A stretch of DNA of 64,000 nt, from the NCBI GenBank assembly GCA_016873495.1, contig VGXC01000014.1, forward strand, positions 1 to 64,000. Reading direction: 5' to 3'. The DNA comes from Nitrospira sp. Lineage in GTDB: Bacteria > Nitrospirota > Nitrospiria > Nitrospirales > Nitrospiraceae. Of the stretch, positions 1 through 64,000 are shown piece after piece (the stretch's first letter is position 1; each line of letters starts with the position of its first letter). The notes beneath the pieces are model-generated. The model was not told the origin of the DNA. It saw nothing but the letters and a program-made list of their open reading frames with translations, and ran no database searches. The position numbers and the translations under genes were made by a program.

Positions 1-146
1 AAGTGCCGGATGGCGCGGGACACATCGATCCCCTTTCCCCCTGCGTAGAGAGCCTCGGCGTGAACCCGGTTGGCATCGTCCACGTCAAGGTCCTCGACTT
101 CGAGGTAATGGTCCAGGGCCGGGTTCAGCGTGATGGTGTAGATCAT
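1..146 (-). CDS. PfkB-family sugar kinase (partial, runs off left edge)
   Basis: Only the first 48 residues are in the window. They begin MIYTITLNPALD and continue through NRVHAEALYAGGKGIDVSR, the N-terminal signature of PfkB-type kinases (1-phosphofructokinase, tagatose-6-phosphate kinase, minor 6-phosphofructokinase), in which the AGGKG segment contributes to the sugar site. The likely role is ATP-dependent phosphorylation of a phosphosugar in the cytoplasm; the substrate cannot be read from this fragment. A GGAAGG sequence lies one base upstream of the ATG, an unusually tight spacing, and the leader sits inside an inverted repeat (158-240) shared with the end of the upstream channel gene. 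The gene is transcribed in the same direction as the formate cluster. Confidence 0.85.
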   Translation of the reverse strand, partial: MIYTITLNPALDHYLEVEDLDVDDANRVHAEALYAGGKGIDVSRAIRH

Positions 147-157
147 CCCTTCCGCGC

Positions 158-240
158 AGGCACGAGGCCAGTGGCGAGGGGCAAGCGGTTCATCCTCTGA
201 CCCCGTTCCTCTTGCCGATCGCCTCTTGCCTCTCGCCTCG
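158..240. repeat. GGCAAGAGGCGAG-type imperfect inverted repeat
   Basis: The left arm (158-185) contains GGCACGAGGC and GGCGAGGGGCAAG. The right arm (211-240) is the mirrored CTTGCC..CGCCTCTTGCC..CTCGCC. The repeat spans the stop of the FNT gene and encodes its charged tail (RGERQEAIGKRNG). Related words occur at 10348-10433, 55640-55718 and 55857-55932. Confidence 0.75.
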
Positions 241-1134
241 TAAATAAATGAACCAGTAGACCAACGCCACCAGAACCGTCCCGCCCAGGAGGTTGCCGAG
301 CGTGACGAAGAACAGGTTGCCGGCCGCGTCCGCGAGCGAAATCGGCGCGGCGCTCGATGCCGTCAGCGCCATCCCGATGGGGAGGAAATACATGTTGGCG
401 ACCGAATGTTCGAACCCGCACGCCACGAAGGCGCTGATCGGAAACAGAATCGCCAGGATCTTGTCCGCCACGCCGCGGGCCCCCATGCAGAGCCAGACGG
501 CCAGGCAGACGAGGACATTGCACAGGATGCCGCGGGCGACCGCCGACACCGGATCGAGCGCGATTTTGCCGCGCGCGATCCGGATCATCGTTTCTCCTAC
601 GGCTCCGTCTCCCAGCGTATGCACACCCGCCAGCCATACGAGGGCGGCGGTGCCGAGCGCGCCGAGGAAGTTGCCGAGGTAGACCCAGAGCCAATTCCTG
701 ACGACCTGACTCGTCCGGACACAGCCGACGGCCCAGGCCATCGCAATGAGGTTGTTGCCGGTAAATAGCTCCGCGCCACCCACCACCACCAGCACGAGCC
801 CCAGACTGAAGGCCATGCCGCCGGCCAGCCGGGTGAGCCCGAACGGTGCCGCGGCGACGTCTCTTCCAGCGGTAATGGTCACCGTGAAAAAGAGCGCGCC
901 CAACGAAATGAAGGCCCCCGCCAGGAGAGCCAGCGCGATCATCGTCGGCACAGGCACGGTCACTTTCGCCAACCCCACCTGGCAGACGCGCGCCGCGATC
1001 TGAGGCGGCGGGTAGGCGTCGAACGGCGGCGCCGTTGGAATTGACGATTGATTCATTGACGGTTGAGCCATCGTGTCATTGACGGTTTGCGGAGCATTGA
1101 CGATTGGCGACTTGGATCGCTCTGAATCTTCCAA
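190..1134 (-). CDS. Formate/nitrite transporter (FNT) family channel
   Basis: Inner-membrane pentameric anion channel family that moves formate, nitrite or related monovalent acids. Diagnostic segments are visible: GGAELFTGNN, GNFLGALG, and the FNT block ISAFVACGFEHSVANMYFLP, with about six hydrophobic helices. The first 35-45 residues are low in complexity and are encoded by an intergenic repeat (1038-1150), so a later ATG (1071 or 1056) may be the true start; no convincing ribosome binding site decides it. The last ~15 residues also come from a repeat. It lies directly downstream of a formate dehydrogenase operon on the same strand, which favours formate uptake or export, although nitrite cannot be excluded in a Nitrospira-like cell. 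Confidence 0.9.
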   Translation of the reverse strand: MEDSERSKSPIVNAPQTVNDTMAQPSMNQSSIPTAPPFDAYPPPQIAARVCQVGLAKVTVPVPTMIALALLAGAFISLGALFFTVTITAGRDVAAAPFGLTRLAGGMAFSLGLVLVVVGGAELFTGNNLIAMAWAVGCVRTSQVVRNWLWVYLGNFLGALGTAALVWLAGVHTLGDGAVGETMIRIARGKIALDPVSAVARGILCNVLVCLAVWLCMGARGVADKILAILFPISAFVACGFEHSVANMYFLPIGMALTASSAAPISLADAAGNLFFVTLGNLLGGTVLVALVYWFIYLRGERQEAIGKRNGVRG

Positions 1135-1150
1135 TCGTCAATCCGACATC
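1038..1150. repeat. ATTGACGATTG-type inverted repeat, locus A
   Basis: Several copies of ATTGACGATTG/ATTGACGGTT-like words are followed by the mirrored CCAATCGTCAAT. It is AT-rich relative to its surroundings and covers the start region of the FNT gene. The same family recurs at 3891-3985, 15508-15598, 18643-18713 and 21745-21900. Confidence 0.75.
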
Positions 1151-1167
1151 ACGCAAACATCAATTTC

Positions 1168-3897
1168 CTATGTGATCAGCCTCGTATGAGGCGGCGCGGC
1201 CTGTCTGGACGGCGTCAGCTTCTCCACCCGGACCGTGGAGACCTTGTACTCGGGACATTTGGAACTCTCGTCGGCGCTGGACGAGAGCAGGTCGTTGATC
1301 GCCGTGGCCGGAAAATGGAAACTCGTAAAGAGTTGCCCGGGTCTGACCCGCTCGCTGATCGCCACCGGGAGGGTCGCGTCGCTCCTGGCGCTGACCAGGC
1401 GGACCGCTTCGCCCTGGGAGACGTTCAGACGGGCCGCGTCCTCCGGGTGCATTTCCAGCACGTCGGCATCCACCAGAGTCATGATGTTCGTTCTGCGGGT
1501 CTGCGCCCCGCAATTATAATGCTGGAGGATGCGGCCCGTGACCAGGGTAAACGGATAGGCCTCGTTCGGTGATTCGCCCGGCGGCAGATAATCCACCGAC
1601 ACGAACGTAGCCTTCCCGCGCGGGAACCGGTCGCCATGCATGAGGGCTGTGCCTGGATGGGCGGCGGACGGCACCGGCCATTGGAGCCCCTCCCCTTCCA
1701 GCCGCTCGTAGGAAACGCCGGCAAGGGTCGGGGCCAGACGCGCGATCTCGTCCATGATCTCGGCAGGATGGCCATAGGACATGGGGTACCCCATCCTGGT
1801 CGCCACTTCGCTCACAACCTGCCAGTCCGGCAAGACCCCCTCGGGCGGGTCCACGGCCTTCCTGATACGCTGAATCCGCCGCTCCAGATTCGTGAAGGTG
1901 CCGTCTTTCTCCAGGAACGACGCGCCGGGGATGACCAGATGGGCGAACTTGGTCGTCTCGGTCAGAAACAGTTCCTGCACGACGAGGAATTCCAGCCGGC
2001 CCAGCGCCTCCCGAACTTTCGTGAGGTTCGGGTCCGTCTGGGCCACGTCGTAGCCGATGATCCAAAGCCCCTTCAACCGCCCCTCCAGCGCCGCGTCCCA
2101 CATGTCCGGCGTTTTCATCCCGCGTGTGGTGGGTAAGGGACGTCCGGTGATCGTCAGATGGCGGGAGGCCAAGGCCGGATCGTCGAAGCTCTGATAGCCG
2201 GCGAAGTAGGTCGGGAGGCAGCCCATGTCCGAGGCGCCCTGGACATTGTTCTGTCCCCGCAGGGGGTTGATGCCGGTTCCGGGACGGCCGATGTTGCCGG
2301 TGGCCAGGGCCAGATTGCAGAGGGAAATGACGCCGTGGCTGCCCCACCGGTGCTCGGCCACACCCAGGCCATGCACACAAAATGAGGCGCCGCTAGTCCC
2401 ATAGAGACGGGCCGCCTGGCGGATCAGCTCGGCCGGGACGCCGGTGATCTGTTCGGTGCGTTCCGGCGTGCAGGCCCCGACGCTCTCAAGCCACTCGGAG
2501 AGCCCGTCCGTTCGCGCTTCGATGAAGCCCCTGTCCAGCAGCCCCTCCTGGGCGATCACATGGCCGAGGCCATTCAGGAGCGCCACGTTGGTGCCGGGCC
2601 GCAACTGCAAATGGATATCCGCGAGGCGGGCCAACTCGGTGCGGCGCGGGTCGGCCACAATGAGCGGCACCCCCCGGCGATGCGCCTGCTTGATCCTGGC
2701 CCCGACGACCGGGTGGGACTCGGTGGGATTGGCGCCGACGACCAGGATCAGGTGCGCCAGATCGAGGTCCCGGATCGAGTTGGTCGCCGCGGAGGCGCCC
2801 AGGACCTCCATCATGCCGGTGACGGTGGCGCTGTGGCAGACGCGGGCGCAGTTGTCGATATGGTTGGTGCCGACCACGCAGCGCATGAATTTTGAAAAGA
2901 GATAATTCTCCTCGTTCGTGCCCCGGCTCGACGAGATCGTCGCCAGCGCGTCAGGCCCCTGGGATTGTGTGATCCTGGTGAATTCCCGCGCCACCTGGTC
3001 CAGCGCTTCGTTCCACGTGATCTCCACCCAGGATGAGCCCCGGCGCAGCAGCGGGACGCGCAGCCGATCCGGCGCATCGTTGTAGGTCCACCCGTACCGG
3101 CCCTTCATGCAGGCATGGCCTTGGTTGGAAGGGCCGTCGTCTGCCGGCGCCATGCTGACGATCCGGCCGCCGCTGGTGCCGGCGTTGAAGGTGCAGCCGA
3201 CGCCGCAATAGGCGCAAGTGGTCCGAACCTGCCCGGTCGGCGCGCCTCGTTCAAGGATGGTGCGATCCGTCAGGGCCCCGGTCGGACATTCCTTCACGCA
3301 GGCGCCGCAGGAGACGCAGTTGGATGAAGCGAAGCCGTTCGATTCGCCCGACAGCGCGCTCGCGCCGGCGATCGGGCGGGACGAGAAGCCGCGCCCGGCC
3401 ATGGTGAGAGCGAACGTCCCTTGGATTTCGTCGCAAGCTCGGACGCAGCGGGCGCAGGAGATGCACCGGGCGTTGTCGAAGACGAAGAACGGATTGGACT
3501 CGTCGCGCACGGGCGCGCGCGTTGCGCCGGCTTCGTACCGCACGCGGGTCAAGCCCGTCTCCGCCGCCAGCCGCCGGAGCGGTTCCGGCGGCTCGGTTCC
3601 CGCCGGCTGCTCGGAGAGGTAGAGCTCGAGGACGTTCTTCCTGTGCCTGGTCAGGCGCTCGCTCTCGGTCCGGACCACCATGCCCTCCCGCACGAGCGTC
3701 GTGCAGGAGGCGGGGGTGCCGCCCTGCCCTTCCACCTCGCAGAGGCAAAGCCGGCAGGAGCCGAACGGGCCCAGGTGGGGCGAGGCGCAGAGGCCGGGAA
3801 TCTCGATCCCCGCGCGCCGCGCCGTTTCGTGGACGGTGTCGCCCTCCGCCGCCGTCACGGAACGGCCGTTGATGGTCAGATTGATGCAGTGATTCAT
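1168..3897 (-). CDS. fdsA: NAD-dependent formate dehydrogenase, catalytic (Mo/W) subunit
   Basis: About 909 residues from the chosen ATG. It oxidises formate to CO2 at a molybdopterin cofactor and passes electrons through Fe-S clusters to the flavin subunit. Domains in order: an N-terminal [2Fe-2S] ferredoxin fold (Cys37, 48, 51, 65), a NuoG-like His/Cys segment (HRKNVLELYL), a two-cluster [4Fe-4S] domain (C145xxC148xxC151xxxC155 and C194xxC197xxC200xxxC204), then the molybdopterin oxidoreductase core with its own cluster (Cys228, 231, 235, 263). The Mo ligand/catalytic pair is Cys354-His355 in RVCHSATVTGM, so this is the cysteine, not selenocysteine, type. The open frame runs 94 codons further upstream, but homology starts at MNHCINLTING. 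That ATG lies in a repeat with no clear ribosome binding site, and 3912 is an alternative start. Confidence 0.93.
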   Translation of the reverse strand: MNHCINLTINGRSVTAAEGDTVHETARRAGIEIPGLCASPHLGPFGSCRLCLCEVEGQGGTPASCTTLVREGMVVRTESERLTRHRKNVLELYLSEQPAGTEPPEPLRRLAAETGLTRVRYEAGATRAPVRDESNPFFVFDNARCISCARCVRACDEIQGTFALTMAGRGFSSRPIAGASALSGESNGFASSNCVSCGACVKECPTGALTDRTILERGAPTGQVRTTCAYCGVGCTFNAGTSGGRIVSMAPADDGPSNQGHACMKGRYGWTYNDAPDRLRVPLLRRGSSWVEITWNEALDQVAREFTRITQSQGPDALATISSSRGTNEENYLFSKFMRCVVGTNHIDNCARVCHSATVTGMMEVLGASAATNSIRDLDLAHLILVVGANPTESHPVVGARIKQAHRRGVPLIVADPRRTELARLADIHLQLRPGTNVALLNGLGHVIAQEGLLDRGFIEARTDGLSEWLESVGACTPERTEQITGVPAELIRQAARLYGTSGASFCVHGLGVAEHRWGSHGVISLCNLALATGNIGRPGTGINPLRGQNNVQGASDMGCLPTYFAGYQSFDDPALASRHLTITGRPLPTTRGMKTPDMWDAALEGRLKGLWIIGYDVAQTDPNLTKVREALGRLEFLVVQELFLTETTKFAHLVIPGASFLEKDGTFTNLERRIQRIRKAVDPPEGVLPDWQVVSEVATRMGYPMSYGHPAEIMDEIARLAPTLAGVSYERLEGEGLQWPVPSAAHPGTALMHGDRFPRGKATFVSVDYLPPGESPNEAYPFTLVTGRILQHYNCGAQTRRTNIMTLVDADVLEMHPEDAARLNVSQGEAVRLVSARSDATLPVAISERVRPGQLFTSFHFPATAINDLLSSSADESSKCPEYKVSTVRVEKLTPSRQAAPPHTRLIT

Positions 3898-3985
3898 TGA
3901 ATCATTGTTCATTGATGATTGGGCGATTGCCAAGATTATCGGAATCCTTCCATCGTCAATCCTGGCAATCGTCAATTCTTCCTGA
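3891..3985. repeat. ATTGACGATTG-type inverted repeat, locus B
   Basis: The left arm has TTCATTGAATCATTG and TTCATTGATGATTGG. The right arm has CCATCGTCAATC and GGCAATCGTCAATTC. It fills the fdsB-fdsA junction and supplies the candidate start codons of fdsA and the 3' end region of fdsB. Confidence 0.75.
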
Positions 3986-5450
3986 ATTCTCCCGGAAAGT
4001 GTTCGATCGCTGTCAGGACCGGATAGGGCGCCCTCTGGCCCAGCGCGCAGAGGCTGGCCGCCTTCATCGTCTCGCTCAGATCGGCCAGCAAGTCGAGGTC
4101 TCCCGACCTGCCGCGGCCGGCCTGCAGCTGCTCCAGGATCTCGCGGCCCCGCACCGAGCCGATCCGACAGGGCGTGCACTTGCCGCAGGATTCGTCGGCC
4201 GTGAAGGCCATGAAATGGCGAGCCAGATCCAGCATGTCGGTGGCGTCGTCGTAGACCACGATCCCCCCGTGGCCCAGGATGGCGCCGGCCCTGGCGAAGG
4301 CGTCGTAGCAGATGGGAATGTCCAGGCCGGAGGCGGGAAACAGGCTGCCCAGCGGCCCGCCGACCTGCACGGCCTTGAAACGGGCGCCGGGGGCCATGCC
4401 GCCGCCGAACCGCTCGATGACCTCGGCCAGCGTCGCGCCGAAGGGGATCTCCACCAGGCCCGGTTGTTTGACCCGGCCTCCCACCTGCAAGGTCATGGTG
4501 CCGCGCGATTGGTCCGTGCCGAGGGAGGCATGCCAGGCTCCGCCCCTGGCCAGAATGCTCGGCACGGTGGCGAAGGTCAGGACGTTGCTCACGATCGTGG
4601 GTTTTTCATAGAGGCCCGACAGGGCCGGATAGGGGGGTTTGGCCCGCACGACACCCCGTCTCCCTTCCAGCGACTCCAATAAAGCCGTCTCCTCGCCGCA
4701 GACGTAGGAGCCGGCGCCGAGGAAGACGTCCAGATGGACGGGGATTCCCTCGACGGCCAGCAACCCGGCCCGCTCCGCGATCGTCAGCGCCTCGCGGAGG
4801 GTCTGCGCCGCCGCCGGATATTCCTGGCGGCAATAGATGTACCCACGCGTCGCGCCGATAGCCTTCGCGCAGATCAACATCCCCTCGATCAGGCGGAAGG
4901 GCTCGCCCTCCATGATCATCCGGTCGCAGTAGGTGCCGGCATCTCCTTCGTCCGCGTTGGCGACGACGTATTTCTGCTCCGCCGCCTGGTCCTTGGCAAC
5001 CTGCCACTTGGTCCAGACCGGAAAGGCCGCCCCGCCCCGCCCGCGCAACTGCGAGCGCTTCAGCTCCTGGACGATCGCGTCCGGAGCCAGCGAGACGGCC
5101 CGCTCCAGCCCCTTCAGCCCTCCCCGTCTCTGGTATTCCTCCAGCGACAGCGGCCTGGTGATCCCGAAGTTTTCGAAGGTCGCCCGCCGCTGGTCGGCCA
5201 GGAAGGGGATGTCGTCGACGGGGGTTCCGCCGACCCAGGCCAGGATGTTCGGCAGGTCCTCCGGCTTTGCATTGGGCCAGGCCATCCGGCCGCCAGGCCG
5301 ATCCCGTTCGACCAGCGGCTCCAAAAAGAACGCGCCGCGCGAGGAGGTCCTGACCAGCTCGACGTCGGGAACGTGCGCCCAGGCTTGCGCCAGTCGGTCC
5401 GCGCCGGCGGCCCGGGCCGAGGTGTCGTTGGAAAGATAGAGGCGCGTCAT
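3972..5450 (-). CDS. fdsB: Formate dehydrogenase NADH-binding flavoprotein subunit (NuoF-like)
   Basis: 492 residues. It carries FMN and NAD sites and a [4Fe-4S] cluster, and transfers electrons from the formate dehydrogenase core to NAD+. NuoF landmarks: LRGRGGAAFPVWTKW near residue 136 (NAD/FMN glycine loop), VANADEGDAGTYCDR (FMN), YVCGEETALLESLEGRRG, and the cluster motif SCGKCTPC (Cys422, 425, 428) with Cys468. The ~100-residue N-terminal extension resembles the thioredoxin-like domain seen in FdsB-type proteins but has no cysteine-cluster motif. It sits between fdsG and fdsA in the order G-B-A, as in Rhodobacter-type fds operons. An AGGCGG sequence precedes the ATG. Confidence 0.93.
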   Translation of the reverse strand: MTRLYLSNDTSARAAGADRLAQAWAHVPDVELVRTSSRGAFFLEPLVERDRPGGRMAWPNAKPEDLPNILAWVGGTPVDDIPFLADQRRATFENFGITRPLSLEEYQRRGGLKGLERAVSLAPDAIVQELKRSQLRGRGGAAFPVWTKWQVAKDQAAEQKYVVANADEGDAGTYCDRMIMEGEPFRLIEGMLICAKAIGATRGYIYCRQEYPAAAQTLREALTIAERAGLLAVEGIPVHLDVFLGAGSYVCGEETALLESLEGRRGVVRAKPPYPALSGLYEKPTIVSNVLTFATVPSILARGGAWHASLGTDQSRGTMTLQVGGRVKQPGLVEIPFGATLAEVIERFGGGMAPGARFKAVQVGGPLGSLFPASGLDIPICYDAFARAGAILGHGGIVVYDDATDMLDLARHFMAFTADESCGKCTPCRIGSVRGREILEQLQAGRGRSGDLDLLADLSETMKAASLCALGQRAPYPVLTAIEHFPGEFRKN

Positions 5451-5493
5451 ATCCGCCTAAGCCATGGAGTCTTCGCCGTCAAACAAACGGTAC

Positions 5494-5556
5494 GCAGGAG
5501 GCAGAACGCAGAAGGCATCGCGTGCTGCTCCTGCTGCCTTGTGCCTTCTGCCTACT
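5494..5556. repeat. GGCAGAAGGCA-type inverted repeat
   Basis: The left arm GCAGGAGGCAGAACGCAG is mirrored by TGCCTTGTGCCTTCTGCC. It lies in the ~100-bp fdsG-fdsB gap and overlaps the fdsG stop. Its word differs from the other repeats but the mirrored design is the same. Confidence 0.65.
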
Positions 5557-6004
5557 GATACTCCTCCAGCAGCGCTGGGATCTGATCCGGCCTCACCCGG
5601 CCGATCACGTCCCCGTCCACCACGAGGCTGGGGCCGACCGGACAGGTGCCGACGCAATAGGTTCGCTCCAACGTCACGCGTCCGTCGCGCGTCGTCTCCC
5701 CCACCTCGATCTTCAAGTGCGCGCGCAGGCGATCCAGCACCTTGGCTCCATGATTGGCCATGCAGGACTCTCCCAGGCAGACACGGATGAGGTGCCGGCC
5801 GGTCCTGGCCGTCCGCAGATCCGGATAGTAGGACAGGACGCCGGCCACGTCCGCCTCGGTGACGTCGAGGGAGCGGGCGATCTCGGGCAGGGCGTCGGCC
5901 GGCACGAACCCCAGAGAGGCTTGCACCTCCAGCAGGGTCTGCAGGATATTGGGCGGCTTGCGGGGATGGCGGGTCAGGAGGACAGCCAGGGCCGGCTTGC
6001 TCAT
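5552..6004 (-). CDS. fdsG: Formate dehydrogenase gamma subunit (NuoE-like, 2Fe-2S)
   Basis: 150 residues, close to the usual NuoE/FdsG length. Binds one [2Fe-2S] cluster through a thioredoxin-like fold; the four ligands are Cys76, Cys81 (CLGESC), Cys117 and Cys121 (CVGTCPVGPS). It pairs with the flavin subunit and probably tunes electron delivery to NAD+. The ATG overlaps the stop of the upstream 457-residue gene (ATGA), so translation is probably coupled. The N-terminal helix bundle with the conserved L.EVQ..LGFVP segment is also present. Confidence 0.93.
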   Translation of the reverse strand: MSKPALAVLLTRHPRKPPNILQTLLEVQASLGFVPADALPEIARSLDVTEADVAGVLSYYPDLRTARTGRHLIRVCLGESCMANHGAKVLDRLRAHLKIEVGETTRDGRVTLERTYCVGTCPVGPSLVVDGDVIGRVRPDQIPALLEEYQ

Positions 6005-7374
6005 GCGCGGACCTCAGGCAGTCCCAGATGAGCCCGCAGCCGGTTGTAATCGTAGCCCGGCTTGCCGGTCCGGCGATGGGCCAAATCCTCACGCTCCAGT
6101 TGATCGATGAGCGCCGCCACCTGTTCGCGTTGCTGTTGGTTGGTCGCGGCATGGCGAGGGGTCTGCCCTCCCAGGGCCGGCGCAGGCCGTTCGGCCCATT
6201 CCAAATAGATCGATTCCAGGAAATCGTTCAGGAGCCGCCGCTCTTCCTCGAGCGGGACCACCAGCGATCGGGCAGGGGGCGTCTCCATCAAGAGGTCCAT
6301 GGCCGGCAGCTCATGGTTCGGCGCCTGGGTGCTCTCTCCCCTAAAATGAAGCGAGAACCCACAGGTCGAGGCCAGAACATGCTTCAGGGAATCCAGCCTG
6401 GCCTTGGCATCGGCCTCGACGACCAGCTGCGTGGGGGTGAGCGTCAGCCGCGCGACCACGGCGGCGTGGCCCTGGTCGTCGGGCTCTTGCAGCACCCAGA
6501 CCGCCCGGCTGTCCGCCCGGCTCGCGCGCTCGTCGGGCCGTAAGTCCGGTTGCTCGGCGAGTTGCTCCGCCAGAAAGCGATAGTCATGGTGGTCATAGAG
6601 GGCCACCGCATAGAGCAGCGGCTCGCCCCGGACCGTCCGGTACTGTAAGCGTTCATCGGCCAGCATCAAGGTCCCCAGTCGAGCCTGGGCCACTTGCCAC
6701 AGCAGGATATGTCCATAGCCCTTGGCGAATTCCTGCCAGTCGCCGAGCGCGAAGGTACCGGACTGGGCTTCCATCGCGCGGCGCCACTCGTCCGCGCCGC
6801 CGTAAATCGAGCGGGCGACCATGGCCGACAGCGCCAGGGCGACGCCCGGCAGGACGGAACGGTCCGGCAAGCGAATCAAGCGGGTGAGGAGGACCTGGCC
6901 CGGTTTCACGGCTCTGCCAAACGGGCCCGCCTCGACGGTAAATTCCTTCCGGTCGCCGAGCGATCGCAAGGCCAATATCTCCGGCGAACCGTTGCCCGCC
7001 GCCGAGACGATCTCCAACAGATCCATGTAGGAATGGCGGAGCGGGTCGAGCCAGACCCGCTCTTCCTGCGGCACATGGACTTCGATCATGTCCCGCACCT
7101 GTTCGACCAGCGACAGCTGTCCGTCGGTCGGGAAGTAGTCCGCGTAGAGATAGAGATGAGCCAGGGCTTGTTCTTCCGGCAGCGGCGCGATCGGGAGCAC
7201 GCGCGCATATTCGGCGTAGGGGCGCAGCGCCTGTCCCAGGGCCGCGGCGCGTTGCGTCAGGAATCCCGGCTCCTGCGCCGTACGCTCCAATCGAGCGAGC
7301 AACGAAGCCAGCGACGGATCGAGTGCAATGCCGGCCTCCGGCCTTGCCGCAGGCGGGTCACTCGCGGGCTTCAT
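6001..7374 (-). CDS. Uncharacterised protein in formate dehydrogenase operon
   Basis: 457 residues, soluble, with no signal peptide or membrane span. I do not recognise the main body, although LYLYADYFPTDGQLSLVEQVRDM and similar segments suggest an alpha-helical fold. The C-terminal ~70 residues (PALGGQTPRHAA, then EQVAALIDQLE) resemble the toxin-binding tail of MbcA/ParS/Xre-type proteins (DUF2384-like), also seen at the end of some large SEC-C or hypothetical proteins. It overlaps fdsG by 4 bases and the DUF2934 gene by 17 bases, so it is part of the same operon. Formate dehydrogenase assembly, cofactor insertion or regulation are possible roles, but this is guilt by association only. It carries no FdhD or MobA signature. 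Confidence 0.8.
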   Translation of the reverse strand: MKPASDPPAARPEAGIALDPSLASLLARLERTAQEPGFLTQRAAALGQALRPYAEYARVLPIAPLPEEQALAHLYLYADYFPTDGQLSLVEQVRDMIEVHVPQEERVWLDPLRHSYMDLLEIVSAAGNGSPEILALRSLGDRKEFTVEAGPFGRAVKPGQVLLTRLIRLPDRSVLPGVALALSAMVARSIYGGADEWRRAMEAQSGTFALGDWQEFAKGYGHILLWQVAQARLGTLMLADERLQYRTVRGEPLLYAVALYDHHDYRFLAEQLAEQPDLRPDERASRADSRAVWVLQEPDDQGHAAVVARLTLTPTQLVVEADAKARLDSLKHVLASTCGFSLHFRGESTQAPNHELPAMDLLMETPPARSLVVPLEEERRLLNDFLESIYLEWAERPAPALGGQTPRHAATNQQQREQVAALIDQLEREDLAHRRTGKPGYDYNRLRAHLGLPEVRA

Positions 7375-7624
7375 GCATCTCCTCCATCACCTGGGTCTCC
7401 GCGTCGAGCCAGTCTTCAAAGTCGTGTCCTGTCCGGCGGCCTCGCTGCTCCCAGAGTTCATAGGCCTTCCTGGCGATCCGCTCCCACATGCCGTCGGGCA
7501 GCTCGATTGGATTGCTTGGCGGATTGCCGGGTGCGGACGGTGGCCGGCCGGGCTTCGCGACGGCCTTGGCGCGGGCACCGGGCTTGGCGGTCGGTTTTTT
7601 GGGCTGCGTCTTCTTGGTTGCCAT
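7358..7624 (-). CDS. DUF2934-domain small protein
   Basis: 88 residues: a Lys/Ala/Pro-rich basic N-terminal half followed by the DUF2934 signature (IARKAYELWEQRG, then FEDWLDAE). The family is common in soil and nitrifying bacteria and has no established function; the basic tail suggests nucleic acid contact. A GAGAGGA ribosome binding site lies upstream of the ATG. It is the first gene of the formate dehydrogenase transcription unit by position, overlapping the next gene. Confidence 0.85.
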   Translation of the reverse strand: MATKKTQPKKPTAKPGARAKAVAKPGRPPSAPGNPPSNPIELPDGMWERIARKAYELWEQRGRRTGHDFEDWLDAETQVMEEMHEARE

Positions 7625-7653
7625 ACAGTCCTCTCAAACCGAGTAAAAGAGGT

Positions 7654-8583
7654 TTAGTGCCGCTGGCGCCCTGGGCCGAACTTCGGGCTTTTGACGGTCA
7701 AGACGGGACAGGGGGCTCGTCGGAGCACGGCTTCCGCGACGCTGCCGCTGGCCAGGTGCGACAGGCCGCGCCGCCCGTGGGTGCCCATGACGATCAAATC
7801 ACAGGCCTGGTGGCTTGTCCAGCCCAGGATGGAATCGATGGGCGTGCCGCCGCGTACATGCTGCTCAACGGCCAGTCCTTGCGCCAGGAGCGGGGCCGCC
7901 AGATCCGCCAAGCGAGCCTCCAGGCCGGCCCTGGTCGCCTGCGCATCCTCCCCGAGCGCCAGCGTGAAATCCAACCCGTAAGCCACCGGCTCCATGACGT
8001 GCAGCAGGGTGAGCGCCGCGCCACATTGTTTGGCCAGTTGCGCCGCATATTCGAGGGCCTCGAGTGAATAGTCCGAGAAATCCACCGGGACCAGCAGGCG
8101 TCGAATCGATGGGATCGCCGCCGCGGTCTGCGGCCGTGCCGGTTCTCTCTGCATTCTGACCGTCAGGACGGGACAGGGGGCGGACGCGATGACCCGCTCC
8201 GCGGTACTGCCTAACAAGACATGGGCCAAGCCCGTTCGGCCGTGGGTTCCGAGCACGACCAAGTCCGCGCCGACTTCGGTCGCTTCTTGCGCAATCCGCA
8301 GGCTGGGGATGCCCGTCACGTGGCGGGACTCTCCCGTCAGCCCCCGCCGGGCGACCTGGGCGCGCAACTGCGTCAAGTGCTGTTCCGCGTCCTTGCGCAA
8401 TTGTTCCAGGTACACGCGATTGACCGGCAACTCCGGGTCCATGCCCGGCTGAAACTCGAGGACGTGGAGGATCGCCAGGTCGGCCTTCCAGGTGGACGCC
8501 AACAGCAGGGCATAGTCCTGCGCCAGGGTTGCACAATCGGAAAAGTCGGTCGCCAGCAGGATTTTCGTGATCAGCGGTGCCAT
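7654..8583 (-). CDS. Universal stress protein, tandem UspA domains
   Basis: 309 residues with two UspA domains. Each carries an ATP-binding loop: GTHGRTGLAHVLLGS in the first and GTHGRRGLSHLASGS in the second, each followed by APCPVLTV. Such proteins bind ATP and act in dormancy or stress tolerance. The start at MAPLITKILLATDFS is chosen because the homologous fold begins there; the open frame extends 46 codons upstream without homology. One of five UspA genes in the window, and it heads toward the formate cluster on the same strand. Confidence 0.92.
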   Translation of the reverse strand: MAPLITKILLATDFSDCATLAQDYALLLASTWKADLAILHVLEFQPGMDPELPVNRVYLEQLRKDAEQHLTQLRAQVARRGLTGESRHVTGIPSLRIAQEATEVGADLVVLGTHGRTGLAHVLLGSTAERVIASAPCPVLTVRMQREPARPQTAAAIPSIRRLLVPVDFSDYSLEALEYAAQLAKQCGAALTLLHVMEPVAYGLDFTLALGEDAQATRAGLEARLADLAAPLLAQGLAVEQHVRGGTPIDSILGWTSHQACDLIVMGTHGRRGLSHLASGSVAEAVLRRAPCPVLTVKSPKFGPGRQRH

Positions 8584-8660
8584 TGTGCAGTAAGGGTTTG
8601 GTTCGGGGTGCGAGGGACAGAGGGCATCGTTGCCCGGCCCTCGCCACCCCGTGTCTGGCG

Positions 8661-9113
8661 CTAGACCGTGCCGGCGGTCAGCAGAAGCAGCTCCCCTTTC
8701 ATCTGCGGGTGGATCGAACACCTGAACTCAAAGCGGCCGGGCCGTTCGATCGTGAACCGAAGGGAGGCTTCCTTGCCCGGATCCAGATACACCCCCTCGA
8801 TGCCACGCCCATAGGGAATCACCCCGCCGATTTCCGCGCGGGTCATGGTGCGTTGGAACATGCTGGAGCCGAAGTCGTGCCGGATGGCGTCCGTATTGCG
8901 CACCAGGATCAGCGTGGGGACGTTCAACTGGAGAGGCACTTGCTTGGTGACGAAGATGGAGTCCTTGATCGTCACCTCCACCACCTGCTCGGTCTGCGCG
9001 CCGGCCGGAACGAACAAGACTCCCAGCAGGCCCGCGACCGTCAGCAGTCGGAGCAGCCGGCGACCGGCCGGAAGCGGTGCGGTTGCGTGTCGTGTGTGCG
9101 GCGTATCCATCAT
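8661..9113 (-). CDS. Secreted cupredoxin-like protein
   Basis: 150 residues with an N-terminal signal segment (hydrophobic ~20-38, cleavage near AGAQ). The C-terminal cupredoxin fold has a probable type-1 copper site: His79 (RHDFG), Cys132, His135 and Met138 (CSIHPQMKG). Expected to be periplasmic and to bind copper for electron transfer or copper handling. AAGGAGG stands 4 bases before the first ATG, inside the end of the preceding UspA gene, with which it overlaps by 4 bases. A second cupredoxin with the same ligand spacing is at 22486-22953. Confidence 0.88.
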   Translation of the reverse strand: MMDTPHTRHATAPLPAGRRLLRLLTVAGLLGVLFVPAGAQTEQVVEVTIKDSIFVTKQVPLQLNVPTLILVRNTDAIRHDFGSSMFQRTMTRAEIGGVIPYGRGIEGVYLDPGKEASLRFTIERPGRFEFRCSIHPQMKGELLLLTAGTV

Positions 9114-9625
9114 CGTGCCTCCTTGGGCCGTTCACCCGGCCGTTGAATCGGTTTGGGTCTGCTCGGAAGCGGGACGCACAGGACCGGACAGCCGGCCGTT
9201 CGCACGACTTTTTCCGCCGTGCTGCCGAAGAAGATTTTCTCGACCCGCCCGCCCTGCCCTCCGTAACTGCCCATGACGACGAGGCCGGCCTGCTCGCTGC
9301 GGGCCGCTCGCGCGATCTCCACAAAGGGCGACCCTTCCGCGAGCAGTCTCGTGATCGGGACGCCTTTGGCCTCGTCCGACTGCAGCAGCCGTCTGGCGTT
9401 CAAGCGGGCCTGGTGCCGAAGGCGCTTCTTCTGCTTCGCCTCTTCGGACGGCAGGGCCAGTCCCAATTGATTTAGCCGATCCAGGGCCGACATGTCCACT
9501 ACGTGCAACAGAAGAATTTCCGATTGGTAGGCCCGGGCCAGCGACAGGGCCACACGAAACGCCTCTTCGGAACAAGACGAAAAATCCACCGGCACAAGAA
9601 TTTTTGAAAACAGCGTTCCTGCCAT
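9110..9625 (-). CDS. Universal stress protein, single UspA domain
   Basis: 171 residues, one UspA domain. It starts MAGTLFSKILVPVDFSSCSEEA and has the nucleotide loop GSYGGQGGRVEKIFFGSTAEKV followed by GCPVLCVP. The C-terminal tail is Pro/Arg-rich (KPIQRPGERPKEAR). AGAGGGGA precedes the ATG. It overlaps the cupredoxin gene by 4 bases, so the two are probably co-translated. Confidence 0.92.
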   Translation of the reverse strand: MAGTLFSKILVPVDFSSCSEEAFRVALSLARAYQSEILLLHVVDMSALDRLNQLGLALPSEEAKQKKRLRHQARLNARRLLQSDEAKGVPITRLLAEGSPFVEIARAARSEQAGLVVMGSYGGQGGRVEKIFFGSTAEKVVRTAGCPVLCVPLPSRPKPIQRPGERPKEAR

Positions 9626-9636
9626 GACATCCCCTC

Positions 9637-10296
9637 TTAGTAGGCCGGTTCAGGTTGTGGCGCAGGGGCACCGCTCAGGAGGCATGCCACCAGGTCCGCG
9701 AAACTGTCTCGCCAGCCGTCGCTCATAGGAAGGACCGTGATGTCCGCCCGCGACTCCAACGAGAGCAAGAAATCCTCCTCCCGCCCGCCCAGGCTCATCG
9801 TGGCGAGGACATTCTTATCCGAGGTAAAACAATCCACCAATAGGCGGCGAAATAGAGCCGAGGCGCACTGCAGGGCGCCCACCTCATCGAGTACGAGCAG
9901 CCCGGTCACGTCCGCCCGCAGCGCCTGCTCGAGCAGGGGCACCAGCTGCCGGTCCACCGTGTCAGGAGCGTCGGTAGGCAGTGTCCTCGCGACGCCGTCC
10001 GACCAGAGGACTAGCTCCGCATGCGACCGAAAGAGCCCGTCCTTGACCACCTTCGTGTAATAGCCGTTTGGCTTGGCGCCCGTCCGGAGCGCGATCTCCT
10101 CGACAAGTCTGGTCCGGTCCGTTCCGGCCGGACCGATAATCAACACGTTGCGCTTGCCCCCTTCAGCCGGCGCGGACCCGGTGTCCCGTCGGTACTCCAG
10201 GCAGTGCAATGCCTGACCCCCCGGCATGTGATACTTGCCCTCGCAGGAGGCACGCCCCGCACAGAGCAGGCACAGTTTTCGTTCATTGCCGGTCAT
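9637..10296 (-). CDS. THEP1-like nucleoside triphosphatase with altered P-loop
   Basis: 219 residues from the chosen ATG; a TTG 57 bases upstream is an alternative. The core resembles the THEP1/NTPase_1 family: VLIIGPAGTDRTRLVEE in the P-loop position, LLVLDEVGAL as Walker B, and a C-terminal strand-helix ending near TVLPMSDGWRD. The invariant Walker A lysine is replaced by Arg (GPAGTDRT), so hydrolysis may be weak or lost. The N-terminus has a cysteine cluster (CLLCAGRASCEG, then HC) that could bind zinc or Fe-S. It is 11 bases from the UspA gene. The function is not established. Confidence 0.7.
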   Translation of the reverse strand: MTGNERKLCLLCAGRASCEGKYHMPGGQALHCLEYRRDTGSAPAEGGKRNVLIIGPAGTDRTRLVEEIALRTGAKPNGYYTKVVKDGLFRSHAELVLWSDGVARTLPTDAPDTVDRQLVPLLEQALRADVTGLLVLDEVGALQCASALFRRLLVDCFTSDKNVLATMSLGGREEDFLLSLESRADITVLPMSDGWRDSFADLVACLLSGAPAPQPEPAY

Positions 10297-10347
10297 AAGC
10301 GCCGCCCTCTCTCTCAACAGGGTGAGCAAGGGCGGTGCCACAGCAAC

Positions 10348-10433
10348 AGGCAAGCGGTAAGAGGCGATGGGTGAGGGGCTAGAGGCCCGACTTTGTTCTT
10401 AAATCTCTCGCCCCTTGCCCTTTGCCTTGCACC
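10348..10433. repeat. GGCAAGAGGCGAG-type inverted repeat in spacer
   Basis: The left arm has GGCAAGCGGTAAGAGGCG and TGAGGGGCTAGAGG. The right arm has CTCTCGCCCCTTGCCC and TTTGCCTTGCACC. Same word family as 158-240 and the two repeats in the E2 gene. Confidence 0.7.
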
Positions 10434-10694
10434 TCCCGTCCTCGGGCCGGGGAGTCCTGCTACAGTCGAAGCCATGGCCCTGTAGCGTTAGACCACAAAT
10501 TCCGTGAAGTGTGAAACGTGCGGCGTGAGGAAGAAGGGGAGGATAGAGAGGGGTCTGCCGATGCTGGGTTCCTACGTTAATGTGCCTGCCCAATGCCTTA
10601 CACCTCACCCCCTACCCCTCACGGTTTGGAGTGGCACCGCTTTTGCTCGCTCTTATTGTGACAGGGCTTAGTTGGAGGTCGACGAGGAGGCAAG
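10434..10694. other. Non-coding spacer holding a second inverted repeat (10502-10624)
   Basis: No convincing gene. A left arm with GTGAAGTGTGAAACGTG and GCGTGAGG (10502-10530) is mirrored by CCTTACACCTCACC and CTACCCCTCACGG (10592-10624). This is a further word of the same mirrored-repeat style. Confidence 0.6.
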
Positions 10695-10790
10695 ATGACG
10701 CGTGCTCGCTGGTGGTTGCTCGGCGCGGTGCTGCTCGGTGTCGTCATCGTGGTGTATTTAGTCCTGTTCTGCCCGACCGAGTGCCACTAA
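10695..10790 (+). CDS. Tiny single-span membrane protein (31 aa)
   Basis: An ATG follows a strong GAGGAGG ribosome binding site by 4 bases. The 31-residue product has a basic start (MTRARWW), one hydrophobic segment of about 18 residues (LLGAVLLGVVIVVYLVLF) and a short Cys-containing tail ending TECH. The charge and hydrophobic pattern fit a one-pass membrane protein with the N-terminus inside. Function unknown. A GCTGA-word inverted repeat begins within 5 bases of its stop, possibly as its 3' hairpin. Confidence 0.55.
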   Translation: MTRARWWLLGAVLLGVVIVVYLVLFCPTECH

Positions 10791-10794
10791 AGAA

Positions 10795-10854
10795 GCCGTC
10801 AGCGATCAGCACTCAGCTTCCGAAAAAGCTGACGGCTGAAGGCTGATAGCTGGG
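10795..10854. repeat. AGCTGACGGCTGA-type inverted repeat
   Basis: The left arm CCGTCAGCGATCAGCAC..AGCTT is mirrored by AAGCTGACGGCTGAAGG..GATAGCT around a short AT-rich loop. Related words occur at 18459-18563 and 34573-34654. Confidence 0.7.
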
Positions 10855-10864
10855 GAGGAAGACG

Positions 10865-10903
10865 ATGCGCTGTCCACGGTGCCGCCGGCTCACGGATTGC
10901 TAA
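10865..10903 (+). other. Possible 12-residue zinc-knuckle peptide or remnant
   Basis: A good GGGGAGGAAG ribosome binding site precedes ATG, and the frame encodes MRCPRCRRLTDC then TAA. The MRCPRC start looks like that of small zinc-ribbon proteins, so this may be the 5' stump of a truncated gene rather than a functional peptide. Confidence 0.3.
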
Positions 10904-10931
10904 TTGCAGTCACGATCCGATCGAAAGGCCT

Positions 10932-11876
10932 ATGCCGACAGCCGCCGACCTGATGAGCCAAGAGGTCCCACGGGCGCATCCGACCGATACGGTGGAAGCG
11001 GCGCTGGCGGCCCTCCGCCGGTCCCGCCCCGAGGAAGCCGGTCACCTCTATCTAGTCGACGACCAGTCCCGGCTGGTCGGCCAAGTTCCCATCGAAGCAT
11101 TGATCCTCGCCGAGCCAGGCGACCGACTCGACGGTCTGCGCGGCGATCCGCCGGTGGAAGTCCATCCGGAGGACAACGCGGAATCCGTGGCATTGACCGC
11201 AGTCGAGCGGCACGATGCGGACGTCGCCGTGGTCGATGCCCGGCGCAGACTCATCGGCGCCATTCCCATCGGCCATCTGCTGGCGCAACTCCACCAAGAA
11301 CATATGGATGATCTGCTGCGTATGGGAGGGGTCAACCCGGCCCATCCCCTTCCCAGCACGCAGGATGGCATCAGCGGATCGTTCAAAGCCCGGATGCCCT
11401 GGCTGCTCCTGGGACTGGGAGGAGGGTGGCTGGCAGCCGGGGTGGCCAGCCTCTTCGAAGCGGCCCTGGAGCGGGAGATTGTGCTCGCGTTCTTCCTGCC
11501 GCTCGTGGTCTACATGGCCGACGCGATTGGGACCCAGACCGAAACGATTCTGGTGCGCGCCCTGGCTTGTGGGAAGGTGCCGCTCGCCAAGCAACTACTG
11601 CGGGAAGGACTGCTGGGCCTGCTGATCGGCGGGACGATCGGGGCGATGGCGGCGGCGGGGTTGCTGGTCTTCGATGGACGCGGCTCGTTGGCGGTCGTGG
11701 TGGGGCTCACATTGGCGGTCACGGCCCTCGCAGCCACCCTGATGGCAAGCCTGCTCCCCCTGGGGTTTGTGCGGCTGGGGGCCGACCCGGCGCTGGCCAG
11801 CGGGCCGATCGCGACGGTGCTCCAGGATATTCTGAGCGTGGGCGTCTATCTAAGCATCGCCACGGCGCTGCTGTAG
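10932..11876 (+). CDS. MgtE-like divalent cation transporter without N domain
   Basis: 314 residues. Residues ~1-130 hold a CBS-domain pair (MPTAADLMSQEVP start; VDDQSRLVGQVPI; VVDARRRLIGAIPI). Residues ~155-314 hold the MgtE membrane domain with five hydrophobic helices, the conserved VYMADAIGTQTETILVRAL segment, and DPALASGPIATVLQDI, which carries the Asp and Gly positions that line the Mg2+ pore in MgtE. The helical N domain that normally precedes the CBS pair in gating MgtE proteins is absent, so magnesium sensing must differ. GAAAGG lies 3 bases before the ATG. Confidence 0.85.
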   Translation: MPTAADLMSQEVPRAHPTDTVEAALAALRRSRPEEAGHLYLVDDQSRLVGQVPIEALILAEPGDRLDGLRGDPPVEVHPEDNAESVALTAVERHDADVAVVDARRRLIGAIPIGHLLAQLHQEHMDDLLRMGGVNPAHPLPSTQDGISGSFKARMPWLLLGLGGGWLAAGVASLFEAALEREIVLAFFLPLVVYMADAIGTQTETILVRALACGKVPLAKQLLREGLLGLLIGGTIGAMAAAGLLVFDGRGSLAVVVGLTLAVTALAATLMASLLPLGFVRLGADPALASGPIATVLQDILSVGVYLSIATALL

Positions 11877-11913
11877 CGGGATGCTGGTTGTTGGCGGCTG
11901 GAACTGAAGCACG

Positions 11914-12570
11914 ATGCCGAAGGTTTTCACAATACAACCGGTCGTGATCGCGGCGGACGCGGACGATGTCCGGTTGGCGGGGGACTTGGGCCTGCCCGAG
12001 CAGCCGGCGGGGGTGGTGTTGTTCGCCCATGGGAGCGGTAGCGGGCGGCTGAGCCCGCGGAACCGCTTCGTCGCGCAGACGCTGCTGGAAGGAGGCCTCG
12101 CCACGCTGCTCCTCGATCTGCTGATGGAAGAAGAGGCCGACGATCGGCGGAAGGTCTTCGATATCGACCTGCTCGCAGACCGGCTGGTGACTGCCACGGA
12201 CTGGCTGGCTCGCAATCAGGCCACCAAAGGCCTGCCTCTCGGCTATTTCGGGGCCAGCACCGGCGCCGGCGCGGCGCTTCAGGCTGCGGCCCGTACCCAG
12301 CAATCGATCGGCGCGGTCGTTTCGCGGGGCGGGCGGCCCGATCTGGCCGGCTCGTTTCTCTCTCAGGTGACAGCCCCGACCCTTCTCATCGTCGGCGGCG
12401 AAGATAGGCCGGTGATCCGGATGAACGCAGAGGCCCTAGTCTTGCTGACTTGTCCGAAGCAACTCATCATCGTGCCCGGCGCCACGCACTTGTTCGAAGA
12501 ACCGGGTACGCTGGAGCAAGTAGCCGATCTGGCACGGGTATGGTTTCTTAAGCACCTGGGGAGAAAATGA
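11914..12570 (+). CDS. Alpha/beta hydrolase, dienelactone-hydrolase-like
   Basis: 218 residues. The nucleophile elbow is GASTGAG (Ser at position 3), the acid is in GGEDRP and the His in GATHLFEE, giving a complete triad. VVLFAHGSGSGRLSPRN provides the oxyanion region. The family is often fused to, or adjacent to, a phosphoribosyltransferase; here that partner-type gene is separate at 58178-58876. Substrate unknown. No clear ribosome binding site. Cytoplasmic: no signal peptide is seen. Confidence 0.85.
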   Translation: MPKVFTIQPVVIAADADDVRLAGDLGLPEQPAGVVLFAHGSGSGRLSPRNRFVAQTLLEGGLATLLLDLLMEEEADDRRKVFDIDLLADRLVTATDWLARNQATKGLPLGYFGASTGAGAALQAAARTQQSIGAVVSRGGRPDLAGSFLSQVTAPTLLIVGGEDRPVIRMNAEALVLLTCPKQLIIVPGATHLFEEPGTLEQVADLARVWFLKHLGRK

Positions 12571-12652
12571 TGAATTTCCAATTGTTAATTTTGAATTGAG
12601 GTGGGCTCCGACAATTCATCATTCCACCGTTCAACATTCATAATTTCAAATT
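12568..12652. repeat. AATTTTGAATTG-type inverted repeat, locus F
   Basis: The left arm has ATGATGAATTTCCAATTG and AATTTTGAATTG. The right arm has CAATTCATCATTCC and TTCATAATTTCAAATTCC. Strongly AT-rich in a GC-rich chromosome, and closely similar in word and layout to 14187-14277. Confidence 0.75.
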
Positions 12653-12832
12653 CCCCAAGAACTGCCCCGCTCTGCCGCAGCCGCCGGCTTGCGTCTGGGG
12701 CAATTCTCCTCAATCTGTCGAAGCCCCGATTCGGTTTGGGGGGGCGCACGTCTAAGTTCCTTAATCTGTTGGGTTTTATGCGATCCTGGTCCTGCCTATC
12801 TCGGCACTTGTCTTGCTCTCTTCTTATGGGCA

Positions 12833-14179
12833 ATGGGGAAGGAGACGGGAAACGTGTATCCCGAGGACAAGACATCGGCGGCGGACGGCTTGCTTCCGGA
12901 AACCGGAAAGCCGGTCGCGGCTCAATCGACGCTCGTGCCGGCCGGAGATCTGTTCCCTCCCCTCGCGACCCTCCCTGCGCCTCAACCGCTTCCGCGCAAG
13001 CGTCTCCGGTACGGGTTGCTGCTCTCGATGGCCGGGGGGGGAATCCTTGGCGGATTGGCGCTGTGGTGGTGGCTGGCGGCGGATGTTTCGCCGATCCGCT
13101 ACAAGACGGCCTTCGTCGATCGGGGTCCCATCAGCGCCTTTGTCACCGCCACCGGGACGGTCAATCCCGTAATCTCCGTACAAGTGGGCAGCCAGGTGAG
13201 CGGGAAGATCAAGGCCCTCTTCGCGGATTTCAACTCCGTGGTCACGAAGGGGCAGGTCATCGCGCAGATCGATCCGGCGATCTTCGAGGCGCGCGTCAAA
13301 CAGGCCAGGGCCTCGCTGCGAAACGCCAAGGGGACCCTGATCAAAGCCGAGACGGCCCTGGCCCAGCGCAAGCTGGAGTTGGATCGCATGACCGTCCTGC
13401 GGCGGCAGGAGTTCGTGCCGCAGGCGGATCTGGACCTGGCCAGGACCAATTTTCGCGACGCGGAAGCCCAGGTGGAGGTGATCCATGCCCAGGTGGACCA
13501 AGCCCAGGCGACCCTGTCGAATGCCGAACTGGATCTGGGTTACACCACCATCTATTCGCCGGTCAACGGCATCGTCGTCTCCCGCAACGTGGACGTCGGG
13601 CAAACCGTGGCGGCCACCCTGCAAACCCCGACCCTCTTCGTGATCGCGCAAGATTTGACCCGAATGCAGGTGAACGCCAACGTGAGCGAGTCGGACATCG
13701 GCGGGGTGGCCGAGGGCAAGGAGGCCGGCTTCACCGTGGACGCCTATCCCAAGGAGCCGTTCAAAGGCACGGTGACCCAGGTCCGAAACGCCCCGATCAG
13801 CATTCAGAATGTGGTGACCTACGACGTCGTGATCGCGGTGGACAACCGCGAACTCAAGCTCAAGCCGGGCATGACGGCGAACGTCTCGATCGTGACGGCC
13901 AGGAGGGACGGAGCCTTGCGCGCGCCCAATGCGGCATTGCGGTTCAAGCCGGTCGGTGTCCCCATCGACAAGAAGAAAACGGACCTGTGGGTGCTCGACA
14001 GCCAGGGGCGTCCCCAAGCCGTCGTCGTCAAGACCGGCGTCGCGGACGCGCAGTTCACCGAGGTGCTGGAGGGACAGGTTCGAGAGGGCGATACCGTAAT
14101 CGTCGGCCTGGAGGCATCGGAAGGGAAGGACCAGAAGAATCTGCCGCCCGGCTTCGGCATGGGGCCGCAGATGCGGTGA
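12833..14179 (+). CDS. MacA/HlyD-type periplasmic adaptor of an efflux system
   Basis: About 448 residues from MGKETGNV; the frame opens 48 codons earlier without recognisable sequence. A cytoplasmic Pro-rich N-tail is followed by one membrane span (~65-85, LLLSMAGGGILGGLALWWWLA), then the lipoyl/barrel-sandwich half (VSVQVGSQVSGKI), a long coiled hairpin (residues ~150-230, ARVKQARASLRNAKGTL), the second half-motif (LGYTTIYSPVNGIVVSRNVDVGQ) and the beta-barrel domain (NANVSESDIGGVAEGK). This is the architecture of MacA-like adaptors that join an inner-membrane ABC transporter to an outer-membrane duct. A MacB-like permease follows after one repeat. Confidence 0.88.
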   Translation: MGKETGNVYPEDKTSAADGLLPETGKPVAAQSTLVPAGDLFPPLATLPAPQPLPRKRLRYGLLLSMAGGGILGGLALWWWLAADVSPIRYKTAFVDRGPISAFVTATGTVNPVISVQVGSQVSGKIKALFADFNSVVTKGQVIAQIDPAIFEARVKQARASLRNAKGTLIKAETALAQRKLELDRMTVLRRQEFVPQADLDLARTNFRDAEAQVEVIHAQVDQAQATLSNAELDLGYTTIYSPVNGIVVSRNVDVGQTVAATLQTPTLFVIAQDLTRMQVNANVSESDIGGVAEGKEAGFTVDAYPKEPFKGTVTQVRNAPISIQNVVTYDVVIAVDNRELKLKPGMTANVSIVTARRDGALRAPNAALRFKPVGVPIDKKKTDLWVLDSQGRPQAVVVKTGVADAQFTEVLEGQVREGDTVIVGLEASEGKDQKNLPPGFGMGPQMR

Positions 14180-14186
14180 GGCAGGC

Positions 14187-14277
14187 AAATGTTCAATTTT
14201 GATTTTTTAATTTTGAGTTGATGAGATGACCTCTGACCTTAACTAACAATTCATTATTCAACACTCACAATTATGAA
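14187..14277. repeat. AATTTTGAATTG-type inverted repeat, locus G
   Basis: The left arm has TGTTCAATTTTGATTTTTT and AATTTTGAGTTGATGAG. The right arm has CAATTCATTATTCAAC and CTCACAATTATGAATTTTTT. The start codon of the downstream permease lies inside the right arm and gives its MNFLMM beginning. Confidence 0.75.
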
Positions 14278-15505
14278 TTTTTTGATGATGACCATCCAGG
14301 TCGCCTTCCGTGTCCTGGCCCGCAATCCCTTGCGGGCCGGACTCACGATGCTCGGCATCATCATCGGCGTGGGGGCGGTGGTGGCGATGGTGAGCCTGGG
14401 TCAGGGCGCCACCGCCTCGGTCCAGTCCCAGATCGCCAGCCTGGGCACGAACGTGCTCATCGTCATCCCGGGCGCCACCACCGTCAGCGGCGTGCGCAGC
14501 GGGTTGGGGGGCATGTCCACGCTGACGGTCGGCGACGCACGGGACATCGAGAAGAAAATCGACGGGGTGACCGCCGTCACGTATGTCACTCGCGCCGTGC
14601 TCCAAGTCGTGCACGAAAACAAGAACTGGAGCACCGTCGTGCTCGGCGCGAACGAGACCTTCTCGGAGATTCGCGACTGGCCCGTGGCCGAGGGGACCTT
14701 CTTCACCCAGTCGGACGAGGACAACGGGGCCAAGGTGGCGGTCCTCGGCAAGACCGCCGCGGACAATCTCTTCGAGCGGGGCGAAGAGATCATCGGCGCA
14801 CAGATTCGGATCAAGAACGTGCCGCTCCGTGTGATCGGTTTGCTGGCGTCGAAGGGACAAACCCTGACGGGTCAGGATCAGGACGACACCGTGGTCATCC
14901 CCTTTTCGACGGCGGAGCGTAAGGTGCTGGGCACGAAATTTTTGGGCACGGCGGGGGTGATCCTGGTGGCCACCGCCAAGCGGGAGCAGGCGGCCACGGT
15001 GGTGCCGGAGATCAAGGACCTGTTGCGGGCCCGGCACCGGTTGCAGCCGGCCGAGGAGGACGATTTTACGATCCGCACGATGGAGGACATCGCCAAGACC
15101 CTGGCGGGGGCGAGCCGCACGATGATGCTGATGCTGCTCAGCATCGCGTCGATCTCGCTGATCGTGGGCGGCATCGGCATCATGAACATCTTGCTGGTGT
15201 CGGTAACGGAGCGGACGCACGAGATCGGCATCCGGATGGCGGTGGGGGCCAAACGACGGCACATCCTCTTGCAGTTCCTCGTAGAGGCCGTGATCCTCAG
15301 TACGGCGGGCGGGCTTGTCGGCGTGCTCGCGGGGATCCTGGGCGCGCGCCTGGCCACGACCATCGCCGGCTGGCCGATCATCGTTTCGCCGCAGGCCGTG
15401 GCGATCGCATTCCTCTTCTCGGTGGGAGTGGGCGTGTTCTTCGGGCTCTACCCGGCCAACAAGGCCTCGCGGCTGAATCCGATCGATGCGTTGCGGTACG
15501 AATAA
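14273..15505 (+). CDS. MacB-like ABC transporter permease (FtsX family)
   Basis: 410 residues: TM1 (LTMLGIIIGVGAVVAMVSLG), a periplasmic MacB_PCD domain (~45-270), then three C-terminal FtsX helices with the family motif ERTHEIGIRMAVGAKRRHI and a closing NKASRLNPIDALRYE. With the upstream adaptor it would form a MacAB/TolC-type exporter, but the nucleotide-binding subunit normally encoded between or fused to these genes is absent from the window. The start codon is within a repeat, so the first residues may be repeat-derived. No ribosome binding site can be recognised. Confidence 0.88.
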   Translation: MNFLMMTIQVAFRVLARNPLRAGLTMLGIIIGVGAVVAMVSLGQGATASVQSQIASLGTNVLIVIPGATTVSGVRSGLGGMSTLTVGDARDIEKKIDGVTAVTYVTRAVLQVVHENKNWSTVVLGANETFSEIRDWPVAEGTFFTQSDEDNGAKVAVLGKTAADNLFERGEEIIGAQIRIKNVPLRVIGLLASKGQTLTGQDQDDTVVIPFSTAERKVLGTKFLGTAGVILVATAKREQAATVVPEIKDLLRARHRLQPAEEDDFTIRTMEDIAKTLAGASRTMMLMLLSIASISLIVGGIGIMNILLVSVTERTHEIGIRMAVGAKRRHILLQFLVEAVILSTAGGLVGVLAGILGARLATTIAGWPIIVSPQAVAIAFLFSVGVGVFFGLYPANKASRLNPIDALRYE

Positions 15506-15507
15506 GA

Positions 15508-15598
15508 ATTGACGATTGTTTCATTGGATCATTGATTCATTGCAAGCCAATCGTCAATTCTTCGGACCATCGTCAATGAAACAATGAATCAATGAGGT
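15508..15598. repeat. ATTGACGATTG-type inverted repeat, locus C
   Basis: ATTGACGATTGTTTCATTGG and ATTGATTCATTGCAAG are mirrored by CAATCGTCAATTCTTCGG and AATGAAACAATGAATCAATG. It aligns closely with locus D at 21745-21900, including the central TTCATTGCAAG and AATCGTCAATTCTTCGGAC segments. Confidence 0.8.
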
Positions 15599-15603
15599 GA
15601 CAT

Positions 15604-16467
15604 GTGAAAATCCTACTCGCGGTGGACGGATCGGATCAATCGTACGAGGCGGCGCGGGCGCTGGGGCATCTCGCCCCGGCCGAGTCGTTGATCGTGCTCC
15701 ATGCGGTGAACGTTCCGCAACCGGCCTATCCCATGATGATGCCGGAAGTCTCGCAGGAGCTTTACACGACGGTGGAACGGGCCATGAAAGAGGACGGGCA
15801 GCGGTTGCTGGATCGGACGGTCTCGATTCTGCCCTTCAACACAGGGGCGCCCACAAAGCGGATGGAAGTCGGACATCCGGCCGACGTAATTCTGGCCGTC
15901 GTCGAAGCAGAACGGGTGGGATTGATCGTGCTCGGCGCGCGCGGCCTGGGCCCCGTGCAGGAAATGCTGCTCGGCAGCGTCTCGCACCGGATCATCACGC
16001 AGGCCCCCTGCTCCACGCTGGTCGTCAACCGGTCGATGAAGACGCTGCGCACCGTCCTGCTGCCGGTGGAGGGGCAAGCGGACGCGGAGAAGGCCGAGAA
16101 GTTTCTGGCGACCAAACCGTTCAAGGAGCCGGTCACGGTAAACGTCCTGACGATCCTGCCCTTCGCCGCTCCTTTGTGGCCGGTGGGGATTTCGGATTCG
16201 GAGGCGTTGAAGGAAAAAGCAATTGCAAGCGCGAGGGACTTCGTGGATGGCATTGCGGGGAAGCTGGCCAAACAGGGATACAAGGCCTCCGGCTCGGTGA
16301 CGCTGGGCGATCCGGGTCATGCCATTATCGGGTGGGCCGGCTCGACCAAACCGGATCTGATTCTGATGGGGTCCCGCGGCCGAGCTGGCGCCGCGCGGTT
16401 CTTGCTGGGCAGCGCCTCGCATACGGTCCTGCACCGGGCCCCCTGTCCGGTGTTGATATTCAGGTGA
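15604..16467 (+). CDS. Universal stress protein, tandem UspA domains
   Basis: 287 residues beginning VKILLAVDGSDQSYEAA (GTG start). Two UspA domains: the first loop is GARGLGPVQEMLLGSVSHRII, the second GSRGRAGAARFLLGSASHTVL followed by APCPVLIFR. Both keep the G-x2-G-x9-G-S ATP signature. It is expressed away from the permease across a repeat and converges with the APS-kinase-like gene 21 bases downstream. Confidence 0.92.
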   Translation: MKILLAVDGSDQSYEAARALGHLAPAESLIVLHAVNVPQPAYPMMMPEVSQELYTTVERAMKEDGQRLLDRTVSILPFNTGAPTKRMEVGHPADVILAVVEAERVGLIVLGARGLGPVQEMLLGSVSHRIITQAPCSTLVVNRSMKTLRTVLLPVEGQADAEKAEKFLATKPFKEPVTVNVLTILPFAAPLWPVGISDSEALKEKAIASARDFVDGIAGKLAKQGYKASGSVTLGDPGHAIIGWAGSTKPDLILMGSRGRAGAARFLLGSASHTVLHRAPCPVLIFR

Positions 16468-16488
16468 GCGAAGGTTTCTTCGAATCGT

Positions 16489-17025
16489 TCACCGAGTGAG
16501 CGGGAACCGATCCCGCAGTATGGAAAGAATCAGCTCGGCCGAGGCTTCCGGCCCGGTGCGAGTGGTGTCGATCCGCAGGGCCGGGTCCAGCGGCGGCTCA
16601 TAGGGATCCTGGAGCCCCGGCACCGTCATCGACTCCCCTGCCCGGCCTTTCCGATAGGTCCCTTTTTTGTCCCGCTCCATGCACGTCTCCAGGGGGCACT
16701 CGACTGCGACTTCGATAAAGTTGGGGATCAACGTGCGGGCAAAGTCCCGGTAGGCTCGCCGGTTCGCCGTGGCGTCGAAAATAACGGCCACGCCCTGCGC
16801 GACCAATCGGCTCCCCATGACGGCGAGGGCCCGATAAAATAAGTCCCGTTCCTCGCGCGAGTAAGTCGGGTCCGGCGTCAAGATTTCTCGCAGCCTGTCG
16901 GATTCCAGCGCTTCCACGCGCAGCCCCAGCGCTTCGAGTTTGGGCCGGAGCGCGGCCGCAATCGAGCTTTTTCCGGAGGCCGGCAGGCCCGTAAGCCAGA
17001 TAGCGAACTCGGGCTTACGGGACAT
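16489..17025 (-). CDS. Adenylylsulfate-kinase-like P-loop kinase
   Basis: 178 residues from MSRKPEFAIWLTG. The P-loop is GLPASGKSS (Lys19). LESDRLREILTPDPTYSREERD occupies the substrate-binding region and KGTYRKGRAGE the lid region, typical of APS-kinase relatives; PGLQDPYEPPLDPALRIDT near the end is also family-like. Canonical CysC would phosphorylate APS to PAPS. The GLSGAGKST and DGDN motifs of true CysC are altered here (GLPASGKSS, LESD), so another small-molecule substrate is possible. The frame extends 17 codons upstream without homology. Confidence 0.75.
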   Translation of the reverse strand: MSRKPEFAIWLTGLPASGKSSIAAALRPKLEALGLRVEALESDRLREILTPDPTYSREERDLFYRALAVMGSRLVAQGVAVIFDATANRRAYRDFARTLIPNFIEVAVECPLETCMERDKKGTYRKGRAGESMTVPGLQDPYEPPLDPALRIDTTRTGPEASAELILSILRDRFPLTR

Positions 17026-17233
17026 GCGAATGGAATGAGCGATCCGACGGTGTGTGGCGCGAAAAGGAAAAGGCATGGAACCGGTTATTGCAGGACGAGC
17101 ATTCGAACGGATAGAGGCAGAACAAGCTGAGCCACCGGTCGGTCGAGCGGCGCAAGGTCCGCCTTCCGTATCGGGTCCGGCAGATCGGGCAGCGGGTGGT
17201 GAGTATGGAGATGAGCTTCCGAAAATCCATCAT
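17015..17233 (-). CDS. Small zinc-ribbon protein
   Basis: 72 residues. TTRCPICRTRYGRR and PFECSSCNNRFHAF place two CxxC pairs about 30 residues apart around a basic, aromatic loop (STDRWLSLFCLYPF). This resembles the small CPxC...YPFxCxxC proteins found in many Gram-negatives. Probably binds one zinc; role unknown. It overlaps the chosen start of the kinase gene by 11 bases on the same strand, so the two may be co-translated. Tandem ATGs (17233 and 17230); no strong ribosome binding site. Confidence 0.65.
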   Translation of the reverse strand: MMDFRKLISILTTRCPICRTRYGRRTLRRSTDRWLSLFCLYPFECSSCNNRFHAFSFSRHTPSDRSFHSHVP

Positions 17234-17361
17234 CGACGGTCCCGGGCGTTTCTTCTGAGATAGTCCTACCGTATGCGCAACTACTACTCCATTTTTCGGT
17301 CGGTGTGAAGGTCTTTGTGAATTTGCGCATCGTCACCCCCCGCTCGTCCCTCAATCCGGCC

Positions 17362-18450
17362 TCAACCTGCGTAATACCGGTGCACGTCAGCCGGCTCGAA
17401 GCGGTCGGCCGAGAGCACGTTTTGGATGAACGTGAACATACTGCGCCGCACCCGGAGGGAGAGTTTGGGATACCAGAGGGGGCTGGCGATGACGAGGCCG
17501 CGAAACGCGAAAAAGGGCGCGGCGCATTCGGTGACCCTCCGGTCCCCGCAGGCGTCCATATAGTCCTCCCAGAACTGGCGAAACAGGACCTCGAACGGGC
17601 CCTGCAACCGGCCCCATCGGCACAAGGAAAAAAACAGGTAGTTGATCGTCATCGCGGTCACGTCGTCGGCCGGTTCGCCCCATTCCCCTCGCGAGCGATC
17701 CAAAACGCTGAAATCGGTGCCCTTGCGAAAGAGCACGTTCCAGGGGTGAAAGTCTCCGTGCACCTGCGCGAGCCGGCCGCCCTTGTGGCGCAGCCGCCAG
17801 CGCCAGCGGTTGCAGTCCTCTTCGATTGACCGCAGCAAATCTTCCGTGATGAAGCCGAACCGGCGGGGATAACTGTCCGTCAATCCCATGATGCATTCCC
17901 CGTGGCCGAGCAGCTCCCGAAGCCGGCGTCGGTAGAGCTGTGGGGCCCGATATTTCGTGCGATGAATGACGGCCAGGTACCGAGCGAGGGCTCTGGTACG
18001 ATCGCGATCCCCTTTCAACAGGCGGCCGGTGCGGCTCAGACGTTCCAGATCCTTCTGGTAGCCGGCCCCCTCGGCCCATGCCGTCAGGACGAAGAACTCC
18101 TCTGCCGGGGCCACCGAGAACGGGGCTCCGTCTGCGTCGAAGGCGCCGACGTCCAACGCAGGGACGTGACGCGGCAGTCGGCCGTAGGAGTCGTAATCCC
18201 ACAGCAGCGCCTGGGCTCGGTCGGCCATATGTTCGTGGCCGAACGGTCCCGGACGCATCGTTTCGATGACGACGCGCCTGGTCGTCAGCCCGTCGTGAAC
18301 GGTCAGGCCGATGGGGGCCCCGTAGCCGTACTTCTTGCGCGCCGCGCCGGAGGGTTCCTCTCCGATGGGCCCGAACGCCAACAATCGCGCCTTCGGTCCG
18401 AACCGGCGACGCAGGTATGTTTCAAGCTTCTCTCGGTGCAAGATCGGCAT
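17362..18450 (-). CDS. Aminoglycoside-phosphotransferase-like kinase
   Basis: 362 residues from MPILHREKLETYL. The kinase catalytic loop is VHGDFHPWNVLF (Brenner-type HGDxxxxN) and the metal-binding region is DFSVLDRSRGEWGEPADDV, so catalytic residues are intact. The N-lobe shows ARKKYGYGAPIGLTVHDG and RRVVIETM. The real substrate is probably an endogenous metabolite or protein rather than an antibiotic. It is followed on the same strand by the zinc-ribbon and APS-kinase-like genes; in other bacteria APH-like and P-loop kinase domains occur fused in one polypeptide, so this could be a split version. Confidence 0.8.
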   Translation of the reverse strand: MPILHREKLETYLRRRFGPKARLLAFGPIGEEPSGAARKKYGYGAPIGLTVHDGLTTRRVVIETMRPGPFGHEHMADRAQALLWDYDSYGRLPRHVPALDVGAFDADGAPFSVAPAEEFFVLTAWAEGAGYQKDLERLSRTGRLLKGDRDRTRALARYLAVIHRTKYRAPQLYRRRLRELLGHGECIMGLTDSYPRRFGFITEDLLRSIEEDCNRWRWRLRHKGGRLAQVHGDFHPWNVLFRKGTDFSVLDRSRGEWGEPADDVTAMTINYLFFSLCRWGRLQGPFEVLFRQFWEDYMDACGDRRVTECAAPFFAFRGLVIASPLWYPKLSLRVRRSMFTFIQNVLSADRFEPADVHRYYAG

Positions 18451-18458
18451 GGCAAATG

Positions 18459-18563
18459 AGAGCTGTGAGCGATCGGCGGTCAACTATCATCTTTCCAAGA
18501 GAAGCAAGTCCTATTCCCCCGTCCGGTGGCTGAAAGCTGACGGCTGAATGCCGAAAGCTATCC
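18459..18563. repeat. AGCTGACGGCTGA-type repeat
   Basis: GAGAGCTGTGAGCGATCGGC on the left and GTGGCTGAAAGCTGACGGC / TGAATGCCGAAAGCTATCC on the right share the word of 10795-10854. The mirror symmetry is weaker here. It lies immediately upstream of the APH-like gene. Confidence 0.55.
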
Positions 18564-18642
18564 CGACTGCCGCATTCGGCTCCACCTGGATCGGCGCCGG
18601 TGAGGAATAATGCGCCAGCTCCGAAGAGATAGACGATCGGTC

Positions 18643-18713
18643 GTTGGATCATTGACGATTGACGGACTCTTGAAATGAATCAATGGCCCAATGAAGCAAT
18701 TGTCAATGGTTTG
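18643..18713. repeat. ATTGACGATTG-type inverted repeat, locus E
   Basis: GATCATTGACGATTGACGG is mirrored by ATGAATCAATGGCCC and AAGCAATTGTCAATGG. It lies upstream of the RaiA/cold-shock gene, between divergent genes. Confidence 0.65.
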
Positions 18714-18785
18714 CCGGGATGTACCGCTCTGTGGCATAGGCTTTGCGTCAGCCAGGCCATGGAATCACGACGGTAAGGAGGCCGT

Positions 18786-19325
18786 ATGGATCTGCACATT
18801 GAAAGCCGTAACGTCGCAATGACGCCGCGGTGGAAAGCCGAAATCGAACAACGGATGGCCGATCTGCAAGCCGGCCACGAGGATGTGACCCATGCTCGGG
18901 TGACGCTGACCAAGAACAAGCACCATAAAAAGCTCGATGATGTGGCCGAGGCCCTCGTCGTCGTGACACTGCCGGGGCGACATACCTTCACGGCGCGGAA
19001 AGAAGATAAAACCTTCGAAGAAGCGATTCGGTCGGCCTTTGCCGCCGTGGAGACCGAATTGCGGAAGTATCGCGAGAAGCGGGCTTCGACGGTCGTCCGC
19101 GTCCCGCCCGTGCCGCTGCGCGGCGTGATCTGCAAGCGTTTTCTGCGCGAGGGGTATGGCTTTATCCTCCAAGAAGGCGGCGGAGAAGTCTATTTTCATC
19201 GGAATGCCGTCCATGGGTTCACCTTTGAGGAATTGAGCGATGGGCAAGAAGTCGCCTTCAACGTCGAGGCCGGAGACAAAGGTCCCCAAGCCACCACCGT
19301 CGAGCCGATCCCGTCCGTCGGGTAA
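18786..19325 (+). CDS. RaiA/HPF-like ribosome hibernation protein fused to cold-shock domain
   Basis: 179 residues. Residues ~1-100 form the sigma-54 modulation/S30EA (HPF/YfiA) domain: MDLHIESRNVAMTPRWKAEI, ARVTLTKNKHHKK and a C-terminal helix (TFEEAIRSAFAAVETELRKY). Residues ~110-175 form a cold-shock domain: GVICKRFLREGYGFILQ, GEVYFHRNAVHG, LSDGQEVAFNVE, GPQAT. The first domain should bind the 30S decoding site and block translation during stress; the second should bind RNA. TAAGGAGG lies 4 bases before ATG. The downstream Lon gene overlaps its end, suggesting joint expression. Confidence 0.88.
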   Translation: MDLHIESRNVAMTPRWKAEIEQRMADLQAGHEDVTHARVTLTKNKHHKKLDDVAEALVVVTLPGRHTFTARKEDKTFEEAIRSAFAAVETELRKYREKRASTVVRVPPVPLRGVICKRFLREGYGFILQEGGGEVYFHRNAVHGFTFEELSDGQEVAFNVEAGDKGPQATTVEPIPSVG

Positions 19326-21747
19326 GGGGCATCCGGAGACGGCGGCGCCCGGCCTGTTGAAATTGCCGGCGTCCGCCCTGGCGCCCTTTGTGGACCTGTC
19401 TAAGCTCGGGTACAAGGATACGAGCGAACTGCCGCCGCTGGAGGAGCCGATCGGCCAGGCTCGGGCGGTGGAGGCGCTGGAATTCGGCCTGCGCATGCAG
19501 AGCCCGGGCTTCAACGTGTATGTGGCGGGGCCGATCGGCTCGGGCAAATGGTCGATGGCCAAGGACATGGTCAAACGGCTGGCCCGCCTGGCCCCTCCGG
19601 CGCCGGACCTGTGCTACGTCAATAATTTTCAGGACCCGTCGAAGCCGCGGTGCCTGTCGTTTCCGGCCGCCCAGGGCCGGGCCTTCAAAGAAGCCATGAC
19701 CGGCCTGATCGAGGGCCTGCGCCGCGACCTTCCCAAGATTTTCGAAGGCACCACCTACCTGGAAGCCAGGGCCAGGATCTACGAGGAGACCGAGGCCAAA
19801 AAAAAGGCGCTCTTCCGGAACCTGACCGACCTGACTGAAGCCCGGGGCTTCGGATTCGAAGAAACGCCGGTCGGCTTCAACCTGGTGCCGACGCGCGAGG
19901 GGCAGCCCATCTCCGAGGAGGCGATGGCCAAGCTCTCGGAGCGGGAGCGGCAGGACATGGCCGAGAAACGAAAAACGCTCGACAGCGAGATTCGCGAGTT
20001 CCACGTCCGCGTCCATGCGCTGGACCATGAAGCCGAGCAGCGCGTGCGGGAGATGGACCGGGAGGTCGTCAAGAACGCGCTGATCGGCCGGTTCGAGACC
20101 TTCCGACGGGCGTACGGCGGGAAGGCGGCGGTGCTCGACTATCTGGACCGGGTGCACGAAGACATCCTGAACACCTTCAAGGATTTTCTGCGCCAGGAGG
20201 CGCCGTCCCTCCCGATCCCCGTCCCCGGGCTCGTCGGAGGCCGTCCGCCGGACCTGACCCGCTACAGCGTGAACCTGATCGTGGAACACGAAGCCGAAGG
20301 CGGCGCCCCGGTCGTAGACGAATCCCACCCGACCTACGCCAATCTGGTGGGCAAGATCGAACGCAAGGCCCACATGGGGGTGGTCTTCACGGACTTCACC
20401 GAGATCAAGGCCGGCGCCATCCTGCAGGCGTCCGGCGGCTATCTGATTTTGAGCGCGTTGGATCTGCTCCGGCAGCCCTTTGCCTGGGACGCGTTGAAGC
20501 GCGCCATCAAGACCCGGGAGGTCAAGATCGAGGATCCGGGCGAGTTCTTCGGGTTTTCGACCACCGGCCTGCGGCCGCAGCCGGCGCCGGTGGACGTCAA
20601 GGTCATCATGGTGGGACCGCCGATCGTGTATCACCTGCTGCAGGCCTACGAAGAAGATTTTCAGAAGATCTTCAAAGTGAAGGCGGACTTTGATGTCGAC
20701 GTCGAGCGGGACGAGCGACAAGACCGATTGTACGGCCGTCTGGTGGCCAAGCTCTGCCGGGACGAAGGGCTCCCCCATTTCAGCGCCGAGGCCGTCGCGG
20801 AACTGATTCGAGAGGGCGCCCGGATGGCCGAGCGGTACGACCGGCTGTCCTTGCGCCTGAGCCTCCTGAGCGACGTGGTGCGCGAAGCGGCGTTCTGGGC
20901 CGCTCGCGCGGGCCGGACGGTGGCGTCGCGGGGCGATGTCGAGACCGCCGTGGCCAAGAAGCGGCATCGGGCGGACCTCCCGGAGCAGTGGGTCCAGGAC
21001 GAGATCGAGGAAGGGACGCTCATGGTCGATCTCGCGGGGACCGTGGTCGGCCAGGTGAACGGGCTCTCCGTGCATCTGCTGGGCGACTATGCCTTCGGCC
21101 GTCCCTGCCGGATCACCGCCCGCACCTCCGTGGGCACCAAAGGGGTGCTCGACATCCAGCGGGAAGCCGAACTGGCCGGACACATCCACAGCAAGGGGGT
21201 GCTGACGTTGGCCGGATACCTGGCCGGAAAATTTGCCGGAGCCCATCCGTTTGCGCTCACGGCGACGCTGACGTTCGAGCAGACCTACTCCGAGGTCGAG
21301 GGAGACAGCGCCGCGGTCGCCGAGCTGGCCGCGATCCTCTCCAGCCTGGCCGACGTCCCGGTGCGCCAGTCGTTGGCGATCACCGGCTCGGTCAACCAAC
21401 TCGGCGCGATCCAGCCGATCGGCGGCGTGAACGAAAAGATCGAGGGCTTCTTCGCGTCCTGCGCGCGGCGCGGGTTGACCGGCGACCAGGGCGTGATCAT
21501 TCCCGCCCGCAACGCCAAGCACTTGGGCCTGCGCCGCAATGTCGTGCAGGCCGTGGAGGCGGGCCGGTTTTCCATCTATGCCGTTCACACGGTGGAGGAA
21601 GCGCTGGAACTGTTGACCGGCTTGCCGGCGGGGGCGCGAAGGTCCGACGGACAGTATCCAGAAGGCACGTTATTCGGCAAGGTGGCCCGGCGATTGGCGG
21701 AGATGGCCGAGATCGTGACCGAGTGGGGCGAGAAGCAGGAGAATTGA
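19240..21747 (+). CDS. Lon-family (LonB/AAA_32-type) ATP-dependent protease
   Basis: 835 residues if the first ATG is used. A TTG at 19357 (LKLPASALAPFVD), about where homology starts, would remove the 86-base overlap with the RaiA-like gene. Walker A is GPIGSGKW (~97-104). The middle region (IYEETEAKKKALF...) is a coiled insertion typical of AAA_32 proteins. The C-terminal Lon protease domain has catalytic Ser690 (GDSAA) and Lys733 (NEKIEGFF), spaced 43 residues apart as in Lon. A soluble cytoplasmic protease is expected, since no membrane helix is seen. Pairing with a hibernation factor suggests a role in stress proteostasis. Confidence 0.88.
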   Translation: MGKKSPSTSRPETKVPKPPPSSRSRPSGKGHPETAAPGLLKLPASALAPFVDLSKLGYKDTSELPPLEEPIGQARAVEALEFGLRMQSPGFNVYVAGPIGSGKWSMAKDMVKRLARLAPPAPDLCYVNNFQDPSKPRCLSFPAAQGRAFKEAMTGLIEGLRRDLPKIFEGTTYLEARARIYEETEAKKKALFRNLTDLTEARGFGFEETPVGFNLVPTREGQPISEEAMAKLSERERQDMAEKRKTLDSEIREFHVRVHALDHEAEQRVREMDREVVKNALIGRFETFRRAYGGKAAVLDYLDRVHEDILNTFKDFLRQEAPSLPIPVPGLVGGRPPDLTRYSVNLIVEHEAEGGAPVVDESHPTYANLVGKIERKAHMGVVFTDFTEIKAGAILQASGGYLILSALDLLRQPFAWDALKRAIKTREVKIEDPGEFFGFSTTGLRPQPAPVDVKVIMVGPPIVYHLLQAYEEDFQKIFKVKADFDVDVERDERQDRLYGRLVAKLCRDEGLPHFSAEAVAELIREGARMAERYDRLSLRLSLLSDVVREAAFWAARAGRTVASRGDVETAVAKKRHRADLPEQWVQDEIEEGTLMVDLAGTVVGQVNGLSVHLLGDYAFGRPCRITARTSVGTKGVLDIQREAELAGHIHSKGVLTLAGYLAGKFAGAHPFALTATLTFEQTYSEVEGDSAAVAELAAILSSLADVPVRQSLAITGSVNQLGAIQPIGGVNEKIEGFFASCARRGLTGDQGVIIPARNAKHLGLRRNVVQAVEAGRFSIYAVHTVEEALELLTGLPAGARRSDGQYPEGTLFGKVARRLAEMAEIVTEWGEKQEN

Positions 21748-21900
21748 CGATTGCATCATTGCCGATTCAAAGGAATTGACGATTGTTTCATGGGGTCATC
21801 GATTCATTGCAAGAGTCGAACGATCACCAATCGTAAATGTCGAAATCGTCAATTCTTCGGACATACGTCAATGACCCAATGATTCGATCGTCAATTTCCA
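21745..21900. repeat. ATTGACGATTG-type inverted repeat, locus D
   Basis: The longest copy. GAATTGACGATTGCATCATT and GAATTGACGATTGTTTCATG on the left are mirrored by AATCGTCAATTCTTCGGAC, ACGTCAATGACCCAATG and GATCGTCAATTTCC on the right. It fills the space between lon and the FmdB gene. Confidence 0.8.
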
Positions 21901-21912
21901 CAAGGTGACGCC

Positions 21913-22077
21913 ATGCCGATGTATGATTACAAGTGTCTCGATTGCGGTAAAGAGTCGCTGATCATCCTGACGTTGAAGGAGCACGAAAGCGGCCCGGTTG
22001 TCTGTCCCTCCTGCGGCAGCAAGAAACTGCAACAGCTCTATACGAGTTTCATCCCGCACACGACCAAGAAAAGCTGA
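21913..22077 (+). CDS. FmdB-type zinc-ribbon protein
   Basis: 54 residues: MPMYDYKCLDCGKESL, then VVCPSCGSKKLQQLYTSF. Two CxxC pairs form the FmdB/CxxC_CXXC_SSSS zinc ribbon, whose exact role is unknown (originally linked to regulation of formamidase). AAGGTG precedes the ATG by 6 bases. It follows a long inverted repeat and stands alone. Confidence 0.85.
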   Translation: MPMYDYKCLDCGKESLIILTLKEHESGPVVCPSCGSKKLQQLYTSFIPHTTKKS

Positions 22078-22485
22078 GGCGGCCCCAAAACGCCTTGCGC
22101 CGATCTTCGGATCACCGCCCCATGTTCTTGTTCCGTTGCCACAGCAGGACACCCTTCCAGAGCGGCGCATTCTGCTACAGCACAGGGATTCCTGCCTGTG
22201 GTGCAATGCGGCAGGCGGAGCGGAAGAGGGGCTGACCGGCGCCAGGGGCCGGTGGGAGCGAAGAGGGAGCGAAGAGGGAGCGAAGACCGTAACTCTTTGT
22301 GGGCAAAGGTAATAGATGCCCGCGTGCACACAATATGGTCCGTCAATCTGAATGGCGCCGGCCAACGGCTTGTGGCATTGCTGTTGCAGTGACAGAGGGT
22401 AGATGCAAGCAGCCCCGTCTGGGTGCCGGCCTTTGGCGGGAAGCTGGGGAAGGACAGGGGATTCCACTCACTCAAGGAGGCCATC
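22078..22485. other. Non-coding spacer with an 11-bp tandem triplet
   Basis: No gene seen in ~400 bases. It contains three perfect head-to-tail copies of GGGAGCGAAGA at 22254-22286, preceded by a small hairpin (ACCGGC/GCCGGT near 22235-22253). It may hold the promoter of the cupredoxin gene, but no clear -35/-10 pair could be chosen. Confidence 0.5.
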
Positions 22486-22953
22486 ATGAAGCTACGCAGG
22501 CAGGTATTCACATCACTCTTTGCGTCCATGGCTGTTGCGGCCGTGGCGGTGCCGGGGTTCGGCTTGGACGGGGCCTCGACGGCCCAGGCGGCCGGGGATC
22601 CGATGAAAATCGAGATCGTGATTAAGGACAAGGCCTATAAGGTCAGCGGCCACACGCTGCCGGGGGAGCTCACCACCGTCCTCATCAGGAACGACGACGC
22701 GATCGAGCATGGGTTCACATCGCCCTTGCTCTTCGATGTGCCCGTCAAGATGGAGGGCGAGGGGGTGTATCTCAAAGGCAAAGGGGTCCGGGCCTATCAC
22801 ATCCGTCCGGGCAAGAGCATCACGCTCACCTTCACCAAGGGAAGCACCAAAGACATGGAGACCCAGCGGCTTCCCTTCTGGTGCGACATGCACCCGGATA
22901 TGAAGGGTGAAGTGTACATTGTGGAGACGAGGGGCGAGGTCGGCGGCGGCTGA
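22486..22953 (+). CDS. Secreted cupredoxin-like protein
   Basis: 155 residues. Signal peptide ~1-36 (hydrophobic SLFASMAVAAVAVPGF, cleavage near AQA-A). Probable type-1 copper ligands are His75 (EHGF), Cys133, His136 and Met139 (CDMHPDMKG). Same ligand layout as the cupredoxin at 8661-9113 but a different loop. CAAGGAGG lies 5 bases before the ATG. A small cytochrome c follows 86 bases downstream, so the two may exchange electrons in the periplasm. Confidence 0.88.
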   Translation: MKLRRQVFTSLFASMAVAAVAVPGFGLDGASTAQAAGDPMKIEIVIKDKAYKVSGHTLPGELTTVLIRNDDAIEHGFTSPLLFDVPVKMEGEGVYLKGKGVRAYHIRPGKSITLTFTKGSTKDMETQRLPFWCDMHPDMKGEVYIVETRGEVGGG

Positions 22954-22986
22954 GCCGTCGTTTCGCCGGTATCGGGCGGGACGACC

Positions 22987-23018
22987 GCGGGCCGTGCGAT
23001 GCGCATCGCACGGCCCGC
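22987..23018. terminator. Perfect 32-bp palindrome between cupredoxin and cytochrome genes
   Basis: Each 16-base arm reads GCGGGCCGTGCGATGC, giving an exact self-complementary sequence with no loop spacer. A short TTGTC follows rather than a T-run, so it may be an intrinsic terminator, an attenuator between the two genes, or an RNA-stabilising hairpin. Confidence 0.5.
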
Positions 23019-23039
23019 TTGTCAATTGAGGGGGAACCC

Positions 23040-23408
23040 ATGAAGCGCGTATGGATGCTGCTGATCGGCGCGGGGCTCGGTTGGTGGGCGCTGGAGCCGC
23101 CTCTTCCCGTCCAGGCCCAAGACCTTGCCGGGGATGCCCACCGGGGAAAGAGCGTCTATGAACAGCATTGCCAGCGCTGTCATGGAGCGGGCGGTTGGGG
23201 AGACGGGCCGGATGCACTGGGGCTAAAAATTCCGCCCGCCAATTTTCATCGCTTCATCACCCAGATGAAGTCGGATGAGCAACTGTTCACGACGATCGAA
23301 TTCGGGCTGGCCTTGAGTCCGATGCACGGCTGGCGCGGACGCCTGACCGACCGACAAATGGAAGACGCGATCGCCTACGTGCGGGTGCTGGCGCAACGGG
23401 GGAGGTAG
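23040..23408 (+). CDS. Monohaem cytochrome c, periplasmic
   Basis: 122 residues with a signal peptide (1-27, cleavage after VQAQ) and one haem motif CQRCH (Cys44, Cys47, His48). The distal Met is probably in SPMHGW. It shares VYEQHC.RCHG and SPMHGWRGRLTD with the cytochrome at 61736-62101, so the two are paralogues. Likely a small electron carrier partnering the cupredoxin upstream. GAGGGGGA lies before the ATG. Confidence 0.9.
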   Translation: MKRVWMLLIGAGLGWWALEPPLPVQAQDLAGDAHRGKSVYEQHCQRCHGAGGWGDGPDALGLKIPPANFHRFITQMKSDEQLFTTIEFGLALSPMHGWRGRLTDRQMEDAIAYVRVLAQRGR

Positions 23409-23423
23409 GGCGAGGCTAGTCCG

Positions 23424-24083
23424 TCACGAAGGTCCTGGCTGTGCGCCATCGGGCGTCGAGGTCCTGGTCTTGGGCGCCGCGATGTCCTTCGATTTCTTGC
23501 GCAGCTTCTCCACCAAAGCGGCATAGGACTCGGCGCGGATAATCCGCTCGAACTGCCCGCGATAGTTGCGGACCAGGCTGATGCCGTCCACGACGATGTC
23601 GTAGACGACCCAGTCTCCGGCCTTCTCCATCAACCGGTAGTCCATCGGGTAGCTGGTCTTCTCCGAGAGCAGCTTGGTGCGGACCTCCGCATAGGACCCC
23701 TCCAGCCGTTCGCCCAAATACTGAACCTGTTCGCCGGCATACCCTTCGATCTTGTCCGCATAGGCGTCCGTCAGGAAGGATCGAAACAAGCCGACAAACT
23801 CTTCCCGTTCGGCTTCGTTCAGCTTGGTCCATTGGGCGGCCAGGGCTCGCTTCCCCATTTCCCTGTCGTCGAACCGGCTCCAGATGACGGATTCCAGCAG
23901 CTTGCGGCGCTCCTGGTGACGCGCCGGTTGTTTCATCTCCTTATCGGACAGGATGCGGATGACTTCGTCGATCGTGCCCCTGACCGCCTCGGTCGCCGAA
24001 CCGGCTGCAATCGAGGGGGAGGCGGGGACCAGCCACAAGGCCGTCATCGCAACGGCGATGATCACCTGCCACACGCGATTCAT
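23424..24083 (-). CDS. MlaC/Ttg2D-like periplasmic phospholipid-binding protein
   Basis: 219 residues from MNRVWQVIIAVAMTALWL, which gives a clean signal peptide (cleavage near SIAAG). The body matches the MlaC family: EVIRILSDK, AAQWTKLNEAEREEFVGLFRSFL, KLLSEKTSYPMDYRLM, WVVYDIVVDGISLVRNYRGQF. MlaC shuttles phospholipids between outer and inner membranes for the MlaFEDB transporter, none of which is nearby. The frame opens 79 codons upstream through an unrelated overlap with the CBS gene. The C-terminal tail is Ser/Pro/Thr-rich. Confidence 0.87.
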   Translation of the reverse strand: MNRVWQVIIAVAMTALWLVPASPSIAAGSATEAVRGTIDEVIRILSDKEMKQPARHQERRKLLESVIWSRFDDREMGKRALAAQWTKLNEAEREEFVGLFRSFLTDAYADKIEGYAGEQVQYLGERLEGSYAEVRTKLLSEKTSYPMDYRLMEKAGDWVVYDIVVDGISLVRNYRGQFERIIRAESYAALVEKLRKKSKDIAAPKTRTSTPDGAQPGPS

Positions 24084-24109
24084 CACAGGGGTTCGCCGCA
24101 CGAGGTCGT

Positions 24110-24562
24110 TTATACTCCGGGCGCGAAGCCGTAGTTGAGGTAGCCGCGCAGGATATCGCGTCGCGCGATGATCCCCATGAGCTTCCCCTGCGCATCGACG
24201 ACCGGGACCCGAATCATCTGGCTGGCCCGGAGCACATGGATCAAGGTGCCCAACTCCGTTTCCGGCCGCACCGAATAGGGGTTGGGAGCCATGATGTCCC
24301 CGGCCGCCACTTGGCTCCACGCCTGGCCCTTCTCCAGCGACGCCAGCAAATCGTGTTCGCTGACGATGCCGATCAGGCGTTGCTGCTCGTCCACGATCGG
24401 CACCGCTCCGAAGCCCTCAATCATCTGCGATGCAAGCACGTCGGCCTTGGTCTGAAGGTGGCCGATCTGCACGTCCTTTTCCATGAACCGGGCCACGGTC
24501 AGCCGGCTGAAATCGGTGAGTTGTCTGTTGGAGGGCCGTGCCGGTTGTGCTTGCTGTGCCAT
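24110..24562 (-). CDS. CBS-domain pair protein
   Basis: 150 residues, essentially one Bateman module: first CBS (TVARFMEKDVQIGHL..., VPIVDEQQRLIGIVSEHDLL), second CBS (AAGDIMAPNPYSVRPET..., VPVVDAQGKLMGIIARRDIL). Probably senses an adenine nucleotide. AGGAGG lies 5 bases before the ATG. It precedes the MlaC-like gene on the same strand. Confidence 0.9.
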   Translation of the reverse strand: MAQQAQPARPSNRQLTDFSRLTVARFMEKDVQIGHLQTKADVLASQMIEGFGAVPIVDEQQRLIGIVSEHDLLASLEKGQAWSQVAAGDIMAPNPYSVRPETELGTLIHVLRASQMIRVPVVDAQGKLMGIIARRDILRGYLNYGFAPGV

Positions 24563-24906
24563 ATCATCCTCCTGCCTCTAATGTGAAGGGTGCTGAGACG
24601 GTCACTAAGCAAAGGCTCGGCCAAGATGAGGGAAATCGGATCCCTGCGATGGGCCAGTAAATCTGGCAGGTTAGAGATCCGCGCCTTTCAGGAAGCAATG
24701 CCATTCGGCTCAACTGAGGAGAATTGCCACAGGACTTCATGGAGTCGAGAGCCAAGATGCTACAAGCGTGGGCTTGCAGGACGTGAAGCCGATGATTGGA
24801 TATCGAAAAGCTTCGGGTGCCACCAGGCCCCCATGGCACTGCTCTTGCTCATATCTTGCGACGGAATGATGTGCGGTGAATGTCGAACCGTGAGGCTTGC
24901 GCGGAG
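24563..24906. other. Divergent spacer, nothing recognised
   Basis: About 340 bases between the CBS and MgtC-like genes. No ORF, repeat or structured element that I can support; it presumably holds both promoters. Confidence 0.4.
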
Positions 24907-26205
24907 ATGAACGAGCCGGCCATGTCGTTCGAGGAAATCTTCCTGAGCTTGCTGGTGGCGCTGGCGGCCGGGTCGTTGATCGGCCTGGAACGGGAGCAGT
25001 CCCGGACGCTGGACAAGAAGCCCAGCATCATCGGCGGCGTCCGCACGTTCCCTCTGATCGCGCTCTCCGGCTCCCTCTCGGCCCTTCTCGCCCATGCGGT
25101 CGGCGTGTGGGCAATCCTGGGCGCGCTGCTGACGCTCGGATCATTTTTAGCCATTTCCTATTACCAGGAATGGCATCAAGACGGGGCGCCCGGAATCACG
25201 ACCCAGGTGGCGGCGCTCATTACCTTTCTCCTGGGCGTCCTGGCGCTGCTGCCGGGATTGCCGCTGGCCACCGGCCAACGGTACCTCTTGATCGTGGCGA
25301 GCGCGGCGGTCGTCATGGCGGTGCTCTCCTTCAAAGGGCCCCTGCACCATGCGGTCGAGCGGGTGTCGGAAGACGACATCTACGCCACGGTCAAGTTCAT
25401 CATCCTGGCCTTGGTGGTCTTGCCCCTCCTGCCCGACCGCACCTTCGGCCCCTTGCACGTGTTGAATCCATTCGAGATCGGCATGATGATCGTCCTCATC
25501 GCCGGCATCAGTTTTCTCGGCTATCTCGCGACGCGCGTCATCGGGGAACGGCAGGGGCTGGCCGTCACCGGGATCCTGGGCGGACTGGTGTCCTCGACGG
25601 CCGTGACCGTGAGCCTGGCGGCGCGCGCGAAGGAGGCGCCATCCTCCGTCATGCCGGCGGCGGTCGCGATCCTCACAGCCTCCGCCACCATGTTTGCCCG
25701 AATCCTGGCGATCGTCGGCATCGTGGATGCCGGCCTCGTGCCGACATTGGCCTGGCCGCTCGGCACGATGACCCTGGTGGCCTACGGACTGGCGACGGCC
25801 CTGTACCTCCGTTCGCGCCATGAGCTGCCGCGCGCAGAGCCGGTGCCCCATCGCAACCCCTTCGAATTGCGCGCCGCGCTCCAATTCGGCCTGTACTACG
25901 CCGCGGTGATTTTCCTGTCCAAAGGCGCGCAACAGTGGTTGGGCGAGGGAGGCCTGTACCTGGCGGGGATCTTGGCCGGCGCGACCGACGTGGATGCCAT
26001 TAGCCTCTCCATGGCTCGATTTCACCTGGATGGGCTGATGGCCGGCACGGCGGCGACGGTAGTCACGCTGGCGGCGGTGACCAACACGGTGGTCAAGGCG
26101 GGCTTGGCCTGGTGGTTGGGCGGGGGGGCGCTGGCCGCGCCGGTGGCATTGGGGCTGGGTCTCACGCTCGGCGGGGGAGGCGCGGCGTTGATGCTGATCC
26201 GATGA
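24907..26205 (+). CDS. MgtC/SapB and DUF4010 membrane protein
   Basis: About 432 residues, roughly 12-13 hydrophobic helices. The N-terminal third is MgtC-like: SLLVALAAGSLIGLEREQS, GGVRTFPLIALSGSLSALLA. The rest is DUF4010: TGILGGLVSSTAVTVSLAARAKE, LYLAGILAGATDVDAISLSMA. MgtC relatives affect Mg2+ homeostasis and modulate other transporters; this fused form has no defined function. ATG at 24880 is an alternative start; the one chosen follows GCGGAG. Confidence 0.88.
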   Translation: MNEPAMSFEEIFLSLLVALAAGSLIGLEREQSRTLDKKPSIIGGVRTFPLIALSGSLSALLAHAVGVWAILGALLTLGSFLAISYYQEWHQDGAPGITTQVAALITFLLGVLALLPGLPLATGQRYLLIVASAAVVMAVLSFKGPLHHAVERVSEDDIYATVKFIILALVVLPLLPDRTFGPLHVLNPFEIGMMIVLIAGISFLGYLATRVIGERQGLAVTGILGGLVSSTAVTVSLAARAKEAPSSVMPAAVAILTASATMFARILAIVGIVDAGLVPTLAWPLGTMTLVAYGLATALYLRSRHELPRAEPVPHRNPFELRAALQFGLYYAAVIFLSKGAQQWLGEGGLYLAGILAGATDVDAISLSMARFHLDGLMAGTAATVVTLAAVTNTVVKAGLAWWLGGGALAAPVALGLGLTLGGGGAALMLIR

Positions 26206-26392
26206 ACATCTTCCCCTGACCGACGTCATTCTTTCCGGCCTCGTTCATGACGACACCCCAGAACGTATGCGTTGTTGCTCGTTGCTTTCTATTCGTCGGT
26301 TTTTGAATCCGATGCTACTCATCGACATAGGAGCCGGGTTTGAGCGATCACGGGGAACAACCGAACCGGTGTAAGAGGGAGGGAGCATAGTT

Positions 26393-26896
26393 GTGTTTGG
26401 ACAGCCTCCAGCCAGCGATGAGACGCCTGAGACAAACCTGCAGTGGAGGAACCTGTTGGTGGTTGGGGCGGTAGTGTGTGTCTGCGGGCTGGGTTTGGCG
26501 TTGATCTACCGCTTTTCACCCGGAGTATTTTTGAAAGGCGGCTTTAGCCTCACCACAACGCTTGGCAAGGCCGGAAAGCGGCCCGCCGGCGCCTCGCAGA
26601 ACCACTTCTATCTTGCGCCCTTGATCATGAACGGGAGGGATGTCGATACCTCCGCCTTCATGCGGCTGACCCTCACGCTGGAATTGGAACGTCCCGATGT
26701 CGCCGATGATGTGCAGCCCCGGCTGGCGGCGATCGAAAACATCGTCATCGTCACGGCCGCTAGCCAGGACTCCACGGTACTGCGGAGCGTGGAGGGAAAG
26801 GCGCGGCTCCGCGACGAGCTCACGGGGAAGATCAATGCCCTCTTGCCGAACGGCGGCGTGCGCGCGGTCTATTTCGCCGACTTCTTGATCCGCTAG
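26393..26896 (+). CDS. FliL-like single-span membrane protein
   Basis: 167 residues from a GTG preceded by GAGGGAGGGAG. One N-terminal membrane helix (~20-42, LLVVGAVVCVCGLGLALIY) is followed by a periplasmic domain with the FliL pattern: NHFYLAPLIMN, MRLTLTLELERPDV, IENIVIVTAASQD, GKARLRDELTGKINALL, VRAVYFADFLIR. FliL stabilises the flagellar motor, but no other flagellar gene lies nearby, so a different partner is likely. The fold relates to SPFH/stomatin domains. Confidence 0.72.
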   Translation: MFGQPPASDETPETNLQWRNLLVVGAVVCVCGLGLALIYRFSPGVFLKGGFSLTTTLGKAGKRPAGASQNHFYLAPLIMNGRDVDTSAFMRLTLTLELERPDVADDVQPRLAAIENIVIVTAASQDSTVLRSVEGKARLRDELTGKINALLPNGGVRAVYFADFLIR

Positions 26897-26994
26897 CCCC
26901 CTCCGCTCACCGGCTCGTTAAGAGCGGTGCGCCCCCCACCCCCTGTCTTGCAATCGTCCACCGGCTGAGGACATCATGCCAAGCCGCCACGAAC

Positions 26995-28044
26995 ATGCGA
27001 AAAGACATGGGCAACGATCGCCTGCAGGATCGTCGAAGAATCCGGCTGCGTAGTTTCAGCGCGGCCCTCGTTTGGGCGCTGGTCCTCGGGCCGGCCGGGG
27101 CCGGGTCGGCCTTCGACTGGTTTCCGACCGACCAGGAGATGCAGAAATTCCACCGGAGTTGGAATCCCCTGACCCACGGGCCGCTGCTCATCTCCCCGGC
27201 CGACTTGCAGGCCCAGGGCCGGTGGCTGTTCTGGTCCTTCGCCTACGGCGAGTTGACCAGCCGCCGTTTCGACAACTCGCTGGCCGCCACCGGAACCGGC
27301 GCGCCGTTTCATCAGGATGTCATCGCGCCGGGCGCGGTGATCTTTTACGGCCTGACCGATCACGTCTCGCTCGGCGTGAGCGCCGCCCTGACTGCCTGGG
27401 ATTCGGACCGGCTGTCCGGGAGCCGGACCGCCGGGCGGGTGAACGCCACCGGATTGGACGACATCGGACTGATCGTGAAAACGCGCCATCTGGTCCAGAA
27501 CCCCGACGGGTGGCAACCGTCGGTCGGGACCTACGGCCGCATCTCGCTCCCGGCCAGCCGCTGGACTGGTGCCCATGAGATCCCCGGCGGCTTCGTCCCG
27601 ATTACGCCCCGTCCGATCACCCGCGCCGGCTCCCTCTCCTTCACCGAAGGCCCCATCATCCGGAAGAACCTCGAACCCTTTCGCCTCAGCGGGATGGTCA
27701 TGTATACGTACAACGCGCCGGGGAGCGAGGGTGGCAAGACCAGCTATCCGGGCGATATTCTGGACGCCCGGGTCGGCCTCGAATATGTGGTGCAGGACAA
27801 ACAGGGCTTCGGCTTCATCGTGGACTGGGTCCTCCAAAACGGGTTGCCGTACCGGCTGGACGGTCATGCCGTCACGACCGACATCAAGACCTTTACGTTG
27901 CTCGGCACGGCGGTCGCCGTGGAGTACAAATTCACCCCCGAATGGGTGGCTTCCATGGGAATCTTATTTACCCTGGCCGGACGGAACAATGTGGATGCCG
28001 TCTATCCGGGGTTTTCGATGAAGTATTTCTGGGGCCGGGAATGA
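26995..28044 (+). CDS. Putative outer-membrane beta-barrel protein
   Basis: 349 residues. Signal-like segment after a basic start (SFSAALVWALVLGPAGAGSAF). The body has alternating amphipathic strands (VIFYGLTDHVSLGVSAALTA, GFGFIVDWVLQN, GTAVAVEYKFTPEWVASMG) and ends in an aromatic terminal strand (PGFSMKYFWGRE). This pattern fits porin-like or phenol-degradation-type transporter proteins of the outer membrane. Substrate and partners cannot be inferred. Confidence 0.65.
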   Translation: MRKDMGNDRLQDRRRIRLRSFSAALVWALVLGPAGAGSAFDWFPTDQEMQKFHRSWNPLTHGPLLISPADLQAQGRWLFWSFAYGELTSRRFDNSLAATGTGAPFHQDVIAPGAVIFYGLTDHVSLGVSAALTAWDSDRLSGSRTAGRVNATGLDDIGLIVKTRHLVQNPDGWQPSVGTYGRISLPASRWTGAHEIPGGFVPITPRPITRAGSLSFTEGPIIRKNLEPFRLSGMVMYTYNAPGSEGGKTSYPGDILDARVGLEYVVQDKQGFGFIVDWVLQNGLPYRLDGHAVTTDIKTFTLLGTAVAVEYKFTPEWVASMGILFTLAGRNNVDAVYPGFSMKYFWGRE

Positions 28045-28129
28045 AAGCATCGCCGGAGAGGCGGCATGTTCCCGGCCTGTGGTTGCCATGGGCCTGCGAC
28101 TATGAAATGATGGGGGCAGGAGATGCCCA

Positions 28130-28315
28130 ATGACCTGCCGCGTTGCCTGTTTCGTCCCTGCCGATGCCCGCCGGTTCGGACCCGTGACTTGCGCCGACTG
28201 CGCAGCCGGCAGTCTCACGGTTTTTTATACCTCCGAAGACAAGCAGACCCACCTCTGCCAGGCCTGTTTCGAATCTCGAACCGCGCAAGGCCTGGCGAAA
28301 GAAGTCTCCGGATAG
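28130..28315 (+). CDS. Small zinc-knuckle protein (61 aa)
   Basis: Start ATG with CAGGAG upstream. Cysteines are arranged as CADC and CQAC about 25 residues apart (TCADCAAGSLTVF, HLCQACFESRT), consistent with one zinc site. No further domain. It ends 5 bases before the convergent macro-domain gene. Function unknown. Confidence 0.6.
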   Translation: MTCRVACFVPADARRFGPVTCADCAAGSLTVFYTSEDKQTHLCQACFESRTAQGLAKEVSG

Positions 28316-28319
28316 GACA

Positions 28320-28808
28320 TTAGACCGCCTCCGTCGCGGCGACGCCGGGCTGATAGTGCGAGTAGACGTAGACCGGCAGCGCCAGGTCGCCGAGATGCTT
28401 CTCGATCAGCGGCTTCACGTCTTTCCAATCCAACCCCCCGACGCCCGTGGCCAGTTTCGGCAGCGCCAGGGTCTTGAAGCCCTGCGCCTCGATTTCTTTC
28501 CGCAGGGCGCGCAGGCAGTGATTGACGTTCTCCAGCGTGGCTTTGCCCGGATGGACCCCATGGCTGGCGGCCGATTCCTGCGTGAAGAGGTTCACGATGC
28601 GCACCCCCCCGGCCCCGCCCCAGGTCCAGAGCTCCCCCGGCTTTGGGTTGGATTGTTGATGATAGTGCCGCAAATCTTTGTACATGGCCGGCCACCGGTC
28701 CCGTAAGGCCAGCGCCAGCCCGGTGGCAAAGTTGTCATTGGGCGCGACGCCATGGGCGATCGCCTGTGCCTTGGTCAAGAGAATGTCTCCCGTCACTTCC
28801 TTGATCAT
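28320..28808 (-). CDS. Macro-domain protein (ADP-ribose binding/hydrolase)
   Basis: 162 residues, a stand-alone macro domain: MIKEVTGDILLTKAQAIAHGV start, NDNFATGLALAL, RIVNLFTQES and LPKLATGVGGLDW, the glycine loop binding the distal ribose. It probably hydrolyses ADP-ribosyl adducts or ADP-ribose-1''-phosphate. An excellent AGGAGGAGG ribosome binding site lies before the ATG. Confidence 0.9.
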   Translation of the reverse strand: MIKEVTGDILLTKAQAIAHGVAPNDNFATGLALALRDRWPAMYKDLRHYHQQSNPKPGELWTWGGAGGVRIVNLFTQESAASHGVHPGKATLENVNHCLRALRKEIEAQGFKTLALPKLATGVGGLDWKDVKPLIEKHLGDLALPVYVYSHYQPGVAATEAV

Positions 28809-28875
28809 CGATTCCTCCTCCTTGGTTCACTTCAACATGGTGACAATCGTCGGCCTGCGCGACACATCCTTGCCG

Positions 28876-30249
28876 CTAGGGTTGTACCGGGGTTGCCGGC
28901 GGTCGCCCGAGCCCCGCCGGAAGCTTGGTGTCCGCTCCGACGGAAGCTCGATTGAGTTGCGCCTGGGTTAGGCCGAAGACGCCTGTGAGATCGGCTCCGC
29001 TTAGGACCGACCCATCGAGGGTGGCCCCGCTCAGATCCGCCTCCTGGAGATTCGCGCGGCGCAGGTCGGCCTGTCGGAGATCGGCTCCCCGCAGGTTGGC
29101 TTTGACCAAGTTCGCCCCCTCTAGGATGGCTCCGGCCATAGCCGCCCGTTCGAAGTCGGCTCCAGCGAGGTGACCCTCCTCCAGACGGGCGGCCCGCAAA
29201 TCGGCGGCTCCGAGTCTGGCCCCCAGCAGAACCGCTTGCGGCAGGGAGGCCCCGCGCAGATTGGCGCTGCGCAGGTCCGCTTTGTACAGAATGGCCATCC
29301 CCAGATCGGCGTCGCGGAGGTCGGCGCCGGTCAGGTCGGCCCCCTCCAGGTTGGCTCTGGCCAAGCCTGCTCCTTGCAGGATGGCTTCGCGCAGGTTGGC
29401 ATTCGAGAAATCGGCCTCGGACAAAATGGCGCCGTGCAAGTTGGCCTTGACCAGAAGGGTGTCCCGGAATATCGCCGCAAAGAGATCGGCCTTGTGGAGG
29501 TTGGCTCCCTGCAGACTGGCCCCGGCGGCATTCGCGCCCTTGAGGTTGGCGGTGGAGAGGTTGGCCTTGTCCAGGTGCGCTTTGCGGAGATCGGCTTCGA
29601 TTAGCTCGGCTCCGGACAAATTGGCGTTCTGCAGGTAGGCCCCATAGAGGTGGGCGTCCCCCAGGCTGGTGTCCCGCAGGTCGGCGTGCCGCAAATCCGC
29701 TCCATACAAATGAATGCCTTCCATGTAAGCGCCGCGCAAATTGGCCCGCACCAGCGTGGCGCCGAACAGGGCGGCCTCCGACAGCGCGGACTCTTGAAGA
29801 TTCGCCCCGTTCACATTGGCCTTGCGGAGGTCGGCGCCGGTCAGGTCCGATCCGGAGAGATCGGCCTTCTGAAGGTCGCTTCCATAGAGGTCCGCTTCGC
29901 TCAGGGTGACCTCGCGCAAATCGGCCTCCCGCAGATCCGCTCCGGAAAGGTCCGCCCGCTCCAGGTTCGCTTCCCGCAGTCGGACGCCGCGTAACCCGGC
30001 CTTGCAGAGGTTCGCGCGTTTTCCATGCCGATCCTGGATATCCTCAAGCCATTGGGCATGGGCCTCGAGCACCAGCGCCAACGCCTTCCGGCTCGGGTGC
30101 TTATCGCGGAATGGACCAGAGCAGGCCGCCTCCTGGTCTGCCGGAGACGGAACCCCCGCCGCCTCGGTAACCCCAGGAGCCCATGGCGTGAATAGGACTG
30201 TCACGAGCCCTGCCGCAAGCGCCGGCATCCACCGATAGGTTGATTTCAC
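28876..30249 (-). CDS. Secreted pentapeptide-repeat protein
   Basis: About 457 residues from GTG 30249, placed 5 bases after AAAGGA; ATG 30255 is an alternative. A signal peptide (LAAGLVTVLFTPWAPGVTEAAG) precedes a short helical region (ALALVLEAHAQWLEDIQDRHG), then some 65 tandem A(D/N)Lxx pentapeptides over residues ~90-440, including ADLSGADLREADLREV. This predicts a long right-handed quadrilateral beta-helix in the periplasm or cell surface. Such proteins can mimic DNA, scaffold or bind partners; here export argues against gyrase protection. Confidence 0.88.
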   Translation of the reverse strand: MKSTYRWMPALAAGLVTVLFTPWAPGVTEAAGVPSPADQEAACSGPFRDKHPSRKALALVLEAHAQWLEDIQDRHGKRANLCKAGLRGVRLREANLERADLSGADLREADLREVTLSEADLYGSDLQKADLSGSDLTGADLRKANVNGANLQESALSEAALFGATLVRANLRGAYMEGIHLYGADLRHADLRDTSLGDAHLYGAYLQNANLSGAELIEADLRKAHLDKANLSTANLKGANAAGASLQGANLHKADLFAAIFRDTLLVKANLHGAILSEADFSNANLREAILQGAGLARANLEGADLTGADLRDADLGMAILYKADLRSANLRGASLPQAVLLGARLGAADLRAARLEEGHLAGADFERAAMAGAILEGANLVKANLRGADLRQADLRRANLQEADLSGATLDGSVLSGADLTGVFGLTQAQLNRASVGADTKLPAGLGRPPATPVQP

Positions 30250-30255
30250 AAGCAT

Positions 30256-30562
30256 CCTTTCATGCCTTAAAGGCAACGGATACATCTAGGGTTTGCGCAT
30301 CTGAATGCTGCAAGAATCTCGCCATTGGTTCATCCCCTGTGTTGTTCGTCCAACGAATTAGACACAGCCATAAGCGACGGGTTTGCCTGCCTCGAAGATT
30401 CGCAGGGGAGCCTCTTGCGGGCCGAGCATAACTCGGCGGAGATCGGAGGAGCAAGACTGCAAGGCTCACTCTATGGGCGGGGCATTTCTCCTTCCCCCTC
30501 GTCTATGATAAAACTACCGGTCAGCACGCGGGCACGATCGACAGAAAGAAGGATTCGTTTCC
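30256..30562. other. Divergent spacer upstream of glnS
   Basis: About 300 bases between the pentapeptide-repeat gene and glnS. No gene or recognised regulatory motif; presumed to contain both promoters. Confidence 0.4.
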
Positions 30563-32251
<1,689 letters not shown>

Positions 32252-32261
32252 GCTGGGGAGT

Positions 32262-32295
32262 TTTGCCCCAGAGGGCCAACGGGCTTTGGGGCAAA
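32262..32295. terminator. Hairpin after glnS
   Basis: TTTGCCCCA (32262-32270) is mirrored by TGGGGCAAA (32287-32295) just after the glnS stop. No T-run follows, so an intrinsic terminator is only possible. Confidence 0.35.
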
Positions 32296-32421
32296 GCCGG
32301 CCTTACCAATCGTCCGCCTTTGTTGTCGGCCTTCAGCGGCTTGATTCACAAGCTATTTCGTCCGGCTGTCAGGGGATCGCGATCTGGACGCCGTGGCACG
32401 GAACTTGTGATGTTCTGTAGC

Positions 32422-33339
32422 ATGATCCGTATCCGCTTCCAGGGACGTGGTGGGCAAGGGGCCAAGACGGCTGCGCGCATCCTCGGCACGGCCGCTTTCT
32501 TGGAGGGGTTCACGGCGCAAGACTCCCCCCTCTACGGGGCTGAGCGTCGCGGCGCCCCCGTGTCCGCCTTCGTCCGCCTCGCCCGCGGGCCCATCTTTGA
32601 GCGGGGCCTCATCGCACACCCGGACCTGGTCCTTGTGGCCGACGAAACCCTCCTCGCCCACCAGGCCGCGCGGGTGCTGGAGGGGGTGAAAGACGAGACT
32701 CCGGTCTTCATCAATTCCTCCCGCCCTGCGCAGGAACTCAAGGCCGAGGGGGCTTGTCCCGGCCGCTTCATCACACTGGATGTGACCGGCCTGGCTCTGG
32801 CGAGACTCGGCAAGAGAGGGGTCTTGAGCGCGGCGTTGGGAGCCGTGGCTGCGCGTCTGGTGGGACTCAAGGAAGCCGGTGTCCGGTCGGCCGTCGAACA
32901 AGAGTTGCGCGAAGTCGGCCTTTCCGCCTCCACGATCGAACAAAATCTGACCCTGGCCCTGGAATGCTTCCGGCTGGTGTCCGCCGCGCCGCTCACCGAA
33001 TCGGTGCCGGCCGAGGCGCCTCCCACTCCGCTCTGGACGCCGCAGTACGAGGCTCCCGGCAGGGGATCGGCCCGCATCACCGCACCGGCCAATGCGCCGC
33101 TCCACGAAACCGGGGATTGGCGGACCTTCAGGCCGGTGTTGGATCCGGAGAAGTGCAACGGCTGCTGGCTCTGTTTCGCCTACTGTCCGGACGGAGCCAT
33201 CCGCATGGACCGGCAGGACAAGCCGGTATTCGACTATGACCATTGCAAAGGCTGTCTGCTCTGCGTCGAGGAATGTCCGACGCATGCCCTGATCGTGGAA
33301 CGGGAAACGGCCGGCCCCCGCCGCAAGGAGACGGCATGA
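32422..33339 (+). CDS. 2-oxoacid:ferredoxin oxidoreductase, fused gamma and delta subunits
   Basis: 305 residues. The N-terminal gamma domain has IRFQGRGGQGAKTAARIL and DSPLYGAERRGAPVSAF. The C-terminal delta-type ferredoxin has two [4Fe-4S] motifs, CNGCWLCFAYCPDG and CKGCLLCVEECPTHA. It passes electrons from thiamine-bound oxoacid to ferredoxin. The stop overlaps the alpha start (ATGA). An in-frame ATG at 32410 is an alternative. Substrate (pyruvate, 2-oxoglutarate or other) is not fixed by sequence alone, but the fused gamma-delta plus separate alpha and beta layout resembles pyruvate-type enzymes. Confidence 0.9.
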   Translation: MIRIRFQGRGGQGAKTAARILGTAAFLEGFTAQDSPLYGAERRGAPVSAFVRLARGPIFERGLIAHPDLVLVADETLLAHQAARVLEGVKDETPVFINSSRPAQELKAEGACPGRFITLDVTGLALARLGKRGVLSAALGAVAARLVGLKEAGVRSAVEQELREVGLSASTIEQNLTLALECFRLVSAAPLTESVPAEAPPTPLWTPQYEAPGRGSARITAPANAPLHETGDWRTFRPVLDPEKCNGCWLCFAYCPDGAIRMDRQDKPVFDYDHCKGCLLCVEECPTHALIVERETAGPRRKETA

Positions 33340-34631
33340 CCCGCGAGATGATGACCGGCAATCTGGCGGCGGCCTGGGGCGCCCGGTTGGCCGAGGTGGA
33401 TTACATTCCGGTCTTTCCGATCACGCCCCAGACCGAGATCGTGGAGGCGCTGGCAAGCTGGTGCGACGGAGGGGACCTGGCGGCGCGCTTCGTCACGCTG
33501 GACTCGGAACATTCGATGATGACGGCGGCGGGGGCCGCCGCCGCCGCCGGAGCCAGGGTCTTTACGGCCACCTCCAGCCAGGGGCTCCTCTATGCCTTCG
33601 AAGTGCTGTACACGATCGCGGGCTGGCGCGTGCCGTTGGTATTGGTGAACGTGTCCCGCGCGCTCGCCTCTCCGATCACGTTGGAGCCGGATCACAATGA
33701 CGTGCTTGCGGCGCGCGACTCCGGCTTCCTCCAGATCCATGCGGAGACCTGCCAGGAGGTGCTGGACTCAGTGCTCATGGCCTACCGCATCGCGGAGGAC
33801 CAACGGGTCTGCCTGCCCGTCATGGTGAATCTGGACGGCTTTTACCTCTCCTTCACGCGCGAGCCGGTGACGAAACCGGAGCCCGACCAAGTACGAGCCT
33901 TCCTCCCTCCCTATCGGCCGGCGCACCTGGGGTTCAAGGCCTCGGCTCCGCAATCGCTGGGCGTGGCGGTGCTGGGCGGCGCCTCGTACACCTATTTCCG
34001 CCATCAGATGCAGTTGGCCTCGCTCAACGCCCTGGCGGCGCATCAGGACGCGGCGGCGGATTTTGCGCGCCTCTTCGGCCGGCGCTACGACCTGATCGAG
34101 GGCTACCGTCTTGAGGATGCGGAAGACGTCCTGGTCATGAGCAATGCTTTTGCCACCAAGGGCCGGGCGGCCGTGGACCAAGCCAGAACGAAAGGGCGCC
34201 GCGTGGGTCTCTTGCGCCTGCGGGTGATCCGTCCCTGGCCGGCGGACGCCATCGCCGCGGCGTTGCGGGGACGCAGGGCCGTGGCGGTACTGGATCAGAA
34301 CCTGGCGCCGGGGCTGGGCGGCATCCTGTTCCAGGAAGTGGCGGCGGTTCTGTACCACGAACCGGCTCGCCCCAAAGCCCTCTGCTCGTTCATCGGCGGG
34401 TTGGGCGGGAAGGACATCAGCGAGGGCGAGTTCGAAGCGATCTTCGCGCAGACCGCGGCGGCCGGCGATCGCAGGCGCGGTATCGGCCCCGTGCTGCTCT
34501 ATACGGAAGGGGAACAACACACCATGCAGGAGCTGCTCGCCATTGCGGGCAATGTAGAGCAGCCCTCGGCGATCACCCCTCAGCGATCAGGCGGAGACCC
34601 AGACAGGCCCCTTTCTTCAACTGGTAGCTGA
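33336..34631 (+). CDS. 2-oxoacid:ferredoxin oxidoreductase, alpha subunit
   Basis: 431 residues. Pyrimidine-binding domain: YIPVFPITPQTEIVEAL, TLDSEHSMMTAAGAAAAAGARVFTATSSQGL, VPLVLVNVSRALASPI. Domain II follows (VLVMSNAFATKGRAAVDQAR; VGLLRLRVIRPWP). AAGGAG lies 5 bases before ATG. The last ~18 residues (ITPQRSGGDPDRPLSSTGS) are encoded by an AGCTGA-type repeat and are unlikely to be part of the fold. Confidence 0.92.
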   Translation: MTREMMTGNLAAAWGARLAEVDYIPVFPITPQTEIVEALASWCDGGDLAARFVTLDSEHSMMTAAGAAAAAGARVFTATSSQGLLYAFEVLYTIAGWRVPLVLVNVSRALASPITLEPDHNDVLAARDSGFLQIHAETCQEVLDSVLMAYRIAEDQRVCLPVMVNLDGFYLSFTREPVTKPEPDQVRAFLPPYRPAHLGFKASAPQSLGVAVLGGASYTYFRHQMQLASLNALAAHQDAAADFARLFGRRYDLIEGYRLEDAEDVLVMSNAFATKGRAAVDQARTKGRRVGLLRLRVIRPWPADAIAAALRGRRAVAVLDQNLAPGLGGILFQEVAAVLYHEPARPKALCSFIGGLGGKDISEGEFEAIFAQTAAAGDRRRGIGPVLLYTEGEQHTMQELLAIAGNVEQPSAITPQRSGGDPDRPLSSTGS

Positions 34632-34654
34632 GAGCCGAGAGCGAGGCACTTCTT
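34573..34654. repeat. AGCTGACGGCTGA-type repeat at alpha-beta junction
   Basis: ATCACCCCTCAGCGATCAGG on the left and CTGGTAGCTGAGAGCCGAG on the right. It overlaps the end of the alpha gene, supplying its tail, and fills the gap to the beta gene. Confidence 0.6.
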
Positions 34655-34657
34655 CCC

Positions 34658-35605
34658 ATGACCTGGCAACGAGAGACGTTCAAGAAGATCAAGCAGCTTC
34701 CGCGGGAGGAACAGGTCCTGCCGGGCACGTCGCTCTGCGCGGGCTGCGGCGGCCTGGAGGCGCTGCGTCTGGCGGCCAAGGTGCTGGGGCCGAACGTCGT
34801 CTACGTGAACGCCGCCGGCTGCTTCACGTTGCTCGCGGTCTATCCCTTCACGCCGTTCCACGGCTCCTGGCTCTACACCACGATGGGCTCGGCGCCGGCC
34901 GGCGCTCAGGGCATCCGTGATGCGTTGGATGTGCTCATCGCCAAGGGGCGGTTGCCGCAGGACGACGACCTCAAGGTCGTCGTCCTGGCCGGAGACGGCT
35001 CGACCTATGACATGGGCTTGTCGGCCACCTCCGCCGCGATCTACCGCAATCTGGACTTCTACTATTTCTGCTACGACAACGAAGCCTATGGCAACACCGG
35101 CATGCAACTGTCCTCCGCCACGCCGTTCGGAGCAATGACCACGACCTCCCCCTGCAGCCTGCAGCACCCGGCCGGCGCGACGCGGGAGAAGAAGGACCTC
35201 TTTGAAATCTGGCGCGCGCACCGGCCTCCCTATATCGCGACTATCTCGCCCCGCCATCCCCTGGATCTGGCGGAGAAGTTCACCAGGGCGGCGCGCGTCA
35301 CCGGCCCCAAACTCTTTCTCGCCCTCTCGGCCTGCCCGACCGGTTGGGGGTATGACCCGGCGCAGACGACCGAGGTGGCCCGGCTTGCGGTCGAATCCGG
35401 TCTCTGGCCCCTCAAGGAATCGGTCAACGGGACCGTGACCCATACCTACGTGCCTAAGCGAAAACCTGTTGAAGAGTATCTGAAGCTTCAGACGCGCTTC
35501 CGCCACCTCTTCGAGCCGGCCAGGCAGGACGAGGCGATCCGGCATATTCAAGACCACGTAGACGCCTATTGGGCGGAGGCTGCCGCAGCGTCCGGTGCGA
35601 CCTAA
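34658..35605 (+). CDS. 2-oxoacid:ferredoxin oxidoreductase, beta subunit (TPP-binding)
   Basis: 315 residues. GTSLCAGCGGLEALRL holds cluster cysteines typical of PorB; the thiamine diphosphate motif is AGDGSTYDMGLSATSAAIYRN...YDNEAYGNTGMQ. ACPTGWGYDP and an extra Cys (TTTSPCSLQHP) complete the [4Fe-4S] ligand set expected of pyruvate-type enzymes. With alpha and gamma-delta it forms a reversible oxoacid oxidoreductase that could run reductive carboxylation if ferredoxin is reduced enough. Confidence 0.92.
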   Translation: MTWQRETFKKIKQLPREEQVLPGTSLCAGCGGLEALRLAAKVLGPNVVYVNAAGCFTLLAVYPFTPFHGSWLYTTMGSAPAGAQGIRDALDVLIAKGRLPQDDDLKVVVLAGDGSTYDMGLSATSAAIYRNLDFYYFCYDNEAYGNTGMQLSSATPFGAMTTTSPCSLQHPAGATREKKDLFEIWRAHRPPYIATISPRHPLDLAEKFTRAARVTGPKLFLALSACPTGWGYDPAQTTEVARLAVESGLWPLKESVNGTVTHTYVPKRKPVEEYLKLQTRFRHLFEPARQDEAIRHIQDHVDAYWAEAAAASGAT

Positions 35606-35642
35606 TCACGGACCGACAAAGCCCCTCCCCTCCCCAGCTCAT

Positions 35643-38414
35643 ATGGACATTGCCAGACTTGCAATCAAGGAAGTATTCAACGCACTCGGTAGCCGGCCGA
35701 CCGGGCTGTCGCCGGAGGAGGCCCGCCTGCGGCTCCTTCGCGACGGGCCGAACAGTCTTCAGGAAGTCAGAGGCCCGTCCCTCGTCTTGCGCTTTCTTCG
35801 GCAGTTCACGCATTTCCTTGCCTTGCTGCTCTGGGTGGCCGCCGGCCTCTCCTTTCTGGCCGAGTACTTCCAGCCAGGCGAGGGCATGGCCACGCTCGGC
35901 TGGGCGATACTGGGCGTGATCCTGATCAACGCTGTCTTCTCCTTCGTCCAGGAATACAAGGCGGAACGGGCCGTGCAAGCGCTCCGCCGTCTCCTGCCCG
36001 CGATGGCCTGGGTCCTGCGCGCGGGCCAGCCGCAAGAGGTGCCTCGGCGGGAATTGGTATCGGGCGATCTCCTGTTGCTGGAAGAGGGGGAGCAAGTGCC
36101 GGCCGATGCGCGGCTGATCGAGGCTATCGGTCTGCGCCTGGACAATTCCTCCCTGACCGGCGAGGCCAAACCCAAGCGGCGCACGGCGGAAGCCGTGCCG
36201 GAAACCAATCCATTGGACGCCGCCAATCTCGTGTTTGCCGGGACGACGATCTTATCCGGCCGGGGGCGCGCCGTCGTCTGTGCGACGGGGGTCCGGACGG
36301 AGTTCGGCAAGATCGCGCAAATGACCGCGATGGTCGAGGCCGGATTGAGCCCGCTTCAACGGGAGATCGTCCGGGTGACGCATGTGGTGGCTATCCTCTC
36401 CTCCGCCATGGGGCTGGCCTTCTTTGTCATCGGCTGGTCCATGGGCCTGGGCTTTTGGGTCAGCGCGGTCTTCGGGATCGGGATCATTGCCGCTAATGTG
36501 CCCGAAGGGCTCCTGCCGACCGTGACTTTCGCGCTCGCGATGGGCAGCCAGCGGATGGCCAAGCGCAAGGCCCTGATCAAACAACTGACCTCCGTCGAGA
36601 CCCTGGGTTGCACGACCGTGATCTGCACGGACAAGACCGGCACGCTCACGATGAACCGCATGGAGGTCGAGCGCCTGTATGCGAACGGCGGCGAGGTGGA
36701 GGTGCGCGACGGGCAGTTCCTCCTGCAAGGCCGGGCCTGCCAGGTGTCCGAACAGGAATCTCTGCGCCTCCTGTGTCTGGCCTCGGCCCTCTGCAATAAC
36801 GCTCGGCTGGTCCGGCGCGGCGAGGGCCCCGGTTCCGTCACGACGGTACAGGGAGACCCCACCGAAGTGGCGCTCTTGACGTTCGCCCAACAGTACGGCC
36901 AGGCGGATTGGAACCACCAGGCCCGCATGGGCGAGCTGCCCTTCGATGCGGATCGCAAGCGCATGAGCACGCTGCACTGGATGGAGGGGAAGTTGGTCGC
37001 CTTCGTGAAAGGCGCTCCGGAGGTGATCATTGCCCTGTCCGGTCGGACGTACCGGGACGGGGTCCTGGTCCCCTTCACGCAGGACCTGCGCGAGGCGGCC
37101 CTCGCGCAGAGCCGGGCCTTCGCGCACCAGGCCTACCGGGTGCTGGCGGTGGCGACGCGGGAGATCGAACGGGGCATGGCGCGTCACCTCACTCCGGATA
37201 CGGTCGAGCAGGACCTCATCTTCCTGGGGCTGGTGGCCATGATGGACCCGCCCCATCGGGAAGTGCCGGAGGCCGTGGCCCGCTGCCGCAAGGCCGGGGT
37301 GCGGGTCGTCATGATTACCGGCGACCATCCCTTGACGGCCCTGGCCGTGGCCCGCCTCATCGGGCTGGTGCCCGCCGAGTCCGACCCCGGCCCCAACCGG
37401 CTCGTGTCGGTCGTCGAAGGTTCGCAGGTGGAGGCCATGAGCGACCACGAACTCAAGCAGCGCCTGGCCGCTCGCGACAGCGGGCGAACGGAGTCGGTGT
37501 TCGCCCGCATGGCCCCCAGACACAAGATGCGGATCGTTTCGCTGCTCAAGGAGATGGGGGACGTCGTGGCGGTGACGGGCGACGGTGTCAACGACGCCCC
37601 CGCCCTCAAAAAGGCGGACATCGGCATCGCCATGGGCGTGGCCGGGACCGATGTGGCGAAGGAAACCGCCGCTATGATTCTGCTGGACGACAACTTCGCC
37701 ACGATCGTCAACGCCATCGAGGAAGGCCGAGCGGTCTATGCCAATATCCGCAAGTTCGTCACCTATGTGCTGGCCAGCAATGTCCCGGAGATCGTGCCGT
37801 ATCTGGGATACGGGCTCTTCCAGATCCCGCTCGCCTTGACGGTTCCGCAGATCCTCGCCGTGGACCTGGGGACCGACATGGTCCCGGCCGTGGCCTTGGG
37901 TGCCGAGCCACCGCATCCCGGCATCATGGACGCGCCTCCTCGCCCAAGGGCCGAGCGGCTGATGAGCCTGCCGTTGCTGCTGCGGGCCTATGCATTCCTC
38001 GGCCTGATCGAAGCCGGCATCGCCATGGCGGCCTTCTTCTGGTTCCTTCGAATGCAGGGCTGGACCTGGGGGGCGCCGCTGGCCTGGACCGATCCGCTCT
38101 ATCGCCAGGCGACGACCGTGACCTTTGCCGCCATCGTGGTGGCGCAGGTGGCCAACGTGTTCGCCTGCCGGTCGGAACGGGCCTCTGTCTTCCGTCTGGG
38201 GTTCCTGACCAATCCGCTTCTCCTCTGGGGGATCGCCGTGGAGGTGGCTCTGCTCGCGCTGATCGTGTATACCCCGCTGGGGAACAAGGTGTTGGGCACC
38301 CTACCCTTGCCCTGGTGGGCCTGGCTCCCGCTGATCGCCGGAGCCATCGGCCTGTTGGCCGCGGAAGAACTGCGCAAACTGACGGTGCGACGTCCGGTCG
38401 CCAAGACAGGATGA
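35643..38414 (+). CDS. P2C-like cation-transporting P-type ATPase
   Basis: 923 residues. The phosphorylation site is ICTDKTGTLTMNRME (Asp near 330), the actuator loop LTGEAKP, the hinge MITGDHPLTALAVA and TGDGVNDAPALKKADIGIAMG. Ion-site helices resemble animal Na,K- and H,K-ATPases more than bacterial Ca pumps: M4 AANVPEGLLPTVT and M5-M6 ASNVPEIVPYLGYGLF...AVDLGTDMVPAVALGAE. It therefore probably moves Na+, K+ or H+ across the inner membrane. GTG 35595 is an alternative start; none has a good ribosome binding site. A UspA gene follows 46 bases on. Confidence 0.9.
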   Translation: MDIARLAIKEVFNALGSRPTGLSPEEARLRLLRDGPNSLQEVRGPSLVLRFLRQFTHFLALLLWVAAGLSFLAEYFQPGEGMATLGWAILGVILINAVFSFVQEYKAERAVQALRRLLPAMAWVLRAGQPQEVPRRELVSGDLLLLEEGEQVPADARLIEAIGLRLDNSSLTGEAKPKRRTAEAVPETNPLDAANLVFAGTTILSGRGRAVVCATGVRTEFGKIAQMTAMVEAGLSPLQREIVRVTHVVAILSSAMGLAFFVIGWSMGLGFWVSAVFGIGIIAANVPEGLLPTVTFALAMGSQRMAKRKALIKQLTSVETLGCTTVICTDKTGTLTMNRMEVERLYANGGEVEVRDGQFLLQGRACQVSEQESLRLLCLASALCNNARLVRRGEGPGSVTTVQGDPTEVALLTFAQQYGQADWNHQARMGELPFDADRKRMSTLHWMEGKLVAFVKGAPEVIIALSGRTYRDGVLVPFTQDLREAALAQSRAFAHQAYRVLAVATREIERGMARHLTPDTVEQDLIFLGLVAMMDPPHREVPEAVARCRKAGVRVVMITGDHPLTALAVARLIGLVPAESDPGPNRLVSVVEGSQVEAMSDHELKQRLAARDSGRTESVFARMAPRHKMRIVSLLKEMGDVVAVTGDGVNDAPALKKADIGIAMGVAGTDVAKETAAMILLDDNFATIVNAIEEGRAVYANIRKFVTYVLASNVPEIVPYLGYGLFQIPLALTVPQILAVDLGTDMVPAVALGAEPPHPGIMDAPPRPRAERLMSLPLLLRAYAFLGLIEAGIAMAAFFWFLRMQGWTWGAPLAWTDPLYRQATTVTFAAIVVAQVANVFACRSERASVFRLGFLTNPLLLWGIAVEVALLALIVYTPLGNKVLGTLPLPWWAWLPLIAGAIGLLAAEELRKLTVRRPVAKTG

Positions 38415-38460
38415 TTCGGAGAGCAGCAAGCAGGGCCGTCGAGGCCTGGAAAGGAACGTC

Positions 38461-39339
38461 ATGATTCTCTGTGCCGTGGATGGCTCGCGACATAGTCAAA
38501 TGGCCCTGGACATGGTCCACCATGCGCTCGCCAGGCCGGGCGAGCGGGTGGGGCTCGTGCATGTCATCGATCTCAGCCGGTTCCGGCCGGTCAAAGGGAT
38601 GAGTCAGGCCGCCAAGCGCGCCCTGGAGAAAGCCCTGGGGGTGGCGGAGCGCAACGGCCGAGCCCTCCTGGCTCGAGCGGAAGCGATACTGACCCAAGAA
38701 GGGATTCAGGTGGAGACCAGTTTGGTCCGGGGCTATCCGGCTGAGGCCGTGACCAAGGTCGCCGCGCGGCACAAGGCGGATCTGATCGTCATTGGGTCGC
38801 GAGGGCTGACCGACGTGCGCAGCTTTCTGCTCGGGAGCGTGTCGCGGCATGTCGTGATGGCGGCGCCCTGCCCGGTGCTGGTGGTGAAGAAGCGGGTCCC
38901 TGCGTTCGAGCGCATCATCGTCGGCGTGGACGGATCCAAGCGGTCGCGGTCCACCGTGGAGTATCTGCTCGGTCTGCCGCTCCCTGACCTGGCGCGGATC
39001 ACGGTCGTGTCGGCCGTGCCGCCCCTCCCCATCGAAGCGGGCGCCGGAGTGCCGGATGCCGCGTTGCTGGACCCAGTCCTCGCCCCGTTGGAGAAGGAGG
39101 CGAGCTTGGTAGCCGACGAGGCGGCGGCGCCGATCGAGCAAGCCGGCTTCGAGGTGGCGACGATGGTGCTGCACGGGAACCCGAGCCATGAAATCGTCAA
39201 GCTGGCCGAAGCCAAGCGGGCCGACCTGGTAGTGGTGGGGTCGCGGGGCCTGACCGGGGATAGTCGGTTCCTGCTGGGAAGCGTGTCCGACGGAGTGGTG
39301 CGCTACGCGCCCTGCGCGGTCTTGGTCGTGCGGACCTGA
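38461..39339 (+). CDS. Universal stress protein, tandem UspA domains
   Basis: 292 residues beginning MILCAVDGSRHSQMALDM. Two domains with loops GSRGLTDVRSFLLGSVSRHVV and GSRGLTGDSRFLLGSVSDGVV, each followed by a CPVLVVK/CAVLVVR strand; both ATP signatures are intact. Located behind the cation ATPase on the same strand. Confidence 0.92.
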   Translation: MILCAVDGSRHSQMALDMVHHALARPGERVGLVHVIDLSRFRPVKGMSQAAKRALEKALGVAERNGRALLARAEAILTQEGIQVETSLVRGYPAEAVTKVAARHKADLIVIGSRGLTDVRSFLLGSVSRHVVMAAPCPVLVVKKRVPAFERIIVGVDGSKRSRSTVEYLLGLPLPDLARITVVSAVPPLPIEAGAGVPDAALLDPVLAPLEKEASLVADEAAAPIEQAGFEVATMVLHGNPSHEIVKLAEAKRADLVVVGSRGLTGDSRFLLGSVSDGVVRYAPCAVLVVRT

Positions 39340-39362
39340 CCGTAGCCGATGAGGCCGCGACT

Positions 39363-40457
39363 TTACCGAGCGAAATGTTTGAGGATGACCGGCCGGCGAG
39401 TGGGTCCCCAAGCGCCGGGCTCAGCCTCGAAGAGGCCGGCGCAGGGAGTGCCGCAGGTGTTGCATCGACCATCATGCGTCAGGGTCCAGGCCGTCAACCG
39501 ATACCAGTCCCGACCGATGAGGACGGTCCCGCACCGGTGACAGAGGGTGCTCCCGCCCGCCTCGTCGTGCACGTTTCCCGTATACACGTACCGTAGCCCG
39601 TTGCCCATGGCGATCCGGCGCGCACGTGCCAGCGTAGCCGGAGGGGTGGACTGGATGTCCCGCATCTTCCAATCCGGGTGAAAGGCCGTAAAGTGGAGCG
39701 GTACGTCCGGCCCCAGCCGCTCGGCAATCCATCCGCTCAGCTCGTCGAGTTCCTTGTTCGAATCGTTCTCGCCCGGAATGAGCAGCGTGGTGATCTCGAA
39801 CCAGACCTGGGTCTCGTGTTTGAGGTAGACGAGCGTGTCCAGCACCGGCTGCAAATGCGAGTTCGTGACCTGGTGATAGAATCGCTCGGTGAAAGCCTTG
39901 AGGTCCACGTTGGCCGCGTCCATGTACCGATAGAACTCCGCACGCGGTTCCTCGCAGACGTAGCCGGCCGTCACCGCCACCGATTGAATGCCGGCCTCAC
40001 GGCAGGCCCGGGCCACGTCGATCGCATATTCGTGAAAGATCACCGGATCGTTGTAGGTGAAGGCCACGCTGCGGCAGCCGAGTTCCTTGGCGGCGCGGGC
40101 GATGGTGTCCGGCGAGGCCTCGTCGGCCAAGGTGTCCATCTCACGGGACTTGCTCATGTCCCAGTTCTGGCAGAACTTGCAGGCCAAGTTGCAGCCCGCT
40201 GTGCCGAAGGAGAGAACCGGCGTACCCGGCAGAAAATGATTCAACGGTTTTTTCTCGATCGGGTCCACGCAGAAGCCGCTGGAGCGGCCGTAGGTGGTGA
40301 GCACGATCCGATTGTCCTGGCGCGCGCGGACGAAGCACAGCCCCTGCTGCCCTTCCTGCAGCTTGCAGAACCGGGGGCAGAGGTCGCACTGCACGCGCCC
40401 ATCCTCGAGCCTATGCCAGTATTTGGTGGGAACCACGATGGCAGATTGCGTCGCCAT
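39363..40457 (-). CDS. amrS: AmmeMemoRadiSam-system radical SAM protein
   Basis: 364 residues. Radical SAM cluster CNLACKFCQNWD (Cys89, 93, 96). An N-terminal cysteine group (CDLCPRFC...GLC) and the C-terminal CHRCG / CNTCG ribbon match the AmrS family. FTYNDPVIFHEYAID and TAGYVCEEP are family blocks. In other genomes it sits with AmmeMemo AmrA/AmrB genes; these are not in the window, so this is an isolated member. The modified target is unknown. ATG 40457 is preferred over GTG 40463. Confidence 0.9.
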   Translation of the reverse strand: MATQSAIVVPTKYWHRLEDGRVQCDLCPRFCKLQEGQQGLCFVRARQDNRIVLTTYGRSSGFCVDPIEKKPLNHFLPGTPVLSFGTAGCNLACKFCQNWDMSKSREMDTLADEASPDTIARAAKELGCRSVAFTYNDPVIFHEYAIDVARACREAGIQSVAVTAGYVCEEPRAEFYRYMDAANVDLKAFTERFYHQVTNSHLQPVLDTLVYLKHETQVWFEITTLLIPGENDSNKELDELSGWIAERLGPDVPLHFTAFHPDWKMRDIQSTPPATLARARRIAMGNGLRYVYTGNVHDEAGGSTLCHRCGTVLIGRDWYRLTAWTLTHDGRCNTCGTPCAGLFEAEPGAWGPTRRPVILKHFAR

Positions 40458-40591
40458 ATTCACCTGATGGAACCCCGCAAGGTGTGACCGATTATACCAG
40501 CCCGATACGGCCTTGTGGGGTTGTCGAGGTCTTGAGCCGTCCGTCGTCCGAGGAATTCGAACGACAAACGAAAGAGCGGGAAGTGCGAAGG

Positions 40592-42304
40592 CTATCTTGA
40601 GGGGCGCGCCTCGATCAGCCGCCCCCCGCCCTTCCTGAGCAGCTCTGGGCTGGCCAGCAGTTGCGGTGTCTGGTCGTTGTTGTACTGTTTGCGGGCGATT
40701 TTCTTCACGTTCGGTTTGATGTAGTCGAACAGCTCGGCCAGGTCGATGGCCCCGTCCTTGTTCAGGTCTCCCTCTCCTTGGAGGCCTTTGAAGAAGAAAT
40801 ACGTGAGCAGCCCATGTCCCTGCTCCTGATAGGCGCTGGAGATCTGGTCGCCGGCGCTGGCCGACAGCACGACGGTCTTGCCTCCAGCCACGATCGCATT
40901 TTCGACCGAGAGCACCATTGGTTTGGCTCCCCTGGCGAGAACCGACCGCCCGCCGGCTCCGGAGAAACAGGAGTCCAACACCACCGTGATGTCCTTCGCG
41001 GGCAGTTTCTCCAGGGCGGCGTAGAGCCGCTTTAAGGGATAGCCCGTGGACTCGATGAACGTGGGATCGCCGTCGTAGGGCACCAGGTAGGCGTCGCTCG
41101 TCTTGGGATTCGGGGCGCCGTGGCCTGAGTAGTAGACGAAGACCGAGCCATCCTTCTCGACATTATTCGGCAGCCAGTGTTCGAAATACTTTTCCAGGTC
41201 CTTGCCCGTCGCGCGTTCGTTGACTTGGACCACCACGTTCTCTTCCGGATATCCGAGGGCCTTCGTCAGGTATTCGCCCATCAGGGCGGCGTCCCGCGCG
41301 GCGAAATCCGCCCTGGGCAGTTTCTCGCGGTACTGCTCGATACCGATGACGATGGCATAGGCGTTCTTTTTTCGGGTCGCCTTGGCGGTCGGCACACGAT
41401 CCACGTCGCTGGCCGGAACGGGCGGAGCCGCCGTGGTTGGTGCTGCGGGACCGGCCCCGGCCGCCCTCGCCTCCGCCTCTCTGAGCACCTTGGCCAAGGC
41501 CGGCTTGCCCCGATGCTCCGCCCATTGCGCAGCCGTCCAGCCTTGATTGTCAATGACGGTCGGGTCGGCGCCTCGTTCGAGCAGGAGCTGGATAACGCGG
41601 AGCTGTTTCCCGACTTCCTCGCCCCAGGCCGCTTCTTTCAACGCCGTCCACCCGTTCGTGACCGTCGGGTCGTTCACATCGGCGCCATGGTCCAGCAGCA
41701 GACGGACGGTGTCCACGTCGCCGTGTAGCGCCATCAAGCGCAAGGCATGTTCTTTGCCGGCGCTTGCTCCACGCTCCAAGAGGAGGCGAACAATGTCACC
41801 ATGCTTCTTTCCCGCGGCAAGCCCGAGTGGCGCGATGAACGGGTCATTCGGGAGATTCGGGTCGGCCCCTCTGCTCAACAGGAGCCGCACGATCTCAAGG
41901 GAGCCGGACTCCGCAACGGTGGACAGGGGAGACCAATTGATGTGTCCCTGACCGGCGCCGGTTTCTACGTTGACCTCGGCACCGCGATCCAGCAGGAGAC
42001 GGACCGTCTCCAGGGAGCCGGATCGCGCCGCCAGTAGGAGCGGCGTCGAGCCGGACTTGGCCTTGACGTTGACCGAGGATCCGTGGTCCAGCAGAAACCG
42101 GACGACCTCCGTGCGGCCCTTGTCCGCCGCGAAATGGAGGGCCGTGCTGCCGTTCTCATTCACGGCATTGACGTCCGCGCCTTGGGCGACCAGGGTCTGC
42201 ACCGTCGGAAGATCGCCGTCACGGGCGGCGGTGTAAATCGTCGCGCAGCCGGCCAAAAGGGTCAGCAACGGGATGCCCAGGAGCTTGATCATGCGACCAC
42301 GCAT
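40592..42304 (-). CDS. Ankyrin-repeat lipoprotein with caspase-like (C14) protease domain
   Basis: 570 residues. Lipoprotein signal LLTLLAGC with acylated Cys20. About eight ankyrin units span ~22-280 (STALHFAADKGRTEVVRFLL and similar). A Pro/Ala linker precedes the caspase-like domain (~313-545): YAIVIGIEQYREKLPRADF, catalytic His395 in YYSGHGAPN and Cys446 in VLDSCFSGAGG. DLNKDGAIDLAELFDYI near the end looks like an EF-hand calcium loop. It should face the periplasm. The domain is ~65-70% alike by eye to the neighbour at 42310-44010, i.e. a tandem duplication. Cleavage substrate unknown. Confidence 0.9.
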   Translation of the reverse strand: MRGRMIKLLGIPLLTLLAGCATIYTAARDGDLPTVQTLVAQGADVNAVNENGSTALHFAADKGRTEVVRFLLDHGSSVNVKAKSGSTPLLLAARSGSLETVRLLLDRGAEVNVETGAGQGHINWSPLSTVAESGSLEIVRLLLSRGADPNLPNDPFIAPLGLAAGKKHGDIVRLLLERGASAGKEHALRLMALHGDVDTVRLLLDHGADVNDPTVTNGWTALKEAAWGEEVGKQLRVIQLLLERGADPTVIDNQGWTAAQWAEHRGKPALAKVLREAEARAAGAGPAAPTTAAPPVPASDVDRVPTAKATRKKNAYAIVIGIEQYREKLPRADFAARDAALMGEYLTKALGYPEENVVVQVNERATGKDLEKYFEHWLPNNVEKDGSVFVYYSGHGAPNPKTSDAYLVPYDGDPTFIESTGYPLKRLYAALEKLPAKDITVVLDSCFSGAGGRSVLARGAKPMVLSVENAIVAGGKTVVLSASAGDQISSAYQEQGHGLLTYFFFKGLQGEGDLNKDGAIDLAELFDYIKPNVKKIARKQYNNDQTPQLLASPELLRKGGGRLIEARPSR

Positions 42305-42309
42305 AAGCC

Positions 42310-44010
42310 TTACGGTTTGCCCGCTCCCCGCAACACGATGCCCCGACTCAACACGTCGGGGTTGCCCAGCAGTTGCGGCTGCTGTTCGTTGTGAAACTCG
42401 CGCCGCGCCGTCCGCTCCACTTGCGGCTTCAGGTACTCGTACAGTTCCCGCAGCTCGATGCGGCCGTCACGGTTCGCGTCTGCCTCGCCCTGGAGCCCCT
42501 TGAGGAAGAAGTAGGTAAACAGTCCATGGCTTTGTTGGTTGTAGGTCGAGGAGACTTGATCGCCCGCGCTCGCCGCCAGGACCACCACCTTGCCCTTGGC
42601 CAGGAGCGGATTCTCCACTGAGAGCACCATCGGCCTCATGCCCTTGCCGATCACGGATCGCCCGCCGGCTCCCGAAAAGCAGGAGTCGAGCATGACCACG
42701 ACGTCCTTCGCGGGCAGCGCGGCCAGCTTGTCATACAGACGATCCAGCGGATAGCCTGTCTGTTCCACGAAGGCCGGGTCTCCGTCATAGGGGACGAGAT
42801 AGGCCTTGCCCGTTCTGGCGTTCGGCGCCCCGTGCCCGGAAAAATAGACGAACACCGAGTCGCCGGCTTCAACATGGTCAGGCAGCCATCCTTCGATGTA
42901 CTTTTCCACGCCGTTCTTCGTGGCCCGGTCGTTCAGTAGGACCACGACGTTCTCCTCGGCATAACCGAGCGTCTTGCTCAGGTACTGGCCCATGATCCGG
43001 GCGTCGTGTGCCGCAAAGTCGGCCCGTGGTAATTGCTGTTGGTACTGTTCGATGCCGATCACGACCGCATAGGCGTGCTTCCTAGCCGTTGCCGCTTTGC
43101 CCGGCGGCGGCTGGTCCACGTCGCTGACGGGTAGCACCGCGGCTGGAGCAGGACTCGACGCGGAAGGAGCGGTTGGTTGCTGCTTCGCGATGGCGCGTTC
43201 GAGCAGTGCGACAACCTCCATGTCTTTGCGGCTCTCGGCGCGATCCAAGGCTGTGAAGCCCTCTTGATCTTTGACGTTGACGTCCGCGCCCTTGACGAGG
43301 AGCATGCGGACCACCTCCGGGCTGCCCCAGCGTACGGCGCTGGCGAGCACAGACTGGCCGTCGTTGTCCCTGGTATTCACGTTGGCTCCCCTGGCCAAGA
43401 GGAGCCGCACGGTGTTCCTCCGATCATACGGAGAGGCTACAGCGCAGTGCAGCGGACTCCTTCCTCTCTCGCCTGGTTCTTCTATGTCCCCTGCCTTGTC
43501 CAGAATCCTGCCGACCATCTCGGAAGAGAGAAGCCAGTATGCGGCGCTGCAAAGCAGCGTCTGCCCGTGCTTGTTCTTGTTATGGACGTCCGCCCCGGCC
43601 TCCAGCAGGGCGCGAACGGTTTCCCCTCTCTCTGCCTCGGTCTGCCCTTCCACGACTTTGTAGGGCGTTACCGCCAGCTGGATGGCGGTTTCCCCGCTAT
43701 AGCCCGTCTGCACATTGATGTCCGCCCCGCGCGCGAGGAGCGCCTTGACCGTGTCCGTTTGTCCATACTTAGCGGCCCAGTGGAGCGGGGTCATCCCTTG
43801 CATCTTCTCCCGATCGGTTCTGGCATTCACATCGGCCCCTTGATCCAAGAGCAGCAGCACGGTCTTGGTGTCCCCCTGTATGGCTGCCTGTTGCATCGTG
43901 GGCAGCGGGGCCACGCAGCTTCCCAGCAGCACGAGGAGGCCGATCGGCCAGGCCTCCCTGGCCGCATGACGTAATCCTTCGGAGAGGGCTGTTCTCGGGA
44001 AGCGGCTCAC
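42310..44010 (-). CDS. Ankyrin-repeat lipoprotein with caspase-like domain (tandem paralogue)
   Basis: About 566 residues from the GTG that follows AAGGAG by 5 bases, which gives a short signal ending LLVLLGSC (lipobox); the open frame runs 61 codons further upstream. About seven ankyrin units (MTPLHWAAKYGQTDTVKALL, SVLASAVRWGSPEVVRMLL). The caspase-like domain has FSGHGAPN and MLDSCFSGAGG with both catalytic residues, and DANRDGRIELRELYEYL as an EF-hand-like loop. It lies 5 bases from its paralogue and is surely co-transcribed. The ankyrin halves diverge more than the protease halves, suggesting different targets. Confidence 0.9.
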   Translation of the reverse strand: MSRFPRTALSEGLRHAAREAWPIGLLVLLGSCVAPLPTMQQAAIQGDTKTVLLLLDQGADVNARTDREKMQGMTPLHWAAKYGQTDTVKALLARGADINVQTGYSGETAIQLAVTPYKVVEGQTEAERGETVRALLEAGADVHNKNKHGQTLLCSAAYWLLSSEMVGRILDKAGDIEEPGERGRSPLHCAVASPYDRRNTVRLLLARGANVNTRDNDGQSVLASAVRWGSPEVVRMLLVKGADVNVKDQEGFTALDRAESRKDMEVVALLERAIAKQQPTAPSASSPAPAAVLPVSDVDQPPPGKAATARKHAYAVVIGIEQYQQQLPRADFAAHDARIMGQYLSKTLGYAEENVVVLLNDRATKNGVEKYIEGWLPDHVEAGDSVFVYFSGHGAPNARTGKAYLVPYDGDPAFVEQTGYPLDRLYDKLAALPAKDVVVMLDSCFSGAGGRSVIGKGMRPMVLSVENPLLAKGKVVVLAASAGDQVSSTYNQQSHGLFTYFFLKGLQGEADANRDGRIELRELYEYLKPQVERTARREFHNEQQPQLLGNPDVLSRGIVLRGAGKP

Positions 44011-44577
44011 CTGCGCTCCTTCGTGACCAACTGCAAGCAATGAGGACCTTCTCCGTTCGGCACAGACGCCGCCGCCCCTGGTTCCGATCATGCCTGTGCC
44101 GAATGGCTCTCTTCGTGAAGGGCAAGAGTGGTGCCGCTGTGGCTCGGATCCGGTCGCTCTAAAACGGGCCTTTACTTTCCAATAGATACACATTGGCCCT
44201 GGCCTGGCTTGATTGAATGAGGAGCCAGGGGCGAAGTCTTCCTTGCGTGACTGTAGCTATCCGCAACATGAGCCGGTCCCGTCACTGTAGCCGAATGACT
44301 CAACGAGGAGTTAATGCGGAGGATGGCTTCCCGCCGAAGATCGCGCCTGCCTCTCTTGATCGCATCGGGATGGAGGTTACCTGATAACCGAGCGGAGGTG
44401 TTGGAGAGAGGAACAGCGCAGGAGCAGGGGGTTAGGCGCAGGGGTGGTGTGCAGGCCCGGTCGGCCGGGAAGCCTGAAGCCCCTCCGGGATCCCCACCAT
44501 GGCAGGAGCTCTCGACGATCCACCCTCCGCTCAGCGTTTCTTATTCCCCAGCCGACTCTTCGGTGTGCAGTTCGACG
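44011..44577. other. Long spacer, no gene supported
   Basis: About 570 bases between UspA and the second caspase-like gene. Open frames here have no family features and shift in composition. Probably carries the promoter of the caspase-like operon; no repeat of the mirrored type seen. Confidence 0.4.
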
Positions 44578-45450
44578 TCACCGGACGATCAGGACCGAGC
44601 ACGGCGCGTGCACGAGCACTTTCTGGGACACGCTCCCAAGCAAGAATCGTTGGATGGCTTTCATCCCCCGTGCGCCGAGAACGATCATCTGCGCCTGATG
44701 CCGCGCCGCCGCCTCGATGAGCGAAAAGGCCGGGTCCCCCTGCAGCCATTCCGTCTCCACCTCATACGGTCCGGTCGTGAACGGGGCCGTGATGCTGCGC
44801 AGCAGCTCCTCGCCCCTCGCGCGGGCTGTCTTCGCGGCGGACCGGATGTCGCGCAGTCCCCTGACCGGCCCAAACAGCCCTGCGTGATGGCCCGGCCAGA
44901 CCATGACCGCCGTGACCCGGACTCGATTCTTGAAGGGGGTGCGAGCCAGAAACTGAACGGTCTTCGCCGATTCGTCCGAACCGTCCAGGGCCAGGAGGAT
45001 GCGATCTACTGTCGCCGCCGGCTCCTTCACGATCAACACGGAGCAGGGGGCGTAGGTGGCGACTTTTTGAGAGACGCCCCCGAGGAGGAAGGTCGGGGTC
45101 GCGGTCATCCCCCGCTGTCCTAGAATGACCAGGTCCGCACGGGACTCCTCGGCCGTCTGAACGATGCTCTCCGCCGCGTCGCCGGTATCGGCGATCAGGC
45201 GGATGTGGCTGGCATGGGAAGCCAGCTCGGCTTTCATCTCGTGCAGAGTCCGCTCGGCCGCCTCCGAGACTTCCCGGCGATACGTCTCAAAGTAGCCGGC
45301 CGGCATCTTGGGCGCAGCGTAGGCATGTTGCAGCGCCTCCACGTCCACCACATTGAGCACGTGGAGATCGGGTGGTTCGGCCAGGTGCTTGATCATGCCG
45401 GCGGCGTTCCGAGAGTCCGGCGAGGCATCCACGGCCAGCAGTACGCGCAT
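44578..45450 (-). CDS. Universal stress protein, tandem UspA domains
   Basis: 290 residues beginning MRVLLAVDASPDSRNAAGM. Domain loops are GQRGMTATPTFLLGGVSQKVA and GARGMKAIQRFLLGSVSQKVL, each followed by APCSVLIV. The first loop has G-G where G-S is usual, so its ATP binding may differ. It lies 9 bases downstream of the FHA-protease stop on the same strand. Confidence 0.92.
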   Translation of the reverse strand: MRVLLAVDASPDSRNAAGMIKHLAEPPDLHVLNVVDVEALQHAYAAPKMPAGYFETYRREVSEAAERTLHEMKAELASHASHIRLIADTGDAAESIVQTAEESRADLVILGQRGMTATPTFLLGGVSQKVATYAPCSVLIVKEPAATVDRILLALDGSDESAKTVQFLARTPFKNRVRVTAVMVWPGHHAGLFGPVRGLRDIRSAAKTARARGEELLRSITAPFTTGPYEVETEWLQGDPAFSLIEAAARHQAQMIVLGARGMKAIQRFLLGSVSQKVLVHAPCSVLIVR

Positions 45451-45459
45451 GGGTCTCTC

Positions 45460-47133
45460 CTAACGGTCTGTGCGCGGGAACGCCTTGGCGTCGGCGCTCG
45501 GGTCAAGGGCGATCCGCAACTGCGCCAATAAGGCTCTGGCCTGTTTGGTCCGCAGCCCCACGTTGAGCCCCCCAACCTTGCGCAGCGCCGCATGATTGAT
45601 CGCAACGACAAGGCCGGCTCGGTCAAGGACCGGTCCCCCGCTGCTTCCGCCGCCGGCGCTGGCTTCGAACGTCAAGCTGTCCGGCGAGAGGTCGGACACG
45701 TGCCCTTGAGTGGCCAGAGGGCGGACCAGTTTTCGCCTCGAGAGCGCATCGGCCAATTTGGCCGGGTCGCCCCCCGCCTCGTGCAAAATCTCGTCGCTCA
45801 CAGGTTTGGCCAGCCGTCCCATGAGGCTGTCGAACGTCCCCGGATAGCTGAGCGCGACGACCGGTTCGCCGACCCGGGGGGCCTTGTCCATGGGAGCCAG
45901 GCGGAGCGGCGTCGAACCGATCGGCGCTCGATCGGTCCGGAGGACGGCGATGTCGCTTGTCTCCGAGACCCCGAGCAGTTCGAGCGAGAAGGGCTCGGAC
46001 CCGCCGGGGAAGAAGATGCGGAGGAGGGACAGACGCGGCTCAAAGCCGGCCTCGATGGCCTGCCGGGCCGGTTCATAATGGTCCCACATCCGGACCAGGT
46101 GGCGGTTCGTCAGGATCGTGCCCGCCTTGTCCACGAGGAATCCGCTGCCGGCATAAAAGATGACGATGGGCGGACCCTCGCCTTCAATCGTCACCAAGGG
46201 ATTGCCGTCTCGGTCCAGATAAGGATGGCCCAATGGATCGAGTCCCTGGTACCGCAGGGGACGTCCGGTGCCTTTTTCCAGAAATCCATACCCTCCTTGC
46301 AGCAACCCGACCCCGCTCTCAAATTGAGCCACGATCTCTTCGGCAAACCGCTGTCCGCTTTCGAGCGCGCGCAGCTGTCTGTGGATCGCCTGGATGTCTT
46401 GCCGGGACCGGCGGGCGGTCTCCTGCTCTTTGAGCGAGGCGGTGAGCGTGGCGACCAGCTCCTCATGCTGCCGGCGAAGTTCCGTCAGGCGCTGTCGCTC
46501 CTGTTCGCTCCTCCGGCCCATCTCCTCACGGGTGAAGCGTCCGGCTTCGAGTTGACTGACGAGTTCGGCCATGCGCCGCTCCGTTGCGGCGGCAGCCAGA
46601 TGCTGTCGGTAGACGACGATGCCCAACAGGGTGACGAGCAGGACCGGGGCTAAGACGGCTCCGGCGGCCGCGATCTTCGCGGCGGCGGAGCCATAGCGCG
46701 CAATATCTGCGAGCAAGCGGCGAACCAAATAGAGAGGCGAGAGGTAGCGGGGATGCGGCGTGCGCACGACGATGTCGCGGCAGTCGGCGACGATATCCCG
46801 CCAAGGCTTGGTCTCCGGGCTTTCTTCGGGGATGCGCCGAAATCGCACCAGCGGGCCGCCCTCGCCGAACTGCAGGAGGTCTCCGTCTTTCAGTTCGGAC
46901 TCAAAGCTTCGCTGGCCGTTGATGAGGAGTGCGTGCTTCCTGCTCCGGTCCCGAATCAGGGGGGCATGGTCTTCAACCGCAATCTCCGCGTGGAGGGGGC
47001 AGACCGTCGGGTCTTTCGCCGGGTCGAACGCGACATGACAGGACTCCCCGACACCGACCCGGATCGCATCGGTATCGAATGACTGGGTCAGGCCGCGCCG
47101 GCTGCCGGTGAGATGGCACAGCATCATCCGCAT
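45460..47133 (-). CDS. Membrane protein with FHA domain and trypsin-like protease
   Basis: 557 residues from MRMMLCHLTGS. An FHA domain (~10-105: IRVGVGESCHVAF, HAEIAVE, ALLINGQ) should read phosphothreonine in the cytoplasm. One membrane helix (~155-175, LAPVLLVTLLGIVVY), a coiled coil (~185-275) and a trypsin-like domain in the periplasm follow. The triad is His345 (TNRHLV), Asp394 (TSDIAVL) and Ser498 (GSSGGP). The order suggests a transmembrane switch from phospho-signal to proteolysis, or a DegS/HtrA-like device without PDZ. ATG 47148 is an alternative start. Confidence 0.85.
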   Translation of the reverse strand: MRMMLCHLTGSRRGLTQSFDTDAIRVGVGESCHVAFDPAKDPTVCPLHAEIAVEDHAPLIRDRSRKHALLINGQRSFESELKDGDLLQFGEGGPLVRFRRIPEESPETKPWRDIVADCRDIVVRTPHPRYLSPLYLVRRLLADIARYGSAAAKIAAAGAVLAPVLLVTLLGIVVYRQHLAAAATERRMAELVSQLEAGRFTREEMGRRSEQERQRLTELRRQHEELVATLTASLKEQETARRSRQDIQAIHRQLRALESGQRFAEEIVAQFESGVGLLQGGYGFLEKGTGRPLRYQGLDPLGHPYLDRDGNPLVTIEGEGPPIVIFYAGSGFLVDKAGTILTNRHLVRMWDHYEPARQAIEAGFEPRLSLLRIFFPGGSEPFSLELLGVSETSDIAVLRTDRAPIGSTPLRLAPMDKAPRVGEPVVALSYPGTFDSLMGRLAKPVSDEILHEAGGDPAKLADALSRRKLVRPLATQGHVSDLSPDSLTFEASAGGGSSGGPVLDRAGLVVAINHAALRKVGGLNVGLRTKQARALLAQLRIALDPSADAKAFPRTDR

Positions 47134-47238
47134 GATGGAATACCCCATTCCTCGGGGACGACGCGGGCGACATGATCCCGTTGGCTCCCCGATCGGCAGC
47201 AGACAGAGATGATGCTACCGGCGGCGTCACGCCAGGGA

Positions 47239-47748
47239 TTAATCCAGGCTGTCAGCTTCATGGGGCTCCATCGGATGTGACGATATGGGACCATCGCCCG
47301 CTGCGACGCCTCCAGCCGGCCTCATGGCTTCGAGTCGGTTCCTCACCGCCTCCGGATCGTTGATCCCGCGCAACCGGATCTGTCCGCCGCCGGTTCGGAT
47401 CGCGAGCGTGCCGATCCCCATCCACTGGGCAAGCGGCCCCTGCCGGATCGTCAGCTCCTCGATCTGTTCTATGGCCACCGAGTCAAGGACACGGCCGGTA
47501 TACCCGTTGGTCACCATCACGCGGCTGGCGGTGAGGCTGTATTTGGCCCACCGGCGCAAACAGGCGGCGCAACCCAGCAGCGCGACGGCTCCTCCCAGCC
47601 ACAGACTCCACCCGGGGAGTGCGAACTGGAGCAACAACAGGCCGCGCAACGCGGTCAACAGGCTCATGAAGTAGAGCCAGGCAAACTGGCCCCAGGAGGG
47701 GTAGGCCTGCCACTTCACGGTTTCGACGGTCGCGACAGGATCGGGCAT
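47239..47748 (-). CDS. PH-domain (bPH2/YdbT-like) membrane protein
   Basis: 169 residues. Two hydrophobic helices at ~22-62 (YFMSLLTALRGLLLLQF; GWSLWLGGAVALLGCAACL) precede a bacterial PH domain: YSLTASRVMVTNGYTGRVLDSVAIEQIEELTIRQGPL, GIGTLAIRTG, IRLRGINDPEAVRNRL. Such proteins are inner-membrane and of unknown role. It lies between the carbamate kinase and protease genes on the same strand. Confidence 0.8.
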   Translation of the reverse strand: MPDPVATVETVKWQAYPSWGQFAWLYFMSLLTALRGLLLLQFALPGWSLWLGGAVALLGCAACLRRWAKYSLTASRVMVTNGYTGRVLDSVAIEQIEELTIRQGPLAQWMGIGTLAIRTGGGQIRLRGINDPEAVRNRLEAMRPAGGVAAGDGPISSHPMEPHEADSLD

Positions 47749-47762
47749 GGCTGTCGTTCCGA

Positions 47763-48728
47763 TCAGGATCGTGGCTGTGCCGAGAGGACGGGGTGGAGGC
47801 GCGTCCCGGCCCGGCCGTCGAACGCGGCCAGCGCATTCTCCGGGCTGGTGATGATGACGCCGCGCCCGCCTCGTTCCAGAAACCAGATGGCGGCTTCGAT
47901 CTTCGGCCCCATGCTGCCCGGCGCAAAATGGCCTTCGGCGAGATACCGTTTCGCCTCCTCGACCGTCAGCTTGTCCAGGTTCCGTTCGTCCGGCTGGCCG
48001 AAGTTCAGTTTGACTTGTTCCACCGCGGTGAGATCAAGAACGGTGTTCATCCCCAGCTCGACGGCCAGGCGGCTTGATGCCAGGTCCTTGTCCACGACGG
48101 CCTCGACGCCGGCCAGCGTGCCGTCGCGTGCCCGGCGGACCGGAATGCCCCCGCCGCCGGCGGCGATGACGATGACGCCGGCCTCGACGAGCCGGCGGAC
48201 GACCGGGGTTTCGACGATCCCGATCGGGAGGGGCGAGGGCACCAGCCGGCGATAGCCCCGGTGCGCGTCTTCGGCGATCCGCCATCCCGTCGCCCGCCAT
48301 CGCTCGGCCTGCTCCTTCGAATAGAAGGGGCCGACGGGCTTGGTGGGATGCGACATCCGCGGATCTTCCGGATCGACGAGCGTCCTGGTGACGACGGTCG
48401 CCACCGGAGGATCGCCGATCCCGCCTTGCCGCAGAACGTTCTGCAGGCATTGCTGGATCATGTACCCGGTTTCTCCTTGAGATTGCGCGACGCAGACGTC
48501 CAACGGCAGGTCGTAGGCCTGTCCGCGCGCCGCCTCCGCGCGGAGCAGAATCTGTCCGACTTGCGGGCCGTTCCCGTGGGTGAGGACCACCCGATGCCCG
48601 CGCCGGATCAGTTCGGCGACCCCGGCCAGGGCCGATTGCACGGTGGCCGCCTGCTCGTCGAGCGTGCCCCGTTGCCCGGTCTTGACCAAGGCGTTGCCGC
48701 CCAGCGCGACCAGAACTCTCTCAGGCAT
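47763..48728 (-). CDS. arcC: Carbamate kinase
   Basis: 321 residues, standard length. Amino-acid-kinase fold landmarks: ALGGNALVKTGQRGT, LTHGNGPQVGQILLRAE, CVAQSQGETGYMIQQCL, IAAGGGGIPV, VDKDLASSRLAVEL, GSMGPKIEAAIWFLERGGRG. It interconverts carbamoyl phosphate + ADP and carbamate + ATP. No arginine deiminase or ornithine carbamoyltransferase gene is near. Instead it overlaps the end of the cyclic-diphosphoglycerate-synthetase-like gene by 8 bases, so the two are translated together. Confidence 0.93.
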   Translation of the reverse strand: MPERVLVALGGNALVKTGQRGTLDEQAATVQSALAGVAELIRRGHRVVLTHGNGPQVGQILLRAEAARGQAYDLPLDVCVAQSQGETGYMIQQCLQNVLRQGGIGDPPVATVVTRTLVDPEDPRMSHPTKPVGPFYSKEQAERWRATGWRIAEDAHRGYRRLVPSPLPIGIVETPVVRRLVEAGVIVIAAGGGGIPVRRARDGTLAGVEAVVDKDLASSRLAVELGMNTVLDLTAVEQVKLNFGQPDERNLDKLTVEEAKRYLAEGHFAPGSMGPKIEAAIWFLERGGRGVIITSPENALAAFDGRAGTRLHPVLSAQPRS

Positions 48729-50055
48729 GGGTCTTGACCTTCTCAAGGAATCCGCGCATGACCTCGCGGAGGGTCGGCCTGCCCGTCTCTTCCAGCTCGT
48801 ACGTGACCCGGCAGGTCGGCTGGGCGATCTGGAGCAGGCGCCGGAGGTCCACCGGGGTGGCGATCAACACCACATCGCACTCGATCCGCCGGATCGTCTC
48901 TTCGAGCTCGCACATCTGTTTGGGCCCGTAGCCCATGGCCGGGAGCAAGGGGCCGATGTGCGGGTGGTCGGCGAAGGTCCGGCGGATGGACCCGACGGCC
49001 CGGGGACGGGGGTCCACGAGCTCGCAGGCGCCCCATTTCCTGGCCGCGAGTGTCCCGGCCCCGAAGCTCATGCCTCCGTGGGTGAGCGTCGGCCCGTCTT
49101 CCACGACCAGCACGCGCTTGCCTTGGACCGCGTCCGGATCCGTGAGCGAGATCGGCATGGTGGCCTCGATCACCGTGGCGCCGGGGTTGTCCTTCCGGAG
49201 GCTCTCGCGCAGGACGCGGGTCCGCTCGGGATCGGCGCTGTCCAGCTTGGTCAAGACGAGCACCTGCGCACGGCGCAGGTTGACTTCGCCGGGATAGTAG
49301 CTCCGCTCGTGGCCGGCCCGGTGCGGGTCCAGCAGGACGATTTCCAGATCCGACGCCACGAAGGGCCAATCGTTGTTGCCCCCGTCCCAGAGGAGCACGT
49401 CGGCCTCGGCTTCCGCTTGGCGAAGAATTCGCTCGTAATCCACGCCGGCGTAGACGAGGTCGCCGCTCACGATGTGCGGTTCGTACTCTTCCATCTCCTC
49501 GATCGTGCAGTCGGCGCGTGCGAGGTCGTCGAGGCTGGCGAACCGTTGAACGGCCTGCTTGGCCAGGTCGCCGTAAGGCATCGGATGGCGGACGACCGCC
49601 ACGCGCAGACCTTCACGTCGTAAGATCGCCGCGATCTTGCGTGCCGTCGGACTCTTGCCGCAGCCGGTGCGGACCGCGCAGACCGATATCACCGGCTTGG
49701 TGGAGGGCAGCATCGTCGCACGCGGGCCGAGGAGCCGAAAGTCCGCTCCCCTGGCCATGACTTGCGAGGCCTTGTGCATCACGGCTTCGTGCGACAGGTC
49801 GCTGTAGGCGAAGACCACCTCCTCCACCTGCTGCACATCGATCAAGGATTCCAATTGCTCCTCGGCATGGATGGGAATCCCTTCAGGGTACAGGGGGCCG
49901 GCCAAGGTCGGCGGATAGAGCCGACCGGCGATGTTCGGAATTTGCGCCGCCGTGAAGGCGACGACCTGGTAGCGGGGGTCCTGGCGGAAGACGACGTTGA
50001 AGTTGTGAAAGTCCCTCCCGGCCGCCCCCATGATGAGCACCTTGGTCTGGCCCAT
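48721..50055 (-). CDS. Cyclic 2,3-diphosphoglycerate synthetase-like P-loop GTPase
   Basis: 444 residues. MGAAGRDFHNFNVVFR opens a Rossmann-like half. The P-loop is AVRTGCGKSPTARKI (~130), followed by RVAVVRHPMPYGDLAKQ, LLWDGGNNDWPF and VLVLTKLDSAD, typical of G3E/SIMIBI-type GTPases. The family is named for the archaeal enzyme making cyclic 2,3-diphosphoglycerate, but many bacterial members probably do something else. Coupling to carbamate kinase suggests a shared small-molecule pathway. Confidence 0.82.
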   Translation of the reverse strand: MGQTKVLIMGAAGRDFHNFNVVFRQDPRYQVVAFTAAQIPNIAGRLYPPTLAGPLYPEGIPIHAEEQLESLIDVQQVEEVVFAYSDLSHEAVMHKASQVMARGADFRLLGPRATMLPSTKPVISVCAVRTGCGKSPTARKIAAILRREGLRVAVVRHPMPYGDLAKQAVQRFASLDDLARADCTIEEMEEYEPHIVSGDLVYAGVDYERILRQAEAEADVLLWDGGNNDWPFVASDLEIVLLDPHRAGHERSYYPGEVNLRRAQVLVLTKLDSADPERTRVLRESLRKDNPGATVIEATMPISLTDPDAVQGKRVLVVEDGPTLTHGGMSFGAGTLAARKWGACELVDPRPRAVGSIRRTFADHPHIGPLLPAMGYGPKQMCELEETIRRIECDVVLIATPVDLRRLLQIAQPTCRVTYELEETGRPTLREVMRGFLEKVKTHA

Positions 50056-50388
50056 ACAGATGTGCCCCCGAATTGTGGCAGCGCTTCATAACGCAAGAAC
50101 TGTGCGCGTCCGGAGGCCGCCTTCTCCCTTAAGAAGCGGCATGAATTCGCGCACCTGGCCTCCGATCCCCTTGCGGCGCAAAGGCAGGGGGCCTTGCCTG
50201 ACGCGATTCTCCCCGGAGCGAGGCCGAGGCTTGATGAATAATGCTACAGGCCGATGGAGGACCGTGGGACGGCTGCGCCCATCGGTCTGATTTCTTGAGG
50301 ATTTGCCTTCACGCCGGCCGGAAGCAGACCGGCTCTCCTTTGGTCTGGCCTTTGCACCGACAGACGGTGAGTAGAGGGGGCGTAACCT
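50056..50388. other. Divergent spacer with two hairpins
   Basis: About 330 bases. CAGGCCGATGG near 50244 is mirrored by CCATCGGTCTG near 50280 with one G-T pair, and GTCCGGAGGCC near 50110 by GGCCTCCGAT near 50157. Both are possible leader or operator structures for the divergent genes. No known riboswitch recognised. Confidence 0.4.
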
Positions 50389-52152
<1,764 letters not shown>

Positions 52153-53118
52153 ATGACCGTCGCCGACCGTCAACATGCGCTCTTGCTGCTCCGCCAGATG
52201 TTGCGGATCCGCCGCTTCGAGGAAAAGGCGGCGGAGCTCTACAGCCTCGGCAAAATCCGCGGCTTTCTCCACCTCTACATCGGCGAAGAGGCGGTGGCGG
52301 TGGGAGCCATGCACGCGCTCACGCAAGAGGACGCCCTTGTGGCGACCTATCGGGAACATGGACAGGCGCTCCTGCGCGGCACACCGGCCGGCTCGCTCAT
52401 GGCGGAGCTCTACGGCAAGGCCAACGGCTGCGCCAGAGGGCGAGGCGGCTCCATGCACTTCTTCGATGCCTCGCGTCGATTCTACGGCGGTATGGCGATC
52501 GTGGGAGGAGGGCTGCCGGTGGCGGTCGGACTGGCTTTGGCCGACAAGCTGCAAGGCAAGGCTCGTGTGACCGCCTGTTTCTTCGGGGACGGAGCGGTGG
52601 CGGAAGGCGAGTTCCACGAATCGCTCAACCTGGCGGCGCTGTGGAAGTTGCCGGTGCTGTTTCTCTGCGAGAACAATTTGTATGCGATGGGCACCGCGTT
52701 GTCGCGCCACCAGGCCCAACCGGACATCACGCTCAAAGCGCACGCCGAGGGAGTCCCCGCCGAAGCCGTGGACGGCATGGATGTGCTGGCCGTCGAGAGG
52801 GCGACCACCAGGGCCGCCCAATCAGTGCGTGGCGGAAACGGTCCGTCTTTGCTGGAATATCGCACCTATCGGTTCCGCGCCCATTCGATGTATGACGCGG
52901 AACTCTATCGCACCAAGGACGAGGTCGAACAGTGGAAGCAGCGCGATCCGATCGCGATCTTCGAGGGACAACTGCGGGAGTGGAAATGTCTGACCTCCGA
53001 AGACCTGTCGGTCATGGAGTCGGACATTGCCGCGGAAATCGCCGCGGCTGTGGCGGAGGCGGAGGCGGGTCCGTGGGAGCCGGTCGAGGACCTGACGAAA
53101 GACGTGTACACCGTTTGA
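52153..53118 (+). CDS. pdhA: Pyruvate dehydrogenase E1 component, alpha subunit
   Basis: 321 residues. E1-alpha landmarks: [51 protein letters not shown], and the thiamine diphosphate motif [20 protein letters not shown]...[10 protein letters not shown]. The phosphorylation-loop-like [10 protein letters not shown] is also conserved. It decarboxylates pyruvate with the beta subunit encoded 1.3 kb downstream; three small genes intervene between the two, which is unusual. Confidence 0.92.
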
Positions 53119-53154
53119 CGCGGGACCGTGAGGCATGCACAAGGAGGAAGTATC

Positions 53155-53415
53155 ATGGAAAGAGACGAGGGCAATGTCGAGGGGCTGATCGTGGCGTTCC
53201 TGGGCGGCGTGCTCATCGGCGCGGCGGCGGGGCTGCTCCTGGCGCCCAAGTCGGGACGGGAAACCAGGGCCACCTTGAAGGATTATGCGCAACAGGCGGA
53301 AGAAGAACTGGCGGAGAAGGTCGCCCGCATCAAGGCCTCGATCGCGTCCTGTCAGCAAGCCTGCGAAGAGCACCTGAAGGCGCACAAGGAACATGCCAGG
53401 GGGCCCGTGACCTAG
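53155..53415 (+). CDS. YtxH-like membrane-anchored small protein
   Basis: 86 residues. AAGGAGG lies 8 bases before the ATG. A glycine-rich membrane span (LIVAFLGGVLIGAAAGLLLAP) followed by KSGRETRATLKDYAQQAEEEL is the YtxH signature; the rest is a charged coiled coil with two Cys (ASCQQAC). Stress-associated in Firmicutes; role here unknown. Confidence 0.8.
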   Translation: MERDEGNVEGLIVAFLGGVLIGAAAGLLLAPKSGRETRATLKDYAQQAEEELAEKVARIKASIASCQQACEEHLKAHKEHARGPVT

Positions 53416-53448
53416 GCCTGAGATGGGGCGGCATCCTATGCCTGCGCC

Positions 53449-53877
53449 ATGATGCACTTCCTGCAACAGAGAGAATTGGAGCGCAATCTGTATCTCTTGA
53501 ACGGCGCGCTGCTCGTCACCCACGAGATTGATGCGGCCTATTGGAGGGAGTGGGAGCTGTTCGGCATCCCCGGGGGGATTCAGATGTTCCTGCTCTTGAA
53601 CGCGCTGCTGGTCCTGGCCGTGCTGGTCGGATTCAAGCAACTGATGCTCGGCGCGCGCATCGGGCATCTGTGCTCCTTGGTCGTGGCGGGGGCCGGAGTC
53701 TTGGCCGTTGCGCTTCACAGCGCCCTGATCTTGGCCGGGCATCCGGAATTTACATTGCCCGCGTCATTGATCGTGCTGGTGTTGATTTTGATCGTCTCGC
53801 TGGTACAGGGGGCGGTAGCCGTCAGGACGCTGCGAGCATGCCCGTCGGACGGTCGCGAGCACTCTTGTGCCTCATGA
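53449..53877 (+). CDS. Four-helix membrane protein, uncharacterised
   Basis: 142 residues with four hydrophobic segments (~15-30, 46-66, 73-95, 101-125). The N-terminus has NGALLVTHEIDAAYWREWELFG, a pattern seen in a domain-of-unknown-function family (possibly DUF6713, not certain). Located within the pyruvate dehydrogenase cluster and overlapping the next gene by 11 bases. No catalytic motif. Confidence 0.7.
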   Translation: MMHFLQQRELERNLYLLNGALLVTHEIDAAYWREWELFGIPGGIQMFLLLNALLVLAVLVGFKQLMLGARIGHLCSLVVAGAGVLAVALHSALILAGHPEFTLPASLIVLVLILIVSLVQGAVAVRTLRACPSDGREHSCAS

Positions 53878-54409
53878 CCGATCCAGTCCGGCGGCGAGGT
53901 CTTTGCTGGCTCAATTGGCGGGCGGCGATCGCCGTTCCATCGGGAGAAGCGGGGAAGTCGTCGCCGAGGTGCTCCACGCGCCCTCGTTGTTTAAAGAGGT
54001 CTTCGACGGTCTGTTGCGGAGCGTGGATCCGTTGGTGCGGATGCGGGCGGCGGATGCCGTTGAAAAGATCACCGCCGTGCATCCGGAATATCTTCGGCCT
54101 TTCAAACGGGCACTCCTCGAACAGGTTGCTCAGTCGGCGCAGCCGGAGGTTCGGTGGCATGTGGCCCAAATGATCCCCCGCCTGCATTTGAGCCAGGCGG
54201 AGCGAATGGCCGCCGTCGCCATTCTATTCCGATACCTTCGGGATAGCAGTCGACTCGTTCGCACCTTCTCCATGCAAGCGTTGGCAGAGTTGGCCGAACA
54301 GGATGCCCGTCTTCGGCCGAAGGTGGTGAAGCTGATTCGATCGCTTGTCAAAACAGGGAGTCCCGCGGTGAAGAGTCGAGGGCGAAAACTGCTGACGAGG
54401 CTGGCATGA
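53867..54409 (+). CDS. HEAT-repeat-like helical protein
   Basis: 180 residues from GTG. Repeated helix pairs such as [39 protein letters not shown] and [21 protein letters not shown] show the HEAT pattern (P-x-V-R, then a small-residue helix). Probably a protein-binding scaffold. It ends 16 bases before pdhB. Confidence 0.72.
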
Positions 54410-54425
54410 GGCTGCGGGGGAGGTC

Positions 54426-55406
54426 ATGACGAAGACCACCTACCGAGAGGCGGTCCGGGCCGGATTGCGCGAAGCGCTCCGCGGCGACCCGCGGGTCTTT
54501 CTGATGGGCGAAGACGTGGGTCGCTACGGAGGCGCCTATGCCTGCAGCCGCGGTCTGCTGGAAGAGTTCGGCCCGGAACGAATCCGCGACACGCCCCTGT
54601 CGGAATCCGTCTTCGTCGGGGCCGGGATCGGCGCGGCCCTGGGCGGCATGCGTCCCATCGTGGAAGTTATGACCGTCAATTTCAGCCTGCTGGCCCTGGA
54701 TCAGATCGTCAACAATGCGGCCACAATCCGGCACATGTCCGGCGGTCAGTTCAGCGTGCCGCTCGTGGTGCGCATGGCCACCGGCGGGGGCCGCCAGGTG
54801 GCGGCGCAACATTCCCACAGTTTGGAGGGCTGGTACGCGCACATCCCGGGGATCAAGGTCGTGACTCCTGCAACCGTGACCGATGCGAAGGGTATGTTGC
54901 TGGCCGCGCTCAAGGAGCCGGACCCAGTGTTCATCTTCGAACATGCCTATCTCTACCCCACCGAGGGCGAACTGGACGAATCGGCGACGGTGGACCTGAC
55001 CCGGGCGTCGGTGCGCCGGTCGGGGCGCGACGTCTCGATCGTCACCTTCGGCGGATCGCTCTGGAAAGCCCTGGAAGCCGCCGATCGGCTGGCCGGCGAG
55101 GGCATCGAGGCCGAGGTCATCGACCTACGGTCGCTGCGGCCGCTGGATACCCCGACGATTCTGGCCTCGGTCGCCAAGACCCACCGGGCCGTAATTGTGG
55201 ATGAGGGCTGGCGGACCGGCAGTTTCGCGGCGGAGGTCAGCGCGCAGATCATGGAAGGCGGGTTCTACGATTTGGACGGACCGGTGGCGCGCGTCTGCAG
55301 CGCCGAAGTTCCGATCCCGTATCCCAAACATCTGGAGGATGCCGCGTTGCCCAATGTCGGCGCGATTGTCCGATGCGTGAAGGAGGTGACTGCGGCCCAT
55401 GGCTGA
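54426..55406 (+). CDS. pdhB: Pyruvate dehydrogenase E1 component, beta subunit
   Basis: 326 residues: [62 protein letters not shown], and the C-terminal transketolase domain ([20 protein letters not shown]). The glutamate that activates thiamine and the dimer-interface motifs are present. Overlaps the E2 start by 8 bases. Confidence 0.93.
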
Positions 55407-56613
55407 GTTTGTGATGCCCACCCTGGGGGCCGACATGGACGCAGGTACGCTGGTCGCCTGGAAGAAAAAGCCCGGCGATCGCGTGACCCGTGGCGAGGTC
55501 ATCGCCGAAGTGGAGACCGACAAGGCGGCCATCGACGTCGAAGTTTTTGCGAGCGGCGTGATCGAGAAGCTTCTGGTCCAGCCGGGCGAGAAAGTGCCGG
55601 TCGGCACCGTCCTGGCCCTCGTGCGTGAAGAGGGCCAGCCGGCACGAGGCGCGAGGCAAGAGGCGAGGGGCGGAGAACAAGAACAACCTCTAGCCCCTAG
55701 CCCCGCGCCTCTAGCCAGTGAATCAGCCGGCCGCCGGCGCATCTCCCCCGCCGCCCGGCAACTCGCCGCCGACCTCGGCGTGGACCCGGCTCGCGTGCCA
55801 GGCACGGGGCCGGAAGGCGCGATCACGCGGCGCGACATCGAAGTCGCTGCCGCACAGGCAAGAGGCGAGCGGCAAGAGGCGAGCGGTGGAAACCAAGAAC
55901 CGGCCGTGGCTTCTCGCCCCGCGCCACAGGCCGGTGAGGCAGGCGACCGCTTGCTTCGCATGAGGCAGACCATCGCCGCGGCCATGGCCCGATCCAAGCG
56001 TGAAATCCCGCACTATTATCTGGGCCACAGCATCGACATGAGCCGAGCCATGGCCTGGCTGGCCGAGACGAATCGGCAACGGCCGGTCCCCGACCGGCTC
56101 TTGTACGGAGTCCTGCTCCTCAAGGCCGTATCCCTGGCCTTGCGGGACGTGCCGGAGCTGAACGCGCTGTGGAAGGACGGACGGTCTGTGCCCGCCTCAG
56201 CCATCCACGTCGGCACGGCGATCTCGCTCCGGGGCGGAGGCTTGGTGGCGCCGGCCCTGCACGACACGGACCGGCAGAGCCTCGACGAGCTGATGCGCAA
56301 CTTCCGCGATCTCGTCAAGCGGGCGCGCGCCGGCACCTTGCGCAGTTCCGAGCTATCCGACCCGACGATCACGGTGACCAGCCTCGGCGAGCAAGGCGTC
56401 GAGACCGTCTTCGGCGTCATCTACCCTCCGCAGGTCGCGCTGGTCGGGTTCGGCAAGCTGCTGGAGCGGCCCTGGGCCGCCGAAGGCCGGGTCGAGGCCA
56501 GGCCGGTGGTCTCCGCGACACTCTCCGCCGACCATCGGGTGACCGACGGCCATCGCGGCGGCCTGTTTCTGGCTTCGGTCGATCGCCTCTTACAGGAGCC
56601 AAGTCGCCTATGA
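55399..56613 (+). CDS. pdhC: Dihydrolipoamide acetyltransferase (E2) of pyruvate dehydrogenase
   Basis: 404 residues. Lipoyl domain 1-78 with lipoyl-Lys42 (ETDKAAID). A linker (80-110) precedes the peripheral-subunit-binding domain ~112-150 ([18 protein letters not shown]...[14 protein letters not shown]). A second linker (153-183) precedes the catalytic domain ~184-404, with the active site in [17 protein letters not shown] (His and Asp of the HxxxDG motif). Both linkers are encoded by GGCAAGAGGCGAG-type inverted repeats and give Arg/Gln/Glu/Ala/Pro-rich sequences, unlike the usual Ala/Pro linkers. The E3 gene is not in the window. Confidence 0.92.
55640..55718. repeat. Inverted repeat encoding first E2 linker
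   Basis: GGCACGAGGCGCGAGGCAAG and AGGCGAGGGGC are mirrored by CTCTAGCCCCTAGCCCCGCG and CCTCTAGCC. It is in frame and encodes residues ~80-107 ([20 protein letters not shown] region). Confidence 0.8.
55857..55932. repeat. Inverted repeat encoding second E2 linker
   Basis: GGCAAGAGGCGAGCGGCAAG and AGGCGAGCGG are mirrored by GCTTCTCGCCCCGCGCC. In frame, residues ~153-178 ([20 protein letters not shown]). Confidence 0.8.
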
Positions 56614-56882
56614 GCGCCCAGCCGACCGCCGACGAAGTGAGACGCTCGGCCCTCCGCATCCTGGGGGAGATTGCGCCGGAAGCGGACCTGGCCTCGCTCA
56701 AGCCGGACGTGAGTTTCCGAGATCAGCTGGACATCGACTCCATGGACTTTCTGAACTTCGTGATCGCCTTGCACGAAGCCTTGCAGGTGGAGATTCCCGA
56801 GGCGGACTATCCGAAGCTCGCGACCTTGAACGCCTGTGTGGCTTATGTCCTGGCCAAAGCCGCGGCTGGGCCGAACCCGTAG
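56610..56882 (+). CDS. Acyl carrier protein in pyruvate dehydrogenase operon
   Basis: 90 residues. Four-helix ACP fold with the phosphopantetheine site [14 protein letters not shown] (Ser in DSM), acidic helix II and [11 protein letters not shown]. Overlaps the E2 stop by 4 bases (ATGA), so its synthesis is coupled to E2. It may carry a lipoate or fatty acid precursor (for example octanoyl for lipoylation) or another acyl group. It is not next to fatty acid synthesis genes. Confidence 0.88.
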
Positions 56883-57027
56883 CTAGAGGCGAGGAAACAC
56901 AGACTTGAAGGAGAAGACGGGCGTCCTTGCGTGGAAACGAGGGGAGGGAGCCCGGTCAACCGGAACGGACCTTGGCTCCCGACTGTCGCGGAATGGGCAC
57001 AATCTGACGGGGGATTAGGACCGACAT

Positions 57028-57063
57028 AAAAAAACGGCCCGCCCTCATGTGGACCGCCGGGCC
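57028..57063 (-). terminator. Intrinsic terminator on minus strand
   Basis: On the minus strand, GGCCCG (57063-57058) pairs with CGGGCC (57041-57036), followed by G and seven T (57034-57028). It ends the candidate RNA 57028-57302. Confidence 0.7.
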
Positions 57064-57302
57064 TGTCGACTCATCGGGACCTTGTCCGGCAACCCAGCCT
57101 GTCCCTCCCCGGCTGGTTGTCCCGCGCCTCCCTTGGGTCAACGCCCAACTCCGGTCGTGCCTACGGGCACCTGCGAGGCGGCGCGTCCTTCGGATCACGA
57201 TCCCGCTCCGGCACAGGAGCGGCGCCCTTTGCACGCTGGCTGCATGAGGGCGAGTCACCCACCTTTGGCTGCGAACCATCCTCCGCTTCTCCCCCTCCTC
57301 CT
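57028..57302 (-). ncRNA. Candidate structured non-coding RNA (~275 nt)
   Basis: Unassigned region with promoter, several hairpins and terminator, all on the minus strand. A 10-bp long-range helix joins CGCCCTCATG (57252-57243) to CATGAGGGCG (57049-57040). Inside are GGCGC/GCGCC enclosing CGCTCC-GGAGCG (57221-57204) and a small GGAT/ATCC hairpin; GCCTC/GAGGC enclosing GTGCC-GGCAC (57170-57157) and TTGGG-CCCAA (57148-57133); and CGGGAC/GTCCCG enclosing CAACC.AGCC-GGCTGGGTTG. The long-range helix shares bases with the terminator stem. No match to RNase P, tmRNA, SRP or 6S signatures. No plausible protein in any frame. Confidence 0.55.
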
Positions 57303-57308
57303 GCTGTC

Positions 57309-57336
57309 TATGTAAGCATCCCTTGCTTGGGGTCAA
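57309..57336 (-). promoter_or_regulatory. Sigma-70-like promoter for the candidate RNA
   Basis: On the minus strand, TTGACC (57336-57331) and TACATA (57314-57309) are separated by 16 bases. The -35 matches 5/6 of consensus; the -10 is weak. Expected start is near 57302, placing the RNA between this box and the terminator. Confidence 0.45.
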
Positions 57337-57619
57337 CTCTCTGAGGGATGAGTTGTCCTCGGCGCTTCCGGGCCTGGTCGCTGCCCCCTTTTCCTCTAGA
57401 TCGCGGGTCTGTGGCATGACTCCCCATTGTCCTTTGTCCGACTGTCCAGAAATGCCGCGCCGTTTTCCCAACCTCCGAGAGAGTGGGAGAACCGGAAGAA
57501 GTTTCAAGGGGTTATGAGGTCGATCCTTGCAGTCATCCTGGCATCGGGCATGCACAGTCTGAGATGGGGCTCTTGGACATTCACCGTCACCCATTCACGT
57601 TTCACGAGGAGGAGTCGCT
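57337..57619. other. Upstream region of hsp20
   Basis: About 280 bases without a gene. GAGGAGG lies before the hsp20 ATG. No CIRCE- or ROSE-like element is evident; a heat-shock promoter may lie here but could not be identified. Confidence 0.4.
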
Positions 57620-58075
57620 ATGAATGCCATCACCCGTTGGGATCCGTTCAAGGAACTGGAGGACATGCAGAATCGGTTGAACACGATGTTCGGCCGCGCG
57701 CCGGTGCGTAAGGCCGGCGACAAAGATGAGGCCCTGACGGTGGCCGAGTGGGCGCCGCTCGTGGACATCACCGAGGACGACAAGGAATATCTGATCAAGG
57801 CCGAGTTGCCCGAAGTCAAAAAAGAGGACATCAAGCTGACCGTCGACGAGGATGTGCTGACGATCACGGGGGAGCGGAAATACGAGAAAGAAGAGAAGGG
57901 CAAGAAATACCACCGTGTGGAACGAGCCTACGGCAGTTTCATGCGCAGCTTCACTTTGCCGGAGGATGCGGATGGGTCCAAGGTGTCCGCCGAATGCAAG
58001 GACGGCTTGCTCAAGGTGCACCTGCCGAAGTCGGAAAAGGCCAAGCCGAAGAGCATCGAGGTGAAGGTGAGCTGA
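57620..58075 (+). CDS. Small heat-shock protein Hsp20
   Basis: 151 residues, standard length. N-terminal region MNAITRWDPFKELEDMQNRL, alpha-crystallin domain ~45-135 (WAPLVDITEDDKEYLIKAELPEVKKEDIKLTVDEDVLTITGER) with the closing G-L-L motif (KDGLLKVHLPK) and the C-terminal I-x-V (IEVKV). ATP-independent holdase binding unfolded proteins. GAGGAGGAG precedes ATG. Confidence 0.95.
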   Translation: MNAITRWDPFKELEDMQNRLNTMFGRAPVRKAGDKDEALTVAEWAPLVDITEDDKEYLIKAELPEVKKEDIKLTVDEDVLTITGERKYEKEEKGKKYHRVERAYGSFMRSFTLPEDADGSKVSAECKDGLLKVHLPKSEKAKPKSIEVKVS

Positions 58076-58177
58076 GCGGCCGGCCCTCCCAGCCGTCTTC
58101 CCGGTCTGCATCTTGCTGTCCGACCGGGGCGGGAAGGGGATGGAGAATAGGCAAGGGCTCGAACAGGAGGACGTGGC

Positions 58178-58876
58178 TTGTTCGTCTTGCGGGATCGGGA
58201 AGAGGCGGGGCGATTGTTGGCGGAACGGTTGGGCGCCTATCGGGACGACCCGAACGCGATGATCCTGGCCTTGCCCCGTGGCGGGGTGGCGGTGGGATAC
58301 ACCCTGAGCCTGGCGCTGCGGCTGCCGCTCGATGTCCTGATCGTGCGCAAGCTGGGCGCGCCGGGTAACCCGGAATATGCCGTTGGGGCGCTGGCCGAAG
58401 GCCGCGCACTCTATCTCAATCAGGAGGGAATGGGCGCGCTCGGTTTGCGCCGCGAAGATCTCGACAAGCCGATTCGCGTCCAGGAAGAGGAAATTGTCAG
58501 GCGGCAAGCCCTCTACCGCGGCGGCCGGGCTCTGCCGCAGATGGCCGGCCAGACGATTGTGTTGGTGGATGACGGGATTGCCACCGGGTCCACCTTTTTT
58601 GCCTGCATCGAGGCGGTGAAGAAGCTCAAGCCGGATCGACTGGCGGCGGCCATTCCGGTCGGGCCGAGGGAGACCCTGCTTCGGGTGCAACGAGAGGTCG
58701 ACGAGGTGGTCTGTTTGATGACGCCGGAGCCGTTTTTTGCCGTCGGGAACCATTACGAAGAGTTTGCGCAAGTCGAGGATGCGGCCGTCGTCCGCTATCT
58801 GGAGAAGGCGGCTGCAGCGTTGCGCGAAGGGGCGCGCGATGCGCGCGTAACTGGGTCTAACCGAAATCATTCATGA
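58178..58876 (+). CDS. Phosphoribosyltransferase-domain protein
   Basis: 232 residues from TTG (CAGGAGG 7 bases upstream). PRPP-binding motif VLVDDGIATGST, N-terminal LALPRGGVAVGYTL and LPLDVLIVRKLGAPGNPEYAVGAL mark the family of phosphoribosyltransferases often fused to dienelactone hydrolases. The hydrolase-type partner is at 11914-12570. Substrate base unknown. Confidence 0.88.
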   Translation: MFVLRDREEAGRLLAERLGAYRDDPNAMILALPRGGVAVGYTLSLALRLPLDVLIVRKLGAPGNPEYAVGALAEGRALYLNQEGMGALGLRREDLDKPIRVQEEEIVRRQALYRGGRALPQMAGQTIVLVDDGIATGSTFFACIEAVKKLKPDRLAAAIPVGPRETLLRVQREVDEVVCLMTPEPFFAVGNHYEEFAQVEDAAVVRYLEKAAAALREGARDARVTGSNRNHS

Positions 58877-58887
58877 GGAGTTTTGAT

Positions 58888-59400
58888 ATGGCCGTACGAG
58901 CGGGGAAGCCCAACGGCAATCCGGCGGTCCGGGTGGCGCGCAGGGATCGAACGATTCAAGAGGCCCGGCATGACGTGTACCAGGCCCGCGGCAAGTTCCG
59001 GGAACCGACCGCCTGCCCGCGATGCGGGGCGGTCTTCCGCAAAGGACATTGGAGTTGGAGGATCAGGCCGGCCAAAGCCCATGAGGCGATCTGTCCGGCT
59101 TGTGAGCGCATCGGCGATCAGAACCCATCCGGGATTCTGACCCTGCAGGGGCCGTTCCTCGCCGCGCATCGGGACGAGATCCTGGGGCTTATCCACAATG
59201 AAGAGGCGAAGGCCAAGGCGGAACATCCCCTCTCGCGGGTCATGAAGGTCGATCAGAAAAACAGCCGCGTGGAAGTGACCACCACCGACATGCATTTGGC
59301 GCAAGGCATCGGCGAGGCGTTGCGCCATGCCTATCAGGGGACGCTCACCTTACGGTATTCCCGCAATCAACAGCTCATCCGCGTGCGGTGGGAGCGCTGA
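58888..59400 (+). CDS. BCAM0308-like zinc-ribbon protein
   Basis: 170 residues from MAVRAGKPNGN. Zinc ribbon CPRCGAVFRKGHW and CPACERIGDQNPSG, then a domain with AHRDEILGLI, HPLSRVMKV and VTTTDMHLAQGIGEALRHAY resembling the NMD3-like/BCAM0308 family. Ribosome or RNA association is suspected. GAGGAG before ATG. It belongs to a plus-strand stress cluster. Confidence 0.75.
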   Translation: MAVRAGKPNGNPAVRVARRDRTIQEARHDVYQARGKFREPTACPRCGAVFRKGHWSWRIRPAKAHEAICPACERIGDQNPSGILTLQGPFLAAHRDEILGLIHNEEAKAKAEHPLSRVMKVDQKNSRVEVTTTDMHLAQGIGEALRHAYQGTLTLRYSRNQQLIRVRWER

Positions 59401-59443
59401 ACAGGGATGTGCGGCTGAGTCGGACCGCGAAAGGAGTCGTGAC

Positions 59444-59911
59444 ATGAAAGTTCGTGACGCAATGGCCACCGTCGTCCATTCCTGCCGGCCGCACACCAAC
59501 CTGGCCGAAGCTGCCGAATATATGTGGAACGTGGACTGCGGCGCCCTACCGGTCGTGGACCATGAGGGCAGGGTGATCGGGATGATCACAGACCGGGACA
59601 TCTGCATAGCCCTTGCCACGAAGGGCCGGATCGCGTCCTGCGTGAACGTCTGGGAGGCCATCACAGGGCGAATCTATGCCTGCCGACCCGATGACGATAT
59701 CAAGGCGGCGCTCAAAACTATGGCCACCGAGCGGGTGCGGCGGCTCCCGGTCACGGATGATGACGGGATGCTCAAGGGGTTTCTGTCCATCAACGACCTT
59801 GTGCTGCTGACCGGAGAGGCCAAGTGGAAGGGGGCGCAAGCGCTCTCCTGCGAAGACGTCATGGATACCTTGAAAAAGATTTGCGGGCACCGGGCCCTAG
59901 TGGGAATCTGA
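59444..59911 (+). CDS. CBS-domain pair protein
   Basis: 155 residues. First CBS: MKVRDAMATVVHSCRPHTN..., GALPVVDHEGRVIGMITDRDI; second: ITGRIYACRPDDD..., RRLPVTDDDGMLKGFLSINDL. A signalling-type stand-alone Bateman module. AAAGGAG lies before ATG. Confidence 0.9.
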   Translation: MKVRDAMATVVHSCRPHTNLAEAAEYMWNVDCGALPVVDHEGRVIGMITDRDICIALATKGRIASCVNVWEAITGRIYACRPDDDIKAALKTMATERVRRLPVTDDDGMLKGFLSINDLVLLTGEAKWKGAQALSCEDVMDTLKKICGHRALVGI

Positions 59912-59969
59912 TCCGAGCCGAACGGCCTGACGTTCTCGACTGACTGGCGCCCCGCAACGAAAGGCGGGC

Positions 59970-61694
59970 ATGGATCGTCGCGTAATGGCCTTCGATTTCG
60001 ACGGGACGCTCGCGGTGGAGGGGAAGGTCCCGGTCGAGCTGGCGTCGGCGCTGGAGCGGTGCCGTGATTCGGGGTATGCCCTCTTCCTCGTCACAGGTCG
60101 GCGATTCGATTCGGTTCCGTTGGGGCCGTTGGCCGAGCTGTTTGTCGGAATTGTCTGGGAAAACGGCGCGGTGCTGGCGCACCGGGCGAGCGGAGAATTG
60201 TACCTGCCCTTCGGCCAGCTCCATCCGCGTCTGCTGAAGGCGTTGACGGACGCCGGGATTCCCTTCGAGCGCGGGCTGGCCATCGCCGCAACCTGGACCC
60301 CTCACGAGCAGGCCGTCTGGCAGGTGCTCGGCGCCCATGGGGGCGAAGCCTCGGTCGAATACAACAAAGGGGCCCTGATGATCGTGCCGCCCGGCACCTC
60401 CAAGGGAACGGGACTGGAACGGCTGCTGGCGCTGTGCGGCTTCTCGGCCAGAAACTTGGCCGCCTTCGGGGATGCGGAGAACGATCTGTCCATGCTGAAC
60501 CTGGCCGAAGTGGCCGTGGCGGTCGAAGACGCCATTCCGGCCGTACGCGAGATGGCCGATGTGGTGGCGCAAGGACCGGGTCCGACCGGAGTGCGGGCGG
60601 TCTTGGATGAGTTCCCCCTCGCCGGGCGATACCTCGACGTGCCGCTCCGGAGGGAACGACGGATCTTGCTCGGACACGATGACGCGGGCCATGCGGTGAC
60701 CCTTCCCGCCTCGCGCTTGGCCGGGCGGAACTTGGGAGTGTTCGGCGATTCGGGAACCGGCAAGTCCTGGATGGTGGGCCTGCTGGCCGAGGGGCTGCAC
60801 CATGAAGAGTATCAGGTGCTCTTGATCGACCCGGAGGGGGACTTTCGGGGCTTGCGGGTTCTGCCTCGGTTTTTGGCGCTTGAGGGAGATGCGCATTCTC
60901 TGCCGGCTCCGCCGGCCGTGGCGGCTCTGTTGGACTCGGCGGGGCTGTCGGTGGTGCTGGATCTAAGCCGCTATCCGGTGCCCCTGCGCAGCGGGTATCT
61001 GGCGGAACTGATTCGCGTGCTACGCCCCTTGCGTGAGCGCAAGTACCGGCCGCATTGGATTGTATTGGAAGAGGCTCAGCAGTTCCTCCTGCCGGACGGG
61101 AGGGAGGTGACGGAGGGCCTCTTGCCGCTGTTGGAAGGAGGGGGCTGGGCCTTTGTCTCCTACCGGCCCGATCGGTTCGATCAGGCCGTGCTCCGGGAGA
61201 TACACCACTGTCTATTGACGCGCATGACCGAACCGGATTCGGTGCAAGCCGTGCAGACCCATTGCAAAACCTGCGGCGCGGGTGGCGTGAATATGGCGGC
61301 GCTGGCGCCGGGCTCGGCGCTGCTCTGCGGCGGGCCGGTGGTGCGGCTGCGTCCGGCGATCCGACGGGTGCCCCACACGCGCCACCACTACAAGTATCTG
61401 GATGTGCCGCTGCCGCCGGAGAAACGCTTTCGATTCTGCGACGCGCGGACGGATCTCGGCAAGGAGGCGGCCAGCCTCTATGAGCTGCTGCATCTGCTGC
61501 CGTCGCTTCCTATCGCGAGTTTGGAATATCACGATCGACGCCAGGATCTGGTACGCTGGGTGGAGAGTGCGTTGGGCGACCAGGATCTGGCCGCGCGGCT
61601 TCGGAAGCTCTCCAACAGGCAATTGCAGGGGGAGGAACTGCGGGAAGCGCTCAGGCAAACCGTGGCGACCCATTATGCGGACCTGACGGCATGA
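59970..61694 (+). CDS. HAD phosphatase fused to HerA/VirB4-like ATPase
   Basis: 574 residues. Residues 1-~215 form a Cof-type HAD hydrolase: DFDGT (Asp9, Asp11), VTGRR, SKGTGLERLL and GDAENDLSML, so all four motifs are present. Residues ~235-574 form an ATPase with Walker A GDSGTGKSW (~258-266), LLIDPEGDFRG and Walker B WIVLEEAQQFLL (~363-374), resembling HerA/FtsK-type (DUF87/DUF853) motors. A small CKTCG motif follows. No nuclease (NurA-like) partner nearby. The link between dephosphorylation and a translocase-like ATPase is unexplained. Confidence 0.8.
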   Translation: MDRRVMAFDFDGTLAVEGKVPVELASALERCRDSGYALFLVTGRRFDSVPLGPLAELFVGIVWENGAVLAHRASGELYLPFGQLHPRLLKALTDAGIPFERGLAIAATWTPHEQAVWQVLGAHGGEASVEYNKGALMIVPPGTSKGTGLERLLALCGFSARNLAAFGDAENDLSMLNLAEVAVAVEDAIPAVREMADVVAQGPGPTGVRAVLDEFPLAGRYLDVPLRRERRILLGHDDAGHAVTLPASRLAGRNLGVFGDSGTGKSWMVGLLAEGLHHEEYQVLLIDPEGDFRGLRVLPRFLALEGDAHSLPAPPAVAALLDSAGLSVVLDLSRYPVPLRSGYLAELIRVLRPLRERKYRPHWIVLEEAQQFLLPDGREVTEGLLPLLEGGGWAFVSYRPDRFDQAVLREIHHCLLTRMTEPDSVQAVQTHCKTCGAGGVNMAALAPGSALLCGGPVVRLRPAIRRVPHTRHHYKYLDVPLPPEKRFRFCDARTDLGKEAASLYELLHLLPSLPIASLEYHDRRQDLVRWVESALGDQDLAARLRKLSNRQLQGEELREALRQTVATHYADLTA

Positions 61695-61735
61695 CGGATG
61701 CAGACCGGTTCGACGTTCACTAAAGGAGATCATCC

Positions 61736-62101
61736 ATGAAGATCACACAGGCGGCGGCGGTCGGGTTCGTCGCGATCCTCCTCGGCCAATCCTGGGCGGT
61801 GGCCCAGGATTTTCGGGGCAACACGAAAATCGGGCAGGCCGTGTATGAGCAACACTGTCTCCGCTGCCACGGGCTTGCGCTAGACGGCAGGGGGCCCGAT
61901 GCGCCATACTTGATCGTCGCGCCGACCAACCTGCAGACGCTGAAGTCCCGGTCGAAGTCGGACTGGGAATTGCTCGTCGCCGTGACTCATGGCGTGTTGT
62001 TTTCGCCCATGCACGGCTGGCGGGGCCGGTTGACCGACGAGCAGATCACAGACGTGCTGGCCTATATCCGCCTAATGGCGCCCTTCGATGCCGTGAGCTG
62101 A
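61736..62101 (+). CDS. Monohaem cytochrome c, periplasmic
   Basis: 121 residues with a signal peptide (1-24, SWAVAQ cleavage) and haem motif CLRCH (Cys41, Cys44, His45); the probable Met ligand is in SPMHGW. A paralogue of 23040-23408 with the same SPMHGWRGRLTD block. The next gene encodes a thiol-redox membrane protein, which could serve cytochrome maturation. Confidence 0.9.
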   Translation: MKITQAAAVGFVAILLGQSWAVAQDFRGNTKIGQAVYEQHCLRCHGLALDGRGPDAPYLIVAPTNLQTLKSRSKSDWELLVAVTHGVLFSPMHGWRGRLTDEQITDVLAYIRLMAPFDAVS

Positions 62102-62135
62102 GCGGCCCACGTGCGCCGCTGCTGTCTGTGACGGG

Positions 62136-63347
62136 GTGACGACGAGCCGACGAGGCCTGATCCTGTTCCTGACGCTCTGGCTCCTGACCATTGCGTCGAG
62201 CGGGTTCGCCGCCGACCAGGGTTCGCCGCAGGCGGACCTCGAAGTCTTCACCCGTGCGGGCTGTCCCCGCTGTGCCGCCGCTAAACGGTTCCTCGACGAG
62301 CTGCAACGATCCCGACCGACCCTGCGCATCCTTATCCGGGACATTGGGGAAGACCCGGCGGCCTTGGCGCGACTCACAAACGTGGCTGCCGCGCAAAACT
62401 CGCGCACCATCGGCGTTCCGGCTTTTTACGTGCGCGGCCGACTGCTGATCGGCTTTGCCGGGCCGGACCGCACCGGACAACAGATTCTGGCTCTTCTGAA
62501 CCAACCGGAATCGCCCCCCGCCGGGCCGGCGCCGGAAGAAGCCTGCCGGCCTGAGTTGACGATCCCCTGCGACCGGGCCGCAACCGAGCCGCAACCGGCT
62601 CTCGACGGGATCTCTCTCCCTTTCGTCGGCCGCCTGACCGTGCAGGGTCTTGGCCTTCCCCTCTTTACGCTGATCCTGGGGCTCCTCGACGGCTTCAATC
62701 CTTGTTCCATGTGGGTGCTGGTCTTGATGTTGTCGCTGCTGGCCGGCCTCCGGGACCGTGTCAAGTTGCTGGCGATCGCCGGGACGTTTGTGGCCGTCCA
62801 GGGACTCGTGTATTTCGCGTTCATGGCGGCGTGGCTGAACGTCTTCCTGTTCATCGGTCTCTCGCGCGCGGCGGAAATCTTGTTGGGGGCGATTGCGGGC
62901 CTGGCAGGCGTCGTCCATGTCAAAGACTTTCTGGCCTTCGGGCGCGGCCTCTCGTTGAGCGTCCCGTCCTCGACCAAGCCGACCCTCTACGCCAAGGTCC
63001 GCCCCATCTTGTACGCCGAGCACCTCGCCGGCGCCTTGCTGGGCACGGTGGTGCTGGCGGTGCTGGTGCAGGGGGTCGAAGTCCTTTGCACGGCCGGACT
63101 GCCCGCCCTCTACACCGGAATCCTTACGAGGCATCAACTAGAGGGCCGGCTGTACTATGGATATCTGCTTCTGTACAATGCCGCGTATATGTTCGACGAT
63201 GTCATCGTCCTGGGCATCGGCGCCGTGACGCTCAGCCGGCGGCGGCTCCAGGAACGGGAGGGACGCTGGCTCAAGCTGGTGAGCGGCCTGGTCATGGTGG
63301 GTCTGGGCATTGTGCTGATCGCCAAACCGGAGTGGCTTGCGTGGTGA
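62136..63347 (+). CDS. Glutaredoxin-like domain fused to CcdA/DsbD-like membrane domain
   Basis: 403 residues from GTG, with a signal segment (GLILFLTLWLLTIASSGF). A thioredoxin/glutaredoxin-like domain (~30-130) with the CPRC active site (AGCPRCAAAKRFLDEL) is followed by a membrane domain with six spans (~168-400) whose Cys sit in DGFNPCSMWVLVLML and VLCTAGLPALYTGIL. CcdA/DsbD homologues carry electrons from cytoplasmic thioredoxin to periplasmic thiols for cytochrome c assembly. It follows a cytochrome c gene. Confidence 0.82.
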   Translation: MTTSRRGLILFLTLWLLTIASSGFAADQGSPQADLEVFTRAGCPRCAAAKRFLDELQRSRPTLRILIRDIGEDPAALARLTNVAAAQNSRTIGVPAFYVRGRLLIGFAGPDRTGQQILALLNQPESPPAGPAPEEACRPELTIPCDRAATEPQPALDGISLPFVGRLTVQGLGLPLFTLILGLLDGFNPCSMWVLVLMLSLLAGLRDRVKLLAIAGTFVAVQGLVYFAFMAAWLNVFLFIGLSRAAEILLGAIAGLAGVVHVKDFLAFGRGLSLSVPSSTKPTLYAKVRPILYAEHLAGALLGTVVLAVLVQGVEVLCTAGLPALYTGILTRHQLEGRLYYGYLLLYNAAYMFDDVIVLGIGAVTLSRRRLQEREGRWLKLVSGLVMVGLGIVLIAKPEWLAW

Positions 63348-64000
63348 CGGTCGATCAAGAGCCTGAGTCGGCTCCGAAGCGGGGGTTGCCGGCGATCATC
63401 CATACGGTGCCGCCTGAGACGCCGGTCTTCGAAGTGGCCCAGGTGATGGACTCGGAGGGGGTGGGCGATGTGCTCGTGGCCTGGGACCGGAAACCGATCG
63501 GCCTCCTTACGGATCGCGATCTGGTCGTGCGCGTGCTCGCTCAGGGGTTGAATCCCAAGACCCTGCTCGTGTGGGAAGTGATGTCCAAGCCCCTGGTCCT
63601 GGCCTCCGGCACGCAGGACATCGGGGCGGCGGTGGGGTTGATGGCACGTTACGGGATCCGACGCCTGCCGATCGTGGATGAGGCCGGGCGGCTGGAGTCC
63701 ATCCTGACCCTCGACGATATTCTGCTCTTGGGCTTGAACGGACGTCCGCACTTGCGCGCCATTATCCAAGGACAATTGGAGTCGAAGAAGGCCGTCGTGA
63801 AGCCCCCGGCGGACGAGGAGCCGGGCCTCTCGTTCCGGGATATCGCCCCTATCACGCAAGCTTTCTCGGCGGCGGTGTCCGTCGCCCGGAATCGTGCCCA
63901 GGATGTTTGCACGGTCATCTCGGAAGCTTCGATCATGGAGGCGGCCCAGCTCATAGTGTCGCGGGATGTCGGCGATGTCTTTGTGGTCGTGGACCGGAAA
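63344..64000 (+). CDS. CBS-domain protein (partial at right edge)
   Basis: 219 residues in the window, frame open to the end. GTG start overlaps the previous stop. CBS segments: PAIIHTVPPETPVFEVA and VLVAWDRKPIGLLTDRDL; KPLVLASGTQDIGAAV and RRLPIVDEAGRLESILTLDDI; then a third, AQDVCTVISEASIMEAAQ, that runs off the edge, so four CBS motifs are likely. Regulatory nucleotide sensor, possibly for the thiol-redox gene upstream. Confidence 0.82.
   Translation, partial: MTVDQEPESAPKRGLPAIIHTVPPETPVFEVAQVMDSEGVGDVLVAWDRKPIGLLTDRDLVVRVLAQGLNPKTLLVWEVMSKPLVLASGTQDIGAAVGLMARYGIRRLPIVDEAGRLESILTLDDILLLGLNGRPHLRAIIQGQLESKKAVVKPPADEEPGLSFRDIAPITQAFSAAVSVARNRAQDVCTVISEASIMEAAQLIVSRDVGDVFVVVDRK

Follow-up and report, generated by a model that had tools for sequence, protein, structure and literature searches.

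6S RNA slows transcription in resting cells. It is a free-standing RNA of about 180-190 nt that folds as one long hairpin with a large central bubble. RNA polymerase (RNAP)-binding RNAs that are unlike 6S RNA also exist, i.e. Ms1 and CoRP of the Actinobacteria, and further ones are expected (PMC11077062). Both act on the transcription machinery, Ms1, with approximately 300 nt, in resting cells, and one abundant type of RNAP-binding RNA is found per species (PMC11077062). The papers searched record almost no RNA biology for Nitrospira, and none of the open ones reports a Nitrospira noncoding RNA of the kind analyzed here.

In this work we analyzed a 64,000-nt stretch of the genome of Nitrospira sp. 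(contig VGXC01000014.1; hereafter the window), in which a preliminary description made from the sequence alone had pointed out a protein-free segment of the minus strand as a candidate free-standing structured RNA. Comparison with relatives shows the locus to be a predicted independent structured RNA gene, one copy of a Nitrospiraceae family with the paralogous types A, B and C, and shows that this gene is tied to a 6S paralogue by its position and its promoter. We consider it highly probable that the product acts in trans as an independent RNA and that it represents a new family linked to 6S RNA. The features of the locus are collected in Table 1.

In a BLASTN search with the 326-base region, 12 of 61 genomes, among them that of the window, each yielded a single copy. 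The covariance model built from these 12 type A copies (R1) matched 94 of 175 Nitrospiraceae genomes, in 18 of 22 genera and with up to five copies per genome, when the best candidates of each genome were scored; given that roughly half of the Nitrospiraceae genomes were without a match on this scoring, the RNA may not be essential. A second model (R2) was built from type C alone, the most distant type. Two phylum searches of 396 genomes, with R1 and with R2, gave no matches outside Nitrospiraceae, and plasmids and phages yielded no match either. For further work 125 copies in 93 genomes were mapped, and their tree separates type A (72 copies in 62 genomes, with the window copy among them), type B (37 copies), type C (9 copies) and a few long-branched others; types B and C never occur together in one genome among the mapped copies. 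R1, built on type A, finds type C, and R2, built on type C, finds types A and B; these reciprocal matches indicate that the three types are one family. The window genome also carries a type C copy behind hemL (G000:C17:67064-67279, plus strand; locus L055, 4065-4280). Its 5' hairpin, GGNGGUGAUC...AUGACGCCACCGG, is invariant, and a further hairpin lies between the promoter and the RNA. Hairpin P5 provides an exact 19-mer, CTCGGTGCCAGTAGGCACG, in the form present in many relatives; it occurs in 27 stored genome contigs, 26 of them from Nitrospira/Nitrospirae, including Candidatus Nitrospira defluvii FP929003.1, and the exact motif was found in no viral contig. An Acidobacteriaceae contig (L147) with the exact 19-mer gave no R1 match and a weak partial R2 match, and was taken as chance.

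The promoter and the seven terminal T residues that had been read on the minus strand are both present. Stock promoter and terminator scanners detected nothing at the focal region, and the promoter counts as evidence because it is conserved in relatives: types A and B have in common the promoter TTGATT-N15-TTAYNT, and the pattern TTGA..-N15/19-T.A is present in 64 of the 72 type A copies. The promoter of type C differs (TTGACA). In the whole window TTGAYY-N15-TTAYNT has only two exact matches, one belonging to the focal RNA and the other to the 6S paralogue. In types A and B, a G-rich AAGGAGGTG lies 37-38 bases past the start of TTGATT (offsets counted by hand), near the first transcribed base. 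A block located 30-60 bases ahead of the -35 box also appears conserved by eye in these two types (e.g. L064, L079), reading GGCGATTNTCNACAGNGCNTGGC in type A and GGGGCGATACGGGACAG ... CAATGGTGCCAATTACCTCATTGATT in type B, and is possibly an activator site. At the distal end, the closing helix P1 together with the U-run that follows it is likely the terminator that ends transcription, as judged from conservation. The focal region contains no protein gene on either strand, as had been noted. Protein coding was rejected, given that the length of 380 of 400 indels is not divisible by 3, and so was a long minus-strand open reading frame (57594-56956), whose frame is broken by indels in relatives.

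The minimum free energy of the focal region is no better than that of shuffled sequences (z = -0.30; 70 of 200 shuffles at least as good); since thermodynamics alone does not mark the region, the structural evidence is comparative. It comes from 58 non-redundant type A copies, aligned with plain MAFFT, whose pairwise identities are 48-93% (median 68%). The consensus has 53 pairs in ten helices, with 96.7% of the cells paired and both-side (compensatory) changes in 35 of the pairs; cells with both-side changes number 275, vs 73.7 expected from shuffles. None of 500 shuffles matched the real alignment on any of five measures, and in a control in which the structure was slid, pairing dropped to 36-47% of cells. 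Kinship among copies can inflate covariation counts, and the excess over the shuffles together with the slide control leaves little doubt that, despite this caveat, the covariation is real. Type B has the same architecture with both-side changes in 30 of 60 pairs, as does type C with 16 of 82. The alignment contains 303 G-U vs 28 A-C cells. Because the plus strand folds relatively better than the minus strand (z = -2.43), the RNA strand was assigned by these counts together with the promoter and the T-run, and on the same grounds the plus strand was rejected.

In the resulting fold the helices form a branched chain that includes a multiloop. Its P5 hairpin (CGGUGCC-AGU-AGGCACG) is better conserved than any other element in each of the three types, and the internal loop GCAGCCAGCGUGCAAAG is nearly invariant within type A. 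The 10-bp long-range pairing proposed in the preliminary description (57252-57243 with 57049-57040) is present, and comparison lengthens it to the 12 pairs of P1. The local helices GGCGC/GCGCC, GCCTC/GAGGC and CGGGAC/GTCCCG, which had been read from the single copy, are absent from the comparative structure; there, GTCCCG pairs with CGGGATC at 57205-57199, and CGCGCC pairs with GGCGCG to form P4. As for the GC hairpin (GGCCCG/CGGGCC) before the T-run, it exists in this copy but is not conserved: in 58 relatives it shows no covariation, and is paired in 77.5% of cases vs 77.8% in shuffles. For this reason, the idea that the long-range helix and the terminator stem are alternative folds is unsupported.

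Table 1. Features of the predicted RNA gene and its partners in the window (positions are those of the window).
Feature	Position	Strand	Basis or remark
Promoter TTGACC-N16-TACATA	57309..57336	-	Exact match to TTGAYY-N15-TTAYNT; conserved in types A and B
Predicted structured RNA transcript, type A, ~275 nt	57028..57302	-	BLASTN and covariance-model homologues, covariation; predicted start placed by the -10 element and predicted end by the T-run
5' tail AGGAGGAGGGGG, Shine-Dalgarno-like segment (family form AGGAGGUG) with no conserved start codon behind it	57291..57302	-	
Small 5' hairpin UGGU-UCGCA-GCCA	57266..57278	-	RNAalifold of 12 relatives; outer pair changed on both sides in 4
P1 closing helix, 5' strand (pairs with 57049-57038)	57243..57254	-	12 pairs, 8 changed on both sides; 98.6% of cells paired
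P1, 3' strand	57038..57049	-	Covariation
P2, 5' strand (pairs with 57066-57056)	57213..57223	-	Covariation helices 3 and 4
P2, 3' strand	57056..57066	-	Covariation
P3, 5' strand (pairs with 57087-57075)	57192..57205	-	Covariation helices 5 and 6
P3, 3' strand	57075..57087	-	Covariation
P4, 5' strand CGCGCC (pairs with 57128-57123)	57180..57185	-	Covariation helix 7
P4, 3' strand GGCGCG	57123..57128	-	Covariation helix 7
P5 hairpin GUGCC-(loop)-GGCAC, most conserved element of the family	57157..57170	-	Covariation helix 8
P6 hairpin (57121-57115 with 57094-57088)	57088..57121	-	Helix 10; 5 of 7 pairs changed on both sides
Terminal T7 after P1	57028..57034	-	At least 5 T in the last 8 bases in 111 of 118 type A, B and C copies
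6S RNA paralogue; its promoter (44356-44382) is of the type found at the focal RNA	44356..44545	+	Partial RF00013 match, conservation, model R3
hsp20; adjacent to the RNA and divergent from it in 24 examined copies (types A and B)	57620..58075	+	Pfam HSP20; neighbourhood counts

The 6S paralogue of the window (RNA at 44388-44545) matches positions 59-134 of RF00013 with 38.3 bits (E = 1.1e-6 for the stretch; gathering score 46.4), and it is conserved in 14 of 41 genomes searched. A model built from 14 such paralogues (R3) was run over the already fetched loci. Of the 40 type A copies covered, 29 have a 6S paralogue at most 400 bp away, and in 27 of these pairs the two genes are on opposite strands and tail to tail; at this distance no 6S paralogue was placed beside any of the 15 type B or 7 type C entries. 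N. defluvii (L210) has one such pair, and in the window the two genes are still convergent, 12.5 kb apart. Other arrangements were also observed: in L084 (4041-4269), L067 (4034-4261) and L087 (3999-4229) the 6S paralogue lies upstream of the RNA and not tail to tail, and in L073 (3990-4203, 4654-4885) and L074 (3996-4215, 4703-4932) tandem type B and type A copies approximately 450-490 bp apart are followed by a 6S paralogue, which makes three noncoding RNA genes in a row. A second 6S candidate with a different promoter is present in the window genome (G000:C12:4981-5055, minus strand), and both 6S-like genes of this genome score under the Rfam gathering cut-off; the 6S model of Rfam misses the Nitrospira 6S paralogues. 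Pairing between the RNA and the 6S paralogue was discarded, with -122.3 kcal/mol for own pairs vs -119.6 kcal/mol for mismatched ones, energies obtained by a duplex method that is unsuited to such lengths.

Besides hsp20, the copies have as recurrent neighbours, by Pfam names, genes for malic enzyme, universal stress proteins, a phosphoribosyltransferase and a CBS-domain/zinc-ribbon pair; the pdh E2 gene lies downstream of the RNA on the opposite strand in 10 copies, and hemL lies upstream of the type C copies in 7 of 7 examined. No downstream gene is conserved across the copies, and the neighbourhood is a stress island, not an operon led by the RNA. Two further genes of the window were observed: one at 58873-59400 (plus strand), recurrent in the stress island, with a weak match to the ribosome-export zinc-ribbon family NMD3 (21.1 bits vs a cut-off of 24.9), and one at 59970-61694 (plus strand) that fuses a HAD-type hydrolase to a HerA-like ATPase domain.

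The 5' segment was compared with the 3' end of the 16S rRNA, for which the standard GGAUCACCUCCUUU was used rather than a sequence read from this genome; mean energies are -15.7 (type A), -18.2 (type B) and -22.2 kcal/mol (type C) vs -8.8 kcal/mol for random stretches, of which only 2.6% reach -15 kcal/mol. The segment of the window copy, AGGAGGAGG, is weaker than the family form, and in type C the corresponding GGAGGUGAUC sits in an invariant hairpin. A short open reading frame behind the Shine-Dalgarno-like motif was rejected: a start codon is placed at a usable distance in only 4 of the 37 type B and 3 of the 9 type C copies, and in 41 of 72 type A copies, where the listed frames have no peptide in common. 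Types A and B and the 6S paralogue all have AGGAGGUG equally far from the promoter, and in the 6S paralogue GGAGGUG is locked in the closing stem; because of this coincidence of place, the 5' segment may be a promoter-proximal element that serves the promoter rather than the ribosome.

The RNA is most likely a trans-acting one that is made at growth stop and targets a core machine, in parallel with 6S RNA. The gene belongs to a stress and growth-arrest island (Hsp20, universal stress proteins, a CBS-domain protein, malic enzyme, pyruvate dehydrogenase) that also includes the 6S paralogue; the predicted RNA would be transcribed from its own promoter when growth stops, and it would then act in trans alongside 6S RNA. 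Family searches of the 99.97% complete genome detected neither Hfq (PF17209) nor CsrA (PF02599; controls were detected) nor Ro/TROVE (PF05731), and for this reason action on a core machine or on an unknown protein is favoured over the partners that regulatory RNAs usually have. Among concrete targets the 30S ribosomal subunit, reached through the 5' tail, is rated highest, although at a level that we regard as tentative: AGGAGGUG would pair with the 16S rRNA 3' end and, with no start codon behind it, would hold or occupy idle 30S subunits. The fuller proposal of a paired growth-arrest cassette under one promoter type, in which the 6S paralogue would idle RNAP and the focal RNA would idle 30S subunits by means of a strong Shine-Dalgarno tail lacking a start codon, is unlikely as a whole; if true, the focal RNA would be the translational counterpart of 6S RNA.

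Two readings would deprive the locus of an independent role. The failure of the minimum free energy to surpass shuffles and the presence of up to five copies in a genome are what a chance GC-rich fold or the remains of a mobile repeat could produce; the strong covariation, the conserved promoter, the recurrent neighbourhoods, the structure of the tree and the absence of phage or plasmid matches leave this reading next to no probability. A cis-acting leader, riboswitch or attenuator for a downstream gene is very improbable too, even though P1 doubles as a terminator stem and type C lends itself to such a reading: 5 of 7 type C loci have a common same-strand gene cluster downstream, and P1 contains the end of a short frame (M T P P D K G G P L L stop), so that translation could be coupled to termination. 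This frame lies 13-16 nt from the Shine-Dalgarno-like motif and is not kept like coding sequence. Downstream of type A and B copies there is, as a rule, an opposite-strand gene (pdh or the 6S paralogue), or else the neighbour varies, by which a leader is largely refuted for these types, and in the window nothing follows on the same strand, as the preliminary description had pointed out. Its reading of an independent RNA rather than a leader agrees with the homologues and their strong covariation, the conserved promoter, and the closing helix with its T-run.

The other explanations concern what an independent RNA would do. It might be the structural core of an RNA-protein particle, with P5 as the protein site and a partner that is not encoded next door; the conservation of P5 in all three types, even as an exact 19-mer across Nitrospira, and the retention of structure down to 48% pairwise identity speak for it, whereas no protein family adjoins all types (hsp20 accompanies A and B, and hemL accompanies C) and Ro is absent, and we hold this explanation to be possible but doubtful. 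Somewhat unlikely is an RNA that, as 6S RNA or Ms1, binds RNAP and holds core or holoenzyme in resting cells, with the 6S paralogue as its functional sister. The proximity to the 6S paralogue, the promoter type and first transcribed bases that both genes have in common, a size near that of Ms1, and the precedent of Ms1 and CoRP argue for it; against it, the fold is a branched multiloop, RF00013 gives no match, the covariance models of the focal RNA and of the 6S paralogue do not detect each other, and this genome already has two 6S candidates, which fits poorly with one abundant type per species. To a similar degree we doubt a regulatory RNA that would base-pair with stress-response mRNAs through an exposed segment, either the 5' tail or the GCAGCCAGCGUGCAAAG loop. 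Such a function would suit a free-standing gene with promoter and terminator, an almost invariant internal loop within type A, and paralogues that keep a common fold with differing exposed sequences, as in sRNA families; yet the genome has no Hfq or CsrA gene, the pairing predicted with the 6S paralogue is unspecific, and typical base-pairing sRNAs are smaller and less structured.

The preferred reading, of a trans-acting RNA linked to 6S RNA, adds to the nitrifying Nitrospira a structured RNA class that is absent from Rfam 15, and the link with the 6S paralogue and the stress island provides a concrete, testable idea of when the RNA is made. If it acts on the ribosome or on RNAP, it would be another example of a core machine that an RNA holds in resting cells, and this in an organism with no detectable Hfq or CsrA.

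Concerning known RNA classes, the window has no Rfam match at gathering thresholds, and up to E = 10 the focal region gives none except for an irrelevant plus-strand match to a lncRNA fragment; no Rfam 15 family corresponds to types A, B or C. RNase P RNA, tmRNA and the small SRP RNA resemble the focal RNA in size range and stable structure, and their genes are located elsewhere in the genome with scores above the cut-offs (C1, C28, C34); that the focal RNA is none of these, nor 6S RNA, had been proposed and is borne out by the Rfam search, in which RF00013 gave no match to the focal region at the gathering threshold or up to E = 10. The CsrA-sponge RNAs (CsrB/RsmY type) have a GGA-rich 5' segment in common with the focal RNA, while their partner was not detected in this genome, and the same applies to the partner of Y RNA, whose Ro-binding stem the motif GGUCCGAAGG may resemble. 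Ms1 and CoRP are structured RNAs of a similar size class from a different phylum (PMC11077062), and their sequence relation to the focal RNA was compared through Rfam only. With 6S RNA, the focal RNA has in common a free-standing gene, a closing stem, an own promoter and a T-run, besides its position next to the 6S paralogue in relatives; in contrast to 6S RNA, it is longer, with approximately 275 nt, and multibranched, with the hairpins P5 and P6. The covariation, the own promoter and terminator, and the conservation across different contexts place it among the free-standing structured bacterial RNAs, and it is thus a new family of a known sort with an unusual gene pairing.
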